NCBI GenBank assembly: GCA_013400975.1
Contig: WBMZ01002655.1
Location: 124,001 to 188,000 of the forward strand
DNA: 64,000 nt
Source of the DNA: Atrichornis clamosus
Taxonomy: Eukaryota; Chordata; Aves; Passeriformes; Menuridae
Direction of reading: 5' to 3'
The position numbers and the translations under genes are program-made. The notes beneath the pieces were generated by a model, which saw nothing but the letters and a program-made list of their open reading frames with translations, was not told the DNA's origin and made no database searches. Below, one piece after another: positions 1-64,000 of this stretch. The stretch's first letter is position 1. Each line of letters begins with the position of its first letter.

Positions 1-3000
1 GGGAACCAGAAGGGAGCAGGAACCAGTGCAGGTAGGAAACAGCCTTTCAGAAGAGCCCTGCTGAAAACCACATCAAGGACCTGTGAATGAGAAGGCAATA
101 GAGAAGAATCTATTAGTGAATCGGAAATGTTGAGAAAGAAGCTAGCCTTATAAATATTCACACCTGAAACTTAGGTCAGTCTTTTAGGACACATTATCAC
201 TCCCTGTGCTGTTTACACAAAAGTAGAGACTATACAGGAAGAGGGGAGATTTCACAGAAATCTCACTGCCACAGAAAGGAGCAGCCAAAACTTACATCAC
301 ATTCAGTTTTTGTAGGGCTCTTTTTCACTATGGACTAGCAACGAATTTTATGACACTCCACCCCATCCCCCCAAACTGTGCATGCTCTTGTGTTGAGACC
401 TCAGCCTTTACTTTTATAAAACCAGAGGAGACAAGCAGTTCAACCATGCCCCCATTAAATTACGTGTTTGTGAAACTGAGCCTGGAAAGGGAAATTTCCT
501 GACAATTACAGAAGAGAAGCCGGAAAGATCAATTGATATAACCTGGTCATGACCCATCTATTATGCAGAGGAAGCAATTGGGTAGATAGTGATACAATCA
601 CTAATACTTTCACTCAGGTGCAGCACCATCTGCTTCTGCTCTTTTCGGCATGAGGCTATTAGATGTTCAGTCCTAACTCCCTGATTTAGAGATAGGGTGA
701 AATTAGTAGCCTGAACCTTTATGAACCAAGGGAGACCAGTGTCAAACTCTTGAAGGAAGATGAGCAGCAGAGAAGATTGAAGCAAACTAAGACTAGGTTG
801 TTGCAGACCTGTGGTATGATTTGTAATAATCATTTTATCAAACAGTAAATATACTTTTAGAAGCCTCAAATGCACGTTTTTACAGTTGGATAGGGTTTGT
901 GGTTTAGCTAACCTCGAGCCTTCACTAAAGAAGATTGTCCCCTTCTCTCACGTGGACAACCACAGTCAGGGGCAGCAAGCTCTTGCTCATCCACAGCTGC
1001 ACACATTCATAGTGACTGCATTGCTGAGGGGCACTGGGTGTCTAGAGGGTTTTGCTGGACTGTTTGGTCTCAGAAGATGGATATCAGTACTCATTCCTCC
1101 AGAACTCAGTCCAGCCTTCAGGTATGGACTTGTTTTGCAATAGGTCAGATATTTAGCCTTTTGTATGTTTGTTTGTTTTGTTTTTAAATTAAGGCAATAT
1201 GTCTTCAAAACTCACAGACCTACAAGTTTAAGGTTCAAGACTGGAACTGTTTGAACTTACTCAATGGATGTCCTACCACTTGTAAGTTAGTGCTTTGACA
1301 TGGAACAATGGTCCATCGTGCAATCTCAGGCATTTAATAACTGCTTGCTTTACTCTTTCTGTTTAATTACTGCAGTAATAAATCTCTCCTTTACAGTTTA
1401 TTTAAAGTACCTTTCAAGCACATGATCCACACATTACATTGTTTGTGCTTAGAGGCCCCCCAGCAAAAGCAAGAGCATTCAACTATTGAAATGTAAACTT
1501 ACTAGAAAACTCACTCTTCAGACCTATAGTAAAAAGCAGAATATTGCTGTTATTGGCTGTGTTGAATGTTTACAACAGGGACTCACCATTTATTTTTTCA
1601 ACTGGAAGTTTCCACAGGATATCTAAACGATGTTTATAGCTTAGATTTAACAGATTTCACCACGTTGAAAGAATTAGTTGGATGGCTTCAGTTAGCAGAA
1701 GTACTCCAAAGACTGTTTAACCTAGCTGAAAAAGGGAAAAAAACCCCAACAAGCAACCTTTGACAACCTTTAAATCCAGAAATTTGAAGTCTTTATATTA
1801 TTAACCTACTTGAAATCTGTACTCAAAGCTGACAAAGTTAAGCATAAAGAGGTGACTATCTTACCGATCCAAAGAGGAGTTAATTTTAAATTAAAAGGAT
1901 TGTCATAGGCTGAAGCCTTATTTTCCCCCTGATTTATTCCAGAATAATATACTATTATGAAATAAATAAAAATAGCATGAACAAACTTGTCTGCTGTGTT
2001 TGTTAGTGCTATACCTTAGCACGCTTCTCAATCAAGACGCAAACTGACAGATACTGAAGTGCTGTTCTTTTCATTAGTATAGAAATGAAAAGTTTCAATA
2101 AATATGGGGATTACATTAAAAAAAAATCATTTGAGGAAAAGTCCCTTCTGCATTCAGTTACCTAGCATTCATTTTTCTGCTCCAAAATAGGTTTGAGATC
2201 TGGTTTTGCTTTTGTTTGTTTGGGTTTCTTATGTATAAATAAAGAAAACATATTCTACAATTTAAAAAAAACAAAACAAAACAAAACAACAACAACAAAA
2301 AAAGAGCATCCTCAAATCACCGTGTTTGTATGAAACCAATTGGCCAGATTGGTCACCCAGTCTGGAAAATACTGAGCAGAAAACTGATGATCATAAATTC
2401 CAGGTCACAGTAACTGAATGATTACAGAATCTATTTTTAAGAAGTCTTCTGGGAGGTGGAGTCAGGCTTGAAGTCATAAATCTTCAATACGAAAATGAGT
2501 GGCTCAGCTCTGGGCATATGCAGTCACTGTGATTATGTGACTGTTTAGGCAGATAAACGAAAGTATGGGGGGTTTCGTGCTTACATGAGGAATTTCAGGC
2601 ACTTTCCCTCTCTACTGTAACAGCGAGTGGGACTGAAGTTCACTACAGGACTCTTCGGAATCTTTCCCACGGGACATGAAGTCGTGTGATACAGCTCTGC
2701 TTCCAGTGGGAACTGGTACGTTTCTCTTGCAGTTGACTGAGATTTTAATGTAACTTTGACTGATATGGCTGCTTGCAGGCTGATCTTGCTTAGACAGGCC
2801 AGCCAAGGTATTAGCTGACCGAGATCCTCTCTGCCTGCAAAGAAATTACTCTGACTGCCAAACACTTGGGTAGTGTTTTGCAAAGGTTTAAATGCAAGAC
2901 CCTGTCTTGGCTCTGAAGTGCTTCTTCCTCAAATGTCTCATATCTTGATCAGGAATCTCAGAGTTCTGGAGGTGGGAGGATATACAAGTCTATAACTCAT

Positions 3001-6000
3001 ATTAAACCCCCCACAATTACACACCACCACCCATACTCCCACACTGTGCTTTTTAGGTTTTGAGGGGTTTTTCTGGGGGGCGGTTCTGCTCAAACAAATA
3101 GGAAATCGGTTAAACAGAACACAAACTAATCATTGCTACCTACAGAATGGCAGAGAAGTAGGGTAACACAAAAAAAGTGTTTTCTTTACTATGATAGAAT
3201 GCAACAACAAACTGAGGGTTGATTAGGTATATTCTATTTCCCCAACCCCAGAGCCAGGGAGAAGAAAACTGCAAGAAAACCTTTGTCCATCAGTTATTCT
3301 GGTAGCCACATCTAACCAAAGATGCCAACATTGTAAATTTGGGTACATAAGACTCAAAAAGGGAACTAATTAAAACAAAAGAACTTCAAAGAACAGTAGG
3401 AGGAAAAGTTCAACAGTCGTAGCTTGAAAATTTTCTTTTAGTTTCTATTTTTCCCCCCACAATATTTTCTTGTACAGCAAAATGACCAATGGCATCTGCA
3501 CAAAACTGAGGAATAAGAATTCGAGCTTTGTTCACATTTTAATACCTCTGAGGTCTTGGTTTTGAAAATATGTTTAATATAGAAGTGGAAGAATCTGACC
3601 AATTAGAGAGCCAAAGAGGACCTCATTTTCCAAAACACACAATGTAATGGGAGGATTTAATGCAATGGCCGTGCACTGAAGCGAGCCGAAAGTTGGCTTA
3701 TGGGAGTCTGAGTCCCAGCTTGCCTGAACAAATACAGATGACAAAACCATCACATTCAATTGCTGAAAAATTCCCAGTTTTACAGGCCTTCTTTGTCAGC
3801 CTGTAAAAAGTGAGGAGTTAGAGCTGCACTGAACTGAAAGAAAAGAGGTGTACCAAAGAAAGCACCTGCTGTAGCAAGTCAAATACAAGTACAGTCTGAT
3901 TCTCTTTTGTGCCAGTTTGTCGCCCACTCCCACTTTTACTGTTTCCTTACTAGCTGTTACCAAGCAAAACTTGTGCCCGGAATTCTCAAGCCAACACACT
4001 ACCACTCTTCCTTTATTTGTAAAAACAAAAAAAACTCCCAACTATTTATTTTTCTAGTCGAGTAAAGAGTAATTTAATTGTTCCAGCTACGGATTTTCTC
4101 ATCTACTCCTGTAGTTTTTATTTTGGCTTTTAGAAATATTCATGTCATAATATTAAGCCAGCTACCAGTCACCCTGAGTACCGGACATCATAAGCAAAGA
4201 TAAAGTTGAGAGGAAAAAGATGAGAACGAGTAGTTTCAGTCTGTCCTAAGCCTTTAAATGCTAAGACTCTTTACCTTTGTAGACATAATATTCAGGAAGA
4301 GGATTAAAAGAGCATTGTTGCTTTGGTCACTATCTAGAAGCACGGAGCGGGAGGCAAGGGGAGAGAAAGAAGGTAGGAGATAAAGAATGGACAGGCCAAG
4401 ATCTCCACCTAGTGACCGAACTTCATCCTTGCAGGGGGTTTGCTTAAATATTAGGCGAACTACTTGTGCTAGAGAAACAAACCATCCAACACTTTCACAA
4501 TAACAATCCTCTAAAGCAAGGATTATAAATTGCTTCAGGATTACGAAAAAATTCAGACCATACAATCTGGTACAGTGAAGTATGTAGTAATTTGTTGGTT
4601 CTTTTTGTTTGCTAGTTCTAAAAAAAAAATCAAGAAAAATATTTTGGTTTTTGTGGAAGACTAATTTTTCAAAGCACTTGTTCTAATATTTTCCAAAGTA
4701 AAAATTCAGATAACAATAAGTTAAATATTATTTGAACCTGAATAGTTTTTTAATTAATTATTTTGACATTAGTCAATAGAGGCAGGAGTTTTCTAAACTG
4801 GTGGGACACCAAAAAACACAGAATAAGAAATCAATGAAAGAGGAAGTATTCCTCCTACACAAGGGAAACAGCCCTGGATGTGTACCTTTGTGCAGCACCT
4901 GACTCTGAAGGAATGCTGGGTGAAGTGTTAAGATTATCGAGAATCTGTCTTTAATTCTTCTGGCAGAATACATTATTCTTTTCTTTCATATATCACTGTT
5001 TTCTTTCCCTCCCTGTACAGCACTGCCATAATTAAAAATGGTAAACTTGAGCCATGAGCTTTGATGTGGACATCTACATTTTTATATTCAGAGTAATAAA
5101 TCTCTCCTAGCCCTCCAGATGAAGCTCATGCTGTCTGCCTTCTTGTTACTGCAGCATCATTTTCCTCAGTTATTAGAAATACACCTTTCCTTGCTCTCTT
5201 CCACGCACTACAAAGATTCCTATCATAACCCAGTGAATCCTAGTCTTGGCCACCCCACGTCTTGCTCTGCTTCTCCATCCTATCTAAGTTCCATGCTTTT
5301 ATTACAAGGTATTCCACATTACGTGGCAGTCAAGCCATCTTATGCACTATCAGGGCATTTTCACCCACATCCGATGAGCCTGTCATGTCACTATCCTGCA
5401 GTGATCGACTTCTCAAGTACTGTTATGCCTTATCCTTAATCACTCAAGTTATTTAGCTATGTGATAACAGGCTTACTTGTGACTGACTTCTTTAAAAATA
5501 ATTTTCTAAACTCTATCATTTTAGCAGACTGAGCAATGCTATTGCCTGGAACTCCCATCCCACCTTCAGATGACTGTTTCTAGTCTCACACTTATTTAGG
5601 GTAGGTCATGCACATCCATGCCAGCACAAGAGGGGAGCAGCCAGGGATGACGGCTCTAGGCTACCCCGTGCTAGAGGCAGGGAGGGCTGCACACCTCTCC
5701 CAGGATAGTTAGAGAACAATAACATCTAATGAGGGAGGGTGCTTGGAATTGTACTAAAAGCAGAAGTTGCACCCGGCAAAGTTTGGAAATGGAAAGGCAA
5801 GGATTAGCTGTAACTGCTCCAACGCTAAAGAAAGAACAAATAGTGCAGGCATTAGAAATATTCTTTTTTAAGGCACCATTATTTAATTTTTTTTTTTGAA
5901 CAGCACCAGGAACAGTTTAGGCAGCTCTACAGTAAAATGCAAGCACTGTACAAAGGTGCTGCTCAGCTGATAGTCAGGCGCTGTGCGAGGGGACAGCTTC

Positions 6001-6838
6001 GTCTGTTTTTGAAACAGCTGTGTTGGGATACACTCCATGTTAAATAGGAAGCTATATGCTCAGACTACTGATTACTCTGGCTCCCCTTCTACTGATAACA
6101 TTTCAAGCTGCTATTCTACAATAATATTTTCAGTCAGCTTTTAACCATTTCAAAACCCCCTGATGGTGCCAATATCTATCATGCTTGGAATGTCAGTAAT
6201 CAATGTTGTTCTATTATCCATCAACACAGCTGGGCTGACACATGCCATAATTTATTTGGAGAAAAGGAACATACTTGAAATAAAAATTGGGTCTTCAAGC
6301 TCTCTGATTAATTTAAGCATGTATCCTATTTTACAGTTGAACAAGTTTAATTTACACTGTACTTCTGTGCCCAAGCTTACCTGAAATACTTAAAGAAAAT
6401 GACGAATAATACTTCTAAAAGGAAGGGTAGACCCCACCACCATTTACAGTATGAGAAGCTCAAGTAAATATGGATATACATATAAAATTCTGTATTATAC
6501 ATCTCTATATCTACATATATGTCTGTAGACATGTTATATGTGCTATAATATGTAGAACATATTAACACAGAGTTTTATTCTGGTTACACCCACTTCACCA
6601 GGCTAATTACTTTTGGTATTTTAAGGATGATACTATTTCTCGTGTGTCAGGAAGAGTGAAACCGATTTGAAAACCTTTCTGTGAAGAAGTGTAAGATGCA
6701 ATGGCTTAATATCATTCCCTGAAAACAAGCTTCTCAGAAAGCAAGAAAATGTGTCCTTCTGGAGGATATAAGGCTTTAAATTAAGCACTTATTTTTCAAG
6801 CAGGAAACAAAGTTACTACATGACTTCTGGATGAGCCG
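1..6838. other. Non-coding DNA, no gene recognised
   Basis: AT-rich sequence with only short chance frames on both strands. It contains an A-rich simple repeat (2262-2304), a poly-T run near 5885-5897 and a TA-rich stretch near 6465-6560. By mammalian synteny ADTRP might lie beyond this edge with its 3' end facing TMEM170B, but I find none of its coding sequence here. Confidence 0.7.
2262..2304. repeat. A-rich simple repeat (CAAAA)n/(CAA)n
   Basis: A poly-A run is followed by CAAAA and then CAA units. It could be the decayed tail of a retroposed sequence, but no element body is recognisable next to it. Confidence 0.85.
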
Positions 6839-7080
6839 TTGAGGCATACTGGAAATGGCATTTGCACGTCACTCTTCCCAGAGCGAGGGCTCCAGTCTGA
6901 GCGCGGAGATGCCTCACCTTGGAGCAGCCCTCGGGCGCTCCCGCGGTCCCCTGGCTCCCGCTGGGGACGCAGCTCAGGTTTCACAGATGTTCCCGCAGCG
7001 GTTCAGGGCAGGCAGCCAGGGAGCGGGGTGGCAGCGGAGCATCCCTGCTGTGCTTGAGGCACGTCCCGAAGGTACCAGCT
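6839..7080. other. Isolated GC/CpG-rich pocket
   Basis: About 240 bp rich in CpG (for example GAGCGCGGAG and CTCCCGCGGTCC) embedded in AT-rich intergenic sequence, roughly 9 kb past the TMEM170B stop. Overlapping short frames exist on both strands, as expected from GC-rich sequence, and none is recognisable. It could be an orphan CpG island, an enhancer or a remnant of a GC-rich repeat. Confidence 0.6.
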
Positions 7081-10000
7081 GTTCTGCAGAGGCAGGCACC
7101 CCACGCAGGGCACAAAATCAAAGTAGCTGCTTGCTTCTGGCAGTTACTCTGAAAGCTGATACTTCTGCACAGCACTGCGTTGTGCCTGACACAAGTTCCT
7201 CCAGTGTTTATAATCAGAAGATTCAGGTATTTTGAATCCTTTCCTCTAGATCAATTTCCCTTTTTCGTGCCTTCATCACTTACACTAAAAGCTCATCTTG
7301 AAAGCAACTTTAACTTAGAAATTAAAAAAACCCCAATACTCCAAATGCACTCAAAAAAAAGAGACCCAAACAAACAAAAACCCCAAACCCTACCACTGCT
7401 TTGAGACACAGAAACTTGGTTTTGTACTCTCTAAAGCCCTTTAAGCTCTTCTTAAGTCAGCTCTTGCGATTCCATTTCTAAAAGCAGTGTTTTCAGTCTG
7501 CATAGAAGACACACAGATTTACCAGTGAATGTTCTCAGACAGATTTAAGAAAATATAAAGCAAATAAAACTTTATCTTTTATTTAAAATAAGCAACACAA
7601 AGCTGATGCTATAATCTGCCAAAATGGCATCTCCAAGAGGTAATGATTATTACAGTCATGGTGAATTAGACTTCCTTAAAAATTAAGTACATGAGACAAA
7701 AGCAGGAATAAATAGCATCTAGATACCTCAGCAGGTCAAGGACCACAAAAAAACCCTTAAAAATATTTACATCATGTTGACTAAGCATATTTTTCCTTGA
7801 ACAGCTTTCCATTGTGAGCTGGCTTAACCTGATGAACTATATCAATCTGGTTTTCATTTCTGCAGCCAATTTGTTTTCTAAACTACACACACGCAGTTGC
7901 ATAAACAAATCCTTTTTACAACCACAGAAGCAGCTGCCTCAGTTTCTGCTGTAACTAGCCACTTGCACACGTTTCATTTGCTCAGGCATTTTTTTCTCAC
8001 ATGCTAAAGTTTAACTGTAAGAAACAGGGGCCACAGGTTATAAAACAGTGTGTGAAAACAATGGAGAAACGGAAGTATTGCCCACAACACACTTCAGTCT
8101 TGTGCTAACTCAGGTCCCACTGAGGTTTTTTTCTATCTGTAAGTCAGAATTAAGATGATTGCAGGAACACACCACTATGGTCTACAAGAAAGTACATCAT
8201 TTAATTACCAATTTTAGCTTTATTTTATGTGTACATCTGTACAATTCAATCGGGTTCACAAAATGCAAAACTTGTGTTATCAGAGAATTTCATACAGAGG
8301 TGGACACATATCTTCATGATTACCTGGAAGAACATGCAATAAACTACAGAAAGTTTACGAAAATATTTTATTAGAAAATTTTAATCAAATAAATGAGCAT
8401 GAGAAATTGATTTTAACTTGCAAATTCTGTATACTATGAGACATTTCCTACCACCAAAAAGAAAAAAAAAAGAAAGATAAATAACTACTTAAAGATTCTT
8501 TAAGTCTTACAATTGGACAAGTGTTCCACTGTGTCTGCATTCTAAAGAATGGAAGTGGAAATTGTGCAGAAGAATGTTTTACTTTAAATAATTGTCCAAC
8601 TGTTATTGCTGTTTTTCAAAGAACCTGAAAGCATACAATGAAAACTTTGAACTAAACACACAGCTGAATGGACATATTTAGATGGCTAACACAATTAAAA
8701 TGAAAAATTTAACTACAAAAGATTCCCAAAATGTCGTGGTGTGCTTGTTTTGGGTTTTTTTATATATACATAAGAACTGTACACAAACAGGGAAATAAAA
8801 AAGTTGCTTAAAAAAATGAAAGCTAGTAGAATACAATATTTACAGCTTAAATGTCACTCTTTTTTTAACTGGAGCTAAGCTATTACATGAGCATGCAGTA
8901 CAGCCACAACTCAAAACAAGTACCTTTTGCATACTATAATATAGTCCTGTACAAAGCATAAATCAACTACTTGTTAAATCACTCTTCTCCATCACCGTTG
9001 TTGCTATCTTTCAGCTTCTTAACAATGCCTAGGTCACAACAATTTAGTTTAGATAACTTCATATAGTGACGATATGAACATCTATTTCTAATACAAACTT
9101 GAAGAATGCATTCTGTCGACAAGACAAGTTTATGGTGAGACACTAACAATGATCTATTGTTTAAGCCATGCTTGATGAAAAGTTGTACCGAAGGAGCACA
9201 AGTCTGTCAGTGGACTAATGGATATTTTTACCTTCATCATTTTTAAAGATTTTCTAATTCCCATTTTCCTCTCCTCCTATTCGCTCAGCCAAATCCAAAT
9301 GGTTGTAATGCTTGTATTTGTAAAGCTTATAGTGCAGTGTTAAAGTTATCAATACAGATGTCTACTGTAGTCTTTTTCTAACTGTGAAATAGGTACATAT
9401 TCTTATGGTTTCTGTAAGAATTTCTGAAGAATTCTGTGCTGTTCTATATATTGTCACAGTCAAAAGTTTAGTCACATAGATACCTGACTATCCTCTAAAA
9501 CCCCAAAGATATTAAGGACCCTCAGAACTTCATTATCTGTATAAAATTTAGGCACATTTCAAACAAGTAAAACCTCTAGCCAAGTAATTTTAAAAGGTTT
9601 TAGATTCTTAGCTCCCATGGCTTCATCAGTATACCTTCTATTGATGGATCATCTAAAACCAATGGATTTTACAATGTTGATACTAAATATCTCAAGTACA
9701 CTTAAAAAGTTAGGTCCCCCATCAAAAGGAATGCCATTTGTATCAATTGATTATTGTTTATTTTGCTGAAATATCTCTTCAGTATTTACTTTGCCTTATA
9801 CTTGTTTTTTTCCAACTGACAGAAGAAACACAAAGGGACACACTATTCATTCCCTTTAACAACTGACAAATTCTGCTAGGATTCATGCAGTAACTTCCTA
9901 AAGTCTTCAGTAGCTACAAGATGAACAATTAGAAGTGAAAAATGCAGCATGTTCCTGAAAGAAAATACTTCTTCAGATCATTGTTTTAGTGCATAATTGT

Positions 10001-11459
10001 TTTTATACCTGCTGCACTGGGAGAATACCCTAAGCAGTAATACATCTTTGCAGGCTCTGAGATGTCTTTGTGATTACTTTTAGAATTAATGCACAAACTG
10101 ATTTCAAGTGTCACTTCAGGCACAATTGTGGGAAACAGCAGAAACAGCATGCTGTCAGGACATAATCTTTCACATTTATATTGAACATATGTTCTCACGT
10201 AGACTTCTACTTTCTATTATAGCTTCATTTTCCCCAAAAGAAGTGCAGTTAAGTACACAGACTAATGCAGACCAGCTAAAGATTCCACTGCTGTTACAGA
10301 GTAGAGAATACTTTTCCCACTGACCTTAAAGGTTGTAATGATGGTGACCAACATGCAACCAAATATTTGACCTTTAACCCAATGCAAATTTCCAGCTCTG
10401 TTAAATTCATCTGCACACAAAGAACGCTTATTTCTTCTGAAGCAACAGCTGAGGATTTAAATAGTCTTTTCACCTTGGGCTGCTCCCAATCTAGAGATGA
10501 AAAAAAGTAATAATTCAAAAGGTATCCCATCAATATGCTGATGCAGTTGTATGTTCAATTCTGGTAACTCTGAAATAAACTTATGCTCTAGCATTTATAT
10601 GTATGTAGTACTCCATCGTAATTTATGAGTAACATTCAGAATTTCATTTTATCTCAAATTGCTCGGAATTAGATTCGGTGGCAGTTGTCATCCTAACAAC
10701 CAATTCCCTTATTTTTTCCTTTAGCTGAAATACACATATGATGAAAAAACCTACTTCTAGAAACAGAAGAGAAACTGAAAAAAATTCTCATGTTCATAAT
10801 TCCATTTCTAAGCCTTATTAGAGTCACATACTTTTGGGGGAGGCACCCTAACTGATTCATCCATGCTTCATTACACCTAGGAATACTATTATGGAATCTG
10901 GAATTATACATGTGTGATATTGGATGGCTACGTACAAAACCATACAGTTTAATATGCTCAAGATAAAATATTTAGATTTAATGCAGGCAAGGCATTATTA
11001 GAATATGCCTAGTGCATGACATACATAAATTAAAACAGAAAACAACAATTATATCAGTTCTTATAGTTATTAGAGCTTAGAATCCACTACAGCTTCTGTT
11101 CAAATGGCATTATACACACCCCCCCAACAGAGCTCAAATAAAAATTGTAAGCAAAATAAATATCAATGTGCAATATGTTGAGAGAGAAACACTATTTCCT
11201 TCAGCATAATAAAAACAGTGTTCTTCAAAAATAGAAAGCTACTTTAGACAAAATTAGGTCCACGTTGAATATTCAAAACTGGTTAAATTATTGGTTTCTT
11301 CAAAAAAAATGTCAACAGCCAATCATGGCTAGTCACAGTACACAGATCAGTTTCAGAAAATCAAAATTATCCAGAAAATGGAAGGCAAAAATTATTTGGA
11401 AGTTGTTTTCCTGCAACATAGCTGCGAGTTTTGAATCAAAACAAAATTTTTTGATCTGA
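7081..11459. other. AT-rich sequence downstream of TMEM170B
   Basis: No coding exon is recognised. Four AATAAA hexamers on the minus strand (7578-7583, 8219-8224, 8367-8372, 9757-9762) could end a long TMEM170B 3' UTR. Without transcript data this stretch is either distal UTR or intergenic. Confidence 0.6.
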
Positions 11460-13005
11460 GTAATAAGTCAGGCCAACCAGAGCAGCAACAAATGTTCCTT
11501 AGCTGCTTTCCAAGATGAGAACCAGAAGACCAACCACCTCCAGTGTACGTATACCAATGCACAGAGATTGTGGGAGCTCTAGGGAATGCCTGAGTCAAGG
11601 TCAGAGGAGTCGTCTCCGAGGGCGATCTCCCAGCAGGCATCTGCTACTGACCTCCAAACCAAGACAGTAAGACCAGTGAAGCCATATTTGGGTCACTTAA
11701 GCAAGTTTTGGGTCAGCAGAACCTGGTTCTGTGGGTGGCTTCAGCTACCCAGACACTTGTTGAAAGAACAATACAGCAGCTCACATGTTACCCATCGAGT
11801 TCCTGGAACACGCAGAGGACGTATTTGGAATACAAATGGTAGACGTGCCAATGAAGGATGAGGCTGGACTTGCTACTCCCAAGCCAAGGAAACCTGCTTT
11901 GTAACATCTCAACTAGTGACAGCCTTGGCTGCCATGACCACAGTGTTGTGGAGTTTGGGATCCTGCTGAGCACGCTGAAGGTCAGTATTAAGACAAATAT
12001 TTTAGATTTAGGAAAGCAAACTTCAGGATGCTCAGAGCTCAGTTGGAAGGGATGCATGGAAAGCTTCCCTGGAGAATAAAGGAGCTAGTGAGTGCTGGGA
12101 GTTTTCCAAGGGTCTCCTGGAAACACAAAACCAGTTCATCCCCTTTAAAGTCAGGAAAATAGGTATAGCAAGAGACCACCTTGCCTTAGCTGCCACCCTC
12201 TGAATCTGCTCAAAGCAGAGGAGAAGCGTACCAGAGATGGAAAAGCAAACAAATACCCATTGGGAACTGCAAGGACATTGGCAGGGTGTACAGAGAACCT
12301 TATGAAGTTCAACAAGGACAAGTGTAAGATCTTGCACCTGGGAAAACATAATCCAGGCGTACAGCACAGGCTGGGATTGACCTGGCTGAGGGGCAGCTCT
12401 GTGGAAAGGGGCCTGGGGGTCCTGATGGACAAGCAGCTCAATATGAGTGAGCAGGGTGCTGCTGTGGCAAAGAAAGCCCATAAGGATTGTCAGGCCACAC
12501 CTGCAATACTGTGTTCACTGTGTTCAGTTTTGGTCCCTGCTATGAAAAAAAAAACCCAACAAACAAAACAAAACCATGGACAGGCTGGAGAGGATCCAGA
12601 GAAGGGTCACAGGGATAATCAAAGGCCTGGTAAGCCTGTCATGAGGAAAGACAGAGAACTGGGTTGGTTCAACCTTGAGAAAATAAGGTTTCGGGGAGAC
12701 TTTATCACCATATTCCAATTTTAAAGGGTGGCTACAAAGAAGATACTCCCTTTTTATAAGGAGTCACATGGAAAAGATGAGGGGTCACATGTACAAGTTA
12801 CTCTGTAAGATTCCAATTGGACACTGGAAAAATATCATTGGAATAATCTCCCAGGGAAGTGTTGGATTCCCCAACATTGGCCACTTTTAAGATTTGGCTG
12901 GTCAGGGTGCTGGGCTACCTTTTCTAGACTATGCTATTGATAGGGAAGGTTGGACCAGACCATTCTTGAGGTCCATTCCAGCCTGGGGTTCTATGATTCT
13001 GTGAT
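11460..13005 (+). mobile_element. CR1 LINE fragment, 5'-truncated, degraded, internally deleted
   Basis: This is the remnant of a CR1 non-LTR retrotransposon. Around 11864-12030, frame fragments read LDLLLPSQGNLL...SLGCHDHSVVEFGILL, matching the end of the CR1 endonuclease domain. Around 12300-12480 the peptide LMKFNKDKCKILHLGKHNPG...GLGVLMDKQLNMSEQ matches the C-terminal end of the reverse transcriptase ORF. Little more than 250 bp separates these two parts, so most of the reverse transcriptase domain is missing. The element ends in the CR1-type tail TTCTATGATTCTGTGAT near 13005. Many stops and frameshifts show it is dead. It lies antisense to TMEM170B, in its 3' UTR or just downstream. The 5' boundary is approximate; only 11700-13005 is clear. 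Confidence 0.85.
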
Positions 13006-14320
13006 CATACGGATAAATTGGAAGTGTGTGGAACGTTTGAATCTTTGATAACAGCAGCTTCTAAGAAAGCAGTAGATTCTTCACATTAAATATTATGTTG
13101 AGTACTCCCCCTTCTTCCAAATATTAAACCGTGTTGGTGCATGATTTTTCCCGCACAATGCGGAATGTGCCCAGTGATACAATGCAGAGACGGGCAGAGC
13201 TATTTGAAGATAGTGCTAAAACATCCTGTGTGGAAATCTGCACAGCACTGTATTGTCCAGAGGGAACCCCAGTACCATCAGTGCCATTCACACACAAGAT
13301 ATCTTTGTAGCCTAACTAAGGAGGGCAGGGGGAGGGGAAGGCTAGCTAAAGTAATTTGATTTTTCTTGGAAAAGTTGCTTCAATTGTTAGTATGTGTCAG
13401 GTACAAAACACAAAGCCACCATTCATAAATAAATATATACACACACATATGCACTGACTAAAGCACCTTGTGGTTAACTGCTGCTTCTAGGGATGTGGAA
13501 TGAAACTTCCAAGTTTCACAGACCTAAGGCCACTAACTCACAATTCCATTCACTGCTGGAGTTATTACGCAGCACCTTCATGCTACGATCAAGGAACACT
13601 TCACAGGCAAACTTTTTATCCTCACAAATTCCTCACAAGAAACAGCTGAAAACAAATCTCTGTCAAATAAAGCCTTGTCTCCCTTAAGCCACTTAAGCAT
13701 TGCATTATCTGCCTGTCCCTTGTTGCCAGGCAATAAAGCCATATAACACAGACACAATTAAACACACAACAACATTTTACAAGTGAATACAATGATCTAT
13801 GTAATAAAAATTATACGGACAAAGGCAACTTAAAACCTGCAAAGATGGCTCCTTGTCAAAGGAGGAAAGTTACAGTGGCAACAATTTCATTGGCACAGTA
13901 ATTAAAATGAAAAATGAAGTTCATCAAAACAAGTTTCTCATCAGTTAGCAGCAGTCTGCTGTAGTTTAACTTAGTGAAAGACCACTGACCAGTGGCAGCA
14001 TAATAGCCTCCTACAAAATGAAGAATTGAGATGGTCAAGGAAATCTGGAACCTGGGAAGAAGGTTCAGTGTGAGATAAAGTCATGAGACAATCTAAATTA
14101 CTGAATGCAGTGCTTCATGATATGGTTGGTTTTGATCCAGACAAGCATTTTCAGGTTGTCAAACAAAATGTTTTAATGTCTGCTGAACAAGACATTGTAT
14201 CACGTAACCAAACCAACTAGAACTAATCAGAACAAGAATGAAGATGGGACAGTTTTTTTAAAATCCTCTCCCCTAAATATATATATAACAAGGCACATTA
14301 GGAAAAATATCTTCAATTAT

Positions 14321-14326
14321 TTTATT
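14321..14326 (-). promoter_or_regulatory. Candidate polyadenylation signal AATAAA
   Basis: This is the first perfect AATAAA hexamer after the TMEM170B stop on the minus strand. A TGTGCCTTGTT element follows about 25 nt downstream. Further AATAAA hexamers on this strand lie at 9762-9757, 8372-8367, 8224-8219 and 7583-7578, so use of this site is not certain. Confidence 0.35.
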
Positions 14327-15289
14327 ATTCAATTTGACTTAAATACCTGAAACCAGTTTTCTCACAATTTAAGACAATGGGGAGAAGTTTCAATTGCTTT
14401 TTACAGATGTCATAATTTCATTGTCTACTAAAGTGCAATGGTTGTGTGACAAAAAGAATAAGCAGAAAGCAAAAGCCACAAGACAAAAAAAACCAAACCA
14501 CCAAAAATAAGTTTCTGAAGACATTCAAAAACAATCAGAGTATATGTATTCAGCCACATTTTTAAAGCAATTGAAAGTCAGAAACAACACTATAAATGTT
14601 TATAAACTCATATTTTAACTTGTTCCCTGCAAAGTTCATAACTTTGTACATTTTCCAAACAAGACTTAAATGTTTTTAAAGAAAACAAATAATATTAGCA
14701 TTCTTAGTACTTCAAAAACATGTATGTGGAATAAGAGAAAGGCAGACAGGTTAATTCATTATATTTTGAAGCACTAAGCAATGACTGGCTTGCAAATTAC
14801 ATTTTAACCATATTCTTTTAGCTGTGCAGTAGGTGCCAGTGTTTTTGACAGTCCTGAAAGTCTTCTTGACATCATGACAGCAAAACCTTTGAGTGATTTA
14901 CTCCCCCTGTCAGCATTAAGAGCCAACTGCTGGAAGGCATTCAGCTGAGGAAAGATGTAAAAGATTCCTTATTCCTCACAGAACTTTATGCCCTTTAAAT
15001 TTTGTATTTCATAAATAATTAGTCATTAGACTTAGAACTTCTCTTAACTCCAAAACACTTACATTTAAGACATTTCACAAGCACAACACCACTCTGTCCC
15101 TTTTAAACCAGAAAAGCACAGACCACTGAAAGCTAAGTGTTTGAAAGTTCCAGGTCTCTTAATCTTTCCAAAGACAAAAAGTGTTCAGAAACAAGGTAGT
15201 AAATACGTTAGTGCTGCCCCGCTTACACATTTTTGGAGTATGGTAACTATTCTATTAAACTAAATATTTTTGTTCAGTAGTCGAACAGT

Positions 15290-15353
15290 GTTGCCCCTCT
15301 CCATTTTCCTCANAAACAGTGTATCATATTGTTGCCCCTCTCCATTTTCCTCA
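15290..15353. repeat. Tandem duplication (23-bp copies, period 41) with an N base
   Basis: The block GTTGCCCCTCTCCATTTTCC plus TCA occurs at 15290-15312 and again at 15331-15353. The single N of the window (15313) falls directly after the first copy, which suggests an uncertain consensus or a real duplication that was hard to resolve. Confidence 0.85.
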
Positions 15354-15957
15354 TAGGTGTATTCTCGGAGAGTTTGTTACATCTGTGTATTCTTTATGGA
15401 ACACGTGTCGGGTTAAGGGTCCTATCAGTGCTTAATTAAATATAGGGAGTTTGCAACAAGTACCCTTTTTGAGGTTTGCAGAAGGGCTGGTAACCATCTG
15501 TATGTTTAAGACAAAATAATTTCAAGGAAAACATCAATTTCAGGTTTGTTTGTGCATACACAACAGATTGTACTTAGTAACCTTCATACAGTCTCCTTAA
15601 ACTCCTGATTTCTAACAGGCTAAAATCACGAAGAAATGTGCCAAAGAACAAAACTGCCATGAGCCATTCTTTACATAGTGCTAATTATCTCAGGGTTATT
15701 AGAGCTGTGGTTCTCAAACCCCATCAACCTTCATATACGTTTTGAAACAGATCTAACAGTTGTGTTGAATGCCAAACAAGAATATTCAGCATTCAAAGAG
15801 ATTCTGCTAATACAAAAGTCAGTTATTTTGCTGTTTCACCTGAATTCAAGGAGATTTGTGCACATTCACAGCATTCTTCTACATTCCAGAGCTTACCCAG
15901 CCACCTGCTCAGAATTAAACCCCAAGTTTGGCACACACACAGCAACCTTCAGGAGGG

Positions 15958-16130
15958 CCCCTCCGCTCCACGACAACGTGCTGGGGACAGTGACGCCATC
16001 ACCAAGCAGGAACGCGCGGGGCAGCTGCTCCAGGTGCTTCCTCTCGGCTGGGCACTCGGGGATCCCCCCTCGCCCGTGACGGAGGCACGTGAGGCGCAGC
16101 GCACGAGTGCGGCAGTGCCACACTCGAGGA
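15958..16130. other. CpG-rich pocket in the TMEM170B 3' UTR
   Basis: About 170 bp with many CpG dinucleotides and GC-rich composition, inside an AT-rich 3' UTR and only 160-330 nt past the stop codon. On the minus strand a 76-codon frame crosses it (ATG at 16123), but I do not recognise the peptide. It could be an inserted GC-rich fragment, an unusually conserved UTR element or a small regulatory island. Confidence 0.6.
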
Positions 16131-16287
16131 CAGCCTCCTCATTTGACCGAGCCTCTGCATGTGTAGTGCACTTTCCACATAGCTCCCTTCCTCTTGCGCT
16201 AGAATTCGAGTCCATAAGCTGATGGATCCACTTTCAGGAAGCTTCTCTTCAGATTAAAGATTTTTTCCCCCCCCTTCGACATAAGTC

Positions 16288-16418
16288 TCAAAGCGTTGCA
16301 AGAATTCTTGAAAATGAGATAATTAATGTCAGTACTGTCTGTCCAACACCAAAGACAAGGGCTTCTAGGGGAGCCATATTCTTTCCTGCTACTCTGTAAA
16401 TTCCAGCTACTGCAGCAC
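16288..16418 (-). CDS. TMEM170B: TMEM170B coding exon 3 (terminal)
   Basis: Exon 3 begins after the acceptor TTCTTAG (AG at 16420-16419) with GTGCTGCAG, completing Ser90 from the split codon A|GT. It encodes AAVAGIYRVAGKNMAPLEAL followed by VFGVGQTVLTLIISFSRILATL and a TGA at 16290-16288. It supplies the end of the second hydrophobic segment and the whole third segment. No in-frame ATG-initiated reading frame of ordinary length exists here, so the exon is easily missed; the splice phase and family match support it. An eight-G run lies just after the stop in the 3' UTR (16267-16274). Confidence 0.95.
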
Positions 16419-19400
16419 CTAAGAATCACAAGAAAAACAATGATCAAACCACAGAAAAAGACAAGGTTGAAATATACGACAAATTATTTACTCTGTCTAT
16501 GCATCAGCTATTTAAAGAACATTACCAAACACTGTATTACTTCATGGCATTACACAATTACCACTTTTGCTTGTATTTTTCTAGTTATGTACATGCTTCA
16601 GGATTTTCCCAACTGAAGATTAACTTTTCCATCATCAGTTTGATTTAAGAAAATTGAATCTCATTGTTTCCCTGTAGACATCTTCAAATATTATTTTTAA
16701 TATTTTTGCCTTGTGCCAGTTTGAAAAGGTGGCAAGAAAATCCTCTAAAAATTTACGAAGTCTAGAGTGTGGTTTAATGCTGTTTATATAGGCAGGGAGA
16801 AAACAACATCAATAATGCTGCTAGTGTCTACAAAATAATTGCAAATATTCATTTATCAGCTTCATGTAACATTTCAATTGAATAATGTGGTCATATTAGA
16901 TGATATTATTTTGACTTAAACGACTCAATTGTTAACAATTGTTTAGCAAATCCAGCAAAACATGCAAAAGATCCAAGTATTGCAGTTTTATCCATGAATG
17001 TGTATGAGAGGAGATTTCTAACCAACACAATTAGATTTTGAGCTATAGCACATTAAAAATCAGACCACTTCTCTTGTACAGTTGTGTGCAAATTCACATT
17101 TGAAGTGGCCAGGATCAACCAGATCAAATGGCCAGGATCAACCAGAAGCAAAATACTGTGCTGGAAACAAAGCCAGGGGCTACTAACTTCCTTCCTCTGT
17201 CTTTCACATGCTGAATTCATCACATGTGTTTGAAGAACAGAAGTCACAGAGCAAAGGTACAGCTTTGGGACAGAGGGACGTCATGGAGCAAATGCCTGAG
17301 AAAGACACGTCTTTGTAGCAGCCAAAAAAAGCCCAAAAAACTATGCTAATGATGAACAATATTTTCTGCTCAAATTTCAGAGTTTTTTAAGGATGGTAAA
17401 ATGGTTACTTAAAAAAAAAAAACATATAGTGGCTTGTATACAGTTGTGTTCGTACATAAAAAATGTACTCAAGTCAAACTTCAGAAGCTCACTTAAAATT
17501 AAGTTTTTATTTAATACTTTCTGAACTAGTATTGTCTATACAGTGCTTGTTTTCCTTCCCTAAAGAACAAACATTCCTGTGTTTTATTTGAGAATGAATA
17601 ACTTTTTCCTGAAAACCAAGCCTCAAACTTAATTGTAGACCTTCAGTATGTATCGTCTGAGATGCTCTCTAGTCATAATTAAATGCATTAAAGATCACAA
17701 AGGCTTTTCTGGGCTCAAGGAAAACTGAAAAGACATCACAGCTTTTTAAAATAATAGGCAAGAGTTAAAAAAATGGGTATACTAACACTAACATGAATAG
17801 TCTGCTGAAGTGATCAAAAATCCATTAGTGACACAGAAATACACTGAGTCCCAACAGATTTTCTGAAGGTACAGTCAGTATCTGAGTCATCTGACATCTT
17901 CAAAAAGTAACACCCGATGTTTACAATATTTTTAGGGAAAGTAGAATTCACTAATGATTGTGACCATAACAGTACTTACAAACACTATTAATCAGACTGT
18001 TAGCTAAATTTTGGTTTAAGTTATTTTTATTGATTGGGTTTTTTAAAAAATATTCTGTAAAGTATATTTTGTCTGAAAACCTCACCAGAAGGCTAGCCTT
18101 ATGGTATTTCACTCAGCTACCTTGCATAAGCTTTTCCATTTGTTCCTTGGCTAGCTGCTGTCAAAAACTGAAAGAGATCCTTCAGACTTAGCCCACTACT
18201 GACATTAAAATTATTTTTGTGATTGAACCCTCAAAGTGAATTCAAATTGGCCAAAAATGTGTACCAGAATTCTGACTATTAGATCAATAATGGAAATTTT
18301 GGGGCTTCTTGAGAGAACACTGAGATATTCTGGAAAATATCCAGAATGAAACAATAAAAATTTGGTTGTTTGCTAATTATGTATTATTACTCGAATAACA
18401 GTGTGCAACACAACCTGTAATGCATAACCCAGCACAGCTGGTATAGAGCCAAAAGTATGTACAATAGGCTGCCAACGAGGGAAATGAGAACATGTCAGCA
18501 AAAAGGAGTGTGCTGGGGAAGACGAAGAAGAACAGACCCTTCTGGATGAAATACAGCTAAAATCCTTACCTTAAGCTGCCTCACATTTATAAATTCTTGT
18601 TTGGCTTGGTGGAGGTTTTTTGGTTGTTGTTGTTTTGTGGGGTTTTTTTTATTTTTTTGGGTTTTGGTTCATTGTTTTGGGGTTTTTTTTACTGTATCTC
18701 TTGCTAGTTAGTAATTTTCTAATACCTTTTTCTGATAACCATTAAGTTCCACAACTTCTCAAAGCTTAGAAACTGAGGAGCTTCCTGCTTTTCTATATGC
18801 TGGTAAAAAGATCCCAGAAGGTCAGAAAGTTTGAAATATCTCCCATTATAATATAATTATAGAATATAATATATTTTATAATATATAATATTATATAATT
18901 ATATATAATAATATATTACACGTGTGATGACATATGATCACATTATATAATAATCTAAAGTGCCTTCATTCACCTACACAAACTATGCAGAAGACTGGAA
19001 ATACAAAGTGGAAATTGAAGTCAGTTTGTCATTTTAACCTCTTAAGCACTGGACCAGGCATATCCAAACAACCAATATTTCAACTCGCGTCTCCCAGTTT
19101 GCAACACAATACCTATTAAAAATCCTCTTTAATATTTGATCACCATAATTTGCCTTCACAAGCTTCCCACGGAATTTCTTCCAGTATTAAACAACCCAGT
19201 TCTGTCCAGAAACAAAAACTACTTCAAGGTAAAAGTACTTGGCTAACCAAGTTGCAATGCTCTGTGCAAAACCCTTGGGAGCAGCATAACAAGTCTACAG
19301 TCAAAGCTTAGAGAAATTCTCAGATGAATATGCACACAAACAGGACTGCTTGTGTGCTAAATGTTTTGACCTGCAAAACTGGATGCCAAAAATACAACTG

Positions 19401-22400
19401 TGTTGCTCCTCTTTTTATGCACAAAGACACAAAGTACTTTCATTGGAGAAACACTGATCCTGAAACTTCCCCACCACAGAAAGCTGTGAAAGTCTCTGCT
19501 TGGGTATTCCAACACCACATTTCCTAACTTCAGTTCTTCAGAAATGCTCATGCATGGTTGACCTTGTAACAGGCCACTGCCACTTTAATCATGAGACAAA
19601 AATCAGCATAATTTATAAGATACTCAACTGGTTCTAACTCATCTTAGGAAAAAAAAGGTGTAGAACTATACTAAACTATACTGTGGTAAATGGTGGAAAT
19701 TATAGGCTGAAAAATATATAGCAATTAAAACAACCTTTTGAAAAAACTCTTTATGAAACTCCTCATGAAATTTGCATTTTTATTTAACCTTGAAAAGCAA
19801 CAGGCAAGAAGGATTTTCAGTAGGAATAAGAAATAATCTGTCAAAAATCATCCATGAATATGTCCAAAGCTGATAGTGATACCACTACTCTGATAATCTG
19901 GGCAGAACACAGGAAAACAGGAATGAAAGGCAGGAAGGCTTGCCTACAGACTATATGATGGCTGCTAGAGTTAAAATTCCTTACCCTCAAAGACCTTTCA
20001 AGTTAGGCCATCTTGTCAGCAACACTGAAGATTTTTGGGCAGAAGCTACTGCTCGGTTAACATGGGCACCATTCAATGCATGGATTTTAATGTTGAGAAC
20101 TCCTTACCAGCATTGTTTCACACAATGAAGCACACGCTTCTTTCCCACAAAAACAATATTCACTATTTTTCCCTCCACAACAGAAAATTCATCGTGCTCC
20201 TACTTGCTTGGGAAAGCTACTGTAGTCTATCTGTAAGTTTGATAAACATAGCTGGATATGACAATAACATGAAAAAATGGTTGCAGCTTATCTGTGGATA
20301 CAATGTCAAGAAATAAAAAAAAGTATCTAGAGTGGTAGGCACTTGTCTAATACCATAAGAAACTGTAACAGAGCCTTGCCAAACAGCATTTTACCTAGAA
20401 CATCAGCAAAGCTTAATTTTTTGGGATTTTTTGGATGGAGGAGGGAAATAGCTCTAGAACTACTTCAAAATCCTTAACAAACAATTAACAATTCACTAAG
20501 AAAAGCACTGCTTGTGTGCTTTTTTAGAAATTAGATGGAAGGAGGAGAGCAAGGAGGAGAGCAAGGAGGAGAGCAAGGAGGAGAGCAAGGAGGAGAGCAA
20601 GGAGGAGAGCAAGGAGGAGAGCAAGGAGGAGAGCAAGGAGGAGAGCAAGGAGGAGAGCAAGGAGGAGAGCAAGGAGGAGAGCAAGGAGGAGAGCAAGGAG
20701 GAGAGCAAGGAGGAGAGCAAGGAGGAGAGCAAGGAGGAGAGCAAGGAGGAGAGCAAGGAGGAGAGCAAGGAGGAGAGCAAGGAGGAGAGCAAGGAGGAGA
20801 GCAAGGAGGAGAGCAAGGAGGAGAGCAAGGAGGAGAGCAAGGAGGAGAGCAAGGAGGAGAGCAAGGAGGAGAGCAAGGAGGAGAGCAAGGAGGAGAGCAA
20901 GGAGGAGAGCAAGGAGGAGAGCAAGGAGGAGAGCAAGGAGGAGAGCAAGGAGGAGAGCAAGGAGGAGAGCAAGGAGGAGAGCAAGGAGGAGAGCAAGGAG
21001 GAGAGCAAGGAGGAGAGCAAGGAGGAGAGCAAGGAGGAGAGCAAGGAGGAGAGCAAGGAGGAGAGCAAGGAGGAGAGCAAGGAGGAGAGCAAGGAGGAGA
21101 GCAAGGAGGAGAGCAAGGAGGAGAGCAAGGAGGAGAGCAAGGAGGAGAGCAAGGAGGAGAGCAAGGAGGAGAGCAAGGAGGAGAGCAAGGAGGAGAGCAA
21201 GGAGGAGAGCAAGGAGGAGAGCAAGGAGGAGAGCAAGGAGGAGAGCAAGGAGGAGAGCAAGGAGGAGAGCAAGGAGGAGAGCAAGGAGGAGAGCAAGGAG
21301 GAGAGCAAGGAGGAGAGCAAGGAGGAGAGCAAGGAGGAGAGCAAGGAGGAGAGCAAGGAGGAGAGCAAGGAGGAGAGCAAGGAGGAGAGCAAGGAGGAGA
21401 GCAAGGAGGAGAGCAAGGAGGAGAGCAAGGAGGAGAGCAAGGAGGAGAGCAAGGAGGAGAGCAAGGAGGAGAGCAAGGAGGAAAGCAAGGAGGAGAGCAA
21501 GGAGGAAAGGAGGAACAACAAAAAAAACCCAAACAAAACAAAAGGCAGACTTACTGGTTATCATTGCTCCAGTTATAGAACCCAGAAATCCAATGCTGAC
21601 CACAATGACAGAGATCAGCCTCCCCTGCCTATGCCTCTGCAGCATCACAAACATTAATACTCCCACAGCACCGTGGACAAAGAGAGAGGAGAAGAGAGCC
21701 CAGAGGAAAACCCAGTACCACATCTCTGAAAGAAAGCAGTCAAATAAAGGGTTAACCTTTTTAGACAAGAACTTTATAAGTAAGAAACTTTAAAACATTG
21801 CATACAATCAACAGTAAGAGAAAAGCAATACTGATTTTCATATTAAAAGTGATACATGTGACACCATCAGCATATCCTCAAGACACTTTCCTCCTTTCAG
21901 CAGTATCATAAAGGACTAGCTGTATTATGATAGAAATTATAAAAAGGATTCTGGCAAAAAACTTAATTCAGATTTATTTTTACAAGTAGTCATAAATCCT
22001 TTAATGGTTTCTCTAAACAGTGTTAATTGCAATTTCTTAGTAGGTATTGTAACTATTGCAGAATGACATACTCTGACACAAAGGCTGAAGGAGGAAAATG
22101 TCAGGAATTGTTTTGGGGTTTGGGGTTTATTTTGGTGGTGAGTTTTTATTTTGGGATGGGTGTGGGGTTTTTTGTTCTTTCCCAGCTCTTCCCCACCCCT
22201 TCACCTCCACCAATATGAAACAGCATCAGGAAACATCAGATGGGAAAACTGAGATTAAAGACTTTAGTTTATCTACCCGGGAGCTGTAACAGAGAGTTCC
22301 ACCAAATTAGCTTCAAAGGCACAAATAAAAACACTACAATTTTAACAAGAAATTTTAACACATCTAACTCCTTGCTTCTAATTGCTTAGCACAGAACTTC

Positions 22401-25400
22401 AGAGAGAGGCAGTCACTACTATTTAAGTTACTAAACAAGGGCATCAGATCATGAGAATGTGTGGAGCACAAACATTTCTTTGAAGAATGGCAGACATGAT
22501 GATCACCTTCAAAGAAAAGAGCTGGAGCAATCAATGAAGCTACATAATAACTCAGGAGTCTTTATCCCTTGGTGGCAATTTTCTAAAAACATTCTATAAA
22601 TCACAAGGGTGGGTAAATTTTAAAAAAAACAACATTTCCTTTTAAGTCAACTACAGTAGGTATATATCATCATAGAATGTAGCAAATTAGAGTACATATT
22701 CCTGATTGACATCATCCCATGACATTGTCATTCAGTTTTTGCTGCAGTTCCCCCTCAAAAATAGAACACAACAAAAATCCAGCTTCCTTACAAAAGCAAG
22801 ATACTTATTGTTTATAAGGCAACCCTGTATTAATACAGCTTGACTCACATCAACTATTTGAGAAAAAGTGCGACCCAATTAGCTAACTTAAAAAACGGAG
22901 TAGCACAAAACATACTGTGAAAAGATGCTGAGAAAGAATGTTGCTACACAATAACCACAGTCCTGTGAGTCCCTTGTCAGCAGGATATGTATATCCATAG
23001 CACAGATACAGAGTTTAAGCGCTTTCATTTAGCAGTACTTCGGGAGTAGCTCAACCCTTCCCCTTTCACACAGGCAGAAATGGCAACACTGCCTGCTCAA
23101 GGACATACAACTCCTCTAAATCATGGTAACCAAAGGGCTCTTCTAAGAGAGCAGCAAGGAAAGTGGGTGGTAAATCTATATTCAATTAGTACTTCAGCTG
23201 TACTTCAAGGTGCAACTTTTCCTTTTGAGCGCCTGGATACACGCAGTCACATCCTGAGGGTGGCTCAGAGCACCTCAGGTCGGGTGTCACAAATCCTTGC
23301 AAAAAGATAATGACCACGGTACTGTTCCACTAAATGTCTCATCATTCTTAGAACCTACTCTGACAACAGTGGCAGGAGTGTCAAGTAGTCACTCCACAAA
23401 CCCGCTCATTAACATTAAGAAGGACTGACTGACTGCTGATCCAATCTGCTACGGCCATGGACAGTGTGTGAGGGGAACCTCTCTGTGATCCTAACCAGCC
23501 TTGTCCACTACAAGCACGGCTTGGATGCTCCTATTGTTTTATTCAAATGAAAGCACATAAACAAGAAGATTAACCAAAGATCTACTAATATAGAACCCAA
23601 CAGCCCTGCCAGACCTACAGTTTGACAATAGGGAAATAAACCTTAGGACCAAACCAAACTGGACCAAGAAAGTCTGTTGGAATCTGAGACTGTCATACCC
23701 TGGAACTTCCACAGGATTTGGCTAGGCACTGCTTCACCTTGTAGGAAATTGGTATTTGTGGGCACTGTCAACCCTCACCAGGTAGAAAAAACAAATGATT
23801 TCCAGTCTTAGGAAGACTTACCAGGATGACTGTATTTTTAGAAGAAAATGAAAGCTTATGGGAAGGCTAACCTACTCCCCTGTAACTAAGAAACCAAAAA
23901 TATTTACAAACTCTTACACAACAAAATAGCTCCACAGTGAGCAACTATCTTCGATCTTATTTATGTTCCAAACAGGGCTCAAGGAAAATTAGCATCACCC
24001 CTCACTTTATATTTAGGCCAGGAGGCATGAGAACAGAACCAGCACCAAATGTCCTGCTGGCTAAAGTAATATAAACTTGAGTTCTTTGGTGCATACTTTC
24101 TTCTGCTACACCTTAAAAGCAACACAAGTATTGAATGCATTGAAAGGGAAATTAGAGAACATCCAGAAATACTCCTCATTCAACACAAAAGCTGTTGGAG
24201 CTTTGTTAAACTATGACCTCCCTTCACTGAAACATCACCTAGGTCTTAGGAGCTGAAACATAACAAATCATTCTTGAGCACCTTCCCTAGGAAAGGCAGG
24301 AAGTTATCCTTTCTTATCCTCCTTTATTTACTCTTTTCATGCCTGCTAGTTCAACACACTCATTTATTTACTCCTGCTCATTGGGTGAGTGATGAAGCCA
24401 ACCAATAAGTTATATAACATGGATGAGCAAGGTAAGGAGAGAGACCCAATCTTTCAAGCAAACTACAGAAGACCTCAAGCTCCACAAACCTAGAGGACAA
24501 ATGTTGACATTCTTATACTGACATGTTGAGGGCAGAGAATTACACAATTCATGTTCTATAAGATTAAATATCATCTAACCCCTGAGTCGTGATGAGAAAT
24601 GACTCTCAAAAAAGGTGTGTTAGAGTAACACTGAAAGACACAAAGAATGGGTTGGGCCTAGCAGCAAGAGGTGCCACTATGAAATACAGGAAGAGAATGT
24701 GGACCTCTGAACACAAATTGTCAAGACTTGTACAAAAATAACTGAGTAGTCTAATTGCTGAATTGACATGCAATATCTCTCAGGAAGAGGAAGTGAGACT
24801 GAAGTGTCACAACTATTTATGTCCTATACACTGACTGGTACTTTAAGTGGTATAAACTTATGTACGTAACACTCATATCATTTCCATCTTATCAACACTT
24901 CAAGTTGCACTCCATCAACAGTTTCATCTTCCACAAATAAAAATGCAAAGCGAAGTCAAAGTAGATAAATGATAACATTTTCAAATATTATATATCTATA
25001 TGAACATGCTGTCCTACTGCCACTCAGCTTGAGTAAACACAGAATACCTTCATCTTCAGCACTTTTCCTCTAGTTCTTAGCTTGTTTTGCCGGATGAATA
25101 ATGATTGCCTACAACATGTCATAAATAAAAAGTGATTACTCCAAAACAAAGCATCTCTCTCTCAATTCTAAGCCACCTACCCGGCCTACTACTATTAGCT
25201 ACAGAGTTAAGTCAAGCAATAACTATCTGTACTATGAATACAAAAATACAAATTTAAGTCAACAAGGTAGCATATGTCAAATTTTCCATTAGAAAAACCA
25301 ATAGTGTTACATTCCTGTAGCTTACAAACTCAAAAGCACTCAGATGAAGTGATAGTATATTACACCTGCAAATGAACTCAGCTCTTTACGTGCTACATTT

Positions 25401-28400
25401 TTTAATTCAGCACCAGGTCCTTTCCTTAATTATTGTATTAACTGGTACTTTCAAAGTTAACAGAACTATACTGTCAAACTCTTACTTGGAGATGCTAACA
25501 TTTTTCCTGCATTAAGTGGAGAAGAAGCACTTTGCTGAGGAGCATTTAAATCTTAAATTACAGACTAGTCCTCTCAAGTAACAGGACAGGCAGCAAAGAC
25601 AATCCAGACAATTAGGGACAAATGAGTACATAATGGAGCTTAGGAGCTTCTGTTAGTAGAAATATTGCCATGTTCTTTATTGTGGCAGTAGCATTTAAAC
25701 AATTTTTACTTTACTGGATACTCAAAGTGGGTTTTTCTTATTTTTCACTTCAAATTCAGCTACTATCTGACGTGTTCTAGTAAACCCTAATCTACCACTA
25801 ACTCTAAAACACAAACAGTTCATATAAAGGAGGTGTTCTTGGGATTTACTGGAGGATGTAACACAGAGTGAGGTAAAAGTCACTTCTCCCATGAATACTG
25901 GAGCCTTACTTCCACCTCCCGAGAGAGGGCAGGAAGATATGAAGCAAGCACATCATGGTGGTGGGCCTGTATGTGCAGCTACGGGGTAAAATGCTTGAAG
26001 CTTTAGCTGTCACATGAAATTGTCTGTGTTCTCTTGAGGCCACATATGAAAGTTTCAGAAAATTAATATGTTTTTAAGAAAGATGCTGATAAAAATTTTC
26101 CACTTGTTTGTGCAAACATAATAGATATGGTTTACTTAAAGATAAATCTTTACTTGTGCAACTTGAAAGCCCAGTCCAGACCACAACTGTGAGCCCAAAA
26201 GTAAAGATAAGGCAGTCTTTAACATTCATGGTACATTATGTATTAACAAATTTCTTTTCCCAGTACTCTGGAGAAGTTTCTCCTTATACAGGGAATGGAT
26301 TAGGCAGTCAAACAAGACAAACTCATTCACACACCTATTTCCTTAGCAGGGAAAACAACAGAACTTCTAGTTTTGAACAAATTTTACTTTGATAAGTAGT
26401 AAGGAAGGGTTTATGTAAATTATCCAGTTTTTTGTTAGTATCAATTATTATATCAATACATATTCTATTTTGTAGAAAAGATTTTAAGTCCAGTGCAAGT
26501 TTTGGACTGTTGACAGTCCATGAAAACATTCAGCTCAACAGGTTATGGCTATAAGAACAACCTGCATTTAAGCACCAATTTAAAAACTACAGTGCAACTA
26601 CAGCTGACAGTGACATATTTTCCAACAACACTGCAATGGATAAAAAATTATTTTCCATAGTTTTTAAATTAAAACAAAAATCCCCATTAAAAATAACTTA
26701 TGCAACCCCTCAGCATATTGTAAAAGCACTGAGAAACACGCCGTTTTGCTTACTTAACTCTCGGCACTGAATTTCATAGAAATGCCTGTGTTGCATAATG
26801 GTCTAATAGGAAAAACTTTATAGAGGATGTCTGGCACAAAGAAAAGTTAAATCCATTGTGAATGTTTTCCTTTAAGAGTACAAGATGCATTTTTACAGTA
26901 GGTATGTAAAAGTAACTAATCAGAAAGTGAGTTGTATTAGGGTGTCACCACATTAATACCTGGAAAATTTAATCATCAGACACACACTACAAACTTCATA
27001 GATCAAATAAGTCAAAAAGCATAATCTTTTTTATGACACTAAAATGTATCCTGAAAGTTAAAAGAACAAGAAAGATAAAAAACCCTAAGATGACCACTTT
27101 CCGTTTGCTACAGCTTCAACTTCAGCTACACATCTATTTTCATCCTACTTTTTTCACCTTTAATAGATTTTTTAAAAAATCTATTAATATTAGAATATTT
27201 TCTTAAATATTTAAAACATATGCCCTGTACTCAACATTTTCCACTTATCTGTCACCACCCAATATACCCCTACAAAAAGCAGAAAGAATTAACTCAGTTG
27301 CACCTCTGATATTGACACCAAATCCCTGCTTATTCAGAGCTGGAAGCTTATGCTTTTCTTTACACATGGACAGAATAAGAAATCAGAAGATACTCCTCTC
27401 CACTTTATGCCTTGGGTCTCACACTAGTCCACACCCATTTTTCAGCCCAAGATTGAGCAGAAAAAAGCCAGTTCTTGCCAAGAGCCAGCCAAAGCCCCAC
27501 TCTTCTAACAGAGGATGAAGACCTGATTCTACTTTGGTTCACAGAATATTTTCATAACAGCTCAGTCTTTAAGAATCCCTGATGTTTAAGGTTACGACTA
27601 TTTTTCAGAAAATATCTGTCACCCTGTTCACTCCCACAGCTCTCATTGTCCACAGGTATGCTAGGGGGTGGGAGGAGAAGTCTCTGATTCTCCACATTCA
27701 TTTTTATGGTTTTTTGCTTAGGTTTTTTATAGCTCTCTGTCAAATGCCAATAAGCATATATCCACAAGGAAAAAAACCCAAACCAACCACCCCCACAAAT
27801 ATACTCCAGCCTTCCATACATATTTATACACTCTCACACACTTTCTACAATCCTTTACTCACGCACAGGTACCCATCACTTCACTCGCATACACACACCC
27901 TGTACCATTAGCCTTCTTTTATGATATATGGGCATACAAAAGTGAGAGAACACACCCCACACGCTCATCTCCTTTTCTCATGCAGGCATCCCAGACACCG
28001 GGCACAGCCACCAGTCCAGCCAACACCAAACACACAAACCCCTCCCCATTCCCCGGACCCCACCGACCCCACGCCCAAGCAGGTGCACACACACGCACAG
28101 TGTACCCCTGCTCACGGAACACGCATGTAGGCACACGTACATGTGGAACATAGGCAACACAAACCCCAGCCCTCCCTACGTGCAGCACACAGGGGAGACC
28201 ACCGCCACCCCCACGCCCTCCATTGTGCTCCAGCCCCGGAGCAGCCACCACACCGGCGGCGCCGCTCGCCCGCCCGCCCCGCGGAGCGCACCCTCGCACC
28301 CGCACAGCCCCCGCACTGCCCCGTTACCGGTGAGGCTGCGGAGGACGGTGCCGTGAGCCCACAGGCTCAGCACTTGCTGCACCGACAGGTTGATCATGGA

Positions 28401-28424
28401 GTTGTCTCCCGCTTCCACCTTCAT
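16288..28424 (-). CDS. TMEM170B: TMEM170B, transmembrane protein 170B (three coding exons, complete)
   Basis: Join on the minus strand of 28424-28328, 21725-21555 and 16418-16288 (399 nt, 132 residues plus TGA). The product is a small multi-pass membrane protein of the TMEM170 family. Recognition rests on the N-terminus MKVEAGDNSMINLSVQQVL, the exon 2 core EMWYWVFLWALFSSLF, and the C-terminus ending ISFSRILATL, which match TMEM170B rather than the paralogue TMEM170A as I know them. Three hydrophobic segments are visible at about residues 34-61, 69-97 and 111-131; a basic RHRQGR loop (63-68) separates the first two. A possible N-glycosylation sequon (N12-L-S) lies in the N-terminal tail. The start ATG has a good Kozak context (A at -3). 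Both introns are GT-AG, with phases 1 and 1. The length of 132 agrees with the human protein as I remember it. Reported roles for the family (ER membrane shaping for TMEM170A, Wnt/beta-catenin restraint for TMEM170B) come from literature and cannot be read from this sequence. Confidence 0.96.
17106..17147. repeat. Short tandem duplication in TMEM170B intron 2
   Basis: TGGCCAGGATCAACCAGA is present at 17106-17123 and again at 17130-17147 (period 24). It is a recent-looking local duplication with no visible function. Confidence 0.9.
18614..18690. repeat. T/G-rich low-complexity tract
   Basis: Runs of T separated by GG/GGGG on the plus strand, which appear as A/C-rich sequence in the TMEM170B sense direction. 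It lies in intron 2. Confidence 0.8.
18846..18956. repeat. TA-rich tract with nested inverted repeats
   Basis: Almost pure A/T sequence from TATAATATA-type steps, followed by a perfect E-box CACGTG at 18919-18924 and more TA-rich sequence. It is capable of cruciform extrusion and lies in intron 2. Confidence 0.8.
20541..21510. repeat. 12-bp minisatellite, 80 near-identical units (GGAGGAGAGCAA on +)
   Basis: Eighty complete units occupy 20541-21500, followed by a 10-base partial unit. I see only one substitution (G to A in the unit at 21477-21488), so the array is almost perfectly homogeneous. In the TMEM170B sense direction the unit is TTGCTCTCCTCC, which has no A. No stop codon, GT or AG can therefore arise in the array. 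All six reading frames are open because the unit is a multiple of three. It begins 44 nt past the exon 2 donor. The homogeneity points to recent expansion or continuing homogenisation, and it is likely length-variable between individuals. Confidence 0.98.
21555..21725 (-). CDS. TMEM170B: TMEM170B coding exon 2
   Basis: The exon is 171 nt and encodes residues 33-89 (EMWYWVFLW...ITGAMIT), which cover the first membrane segment, the RHRQGR loop and the start of the second segment. The acceptor is CTTTCAG|AGATG (AG at 21727-21726). The donor is ACC A|GTAAGT (GT at 21554-21553), a strong match to consensus. A U-rich stretch of about 40 nt follows the donor, and then the 12-bp minisatellite. If intron 2 is not removed, the frame continues through the minisatellite to a stop at 20524. 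Confidence 0.96.
22110..22180. repeat. G/T-rich tract with clustered GGG/GGGG runs
   Basis: The plus strand carries GGGGTTTGGGG, then GGGATGGGTGTGGGG, separated by a T-rich spacer. The G-runs make quadruplex folding possible. It lies in TMEM170B intron 1, about 400 bp from exon 2. Confidence 0.75.
27160..27187. repeat. 28-bp perfect palindrome, no spacer
   Basis: Two 14-bp arms meet at a central TTTAAA; the left arm begins TTAATAGATTTTTT. It is perfect over all 28 bases and fails at the next pair. It lies in intron 1 of TMEM170B, about 1.1 kb from exon 1. Confidence 0.95.
27816..28160. repeat. C/A-rich degenerate (CA)n stretch
   Basis: Irregular CACACA/CACCC sequence on the plus strand leads into the CpG island. 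In TMEM170B sense it is G/T-rich and lies just downstream of the exon 1 donor. Confidence 0.7.
28328..28424 (-). CDS. TMEM170B: TMEM170B coding exon 1
   Basis: This exon encodes residues 1-32 (MKVEAGDN...LRSLT) plus the first base of the Glu33 codon. The donor is ACC G|GTAACG, at 28327-28326. The exon sits inside a CpG island. The same reading frame stays open for 231 codons upstream, to an ATG at 29117, but family conservation points to the ATG at 28424-28422 as the start. Confidence 0.95.
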
Positions 28425-28633
28425 GGTGCCGCCGCCGGGCGGGGTCCGGCGGCTGCCGGACCGCGGGGCGAGAGGGATACGGCGGCGGCGAGGAACGAGA
28501 GGGCGGGGAGGCGGCGAAGGGAGCTCCGTGCCGCGGTGGAGACATCGAGGACGGAGTGGGGGAGGCGGCGGCCGGGGGGAGTCGAGCGACCTCAGGGGAC
28601 GAGGGGAGCCGGCCGCTGGCGCTTCCCCCCCGC

Positions 28634-28684
28634 TCAGAGGCAGGGCCAGGCGGCGGAGCCCATCATCATCATCATCATCATCAT
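28634..28684 (-). other. Potential uORF with eight tandem ATG codons
   Basis: On the TMEM170B sense strand the GAT repeat, read one base over, gives eight ATG codons in a row followed by GSAAWPCL and TGA: 17 codons including the stop. It ends about 210 nt before the main start. If the 5' leader includes this segment, scanning ribosomes would meet eight in-frame starts, which could lower translation of the main frame. Whether it is transcribed depends on the unknown start site. Confidence 0.4.
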
Positions 28685-28709
28685 CGCCGCCGCCGCCGCC
28701 TCCTCCTCC
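28661..28709. repeat. Compound trinucleotide repeat (ATC)8-(GCC)5-(TCC)3
   Basis: Three short triplet runs lie end to end, 237-285 bp upstream of the TMEM170B start codon. In transcript sense they read GGA, GGC and GAT triplets. The GAT run creates eight consecutive ATG codons (see the potential uORF). Such runs are prone to length change. Confidence 0.95.
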
Positions 28710-28896
28710 ACCAGCAGCGGCCGGCACTGCCTCGCCGGCGGCATCGTCACCCCGGCCACCAGCATCACCTGGAGCGAGGGCGGGGCGGGGCGGCCGCGGG
28801 CCGTCCCTCAGGCGGGCAGCTCCATGCAGGAGCCGCAGCGGGAGCGGGGAGGCTCCAGGCGCAGACGCCAGCGGCTGCCGGATGGGGAGGGGAGGG

Positions 28897-28970
28897 AGGA
28901 CCGGGAAAGGGAACGGGAACGGGAGCGGGAACGGAGCAGCGGGAGCGGGAGCGGAGGGAGAGGGAGGGCG
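28897..28970 (+). other. GGGAAC/GGGAGC hexamer run, G-quadruplex-capable
   Basis: At least ten GGG tracts separated by one to ten bases occur on the plus strand (first at 28903-28905, last at 28966-28968), several in a six-base period. The plus strand is the template strand for TMEM170B. The run lies within the CpG island, next to the NRF1-like site. Confidence 0.8.
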
Positions 28971-29040
28971 GCCCCGCGCAGGCGCGGCGGGAGGAGCCGG
29001 GGGCGCGGGCTCCTCCCACCAAAGGGAGAACCAGAATTCG

Positions 29041-29600
29041 CAATTATAATTTGACTCAGAGAGAGAGCGGGAAAGCCTGGGGATGTTGTCGACGCCCAAA
29101 GAAACTTGCGTTAGCAAGAAGTGTGTTAAATAAAATCTGCGTACATAAATAGAGATTTAAAGGGAGAAATAAAGAGATAACACTACATGGTATTAAAGTT
29201 GGTATTCAAATTGATGCTGCTGTGTGCGTTTAAACATTGGAGGAGAGTACAACGCGGAGTCTGAATCCTGGTAACAGCAGTGCTTTGAAACACCCCGCTG
29301 CACACAGAGTTAACACACGGAACTCCAGAGAGTGCGGGCGGGAGCATCTCCGCGGCTGCCTCGGCGGGGTCGGAGGACACAGCCCCGGCGGCGACAGGAC
29401 GGGACAGGGCGACAGAAGCCGTGCGCACAGGGTGAATGTTGCTTGGGAATGCCGGAGCTGCCGGCGCTCAGGTGATAGCACGGGTTGCAGCGGAGGAGCT
29501 GTCATACCGAGGCAATATCCAGGCAACGCTGCGTGACGTCCCTGCTTGTCCCTTTGAGCCTCGGAACTCCATCGTCAGCGTGGCTGCAGATTAAAGCCAC
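29041..29600. promoter_or_regulatory. Promoter-like flank: AP-1 and CRE motifs, second GC-rich block
   Basis: An AP-1 consensus TGACTCA lies at 29052-29058, just outside the main island. After about 250 bp of ordinary sequence a second GC- and CpG-rich block (about 29310-29580) contains a CRE-type TGACGTC at 29534-29540. This could be a distal part of the TMEM170B promoter or the promoter of a divergent transcript. No coding exon is recognisable in it. Confidence 0.45.
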
Positions 29601-32600
29601 CAAAAATTAGAAAGCTTAAGAAATCATGAGCGAATCTTGATTCTGTGCCTTTGCTTTATGTAATAAGGGAACACGATCTTTAAGCTGGACGCGGCTTCTT
29701 TCGAAGCACGGGGTGCACGGTGCGCACCGATGTAAAAGTCAGCAATCATCCCACCACTCATTCTTAAATATGCATCCCTAGGCCATATTTAGTGTGCACA
29801 CTTCCTCGATGGCATTTCTTCAGCAGTGCTTACTATAGTGCTTCTTCATTTTATGTCAGCATCCTTTCATGGAAAGGGTTGGAGAGGTAAAGTAACTCAT
29901 AATAAAATTTGCAATTTATAGATGAAGAGCCACAACAGATAAATCAACTGCTTGATGCCAATGACCCAACTTTTTTTTTTTCAGATAGACTGTTACAGGA
30001 TGTCTGGTTCAGAGGAGTGCTTGAGTGCTCCCAAAGCCTTTTGTTTGCAGCTGACAATGCTTGGCATTTCTGCAAGTGGGTATCAAGCCAGGCAATGAGA
30101 AACTCACAGGGAACAGCTCCCTAGAGGGCTCTGGGTTTGACTGATTAAGCATGGAATCACTGGGATGGAGAAAGAACTCAGCTGCCAGACCAGATCCCTG
30201 TTCGATGATCGAGGGAAGGTGCTTTCTCTCCCTCTTCTTGTAATCCCATCACCTTACAGTTGTATAATTTAGGTTTTACAGGAAACAGTGCCCTTCATTA
30301 CACAGTAGTGATTCATTTTTAGGGCAGAATTACTCCATATTTTGAGTAGGACTCAGTGAGAAAATAGCATACAATTTACATTCGAATGTGAAACACACAA
30401 TGAATTGTTTAGAAACAGTTACTCTGGTTTACTCTTTCTAAGTTCTGCATGCTGAACTTTGAGAAAACAAACATTTTCAAATGCCCTTTAAAAAATGCCC
30501 AACCCTAAACCTCTGTATGGTAGATCAATGCCCCAAGAACAAGTATACTCTGCAGGACACTGTGGTGTAATCAAACTTACAGCTAAAGGGAAAACTAACA
30601 TTTGGTGGCCATTTTAGCTTATAAATCTATGGTAACCTACTGACAGATGTCAGCAAGGCCATCTGATAGGCCAGAGGCCTCTATGGAAACATGCATATAT
30701 CTGTATGTAGTGCTGCATTTGTGCCCAGTGACTTTTCAACATGCACACTGATGATTTTCATGTTCCATACAAGGAAGAATGCATTGGTAATACTGGCTTT
30801 GAATCACTTGGGTCCAGAACTTGCTAAAACACCTCCCACAAGGTTTTACACTGGAGGTACAGAAAACACACTCACGTAGAGGTTGAGTGAATATCTCTGT
30901 AGTCTGCAGACTCTTGCAATATTTCCTAGGGACCATCCTTCATGGTTGCGCAGATGTCTTTCCCTAGTGACAAAGATCTGGAACCTGCTTAGCCTCCCCC
31001 AGGGAGGGCTGATCATTCTGCAGCAGTGCAGGGACAGCAGGAACGCAGACCTGCCTCTCTATATCCTAGGAGAGCAAATTGGCTTTCTTCCCAAGAGATC
31101 CACCAAAATCACAGGCCAGCTTCCACGGAAACTCCACCTAAGAGGCTAAAAATGGTTGTCAAACCTCAGGCATGCAACATCTAAATTAACAGAATATTTT
31201 TAATCAAACATAATCAACACACCTGGACAGTGTAGAAGTGAAAAAGGGGCCTTGTAAGACTCATCTTACAAGAGGTCATAATTCATTCAACCTATACAAC
31301 TTAGTCCTCAATCCATTATCTAACGGGTGAGCTGGATACAAATTTGAATACACATCTGCCATGTGAAAACAAGGCTAACTGAATCATTGAGGAAAATATT
31401 GCTAAAGTATTGACTTTAATTAAAAAAAAAAAGGGGTTGTACATGGCAATGATATTTCCCAGTAGCACAACACCGGGATGAGATCATGCTGGAGGAACAG
31501 AGTGCCTTGAATGAAGCAGCAGAAACAACCAAAATATGCTCTTCCAAAATGTAGGTTCATACGAGCAGCGAATTGTAGCCAACGCTTTGTCCTCAGCCTG
31601 GGAGGTGTTGCTACAGAAGTCCTGAGTGAATTAGCTCCCTGTAGGGATTATTATGAGCTCTGTAGGCAGCAGCGTACGGAGAAACAGCGATGATATCAGG
31701 GGGTCCGCACAAGGGCTTAGGTTGCTGCTGAAACTGTGACTTAGGGAAACCACGGATGCTTGAGCAAGGCAAGAAAAGGCGGCGAGGGCTGGAAAGATCT
31801 CAGGGAAGAGAAATCACAACGGGCAGCACTGCCCTGAGAATTAAAACAAGAAAAAAAGAAGAAGAAGAAAAAAGGAACATGATCTTAGTATTTCATCAGA
31901 TAAGGTAGTTTCTTAAATGTTTAATGGTTAAAAAAAGGGAAGTAGTCCTTTTTTAAGGGCCTGGTGAGACCACTTCATATTCCTGTGGTACCGTGAAGGT
32001 GGGGAGGATGCACACAGCAGAGAACATGGGGACAGATCAGGGACGGTGGCTGTGTCAGAGAGGGCTTGGAGGGCTTGCTGGTAGGGTGGCAGAGGGAGAG
32101 CTGGCAAGCTGGGGTATGACCAGCTCCAATAATCCTCCACAGGGTAGGGATTAGGAGAAGGTTTGGACCTGCCAGGAAAACAGTGGGAGAAGGGAAACAA
32201 CCTGACAAAGAAACCTTCGCTCTTTGTGTGCAAACCCCACGTTTCCACTCCTGTGTGGTATTTCAGAGGCCGGGACACAATTCACATGGGCTGCCTGACA
32301 GCTGGCCCTGAGCCGCCACAAATGCCTGGGAGACTCCACGCCTCCTTTACACATCCAAACCCACCGGTGAAAGGGTCCACGAGGAACACCTGGAAACTTA
32401 AACACAGACTGATCTTTATCCCAGATGAGTTCACACTCGTTCCAGTGTAACTCCCGCTCCCCATTTCCCTCACAGCAGCTGGGAGGTTTGGGAGCTTCCC
32501 CATGCTGCGTGCATGCAAAGAACTGCACAGGGCCAACTGTAAACCCTGCTTCAGTCAAAGGAAATTAGTTTTACAGGTGGAAAAGTAGGGTCAGCTTAGT

Positions 32601-33400
32601 TTCTCTGCCCCGCAAAAGAGCAGAATATGTCTACATGAGCCGCTATTAACTTCTGGTATTGTTTTTAGAAGCTGAAGAAATAATGATAAATTTCATTGGA
32701 GAGCCCTTGGCTGAATAATTTTCCACTTGGAAAGGTAATGCAGTTCAAAATGAACTGATTTCTTAAGTCATGTCTTTTAGAGAAACAGACAAGACTGAGC
32801 ATGCTCTTTTGTCACGTTCTGAAACAAATATTTAATTTTTGCATAAGGAATCCAGCTTTTTGTCATAGAAAAAAGTCAAAATTCAGACAGCAACACCTTT
32901 TGGTCCCCTTGAGGAACAGAACTCCCACTCGAAGTTTCCTAACCAGTGCAGGCCACGTAGACTGACTGGCACTGCAGTCAGAGATCTGCTTTAACTGAAC
33001 GGATAACCCCAGCACTGCTCATATATGCAGACATTTTTTCTCCCATTTCAAAGGGTGTGTTTGGGCCTTAAACTCAAGTCACTGACAAGACATTGCAAAT
33101 GCAGATAGTAAATGATACCTCAGGCATTAGCAACAGATTTCTCTGTACTTGCCCCTTTTCTAGACTACCAATTTATGCGCAGCAGTTACTACTCAATCAG
33201 AAGAACTGGCAGTCACAGCTAGTTGCGGTTTGAGAAGTGGGTCATTCAGAGATCCTTGGCCTCATAATCTCAGCTCTTAAAAGGCTGAAACTCGATCTCA
33301 GCCCCTAGCCTCGTTGATGGATGAAGATGCCTGGACAGCGATGTAGAAGAGGAAGGAAGTAAGGTGATACCACGGGCTAAATATCGCAACTCTCCCCAGC
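29601..33400. other. Upstream non-coding DNA, no gene recognised
   Basis: AT-rich sequence with only short frames. It contains small A-rich tracts near 31420 and 31846-31874. No splice-linked exon chain or repeat family is recognisable. Confidence 0.65.
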
Positions 33401-33620
33401 ATGAAAGCAGCCTCACAGGCTGATCTAAGCCTCCAAAAATCATTTGGAGCCGGCTTCCAGGGCGGCAGAGGGAGGCAGAGGTGCACGGGAGACTTTTCCC
33501 AAGCGCCAGTAGATGGAGCGCTGTGGTACCGAGCTCTGCTCCGCACAGCCGGCTGCACCCTGCCAGCAGGACCTCTGCACAGCGGGCACCACCTCCGGAA
33601 TGCTGTCAGGGCTTTACTGG
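33401..33620. other. Moderately GC-rich stretch
   Basis: A 220-bp stretch with more CpG than its surroundings (AAGCGCCAG, GGAGCGCTG, ACCGAGC). Open frames cross it on both strands, but none resembles a known protein. It may be a regulatory element. Confidence 0.4.
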
Positions 33621-36600
33621 CAGTGCTAGTTCATGAAAACACCTGTGGATACTTAGAAACTGCAGTTAGATTTTTTTTTTTAATTAAAGCTTTGGGAATA
33701 AAAGAAAAAGCAAGAGTCTGCTTAGTCTGCTTAGAGAATATCCTTCTGTCAGAGACACTGATTTTTAGCCAATAGTTTACACATACTAAAATGCCTGAAA
33801 GACTGGACCCATCGTGAAATAGAAAAGTCCCGCCTGACTACTCTAAAAAGACTTGTCAAGTACTGTCATAAATGAACCTTTACCTAAACATGGATGCAAT
33901 TATATTTTTTTAGCATTTAAGTCTGCACTGCTTAAAAGACTAACCCACATATTTGTTTATAACAATATCATCATTCAGAATAGCAAAGCCTTCTCCTACT
34001 CTATCTGCACACACTCACAAACATGTGCATGCACACGTGTGAATTCACACACGTGCAGCAGCTTTAAGTAAGGACAACTGTTAATATCAGCTATGCTGTT
34101 ACTTATAAAAGAATTTTATTACTATTTATGAACTTCTTTAAAGGAATCTTTTCTCATGACTAAGAATGTTATCAGAGTTCGTGTGAAGTCTAAATTACCT
34201 TTTGTGTTTCCCCCTTATAAGTTTATTCAAAGTAGAAAATTACCTGTTAAAATTGCCATTAGAAAATATTTGGAACAGTCTAGCAGGAAGTCTACCTTTA
34301 ATCATCTTTCAAGATATGGATGAAACTAGTTTCACTGTTCCCTCAGAAGTTGAAGTATAAAGTCAAAGTGGGGAATAACCTTTGCTCCTTGTTCTCTTCA
34401 GTGTCATGTTCAAAAAGGTTGTTTGGCTAAAATGCAAAAAACTTGCTTCCTGCAAAACTTATTTCTTTCAGAATAGTCCTCCCTCCTCCAATTATTTTTT
34501 TAAATAACATACCAAACTCTCACAATCCATGTCAACAACTTGATGCATGAGAACCACATAAGGTTTCTCGTATGCTTAGGTCATTAGCTAGCAAGGACAT
34601 TGTCAAGCTATTAGTTTTGAAATATCCTATTTTTAGATTGTTTTGGATTTACTGAAGTTTGATAGGGAAATCTGCTCCTTCATTAAACTAATTTTTATGT
34701 AACCCTCACATATGCATGCCACTGTCCAGACAGTGTATAGGCATTTAAGCTTAGCTTCTGCATACAACCCTAAGCACTGGGATATCTGATTTGCCATATG
34801 TTTGCACTTTTCCTTTGATTCAGAATTCAAGAAAACTCAGCTTCAAACTACCTGAAATATCTGTAAGTTCAGCCTTCACAGCTAAAGCAATACCTGCTCA
34901 CGTGTGTCTATGATCTGTTGCACCCTTACACTGAGCTCCACCTCTCCCCTTGCTTGCCTCTCAATCAAGGCATTCTTGAGCAGACAGGAGGTGACACATC
35001 AGCATCACAAAGCAGGACATTTCCTCAAAACTTCCAATTTTCCCCCACAGCAGCTGTGCTTTGTGATACCATAAACCTGCAACACCACAAATACCTGAGT
35101 TTCTAAGCAGGTCCTTCACCTGCTGACACAGTATCAGCTAAAGTAACCTGGAAATAACTAATTGCTTTCAGTGGACTCCACTCAGTTCTGAATGGTGGAA
35201 TTATCTGATCTTATCGTTTTTCTTTTCATCTGACAACTATAATTATGTTTGGTAGAACTGTTTCAGGTGTTTCCAGAGATTCAGTTGCCTTAGGGAAGAC
35301 ACAGTTCCATTCCGCCAGTAAGGGCCAGGTATTTTTGTTCCTCTAAACTATAGGCCAGTTTTAACTTGTCTTACCCATTTATGTGATTATCCCAACGTTT
35401 GCAGCACTGATTTATGTAACCTAATTGTCCATTTTATCAATACAGTCTACTTCAGATAATATCTTTGAGGGCATCTCCATCCTCTTTTTGAAAAAAGTAC
35501 AGATGCGTTGTGAACGTTTTTTTATGTCTGCTGGTTCCTTCAGCCCAACCACAATCTCATGAAATTCAAAATCAGTCTTTTGGTTTTAATTTACTGGTTA
35601 ATTTGATATTTTTGACACCACCACAAGCATATGTGAGTTCAGACCATTGTGAGATTCCCATTTGAATTCCTGGAATTTTCAAACTATTTTAACAAGTCTT
35701 TGAATTCCTGTCATCCTCTTTAGATTTTCCTCTCCTAGTTCACAGTTCAAGCTGATCATATAAATATCTCACAGAACTATGCTTTCCAAAAGTATCTACC
35801 CCTGCAGTGCTGAGCAAAAGGACTCAAGGTAGAAATAAAGAGAAAAAAAAATCGGCCCATCCCTACAGCACGGGAATCCCACTGTTGGAACAGAAAACCA
35901 AAATCATACGGAACTGCACGTAGTTGTATCAGTTTTGGATCAGGCCTTGATAGTTCATAAAATTCTGCATGTATGATCCAACATGACACCAAAGTTTTCC
36001 TTCTGAGTGCTTGTTTGCACTGCCTTCAATACTGCCTGATTCTTCAGTAACACGACTTCTAAAGAAAGGAAAGAGCCGGCAGCATCACCGAGGTGCACAA
36101 GAATCAGGAGACAGTCTCTTTCCAGACCAACCTCATGCTCATGGGTGAGTCACAGGGCCAGGTCCACATCAGGCAGTATCATGCTCTGTGAATAGCCCTC
36201 TTGTCGCCAGTGGCCTTGGGTAGTGCTCAAAACACAAAGAAGTCTCCTAATTCTATTTGTAACCACTTTGGTTTTTGGTTTCTACACTTGGAAAAGTGAG
36301 ATAACCTTACTTGTGAGGTTTAATTCACAGGCAGTTTAAAATGTACTGAAAAATTCAGACGAACAGAAATCAGAAGTATAAGGTATTGCCAGAGATAAAT
36401 ACTGTCAGGGTGGCTTTGTTATTGCTCTGGCTACCTGCCCACAGAGCTTTGCATGCAATTTAATACCACCAGGAGGAGAAATATTTGATTTTACAGATTT
36501 GTAAGCTCTAGCTGATTAAAAAACCTAAGTGTGGAGAAAAAAAAAAAAAGCTGAAGTACTTGATTGAGTCAGTGTTTAACACTCTGTCCCGGAGCGCTTT

Positions 36601-39600
36601 TCCACTCCCTTTTAAAGTGGGCTGTCACCATACTCAACAATCTTTAGAACAGGGTAAAAGAGTCAGGTGAGGACGGAAGTGTGCTCTCTCACTCAAAGGA
36701 TGAACTTAGGCACTACGTCTGGGCTCCAACGCCCTCTTTGATCTACTGCAAGAAATCTCCTCCTTTCAGGAGGGGAAAATGTTGCCATTTGGTTGTACAG
36801 AGCACCTACCTGATAGAGACTTGAACTGAGAGAGCCACACAGTGCAACATCCTCTTGCCACCCTGGGTCTGGAAGCAGCATGGCCACATTTGCACGGGGC
36901 TGTGCCCAACAGGAGGAGCTCTGCCTTCTGCATTTCACTCTCCTGCTCTGACAGTTCAAAGTGCAGTTCTGACAGTGCAGGCTGAACTGCCTGAAAGTAA
37001 CCTGCACCTGCCTGCATGGAAGTGCCTTAGCTCAGGGGGCTTTTGTAAACAGATGCACTCAATGCAGGCCAGGCTCCCTGTCCAAAGCCCTAATTAGAGG
37101 TGTAGCTCACAACCTGTGTAAGGATGCCCAAGGCTGCACTGACCCTGAAAATGATCATCCTCCCCTTTTTCCCTCAGGTCCTCCCCCAAGACAGCACTGA
37201 CAAAGCTCTGCAGAGATTACTCTGGGGCTAGGATAATAAACTGAGCGGTCTGAAAACAAATACACCTGTAAGAAAGGAAACAAATGAGTAGTTCTTAAAA
37301 CATGTGTAGATGGAACTGTACACAGGTATGTCCTAATTTCTTGCTTCATGTGGCAATAGTGGAAGAGAAAGAAGGTAAAACAAACTTACTTAGGGAAGCC
37401 AGGACCTGACCCAAAATGGAAACAAATGCACTGGTAATACTCCCTGCTTACACAATGTTAGCTTTTGACGGCACCAGCTGCTATGACCTTGCTCTAAAAA
37501 TAACTCAAGTCCTGGTAGGATGATGATAAAGACCATCTCACATTTTCCTCACCATATGCGTGCTTGGTAAAAATCAGAATGAGTACAGTAGAATTAGTGC
37601 ATGCAATTACTACAGAAAAGGTAACAAAAGATAAATGCATAAGGTGAACAAATTTGCCAGAGACATCAGAGTTTAAATAGGTTTTCTTGTAATATGCACT
37701 GAATAATGAACTCACATTTAAACAATACATAACTCAAGAAAAACAACACAAAAAATCAGAAAGAATCTTACATACAGGAAAGGGCTACAGCTAATTTAGG
37801 AAGCTGTTTTCTACAGCTATTTCTCCTGTCCCTACTCTGATATCAGGAAAAAAAAAGACTGGTTTCAGGTAGCCATTAGCTGTCCTGTCCTGAGCTGACA
37901 GAGCAGGAATTAATGTATTCAAATATAGCACACTTGAAAAACATTAACTAAAGCTGGGAATAAACTATTCTCTAATGGAGGTCTCAGACCTGATTAACAA
38001 AGAGACAAAAACTAAAGCAGATATTTTCCAAGGGAAATGTATACAACTGAACTACTCCAGGCTTTTATGACTTGATCTTTAAAACTGGCCAAGAAGAGAT
38101 TTAATTTTGTTTACTTAAACAACTTAGAAAAGAAAAATGTCTCACTGCTCTACCCCTCTGTCAGACGGATTCCAGAACAGGGGATTAGCTAACAGCTTGG
38201 TCTTACAGTGTGCGCACACATACTACCTTGCATCTGAAAGAGGAACTTGGTCAGTTTGCAAAATGAGGAGAAATGCACGTTGGTCCAAGTTCTCTGTTTC
38301 TGTTAGCATCTATGGGTAAAGCAGCACAGTGGGTGAGGACATCAGGAAAAAGGTTTTAAGCATGGTTTCCACTTCTCATTACAAAAAAAAAAAATTACCC
38401 TTTCTGTTTCTACGTGTTCATGTGGAAGCAAACAAATGCAGCTTCTGTAAAAACCAGGACAGTTCTCTAAGTACTAATAGCATCAGAATTACAAGTGCTT
38501 TAGTAACTAAATCCTCCTAACAAGGGGCTGAACCCCCGGGACAGCCTGAACCCTGGCGTGTAGCCTTCCAGACAGACTGTCTGTCTGGGGAGGAAGTTGG
38601 AGAGAGTGGCTGCAACCTTCTTGCAGCCAGAGCTACCAGAGGAGACGAGAGCAGCTCAGGATTCGGATGGTGCTGACTGAGGAGAGCTGTGCCACCAGGG
38701 TGCAATGACTCGACACTGAACACCAGCAGCTACTTTTGCCAGAGCTCTGCTGAAGGGCTGCCCAGGGCTTACAGCTGCCTTCCCTTCACCCGCTCTCCTT
38801 TCCAGTCTGCATGGCACTGTACTGGAAACTTGATAACTGCAAAGCTTGCTCAGCGTAAGGTGTACACTGAAGGTGCACCTTAAGGTTGCTGCTTGCCATC
38901 CTTTTGTATGGAATCCTTTCCGCAGTTCCTCTCTCACCTTCAGCTCTTCTGCTTCGGCATGTTCAGAGGTAACCCACTCTGTCCAGCTGTATCTATAAGC
39001 ATGCAGTGGATCTTAGAGCCTAGAGTAACTATTCTTGGTTTAAAGCAAAATGAAAGCATTTTTTAGTTGAAAATTCCTAGCCTACTCCAAAAGCTTTATA
39101 GTGGACGGTGCTTTGGTCATTGTGTCTTTTTGGCTGTATTACTCTTATTTTGACCAGTGCAAGTACAATCTGGTTTTTATGTCAGGGACTTGCTGATGGT
39201 ACAAAATTTTGATTTTGCAGTTTTGAAAGGATTTCTAAGAAAAAAAATTAGGGCTGGATGAAGACATCACTGCAAAATTAGAACAACACTTACATTTCCA
39301 GACTGAGCTGTCTCGTTGGCCAACAGCGAATAGGCAAGACCAGATGACTCACGGTGGTGAACTGCATCTAATACCCTTTGTAACTTGCCACAATGTGGCA
39401 AATGCTAATCATATTCAGACTCAGTAAGAACAAAACGTTAGATAGATATTAAAAGACCCAGAAAAGAGAGGAAAGCAAAGGTAAATGGACGGATCCTCAG
39501 CTGATGTTTTATCTTTCACTACAGACCTTACAGTTGCTGCAAGATGCTGGGAGATGTTTTGTAGCCTCTGGTGCCTGAGATGAACTTGCTTTGGTCAGGT

Positions 39601-40940
39601 AGTTGCAGGGATGGGATTTAGCAGGGCAGGTAATCCATTCAGTTTTACACTCTATGGGGGTCTTTCAGCTAAGCAGGAAGTCATACTGATGTTGGATCCA
39701 GTGGTTTGCAATGTCACCATTACCTCTGATCACTCTCATCTTCACGGGCTGAACCATAAACACAATAAGAATCCAAAAGAAATGTTGAATAAGTGTGAGG
39801 GAAGGCCAGCTTCTGACACCCCAATTATTTTACTCTGTTACAGGCTCCAGTATTGACAGTGATCCCATTTGTGAAATACAAAATTGTCCAACAGAGCTTC
39901 CCCTGCCAAGGCATTAAGTAGGAGATACTGATCCTCAGTGCTTAAACATTTGTTTCAATACAAATTTTTCATTCTAGGATGCTGATTGGAAAAGCCCAAC
40001 AAAAACACAATCTAACATGATACCACAGGGTGTTGTAGGACCCCCTGGGCAAATAAGATACAGTAGCTGTTCTTGTTTACTGCGCAACACGGCTAGACTT
40101 GGTCTTCTATTTCAGCTAGATGGTACTACATCTTACATAAAAGTGTCAGCAGCTTTAAATGCAGCCAGGTAAGAAATGCAAAGAGGTCAGCTTCAGGGAG
40201 GCATATTTGGAGAGTGTAGTCATATCCAGACTCAGTTTTTACCAAGTTTTTGCAATGAAGCATGATAATATAAACCTAAAGGGTGAAATTCCACACCGGC
40301 GTGCGTAGTCCAAAAACACACTGCTCTGACAGTGTTCCAAATAAGTCAAAGCTTAGATGGTCCATAAGTAGTGCCTAGGTTTTAGTCAGGTTATCCACAA
40401 AAGACTGAAATGTCACCCTTGATGAAAACTGAAACAACTACCAAAAAGGTACATTTCTGAAATGACTCCATTTATCATACGGCTTCTGTTGCAGCACCTA
40501 CTAGGTTTTACAATCAAGCAGGCTTTGTTTCAATATGCTCGGCATTATGGAGATCTCAGTGGCAAGTTAAAAAGTTACCTTTGAGTTAACAACAGGTGTG
40601 CATCAAGTGTGAAGAGTGAGCTGTCTACCTATTTAACATCACAGTTATTATCACCAGTACATTGTCCATAGTGCAAAACACGTCTTCATATTTTTCACAT
40701 AATAATACCAGAAGCCTAGTAAAAGTCTGTTAGTGACTATAACCTGCTACTTTCAATATTCTAATGCCAATCTCCTGAATTTACTCTGATTTCCTTTCGG
40801 TTTCTTATACTATATCACCGGGCACAACCATTTGCTCCCTTTACTCCTAACCTCCATCTCATTCAGCTGCAACTCATTTTGAATCCTCTGCTGACTCAAC
40901 CACAGACTGAACTGGAAGAAAAGGTCAAATTTCAAGGCAT

Positions 40941-40980
40941 TAGATAGATATATATTTATATAATATCTATATCTATATCT
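40941..40980. repeat. TA/GATA-rich microsatellite
   Basis: TAGATAGATATATAT followed by ATCTATATCTATATCT units. The two ends are partly complementary, so a hairpin is possible. Confidence 0.85.
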
Positions 40981-43900
40981 TTGAGCTGGAGGTGTAGAAC
41001 ATGTCCAGAAACACACATGCTCGTTTCTGTGCATCCTTTACTACTGGTTAAAAGAAAGAGATCCTCCATATGCCATTGCAAACTTTGGTTGAACGACACT
41101 TTTCTTTTGGTTTTTTTATTTAGTTAGCGAAGATGACAAGGGCATTGAGCTCATGAGAATCTCTTTGGGTAGAGTAACCAAACATTGACTGGCATGTGAG
41201 TAATTTGACATTGACTTCGTGGCCAGCATAGCAAATGACACTGGAGAATTAAACTTCTGCAGTCCAAGAGCCCACTTATAAATGCAGCTGGAATTAACAA
41301 CTGCATGCTGCTATGCCTAGCAGTAGTGATGAAGGAGATATAATATGCATTTAGTGCTGTTTAGTTTTCAAAGCAGTGTTTTAGCTGGGAATTTTACATT
41401 GTGAGTTCCTTGGGAGCCAGCAGTGGAATTTGATTTCACAGACAAGTAACATGAGAGCCTAGAAACATTTGATCTACCGGATATTGCTGGCACTGCTTAC
41501 TGCTGCCTTCTAAGAACACGGACCTCTGTCACGTACCTTTCCTTAGGGCACAAATCCCTTTCTGCCTTGCTCAGGAGGAGATGGTTACTCTAATGAAAAT
41601 GTAAGTATACCCACCTTACATTATTCAGGAGGTTTTGCATATCCTTTGGCAGTTATGTAAAATATGATCTGCAATCCTCCCCCACTCCCAATTTATGCTT
41701 CAGAATAATTAGAATATTTATTAGCAAACAGGTGTTGATTAATCAACGCAGTAACTGTGGCAAGGGTGCCAAAGTTGTAAAAGACAAGTCTGTATACAGA
41801 AGCTAGGAACTGAGGACAGTCAGGCAGGTTCTCTTCCTGCAGGGCAATGAAATTTTACTGAATATTTACATGTCTAAACTTTCCTTCACATCCACAGCTT
41901 GTACCTCCTGAAAAAGGAAAATAGAAAGGACAGATATGATTCATAGAGATCTTATTGGGAAGGCAGGAAGCAGAGACATTAGATAACCTAATATGCTACT
42001 TTTCACTTCTGAAGATGTGATAAGAAGGATCAGACTAGTGTTCTGTAAAGTGATCTTTCAAAAATTAATAACCCATCTGTAAGCAGAAATCAGAGGTCCA
42101 TGCCCTTCTAAGGGCTTCTACTCCAAATTCCAAGAATTTCAGTTTCTTTGAAATCACTGCACTATCAGCTACTGGTTTTGCGTGTCTGTATCCAGAAAAA
42201 CCTGTCAAGTTCTTCAATATGGCATCTGCTGCTGCACATGGAGGTGGTCAGTGGCCTTTCAGGTGCTCTGGCAGAGGAAGCTATCCAGCATGCAGCACCA
42301 CAGATGGTCACACTGGTGAAGTGAGAGGTCGACACGTGGCAGCACAGACATAGGAACAGGAGGTCACTGGTCTCCTTAGATGAGACTTGCTAATACAGAA
42401 AATGCTTCCGGTAACTGCATCCTAAAACTTCCACATTTTTAGGAAAGAAAATGAAAAAAAAAATCTTCTTTAGGTTCAAGCGAAGACTTCATGCTCCCTT
42501 CCCCATTCCTGCAAAGCCCCCTCTGTGGCACTGATGGTTAGGAATCTCCCATATGCTATACAGAAGAAAAGTAGGAAAAAAATTTAGAATTACTTCATTA
42601 ACTATTATTAACCAGTTCTTCAGTAATGCTCTATGATGTACCAGAATAATTGATAGGTGTTGAGGTGGTTATTGGGCATTTCAACATGTTTATTCTATAC
42701 TATAATTCTTGCACATCATCATACTCCTGTCAAACAATTTGAATTGTTTTTTCACTGCTTTAATCCAGCTGAATTCAAAGGAGGTTGAAAGAGTGAAGAG
42801 GACTCCATTACATGCTCATGAGAAGAAGGCTCTTAAGTTTATTGGCTTGTATTCACACATCCCCCATTTTTACTAAGTCACTGTTAAAATATGAACAAGA
42901 TGCATGTTGACACATTTACACCAGATAAATGCCTTGCTTCTATCATATATAGCTTTGTTTCAAACACTGCCTTGCTGTGTACCTCTTGTCAGTGCTTGCA
43001 CTGCACTGGAGCTACTTTGAAAACAGGATTTAACCAGAGTGCAACTCATGGTATCTGGTCCAGAAGAGGAATCTAAGGTACATCTAAAATATCCAGACAA
43101 AAAATAAGCTGTATGAAGGATAAAGCAAACAAATATCAAATGACAGTTTTTCATTTTCCTAGTCTTTGCTTCTGATGGATAGATGTTTATAGCTGCAGTT
43201 TTCTAGGCTGATGCAAGAAGGAATACCCTTTGCGAACCTAAGGGGTAGCTAGAAGACATAAATCATATTTGAAGCTACATCACACTTCCTTAGTCTGGGC
43301 CATCAGTACCTGCCACATTTTTTACTGAAAGATGCAAAAGAACCTAACTAAGCTAACCATAAACCATGGGTGCAGGTGAGAGGGAGAGGGTGTTAAACCG
43401 GCCTACATCTGTGATTTTCATCATGGACAACGTCACTCAACACTTACAGGGAAAAGAAGCACATAACAAGACCACCATGAAATCTGAAGAACTCCAGAAT
43501 GCAGCAGGCTGGCCAAGAAAAGTCTTCTCTGTCCTTACTCCCTGCTCTTATTCTTGCCATCAAAGTAAAAATATGCATCCAAGAGCATTCACTTAGAAGC
43601 GATTGGTGAAAGAGATGGGGCTAATAGAAAACAATGCAAATAAATACAAAGCACATTTGATGATGGAGGTGGCACATCATATGTATTCTTCTCAGGAGAG
43701 AGAAAAATGAAAAGCCTAACCCTCCCTCGGGCATTTACTTTCAAATATCCTTTGCACTCACGTATGTTCTTAAAAGTTCTGTGCAGATTGGCTGGCAGAT
43801 GCTAGCCCAGAAAAGCATTAGCTCTCACCTCTCTTGTAGCAGCCTAAAGTCGTTTCTGCTGCTCTATCCTTAATAAAACACCAGGAGAATTAGACTCATC

Positions 43901-46762
43901 ATTCTTACCATCGCAAGAGTTGTTACTGATGTCAAGTACCTCCTAGTTCATGGTTATAATTTTGCTACTTTATTTCCTTTTTTTTATTAGATCATTGCCT
44001 GGACTGCACTGTGACATCATGTTCTTTCAAATTAGCCTCCTTGGAGGATTTTAATCAGAGAAGTAAACATATTCTTCATTGAATTTCCAGACTGCCAAGA
44101 GTAAGTAATGCATGGCACAATGGACTCTTGTCACAGGTTAAAGCAAGCTGCCAAATGGAGACTACAGAGAAGTGAAAGACTAGTTTTGCCTAACCCAACC
44201 CTACTTCTTGCCCCATTCTGCTGCTGTGTCATACTTGACTGTGGTGTACCCCTTCTCTTGCCACAGGGAGCTGATGCTAACCCCCTTCATCAAGAAGTGA
44301 TAAAGGAGACCATTTCTGAAAAGTGTATGGTAAAGCTTAATTAACTGTGTTTTGCAGATGCCAGTGCATTACCCAAGATTTTATTTTGTATCATTTAAAC
44401 TATAAGGTTTGTGGGGGTTATGCTAACTTAGAGAAACACATATTTTTTTCTTTTAAATTACCTCCTAACCATACGAGGTTTCAATCCAGCCAGGAGGCTT
44501 TGTTCAAACATTACCTGTTGCATGTAAGGCCGTGCATGTAGGCATGATGGTTTGCACCAACAGAACCCAGCTCTACTAGGAGTGACTTCAGAAGATCACA
44601 GCTTTGAAGTGCAAAGCCTCAGCCAGGACACTTCTGCAAAAGTAACCCTTGATTTAAGAACTGGCAGAAAATGTTCTTCCCCCTTAGAGGCAGCAATTCT
44701 TATTACACATTGTACCATTTAACATCTTCTAAAGAAACTAGTCAAACTGTGTTTGAATTTTGTAATTTTACTGCTTTAGAATTACATAATGCATGCTGAT
44801 ATTGGGTAACACTGTAATCCACCTCCCCCAATTTTTTTAAGTAATCAGAAATATATAAGAATGCTTACGAAATATTTCATGTATGTGCCAACATAGCAAA
44901 GAAATTATTTAGCTTTTCAGGAAGTCTGCTTTGTATGGCAGTCTTTCAGACTCCTTTTGCCACTCTTAGTAACTTATTCGATTCCTACTTCTGCTACTTT
45001 TCTGTTTGTTTCATCCACTCCCAATTCCAGTGGCTGAAATACAAAAGTTATGTCAGAACCTCTGAGGGCATCCCCCTTCTCTAGCTCCCTTCAGGGCAGA
45101 ATGTAAAGACCTTACACACCAAAAAAAGCTGGAGCCAGTCAGATTTAACACGTGAAACTTCTTCCCAGAGGCACAACATTTTCATGGTGAAGGGTCTCCA
45201 TTTTAACTTAGTGGGACGCCAGTGAAGAAACCTTCAACGGAAGCATTTTCCTGGGACTTTCTTTCCTCAAGGGACAAAAGAGCCAATTCAGTTAAAAGGG
45301 AAAAAAAAAAAAAAATCCAAACAGCTTCCCAGAGCAGCTCATAGAGCATGGATACCAAAGCTCTGTTACTTCATGATTCAGGTTTATCCCACACGGGACC
45401 AGAGATACAGTCTGCATGAAATGCACAGGAATTACTACTGTAGGCTGAGATCTCTTCTGAAGCATCAAACGCTGAATACACAGGAGCATTATCAAAAGAA
45501 CAACAATTAAGATATCAGTGTCTCAGGAAACACAATGACAAGAACAACTTCCCAGTTGACATTACTGAATGTGTACAAATTCTCTAACCACTGAGAGCCA
45601 TCCAAAATTGTTTTGCTAAAAGAAAGTTTCATCAACCCTTACGCACTTTTCCCCCATACTTACAAAAGCTCTGTCAGTTGTAGTAGCTCGTGAATTTTGT
45701 TGGAAGTAAAATCAGAGGCTGTCCCTTTCAAGGCACTTTACCAGCAGCCTTAGGGTGTCATCAGACATTATATTCCCAGGAGGAAAGAGTCCAGGTGCTG
45801 GGTAGCTCTAACCCAACACCAACAGCACAAAAAGGGTCAAATCCAAGCATTGCTGTTTCCTTTGGGGGAAAAGCACACAGCATGGTTCTGTTTCCCAGTC
45901 AAGGCAGTTGTTTGCCACCCTCAAAGACGCTCTCTCACTGCCTGTAACATGGTACAATCTGACAGGGCCACGCATGCCCCCACCTCACAGAAAGCAGCAA
46001 CGCAGGGCAGGAATCATGACCAGTGCCCTTTGCAGAGTTGCCTTCTGTTCTGCTGAGGTGACTGAGGCAAGAGATTTGGTCTGGAAAGTGTACTACTTTG
46101 AATGCAAGGGAGAGGATTTTTGTAAATCATGATGGTTTTTTTCCTTCAGTCCAGTCTTGACTTACAAGTCGTTAAAAATTATCTTCATTTGAAGCAGGAA
46201 TTTTTCCAATGTTTTTTATTTCCTCACTCAAAAGCCTGCTCTGTTCCTTCAGGCTTACACATAGCCTCAGAGGGCCCCCTGTTTCCAGTAGGGCTCACAC
46301 TGGCTGAGCACAAGAAAAGCAGCCTTGAAGGTGGGTGGCTTTCTGCTGTGAAGTGTGACACTGACCTCCACCTTCCCCTGGCACTCACACCTGCTCCATA
46401 TAATTCACATCATGCTCCTAAGAGTGGGTTCAGAAAACCCTTTGATACAAGTTCATCAGGGTCGTACTCAGCCAGAGGGATACATATCACTTACTCACAA
46501 GAGGCCGGTCTGCTTAGCACAATGGGCTGCAGCTTTGCACCAGTGGGTTTCAGCTAAGAACCAAACAGGTGTAACAAACCAGGCACAATGTGCCCACCAC
46601 ATCAAACACAGACAGCTCCTGAACAGTGAATAGGTCATGGGAACCTCGTAAAGCTCTTTTTCTGTCTTACTGAATGCAAAAGATTCAGAATGCAAAAAGA
46701 ATTCACAACATGTTGGTGCATTTTGGCCAAAAAGAAACATACACAAAAATCCCCAAACCTAA

Positions 46763-46872
46763 AAACCTATGCAAAAAACCAACAAAACACACACACAAAA
46801 CCAACCAACCAACCAAAAAACCCCACCAAAACAACACACCACAACCCATCCCCCCCCCAAACAACAAGAAAC
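46763..46872. repeat. A/C-rich low-complexity tract
   Basis: CCAACAAAAC, (CA)n, (ACCA)n and a C-run, entirely lacking G and nearly lacking T on the plus strand. The 125-codon frame across it is low-complexity and not a gene. Confidence 0.85.
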
Positions 46873-47754
46873 ACAAAAAGAAAATACAGACTCTGGACTG
46901 GTCCCTCTTCCAATAAAGTCAGTAGTAATTTTGTTGTGTGGATCAAAGCAGTTTGGTCCCTACTCTCACAGACAGGCTTCCTTTGCCCCACATCAGCTGA
47001 TCAAAATAACATTAAGAGACAGCAGGTTGGTTTGAGTAGAAAGGTGAAAGAAGACATGGCAAAATGAAAACAGAGAAAAAAGATGTTAAATCTTCCCAGA
47101 AGTCATTTCACCAACCTAATATCAACTTACAACTAATACTGAAGCAGGATGACAGGAGTCTTACCCATGTGTTCTGTGAACACAAAATAAGCCAATTACA
47201 TAGATATTTAAGGAATCCTGAAGTGTCAGCTGAAACTGATGCCGGTAATAATTTGAAAAAGGATAAATTTTTTTCAGAATAATATCTGGTGTAAGACGGC
47301 AGACTTCTGTAGGTTTTCCAGAGAAGATAATTCAGTACCCTGTGAACAATAAATTAGGAATCATAATCATGATTGACCTCTTAGCTTTGCAATACAGATT
47401 GCCTCTAGGCTTGTAACTTGTTTCCCTTGTTCAATGAGCAGGTGTTGTTCATTGCACGGTCACACCTAGTGTGCAATTAAGAATTATTTCTAACTCTTTA
47501 TATCTAAAAAGACTCAAATTAAAACAAGCAAATCTTAAGTTTGGAGCGCTTAGCTTTCAAGCTTCCACCGTTTTTTTATTGAATTAACCACGATTTTTTA
47601 GGAGCTGGGGGAAAGGGAAGAGGGACCTCCACCACCCTATTAGTTAAATGCTTGTTGATTCTTTTTAGCATTTTTCTGTCTTTCTTTTCACATACTTTAC
47701 CTCTGTCCAATGCCTTTGCCCACTGAATTTAAGTACCTTTCCACCAATTCTGAG

Positions 47755-47794
47755 TCCAAATTCAGATTTCAGCTGCTTCCAAATTCAGATTTCA
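47755..47794. repeat. Tandem duplication of a 17-mer (period 23)
   Basis: TCCAAATTCAGATTTCA occurs at 47755-47771 and again at 47778-47794. Confidence 0.9.
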
Positions 47795-50700
47795 AGGGGA
47801 TCACCAAGTTTTCCCCTCATATTCTCTTTTGACTCCTATTTCTTCCCTGTACTAGCAGTGTCTCAGCCCTTCCGTCTGGACTTTTTCTAAATAAATGAAC
47901 CTATGTCTAAAACCAAGCCCAAGGTATCCCCTCAGCAGGGAATGAGGCATCCCCTGCCACAGAGAACACTTAGCCAAAAAGCAGATCTGGTGAAAGTTAT
48001 CATCGTTTCTCACCAGGCATGGCCAAAGACAGAACGCAGAATTTGGAGCAGCCTTTGCAGTAAGTGGTGCCATTTATTAACCCTGCCTGTAATTACACGA
48101 GTCAATAAGAAACAAGCTGGTTGTGGCCAGGCAGTTTTCCACTGACGTAAGGGAACACACACAGCCGGCTGAAATGAGCCCGTTCTCTTTGACGAACATT
48201 CAGTAATGGATTTGCTGCACCTAAAGCAAAGTTTTATTTCAACACTTATTTTTGAAAAGCAGCAACTTGTTGTCCACACCCCAGTGATCTGTGTAATTGA
48301 GTTCATGACATATCACAGTGGTTACTAAGAAAGTGGCAGATGGCTGTTATTGGGGTTTTTTCTTTCTTTTTTATTAAAAAGAAAAAAAGGCACGTCTGTA
48401 TATCATGATTACATTCAGAGTATTCCTGTTGAAAACAACTTTTATTTAGGCAAGGATATGAAAGCTTGTTTGGAAAACATGCCCTCCATGAGAAGAGTGG
48501 CAGATGGAGTTAACAAGCTCACCTGCTGCTTTACCTAAAAACACTGTCTAATAAGAGGCTGTGTATTTTAAAAAATGCATTCCCAACCTAATTTGTAATT
48601 CTTTCCTGGGGAGATAACATAAACACCCTGAGGAGGGTGGCACGGCTCTGAGGAGAGGGCATTTCTCCAAGGCAGAAGGGCTAGGCTTGGAAAAAGGAAA
48701 GGTTGGTTCTTTATAAAAACTGCTGCTGAATCTCAAAGGGAGAGAGAAATAAGGGCGGCCATATCTTGCAGCTTTATGCTCATTTCCATCAAAACAGCAG
48801 ACACAGAGGAGGCAGGTCACAGCTGCAAGGTGCCCATGAAGGACAGAGATTGTGAGGCCACATTTGGGCATTCAAAAGGACGAACTCCTGAAAGGGAAGT
48901 AACTGTCTTAGTAAATCCACAGTGAAATTGCACTGGGCTAAAATTGCACAGCTTGCCCTATGCTTGTCCTGGCTCTGCAGGTTAGTTACAGTGCCCTGTC
49001 TGATGGACTGTATTTTCTTAGCAGGTCGAACTAGGAATGTCAAAGCCACCTTTAATGGGGCCAAGATGTGGTCAAGATCATCTGAATAGTGTTTTGTCAC
49101 ATACATGCGACAGATTGTGTAAATCACATAAGCCTTGGGTCTGCAGACCCCTCTTGTCCCCTGATGATGCAGATGGGTCTGCTCTTTGCCAGTCACCAAT
49201 TCATCTCTTTCCTCCTTCAGCCTCACCAGACAGAACTGTTTAAACCCTTTCAGGTTGTTTCCACTTCTCCCAGACCAGACTCCCCTTCCCTGCCTCCCAG
49301 CAGCTGGCAAATGGAGGCAGACTCCCCAGTGTTGTCTGAAGTAAGGACAGCACACTCGTTTTGGTGGCCACCAGGGGTTTCAGTGGCTGCTGTCAGTGAC
49401 TATTTTTCCACAGATATGCAAGAATGGTGCAGGTTTGGAGAAATTATTTGTACTTCAGAGGCAGATGGTTTAATAATAGTGGTTAAACAAAATAATATTG
49501 AAAAGAAACAGTGGAAAATCATATATTAATTAATAACTATTTAAGATTTGAAGAAGAAGCTGCTAGAAGTTGATTAGTGTGACCCTTTAGGTGGCAAGAC
49601 ATTAATGGAATATGTTTTCTGCCTTGAGTATTTAAAATTAAATTAAATTACTTTTCCAGGCTGGTCTATGTATTGCAACACAGGATCAGCATTTCCTGCC
49701 ATGAAATCAGTGAAAGTCATTCAGAAAGCTGGAAGCAGGGAATATGGCAACAAGAAGATTATCCTTTTCTTTAAATGATGCAGATGGAACAAAGTATGAC
49801 ACTATGTTTATGAAAACACCCCAGTCTGATGCCACTCCGGTGTATGGGCAGGCAACAAGAGTATTTCCTTTCTATTATGCAGGCCCGTGCTTACTCCCAG
49901 GGCTGGCTTTGCTGTGGAACACAGCTGTCTCAAAACATTTTGCCCAGCTAAATCTCAAGGACCTTGGTCTTTAGTGTCTGTGTTTTTGTATGTAGAAAGG
50001 ACCCAAATGTTGCATCTGAATTAATGAGGCTCCTATGAAGATTCAATAAGCTTTGTTCCTTTCTAACCTGAACAATGCACTGAATACTAGACTTACATAA
50101 ATAAACCACACGATCCTTGGAGTAAGAGCTGTGGCCTGCAGTGAGTATTTAACCACCACACAAGCAGAGCCAGTCTCTCATGTGTGTCTGTACCTTCATA
50201 ATTACACATGTCATTACTTTGAGCCAGGAAGAGCTGTAACAAAGAGAGCACCACTCCAGGATACGCTCTAGTTAACTGCTTAGGATGTTCTCCAGGAAAG
50301 TGAGAGACATTAATTCAAATGTCCCTGAGTGGTAAACAAATATGAACGTTTTCATCTCCCCTTTCAGAAATGAGCAGCCACCCCCATTTTATGCAGAGCT
50401 CTGTTATAGCTGCCATGGGCCTAGAGCTATGTTTTCAGGTCCCCTAGGACAGCATGGAGGTTTAGGGGATCTGTTTTTAGGCAGAAGCATCTTAACCTGA
50501 CAGTAGGTACTGGGCTCCTTTTGGAAAAGAGCCCTTTGCCTACCACCTTAGTCACACCCGTTTCCCCCAGGTAAGACAGATACGGTCAGATATGGCTAAA
50601 GTAGGGCCTGAATAAAACCCAAACATTTTCATTTCCTTGATTTGACTTTTAGAAAACAAAAACTGAGAGACCCTGCACTGCTTTCATTACGGTTTCTGTT

Positions 50701-53599
50701 TTTTGAAAGAGCTCTGGATTCAGTAGCATTCTGTGCTCCATTTAGTAAACTTCTATTTTCTGATTTTGCAGACTAGCAATCACTTTAATTGCCAAAAAAG
50801 CTTTTTACTCTAATGGACGACTACGAGACAAAGGCTGTGCTGTGCCCACCTGGGTTGCTAGTGAGCACCAAGAGGGTGCCAAGTGCATGACAGGAGCAGT
50901 GATTTGCTGGCAGAAACATAAATGCAGCAGGAGAGACTGGGTTACTCTTGATATTAAAAAAAAATACAAGCACTTTTGATATTATGCTTAAGGCAAAAAG
51001 TGACAGTGGGAGTTGACAGGGAACAGACTGTCTGCCCAAACACTTTAGCAGTATTGAAGGAGAAGAAAACTAGAAGCTGGAAAAGCACCCAGCCTGTATC
51101 TGACATGGCTAATGACAACTATTTCAAAGTTGGACACCTGGGTTCTCGCTCTCTTTGCCACCATCTCAGGAACTTCTCTGTGAAGCTTTGGTGGCTTATC
51201 ACAGGACAACGCGAGGATGTGGGGCTGACAGGACCACAGTGTCTTCCTCCAGGGACTGTGAAGGAAGGTGCCAGCTCTGCTGCAGCACTCACTGCTCAGG
51301 CCTGGGACTGTAAGCATGCAGTTACTCACCTGCTCTTATTTTGAGACCAAAGGCCACTGGCACCTGGCCTGTCTCTGGCAAGGTGTTAGCTTGGTGTTTG
51401 CTGTTGGAGGAGACTCAGGGGAAGAAGACAGGGGTGGAATTGCTGCTTAAGAAATTGAAAATAAAAGTAAAAAAACCCAAACTTGCTCCATCTAAGTTCA
51501 GCTATTTGCCAATTCGCGAAAATGGAAGCAATAACATTGAAATTATTTACCAAAAAGTATAGTGCATTCATTCACTATTACAAAAATCAAGTATTTTAGA
51601 CATCACTGTATAAAAATAGCCCATGACATCATCTCTGTTCTGCCTCAGCTCCAGAAAAAGCTGAGGACTACAAGGGATGTATGTGGGGTTGGAGGTATTT
51701 TTAGGTGGCCTATCAAGGACTGTTGGGAATAAAATCAGTACTAAGTCTGTGTCATTCATTCAGGGAACAAAATTTACTACAGGGGAAGAGAGAAAGCAGA
51801 AGCAGCTAATTTCTCTCACAACATCAGGACACTTCCCTTACATTGCCAAACAGGGAAAGAGAAGCAGCAGCTCCCTCTGGAAGAGCTAATTCATGTTTTC
51901 TCTGAGCTGACCTCTAAGAGAGCCCAGAAAGACTAAACAAGGCTGGAGGAATTCAGACTCTGAGGCTAAACAGCAAAAACTTTCCAAAGAGCCCCAAGTG
52001 CCACACAGTGCCAGCAGCCCCACTGAGAGGGCAGTGTTAGTTGCAAATATCCTGTGCCAGATTTTGTGTCTCCTCCTCCTCCTCACCCTCTACTCTTCCA
52101 CGGAACCAAACTGTGCGTTACTTTTTGGGGACTATTTTCTGTCACATTCCTGAGCCTTAAAGAGATTCAGATTTTCAGGTCTTTATCTACAGCTGCAGAA
52201 ACTAGGAACTTGAACAACAAATTCTGAAGCAATGAAATAACCAGACTGAATAAAACAGCTATGTTTTTTTAGAAAAAAAAAGCACTAAGTCATTACATTA
52301 CATGGTTAGCAATGTAATTGATAGCACACAGCACAAGCCTGTTTCATTAGTGAGCAAACAACAACAGTAATAAAAAGACATCCTGTTAAAGCACTAATCT
52401 CCCATTAAGGCACAGCTGTGGGTTTTCATGGAAGATGTCACTCTGGGTACCAGTTGAGGTCACAGTGTGTTCCCATACAGGGTTTGAAATCAATTTATGA
52501 GAAAGCATGAGCAGGTTGCAACTGCATTATCATTCCCTGCAGGAGGCTTCAAAATAATGAGATGTATTCTGAAAACTCCATGCTTTTTTCAGAATATGGA
52601 TTAGAAATATTATTAAAATAGGAGCTGTAGGAGAAAGAAAAGTTGCTAAGGGAAAGAGCTGCCAGAGTTTGCAGATTATTTTATCAAGGAAGAAACCGTG
52701 AACAAAATGCTCTCAGTATAATTTTATTAGAGTTACCTTTTGCATGTAGTGCTTAGCTCATGGGCTTACGTGCCAAATACCCTGTCTGCACTGAGAGTAC
52801 TACTGCGCCCACACCAGATAACAGCTCCTCTTTGTCCTCTACTGTTATCAAGCCAGAAGTCCCACCACTGCCTGCTCAGCCAGCCCTGACTCACACTGCC
52901 AGAGTCCAGGCGTGGGAAGGTGGAGCTGCCGCCCCACCATTCCAAGATGCAGGTTGTGCTCGAGGCTGGCCTTTTGCTTCCCTTTCCCAGATCTTAATTG
53001 CCACACACTAGTGTAAGACTCTGTGGTGCGTGAGTCAGTCCTATGAACAGATAAGTGGTGTCAAGTGCAGCAAACAGCCTCAGAGCAGCCTATTTAGTAA
53101 ACGAGTCAGCAAATACCTACAAATAAGGGAAGAGCTTAAAGAAGTCTGGAATTCCCTGGGAATGAATCACAAGCACTAAAACCTGCCCAAATTTAGCATG
53201 TAGTATTTTCCAAGCTGAACTAGTGTACCAACTTGAAACATCCAAAGTTTGCAAAGGCAACTCACCCCCAGCTCTTTCCCAGATAGATCCCAAAGCACTT
53301 TGCCAAATAGGTTGATATCATTACACTCCCTTTTTAAGCAGGGTGACAGAGGCTGGCCTGAGGAGGGTCAGCCTGCAAGCAAGATATGTGGCCAAGTGCA
53401 GAACAAAAGTCTTCTTTGTTGCCCACCAGTGACCTTCCAGTCCAAAAATCCAAATATCTTTTGTTGGGCTGGGAAGGGAAGGAAGGAGGTTGTTTCAACT
53501 TCAGATTTATGCTTTGAACTTATTTAATCTAATCACTAAAATTTTAAATTTTTTCCCTTATCAAATATATACTAAAAAACTCCACCAACTTTGTAAGAG

Positions 53600-53629
53600 T
53601 TGTTTAAACCAAACTTTGTTTAAACCAAA
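53600..53629. repeat. Tandem duplication of a 14-mer (period 16)
   Basis: TTGTTTAAACCAAA occurs at 53600-53613 and 53616-53629. Each copy includes the palindrome GTTTAAAC. Confidence 0.9.
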
Positions 53630-56600
53630 ACCAGTCACTCCCACTGTAATTTGTCCTTAGATCCATCAGGCAGGGAGAAAACAATATTTAAATGGCCCAT
53701 CTTCCCTGTTACCAGAATTCTGGAATAAATTCATATGATCTGGCACTACAACAGGATTGTCACAGGACATAGGGGCCTTGCAGAGACCAAAGGAGACACT
53801 GGAAGAGTCCATCTGTTTGCATTCCCCAGTGAAAGGCTGGTTTGTGAGCTTCCAGGGCAAGGGAGGCATAATAACATATACCAGAGCTACGGGGGAAAAG
53901 GCAGGAGTTGTAACAGGGCAAATGATCACAACCTTGGCTTCAGAGAATACCCCTTACCCTGCATCGTGGTTAACCCCTCTTCCCTCACCTAGACCTCTTC
54001 GCTGGACAGACTCCTCCAAGACCACTGGCACTGAGGAAAACAGAGGAAAATGCTATCAGGCAAAATGCTTGGAAGGTGAGGGATGGGTCTACTCTACTTG
54101 TCCTCCTCAGCTGCTGAAAGCAAGAACACAGAATAATTAGAGAAACTCCATGAGATCTTTCAGCAAAATGTTTAAACGTGACTGGTTTGTTTCACTGAGT
54201 CTTTATTACAGCAGCTCATGGTGGTGATGGTGGAAGATTGCCGTGCACAAGCAAGGTGCTCCATTTCTCCATGTTCCTCTTTAAGTCTTTCCCAGGAGCT
54301 TCACTGGTGCTCGAACAGGTGTTACTTCATGTGATGCCCAAAGATGACTAACTTACTGTTTCCATCTCTGCCAGTCCAGATTCTTACCAAATTAGACAAA
54401 TTTCCCATCAAGCACTGATAACACAATAGAAAATCTCACTGTTCTGCCTCCAGGAGAGCTTCCAACTTGCCATCAGCCTTATGACTAAGTTTCCTGAAAA
54501 ACAGTATCAACAATGTCTAGTCCAGCAGTAGGTACATTATGTGATTCCTTCCATTATAAAAAAATAAGAGGAACATTTCTTTTTAATTCAAAATTGAAGT
54601 CCATTTAGAGGGAGTCTCTGAAAAAAAGCCATCAGAAAGATACTTGCTTCTCTAAACCATGCTCCTGTGAACAGCACAACAGCTTGCTTACCGTGTGAAA
54701 ACATGCTTTTTTACAACACCACGTCCATCTTCCTCACAAGCAAGGGAAGGAAGGAAAGGTCTTGTGTACTCTGCATGTTTTGTGCACCCAGAATTAGCCA
54801 AGAACTGCCTGAAAAATAACTAGTGAAATCCTTCCTTCACATAGCTTCAAAGAGGTTAAGTATATTTGTGCAGTATACAAACGAGTGGTCTTTTACACAC
54901 AGTTTAATACACAAAGTAGGAGAGACACAGGTTTTACATAGTGATGGTCACATTTCTGCTCTTAGAAATGTGGTTTCCCTGGCTGTTCTGCCAGGGAAAG
55001 TTACCAGCATTAGAAAAAAGACAGCACTTCCTCCTTTAAATTACAATGAACAACTGTGGGTTTTTATACTCCTGGCCACTATCAGTTGTCTCAGCTGTAT
55101 TTATCTAAACTCTGTTTATGGTCAGAGATATATCATATATTGTAGCACACCAATATAAGTAGATGCAAGAGTCACACCTTAGACAATGCAGAGTTCAAGG
55201 ACTTCACCTTCATCTGTTGCTTTTATTGATAGTTGTGATGAACTAGACCAGTCAGAAACTTGAACCCTCCACTAGGAATGGTAAACCACCAGCATGGCAA
55301 TCCATATGCTAGCAATCATCAGTTTTTGGCATAAGACCATACAAAAAGGGTGGAAAATAGTCCAGGGAAGAGCCACTGCTGCTTTTCTCTAATGCTTTCA
55401 CCCAGCTCTCCAAAAGCTGTAAGAACCTCTGAGCTTACAGACTCACTCGTCCTGTGCCTGGCTCCCTTCCAGCTGGGGAAGCACATGAATACAGCAGCTG
55501 GAGACATGAGAAGACTCTGAACAAAGGAAAGTGGTTAACTAGAGAATGTTTAAACTCCGTTTTTTACAGTTGGAAACAAGCCCTTGCTAAGGGCCTGAAA
55601 CTATGGACTGCAGAACTTTTAAGAGCTTCTTTTCATTCTCAACCCAGAATACTACCCTGTGTCACAAGACAGAGAAGGGAGAGGGTCTTGCTGCTAGACT
55701 GACAAAGAAGGTTACCACTCCACTAATTTCCAAAGGTTCTGCTGTGATTAGGAAAAATTCTTCCTTTAGGCCATACCAGGGCAGCGTTGTTCTCAACAAC
55801 TGCAGACAACACACAAAGCTGTCTACCTGCTGGGCTGCTTGGCATTGCTGCTCCTTGCAACTTCATGGGGAGCTATGCAGTGCTGCCAGCCTCTGGAAAC
55901 CACCTCCTTTTTCAGGGCCTAGCTAAGGGTTTTCTTTGAAAATTATGGTCATCATCGTTATCCGGTGGTTTAGAAAAGGTGCACTAAACGTTTCCCTGGA
56001 AAGTCAGAAAGTTCCTTATTGCTCTCTGATAAATATCTGACAACCATCAAAATCTGTGTTCTGCAACAACCCAGGGCAAGGACATAGCATTTCTCTGGCC
56101 CCAAGTGCTTAGAGATACAGGCATGCCCAGCCCAGTGATACACTAAGCAAACACGGACTATCTGGCCCTTGTTGGAGGGTCTAAAGATACATGTGCCTCT
56201 CACAGGGCTCCTCACTCCTCTCCACAAGCTGGGGATTGTCTCAGAGGAGATAAACACACAAGGTGGCTTTGAGGTGTTTCTGAATACCCCTCCCCAGAGT
56301 CACTCAGAAAAGTGCTTTGAAAATCTAGAGTCAAGCTACAGGAGGTCAGCGTTTGGTGCAGCATACGAGGACATACCTTTGAGCTTGCCCTGCTGTATTT
56401 CTCTGTCATATGGCAAAGAAAATGGGATCCTGCTGTTTTTCCAAGCCTCACACCTGCTACAGCCTTGCTTACCCTCAATGACTACTCATCCAGGAGAGCA
56501 GCCAGGCAGGTTGGGTTCAGCTGCTCTCCCCCAGGGCGTAGGGATGGGGAACAATGCAGGTGTTTAGACCTATGTCAGAGCTTTTGACCACAGAATTCCT

Positions 56601-59467
56601 CCAAAACCCTGACCAAAGTATAACCAGCTAACAGAAACAACAACAAAATACTTCCTGGCCACACTAAACAAATTTTAAAGGATAGTATCTAAGCTAGCGT
56701 CAAGCTGTTATGAAATCCTAAGCAGCTTCTCCCTGTGAGCAAAGCAAATGGATTGGCTCCTGGGCTGTGTCCCATGTGTAGTCAAAAGAACTGATATCCT
56801 ATCCTGCTATGTTATGAACATGTTGAATCTTAAAAAATAATAACTTTAAATGTTATCAGAAATGTCTTTTCTTCATCTCCCCGTGGAGGAGCTGATAAGA
56901 AACACTGTGGTGACATTTGCTATCACTGCTTTTGTACAAGTCTTTTAGCAAGGACATTGACAGGAGGAGGAAGTCCATTTTGTTTAGATTCAACTTCAAA
57001 GTTGCTACAATTTCATGCAACGAAGCCCACAAACTCATTCTCTCACTGAGTTTATAGATTGCCTGTAAACAGCTGGAAGGAACAATAAATCTGAGTTCTT
57101 TATTCAGAATGATTTCCCTAAAGATTTCCAACTGGAGTCCTCAAGCTGTATATCCTTTGTAATCACATTGCTGTGAATAGTCAGTATTCAAAGCACAAGG
57201 CACACTGGCTAAGTCTAAACGGCCTAATGGACCACATGAATTTGCTTCTGAAAAAGACATTTATACATCTCAGCTGCACATTGCAAAGGAAAGCCGCATT
57301 AAGAATAGAAGGTCATAACAGTTATATAAAAATTACAAGGATAAAAAGAATAAAATAGTCACAGAACACTATTTCAGTTTCAAAGTACTGCTAATTTGAC
57401 TGATGATAGACATCAAATTAATATATGTTATAATGGAAATCAGTATCAATGTACTACCTCCCAAAAGAGTCCTGTATGTGTGACCAGTCCCAGCAACCAA
57501 TGGATTTTCCAGTACCTAAGACACACTGGTGTAGAAGACGTGTCCCTTCTCACACAGAGAAATTAGAGAAACTTGGTTCCAACTGCAGTCCCTGCTGCTG
57601 GTGTCTCCTGGTAGCGAAACAGCTCCGGCTGCTGCATCTGATGTTGCTCCCTGCTCTGGCAGGGACAGGTGCAGTGGTGACAGCAAACCACGGAGAAGGA
57701 GCAGAAGAGGGTCTAAAAAATACATTTGAATCTGAAGTTCCTCTTACTCTTTTCCTTTCAGGGAGGAAAAAATGCACTCATTGTGTCAATAAATCTGTAC
57801 ATGAAAGCATTTTATTGCACACCTAAACGCACATCTATGCTAATAGAACATTATTTGGCTTACTGAGCTGAAGACTTAAAAGTTAAGAAATGCCAATAGG
57901 AGGACTGCTTTTGCAATCTGAGATACCTTCTCTTACACATGCAGGCATGCACACACCTCAGTATGAGACTCCTTGTAGCTGTAGCTCTCCAAGGCTTATT
58001 AGGAATAAAAGGTATCTCACGTGTTGCTTCTGTCCTTCAACACACAAGGCCAGCAGTGGGAACCACATTTTGCTCTCTGCTGGGAAAGGGATGGAGTAAG
58101 TCCTACTCAAGATAAAGCTTACAGGTAGAAGAAATAATTTTAATTAGCCCAACTAGGACAGTTAGAAAAAGCAGAAAACCTTCCAGGCAGACAAGTGCTT
58201 TTATGGATCAGAAACAGAAATAGCAAATTCCCAAACAAAGCTGGAAAAAACCAAAACAACCCAACCAGAAAAACCCCTCTCCAACCCTGGGATATGAGCT
58301 CCGTGGAAACAATGACTTCCCCTCAGCAAAAGATGCAAATCCCTGTAGATGTTGCTTGCCTGTCACACGTATTGAGACCTGCTTTCCCCCCGAGCTATGC
58401 CCTGGAGGGGCCCTTCCTCCGTGGCACTCACTGACTGTGGCTGCACAGGTGGAGCAAAACCAGGCTGCCCAGCTGCTCTGGGTGGGACAACAGCTATGGC
58501 ATGAGCCACAGGCGGGCGGGGGCAGCACAAGGCAGGAACTAATCCCTCTGCACTCACGACAAGTCAGGGCAGCTCCACCACCCAGCCCAGAAACAGGAAA
58601 CCCCACAAGGCAGATTATATCCACCCAGGTCTGGGTCTCCCCTCCACACCTAAATCACCTGCAGCCAGCCTGAGGCATCACCTTGCTCCAGCCAACCATC
58701 AGCGTTTTGGCACTTGCTCTCACAGAACTCTCTTCCAAGAAAACTTATTTTTCTTGTATGCTTCCTCATGATCTTGACTGAAAGGTCTAAGGATTGCAGG
58801 GGCTGCATTAAGGAGAAAAAACAACAGGTAAATGCAATGGATAAATGGGAACATTACAAAAGCCGTAGGCCAGGTACACCAGGATTCCAAGATGGGTCTG
58901 TTAGTCATTTGGGACACTTTCCCATTTAGGAAAGTTGGTACCAAGAGCTGCAGACTGTAGGTGAATTATCAGGTATTTACTGGAGAGTAAGAGGTGCAGT
59001 GGCTGGCCTGGTTGCCTTGCTGATGTTTTTCTGAATTTGGAATATACATAGCAATTCTTTTCTCCTTATCTATTCCTCAAAACTTCTTGTAAGTACGCAT
59101 GCTTGCAAGTCACCTCAGGTTAGCTTTGTTAGAATAACAACAAATCATTCCACATACACAGGTTTGGCTTTTCTGAATTCCCTTGAATGTTGAAAGCTTT
59201 TAAGTTGACATGTTTTTCTCCATGTGATCCTCCTGGTATGGCTTTGTGGTGGCCTGATGTCATGCCTAACCACAAAAGGCCATGATCTAATATACCATAA
59301 CTGTTAAAAAAATATAGTGTCCAACACATTGGTTTCCTAACCTCACAGGGAAAATATTTATGCCATAAAACCTTTTAGCTTTTCCAAAAGAAGGGCCCTG
59401 AAAGATGACATTTAAAATACCATATGGTATGTTTGGGGAGTAGGGACATTAAAAGGGTCAATTTGCC

Positions 59468-59483
59468 TATTATTATTATTATT
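59468..59483. repeat. (TAT)n microsatellite
   Basis: About five TAT/ATT triplets. Short and unremarkable. Confidence 0.85.
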
Positions 59484-60626
59484 TTGCAAAACCAGAAATA
59501 TTATTAAGGATTCTATAGAATATGGAAAAAATTCTAGAGACATGAAAAAATGTTCCTTTTAATGTCCAGGTCTCTTTTATACCACACTGGCAGTCCAGCA
59601 GTTTGGCGTTGCTGGAGCAGTATAAAGCAGCCTCTGGGTGAGAATCCAGTTCAGGCAGCAGGGAATTGCAATTTAACAAGTCAATCATTTGCAGGCTTCA
59701 ATTGAAGAAAAGAGAGAAGAGAATATGCAATTCATCTGCTGCAAAATGCTGTTGGTGAGGGTAAGGCAGCAGAAGACATTTTCAGGACGTTGTGTACAGG
59801 CAAGGGACTGTGAAGGGACAAAAGTACAAAAGAAAGAAAAGACAAACCCTTCAAGACACAGACTTCAGCATTGCCATTTATTGCTGTTTTGTTTCCAGCA
59901 ACTGAGATTCTGTGCCTTTTTACAAACATGATGTTTGTGTTTAGAGCTATATGGATTTATTTTGACATGCAGTCCTTTTCCTGAGAGCTTGAGCTACGTA
60001 CAGCTTGCTTTCTTTTTTTTTTCCCCTTTGCCCTGCTATGGGTTAGTTCCCATATTTGACTAAGGTAAAAAGCTGGCAGTCCCCAAGAGGCAGGGGAGGG
60101 ACTGGAATTTACCAGGTCTCTGAGGCATGGGACATAACCTCCGAGCAGGAAAGATACTTACAGCTTTCTGTTCTCCAAGACAAGTTTAATAACATCACTC
60201 TCTAAATTAATTCATTCTCTGCAGAGTAAGAAATGCAATCACTGCTACCACAGGCAATCTTCAAAGCATTCATTTCCCTTCCCCCTCCTCACAGTGAGGC
60301 AAGGAAAGGGTGTTTCTCATTTCTCTTCTCAGTGACATCTCACAGGCTTTGCCAGCATGATGGTCCTGCAGCTGGTTGTGGCACCTCAGTGATCCCAAAT
60401 CCAGAGCTAAAGGCATGGGGGCATCACAGGTTCCTAGTTGCAGGCCAGTTCCTAGATCAGGCTTGGCCAGGTCTTCCTGGGGTGCAGGCATTCCAAGCAA
60501 TTCCTTATCCTGGCCCAACCCCAGGCTCCACACCTGGGCTGATGCAAATGCAGATTTGGACCTGAGCTGAATGTTTTGGGACAGCGCCAGTGCACTGGGC
60601 TCTGCCTCAAATCTGGCAGGCAGAAG

Positions 60627-60670
60627 TTTTAGACTGATTTCCCAGCTTTTGCTGGGAAATCAGTCTAAAA
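60627..60670. repeat. Perfect inverted repeat: 20-bp arms, TTTT loop
   Basis: The left arm (60627-60646) begins TTTTAGACTG and ends CCCAGC. The right arm (60651-60670) is its exact reverse complement. Four T bases separate them, and pairing stops abruptly at both outer ends (G at 60626, A at 60671). It is too short for a typical animal microRNA precursor. It may be a fold-back (template-switch) duplication or a small terminal-repeat remnant. Confidence 0.97.
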
Positions 60671-63600
60671 ATAGGTGTTTCAGTAAAAGCTTGTTTTTCA
60701 GCTCTGTTTTTCTGCCTTACACGCTAGAAATGTGGGCAAGTGGTTTTTGGTACCAAGAGCCGCCTTTTCATTTGAAAAGAATGTCCCCACCAACCACATC
60801 CCCATGTAAGGAAAAAGCAGCAACTTACTGGTAAAGCTGTTAAGTGGGAAGGCAGAATTACATTATCTGTCAAACCTTACTGTCATTTAAGCGAGGCTTC
60901 CATAGTTTCAGCAGCTCCTTACTGGGAGTGACATCTGCACAGAGGTCAGCACGAAACCCACTCGGCTCAGCTGAGGGCTGCTGAAAAGCAGGAGCCTCGC
61001 CAGGGTGCCAGGCAGAGCTCTACCTCCTGCTGCATCCTGGTTGTTTAGGTCTGTGTGTTTACCTAAATCAGAGAAAGTGTGGGATGAAATACTTCTTCAT
61101 TAAGGCTGCAGCTGGGGTCGTGCCTTCCAATTTATTGAAAAGGCTAGCATAACTAACATTTTGCACTTACTATTTTTAGACTGAAGGAGAAATGTCCTCC
61201 TGACAAAATTAATGCATGGAGACCGTTAGAGAAAAAGGTGAAAAGTTTCTCTTACCTTGTAGAGAAAGTGTGCCACATGCAGCTCGATATGTCAGCGGAG
61301 GGAAGGAATACACTCATAAGCTGTTACTGAAACGTAAAGGCTCACGGGAGCACAAGGCAGTCACTACTGGGTATTTGGATGAAAAAACCACTGATTATTA
61401 TCTATATACATGTCCTGAAAATAAGAAAAGGATGGAATAGTTTTTATTCTGATTTTGTAGACAAATTCTGGTTTTATAAAGGAACAATCTCGAATTCCAA
61501 TATCTAGGGTAACAATAAGCAAAAGGAAAAGTTTGGGAAATACAAAGTCTGGACACAGGATGACATTTTGGAGCACAGATTCATCTACTGCTAAAAACAA
61601 AACCAAATGCTGAACTCTTTAACCCAACCACAGTATCCTGCTGATTCAAGAAGCCCCTCCATTCAAAGAATGTAAACTCTGCCATGACAGGAGCTGAGAA
61701 CTCCTTTTTACAGAGAGCAGGAAACTTTTCTAAAGGGCCAGTTTATGACCTGGTTGGAGAGCTGGAAACAATTAAGTGTTCTTGTCAAAGGTCAAAGTCA
61801 TAGGGTTAAATTCCTAGGAAATCAAAACAACCTTCAGTGACGGTGCCAAGACTGATCATTTGGCCCTTTTCTGCCCACAATAGGCAGGCAGTAAGCAGCC
61901 TGGGACAGGAGTGAGCCATGCCTCAGTTATCTGCCCTTTCCAGTTCCAAGCCTGACATTTTTAGACTCATCACATGCTCGTGGGTCTAAAAAAGCAAAGC
62001 TGAGGTTAAAAAAATAAAAATAAAATCTGGAAATAAGAATTGCGGCCAAATGACCTATTTATAGCAACACCAAATATGAACTAAATGCCAAATGACGATC
62101 CTGATTCATATTCTACTTCTGATGTAACCCTGCTCGATTTGATGGGGCATTAGACTCTGCAGGAAGAGTCTGCCTCCAGATGCACTCCAGCAGCACTGGT
62201 CTGGCCCTTGGGAAGCTGTCACACTCTGCTGTGTACTTAAAAACTGCAGAACAGTCTATATCTAATTTGAAGCTGTGCGTGGTGTTATTACTGAGCAGTG
62301 CTCAAAAATGTAATGAGGCGGAAGGGGGAATTCACTCATTGGGTGCTTTTTTACCAAATGATGACATTAGAGAAGCAACTGACTGTCTCCCCTTGTGAAA
62401 GCTGGCTGGAACACAATGCAACAATGAGTCTGCCAACACCCCTAACATAAGTTATAAGTTTGTCCTGGTGAGACTCTGTCCAATGCACTCAGCAGCCTGA
62501 AAGCAGGGAAAGTGGGGGGGGCAGAGGGAGAGGACCAATACCTCCTCCACACACTGTGTGACAGGGGGAGACACACGCTGCCCTTGGAGCTGCTTTTCCC
62601 ATTGCTTTTCATTCAAAGCCTTTTGCCCTGGAGCCTCCAAAAACTACTTGATTCGCTTTGAGCATCTTTATAGGGCAAAATAATTGCCCCAGAAACCCTC
62701 AAAGAGTGTTCCTCAGATCTACTTTCTGTCAAATTGTCTGTTACAAACCAAGCAGATTTTGCTGCTACACCAGGAGAGCAGAATTAAAGTTTCACCACAG
62801 TGCTTTAAGCTCAAAATCATCTTTATTCAGCCTTGTGCAAAGAATCAGGTCATTCTCTGTTCAAATCTCTTGCTTGATTCAAAGCAAACTATCTGGTATC
62901 AAATTTCTTCATTAAAGTTCAAGGTCTCAGATTGGATCCAAAATGTCCACAAAACTTGGTGGACATCTTCACAATGGGATGCACTGAGGTCAAATTACAA
63001 ATATTTATAAGATTTTGGGATGGATCAGGTCCTGGCACAGTGGGATGAGCCAGTCTCTACTGAAGATGGCCTTTCTGCCTGTGTATCTTCTCAAGCTCTG
63101 GGTCCAGGTCTAGTCAGTTCACAAGCAATCCTGCTCCATCAATTCATCCTTATTCATCCCCCTGCTTCCTCCCCGTTCAAATTTCTAAATCTAAAGAGTC
63201 ACTGAGACCATGCAGTGACCTCCTGCACCAACTGTTCTGTCTTTTGTGAATCTAAATTGATTCTCCTTGCATGGGAACATCCAGGATCTACCCTTTGACC
63301 TTCAGGCTGAGGTTGTGTATTAGGAGTAAGAGAGAATGTGAAAGCAGCATTTGACTGTCAGCATTGACAAGAAATATGAGCCACCCTCTACGAGGAAGCA
63401 GTCTGTTTCTGTCCAGTGCCTGGAAATATGGGAATTACCAGACTTGCTTAAAAACAAGGGTCAATATCCTGTCCCTGATGCTAGCCAGCACCACATGCTT
63501 GAGAGAAAGGTCTGAGAAGCCTGTAGCTGGGCAGATATGGGATAATCCCATTCTTATCTCCCGGCTTTGGGGAACAGTATAGCAAGCACGGACACAAACA

Positions 63601-64000
63601 CAGGCACATACGTGCACCCTGGAAACCACAGAGAGCTCTTCTCCTGGGAATATTGCAGTATTCTCTGTCAAGCCAAGTATTTTTAATACCCATTTCTACA
63701 GTGTGCAACGGACTCCAGGGACTTGGCTCTGTCAAGGAAGGGATTGAATAAGGCACACGATGATGAAGGTTCCCAAGCCGTGTTTAGCTCTTGGGTTTCC
63801 ACAAACAGTGTGCAGCTAACAAGTCAACTGAAAAAGACCATTAAAAGCAGCCCTATTCACCAGCCCAGACAGGAGCTAAAATGTCATCATTTTGCAAAAG
63901 AACAATGCTTTTGAAAGAAATTGCCAACCTTTCACCCATGTTCTATATGTTATAATCTGGGTATATTCCTGATCATGGTTTAGGGACCTTTCTCCATGTT
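60671..64000. other. Upstream non-coding DNA to window end
   Basis: AT-rich sequence with short frames only. A nine-G run lies near 62513-62521. No exon of NEDD9, the expected neighbour on this side by mammalian synteny, is recognisable. Confidence 0.65.

What the first reader, a model, noticed from the sequence alone, without database searches (positions are those of the whole stretch)
20541..21510. Homogeneous 80-unit minisatellite placed 44 nt behind a conserved splice donor
Seventy-nine of 80 12-bp units are identical, pointing to very recent expansion or active homogenisation. In the TMEM170B sense strand each unit is TTGCTCTCCTCC: pyrimidine-rich with no A. The array therefore has no AG, GT, branch-point A or stop codon and can grow without creating cryptic splice sites. 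The CU-rich units resemble binding sites for PTB- and PCBP-type proteins (established motif preferences), so the array could act as a large multivalent intronic splicing platform whose strength scales with copy number. The function is inference.
Basis: partly seen in the sequence, partly recalled or inferred. Interest (0 to 1): 0.8.

Follow-up and report, generated by a model that had tools for sequence, protein, structure and literature searches.

The report
Ordinary recent minisatellite in bird intron
A 12-base DNA motif is repeated about 80 times just inside an intron of the bird gene TMEM170B; it looks like an ordinary, recently expanded repeat, and its true length and any effect on splicing are untested.

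Summary
The array is real in this sequence. TRF gives 20539-21506, period 12, 80.7 copies; 79 of 80 units are identical. It lies in intron 2 of an intact TMEM170B on the minus strand (132 aa, PF10190), 44-48 nt behind the exon 2 donor. Two pattern searches of the 1.01-Gb assembly found the motif only here.

The PTB/PCBP reading fails the motif tests I could run: the sense array has no UCUU, no CUCUCU, no CCC, and no pyrimidine run above 11 nt. Arrays without AG and GT are not special (24% of intron-2 12-mers would give one), although a wholly A-free, GT-free unit is rarer (28 of 4157). The assembly has sized N gaps and single Ns beside duplicated sequence, so the copy number is uncertain. Intronic VNTRs that affect splicing are already known (ABCA7, TERT).

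Best explanation: a recently amplified, probably near-neutral minisatellite. One addition: a retained intron 2 would stay open through the array, giving a hypothetical 432-aa protein with an (ALLL)n tail; none of 147 fetched TMEM170B-like proteins has such a tail.

The parts
20539..21506 (.). 12-bp minisatellite, + strand unit GGAGGAGAGCAA (sense strand of TMEM170B: TTGCTCTCCTCC), 80.7 copies
   Evidence: TRF; unit listing; 77 of 77 exact dimers and 78 of 78 trimers (up to 3 mismatches) found in the assembly lie at this locus
21477..21488 (+). the single variant unit, GGAGGAAAGCAA (unit 79 of 80, near the donor-proximal edge)
21501..21516 (+). degenerate donor-proximal edge GGAGGAAAGGAGGAAC, which shares GGAAAG with unit 79
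21511..21554 (-). 44-nt spacer from the exon 2 donor to the array; U-rich in the sense strand
   Evidence: sequence; 60% T over the 48-nt version
21555..21725 (-). TMEM170B exon 2 (171 nt); the intron begins GTAAGT at 21554-21549
28328..28424 (-). TMEM170B exon 1, coding part
16288..16418 (-). TMEM170B exon 3, coding part with TGA stop
16419..21554 (-). TMEM170B intron 2 (about 5.1 kb); the array is 19% of it
20524..21554 (-). open continuation of the exon 2 reading frame into intron 2, reading the array as (ALLL)n, stop TAA at 20526-20524; hypothetical, only if intron 2 is retained
   Evidence: translation

Best explanation
The array is an ordinary single-locus intronic minisatellite of a bird (probably a songbird), amplified recently from a purine-rich seed by replication slippage or unequal exchange. 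It is most likely near-neutral for splicing: it sits clear of the donor, contains no splice signals of its own, and the gene around it is intact. The number 80 and part of the homogeneity may come from the assembler. Shown: the array, its presence at one locus only in two pattern searches of the assembly, the gene structure. Inferred: the mechanism of growth, recency, neutrality.
For: One locus: 77 of 77 exact dimers and 78 of 78 trimers with up to 3 mismatches lie here. The edge keeps units that look like the seed: GGAAAG in unit 79 and in the degenerate edge. TMEM170B is intact: 132 aa, GT-AG introns, PF10190 at E 1.9e-36. Preferred PTB sites are absent (PMC3856098 passages). Lack of AG and GT, and lack of stops, are frequent among 12-mers of the same intron (24% and 42% of 4157). 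With 960 sites, one change and recalled rates of 1-4e-9 per site per year, homogenisation would date to 0.3-1.0 My ago (95% upper limits 1.2-4.9 My).
Against: It is by far the highest-scoring array in the 314 kb sampled (1929 against 457), and it lies within 50 nt of a donor. Intronic VNTRs can change splicing (ABCA7, PMC5954066; TERT, PMC11830802). No RNA data were available to show neutrality.
Confidence: 0.8

Rival explanations
1. Assembly product: a real array of other length and less uniformity was closed by the assembler or gap filler with repeated consensus units, so 80 copies and 79/80 identity are not biological. It can be true together with the best explanation.
For: Two sized N runs (376, 837) and 5 single-N sites in 314,000 bases; all 5 single-N sites have a sequence of 11-26 bases (26, 24, 19, 18, 11) present on both sides, against 2.2% of 2949 random positions with 11 or more and 0.64% with 18 or more (positions inside the array were not left out of the control). 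In the window the N at 15313 is flanked by a 24-base duplicate. 11269 contigs, about 90 kb on average. [quoted passage not shown]
Against: No N in the array or its edges. A variant unit near one edge is kept, which argues against a purely filled consensus. The same paper holds that gaps of 1-5 N in an Illumina assembly are probably base-calling errors, not joins. The sequencing method of this genome is not known to me.
Confidence: 0.45
2. Splicing platform: the CU-rich array recruits PTB/PCBP-type or other proteins and tunes exon 2 or intron 2 splicing by copy number.
For: Position 44-48 nt behind the donor; about 3 YCU triplets and one CUCUC per unit; a unit free of A and GT, rare in this intron (28 of 4157); precedents ABCA7 and TERT (abstract). 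PTB sites downstream of an exon can promote or repress inclusion (PMC3856098 passages).
Against: UCUU 0, CUCUCU 0, CCC 0, longest pyrimidine run 11 nt. In ABCA7, intron 18 retention and exon 18 alternative splicing did not change with VNTR length; only exon 19 skipping did. Splicing control of TMEM170B was not seen in the titles and abstract starts of the 25 papers listed of 76 that name the gene.
Confidence: 0.08
3. Coding potential: retention of intron 2, or polyadenylation inside it, gives a TMEM170B protein with a hydrophobic (ALLL)n tail of about 340 residues, so that array length sets the tail length.
For: The exon 2 frame continues through the donor and the whole array to TAA at 20526-20524: 432 aa, 343 of them from the intron. 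Polyadenylation hexamers lie further on in intron 2, at 20091 and 19784 for example.
Against: 42% of intron-2 12-mers would be stop-free in all three sense frames as a tandem, so openness is expected often. None of 147 fetched proteins (the 120 listed of 372 and 27 more) holds LALLLA or ALLLALLL. No transcript evidence.
Confidence: 0.03
4. G-quadruplex or triplex element in DNA, as proposed for TERT VNTR6-1 (G-quadruplex).
For: The + strand is purine-rich with two GG pairs per unit.
Against: No GGG run; G4Hunter score 0.75, below the usual 1.2-1.5 (recalled); RNA folding with G-quadruplexes allowed gives 0 kcal/mol for 4 units. The G-rich strand is the template strand, so it is not in the pre-mRNA. 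A C in each unit breaks the homopurine run.
Confidence: 0.03

Closest known systems
ABCA7 intron 18 VNTR (25-bp unit, human; PMC5954066, abstract and passages read)
   Same: Intronic minisatellite directly behind a splice donor in a region called C-rich; alleles from about 12 to about 427 units.
   Different: In ABCA7 the first GT of the array is the donor itself, and exon 19 skipping rises with length. Here the array begins 44-48 nt away, has no GT, and has no shown effect.
TERT intron 6 VNTR6-1 (38-bp unit, human; PMC11830802, abstract read)
   Same: Intronic VNTR with tens of copies inside a coding gene.
   Different: TERT's array expands a G-quadruplex and its deletion shifts isoform ratios; this unit has no GGG and a G4Hunter score of 0.75.
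CeRep25B minisatellite of C. elegans (PMC4039745, abstract and section list read)
   Same: Minisatellite in introns, with oligomer motifs discussed as splicing elements.
   Different: CeRep25B is over-represented near alternative splicing regions, hence at many loci; this motif was found at one locus only.
Human minisatellite VNTRs in general (PMC8096271, start of abstract and passages read)
   Same: Unit of 7 bp or more inside a gene; 35,638 VNTR loci are reported in human, and 49% of human genes hold at least one tandem repeat of the reference set.
   Different: Here only one assembly was available, so variability is not shown.

Membership tests
Minisatellite | Head-to-tail array, unit of 7 bp or more, many near-identical copies | tested here: met
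   Period 12, 80.7 copies, 99% matches; 79 of 80 units identical
VNTR (variable minisatellite) | Copy number differs between individuals | not testable with these tools
   Only one assembly; the flank search found one copy, itself
Splice-modulating intronic VNTR (ABCA7/TERT type) | Located in an intron of a coding gene close to a splice site | tested here: met
   TMEM170B intron 2, 44-48 nt behind the exon 2 donor
Splice-modulating intronic VNTR (ABCA7/TERT type) | Array length changes isoform ratios | not testable with these tools
   No RNA data or genotypes available
PTB-binding polypyrimidine element | 15-25-nt pyrimidine tracts, preferably with UCUU or CUCUCU | tested here: not met
   0 UCUU, 0 CUCUCU, longest run 11 nt in the array; preference from PMC3856098 passages
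PCBP/hnRNP K element | C-runs of three or more (recalled preference of KH domains) | tested here: not met
   0 CCC in the array
G-quadruplex VNTR | Repeated G-runs with a high G4 score | tested here: not met
   No GGG, G4Hunter 0.75; cut-off recalled
Dispersed minisatellite family | Same unit at several loci | tested here: not met
   All 78 trimer matches with up to 3 mismatches at one locus; the tool warns that its counts of repeats are lower bounds

The most novel reading that the evidence does not exclude
A young, A-free array behind a conserved donor acts as a copy-number-tuned element of TMEM170B, either by avidity of many weak YCU sites or because occasional retention of intron 2 yields a membrane protein with an (ALLL)n tail whose length follows the copy number.
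Probability: 0.05. Interest if true: 0.55.

Novelty: new member of a known kind. Interest (0 to 1): 0.17.

Why it matters
As it stands it is one more intronic minisatellite, useful as a case of how pure arrays next to exons should be checked with long reads before function is inferred. If copy number did affect splicing, it would be a young, single-locus bird counterpart of the ABCA7 VNTR and could be tested across individuals.

Tried and rejected
Tried: (1) A dispersed repeat family: not found. (2) A second haplotype or duplicate of the donor-side flank that might show another array length: one match only, itself. (3) PTB/PCBP motifs: preferred forms absent. (4) G-quadruplex: weak. (5) RNA structure of the sense array: -5.4 kcal/mol for 10 units, so largely single-stranded. 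(6) Read-through proteins in public sets that would carry the intron start of other birds. I examined the 120 listed of 372 hits and the 27 new ones of 29 hits for longer forms. Most of the bird proteins differ only in their N-termini and join exon 3 normally. One exception, P0121 of Turdus rufiventris, is identical to the window's protein for 90 residues, through exon 2, and then leaves for an unrelated sequence, not the array. Three read on from exon 2 as S-K (P0127, P0138, P0140), of which two are unnamed and one is a fish; none is labelled a bird. None of the 147 holds LALLLA or ALLLALLL. (7) Literature, as listings: TMEM170B: 76 papers, 25 listed; 0; 317, 20 listed; 0; 8, 7 listed; 31, 12 listed; 1; two of TMEM170B, minisatellite, VNTR, intron retention, passerine: 708 papers, 10 listed, TMEM170B in none of the 10. 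I saw no paper on this array in these listings; the parts not listed were not seen.

Full report
TRF finds one array at 20539-21506 with period 12, 80.7 copies, 99% matches and no indels. Cut into units from 20541, 79 of 80 are GGAGGAGAGCAA; the exception is unit 79 at 21477, and a degenerate edge begins at 21501. Variants therefore sit only near the donor-proximal edge. Exact period-12 identity runs from 20539 to 21482.

The gene is TMEM170B on the minus strand. Splice boundaries give exon 1 CDS 28424-28328, exon 2 21725-21555 and exon 3 16418-16288, with an intact 132-aa product. Pfam gives PF10190, E 1.9e-36. The best public hit, P0001, is 99% identical; its names are Mystacornis crossleyi and one cut off after 'Pseudo'. 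P0121, of Turdus rufiventris, is identical for the first 90 residues. Both genera are songbirds (recalled), so the bird is probably one; the genome itself is unnamed. The intron starts GTAAGT at 21554-21549. Three other protein models (P0127 and P0138, unnamed, and P0140, a fish) read on from the same point as S-K, as GTAAG would give, which agrees with a conserved donor; their DNA was not seen. Intron 2 is about 5.1 kb and the array is 19% of it.

How unusual is it? In 314,000 bases (the window and 25 stretches of 10 kb, 20 of them contig starts) the next best tandem array scores 457 against 1929, and 6 rows, this array included, have at least 10 copies with period 7 or more. The array stands out, but the sample is 0.03% of the genome. 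A minisatellite within 50 nt of a donor is not improbable: with about 160,000 introns (recalled), such positions make up roughly 0.8% of a 1-Gb genome, so a few among many arrays are expected there (inference).

The motif is confined to this place as far as searched. All 77 exact dimers and all 78 trimers with up to 3 mismatches found in the assembly of 1,013,637,577 bases lie in the array; the tool warns that counts of repeats are lower bounds. The 600-base donor-side flank has one match, itself, so that search showed no second allele.

Is the copy number reliable? In the sampled sequence there are two sized N runs (376 and 837, near or at contig starts, where the duplicate test says little) and five single Ns. 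All five single Ns have a stretch of 11 to 26 bases present on both sides; 2.2% of 2949 random positions reach 11 bases and 0.64% reach 18. In the window the N at 15313 stands between two copies of a 24-base sequence. I read these as joins of contigs in or beside duplicated sequence, as in short-read assemblies. Against this, a bird study attributes gaps of 1-5 N in an Illumina assembly to probable sequencing or base-calling errors (PMC7757076, passages). [quoted passage not shown] No N lies in the array or its edges. My conclusion is that a real array of this unit exists, but that 80 copies and 79/80 identity need long reads. If they are right, one change in 960 sites gives 0.3-1.0 My since homogenisation with recalled rates of 1-4e-9 per site per year (95% upper limits 1.2-4.9 My).

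The proposed splicing platform was tested on motifs. PTB prefers tracts of 15-25 pyrimidines with UCUU or CUCUCU (PMC3856098, passages). In the array UCUU, CUCUCU and CCC occur 0 times; CUCUC occurs 79 times and YCU 241 times. A G in every unit limits pyrimidine runs to 11 nt. So neither the preferred PTB form nor the recalled C-run form of PCBP is met, though weak multivalent binding is not excluded. The statement that the array can grow without making splice sites is true. Of 4157 overlapping 12-mers in intron 2 outside the array, 24% would give arrays without AG or GT, and 42% arrays without stops in the sense frames; but only 168 (4%) are free of A, and 28 (0.7%) free of both A and GT. The useful property is thus common, while the strict form seen here is not. 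The spacer between donor and array is U-rich (60% T), a TIA1-like setting by recalled knowledge, and would serve the donor with or without the array.

Since the unit is a multiple of three, length changes keep the frame. Given the 42% above, this is easily chance. None of the 147 proteins fetched (120 listed of 372; 27 new ones of 29) holds LALLLA or ALLLALLL.

Known cases set the frame. The human ABCA7 VNTR lies in intron 18 directly at the donor; exon 19 skipping rises with its length, while intron 18 retention and exon 18 alternative splicing did not change with it (PMC5954066, passages). That result speaks against expecting intron retention from such an array, and for an effect on the next exon. 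TERT VNTR6-1 switches splicing, with G-quadruplexes implicated (PMC11830802, abstract); here there is no GGG and the G4Hunter score is 0.75. C. elegans CeRep25B is a minisatellite over-represented near alternative splicing regions (PMC4039745, abstract). So the kind is known; this is a further locus of it with no shown effect. Works like: an intronic minisatellite. Member of the splice-modulating VNTRs: not shown, as the defining length effect could not be tested.

Verdict: confirmed observation, ordinary explanation, low interest. The open questions (true length, variability, effect on RNA) need long reads and RNA.

Noticed in passing
window 15313: A single N stands near two copies of TGTTGCCCCTCTCCATTTTCCTCA, one on each side; probably a contig join with a duplicated end, downstream of the TMEM170B stop codon.
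   Followed up: partly
L015:4674, L024:8959, L025:7229, L026:8326: The other four single Ns of the sample also lie in or beside short tandem or duplicated sequence.
   Followed up: partly
window 28898-28956: GC-rich GGAACG/GGAGCG tandem repeats upstream of TMEM170B exon 1, in the GC-rich part of the window.
   Followed up: no
proteins P0065, P0128, P0131, P0132, P0134-P0137: Predicted TMEM170B isoforms of seven mammals and one amphibian (Ascaphus) leave the usual sequence right after exon 2; in P0128 and P0131 exon 3 seems, by eye, to be read in another frame, as if cassette exons lay in intron 2. P0121 of Turdus rufiventris also leaves after exon 2.
   Followed up: no
protein P0140: A Notothenia TMEM170B gene model runs from exon 2 into a sequence with PF00665 (integrase core domain, name recalled), probably a transposable element in intron 2.
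   Followed up: no
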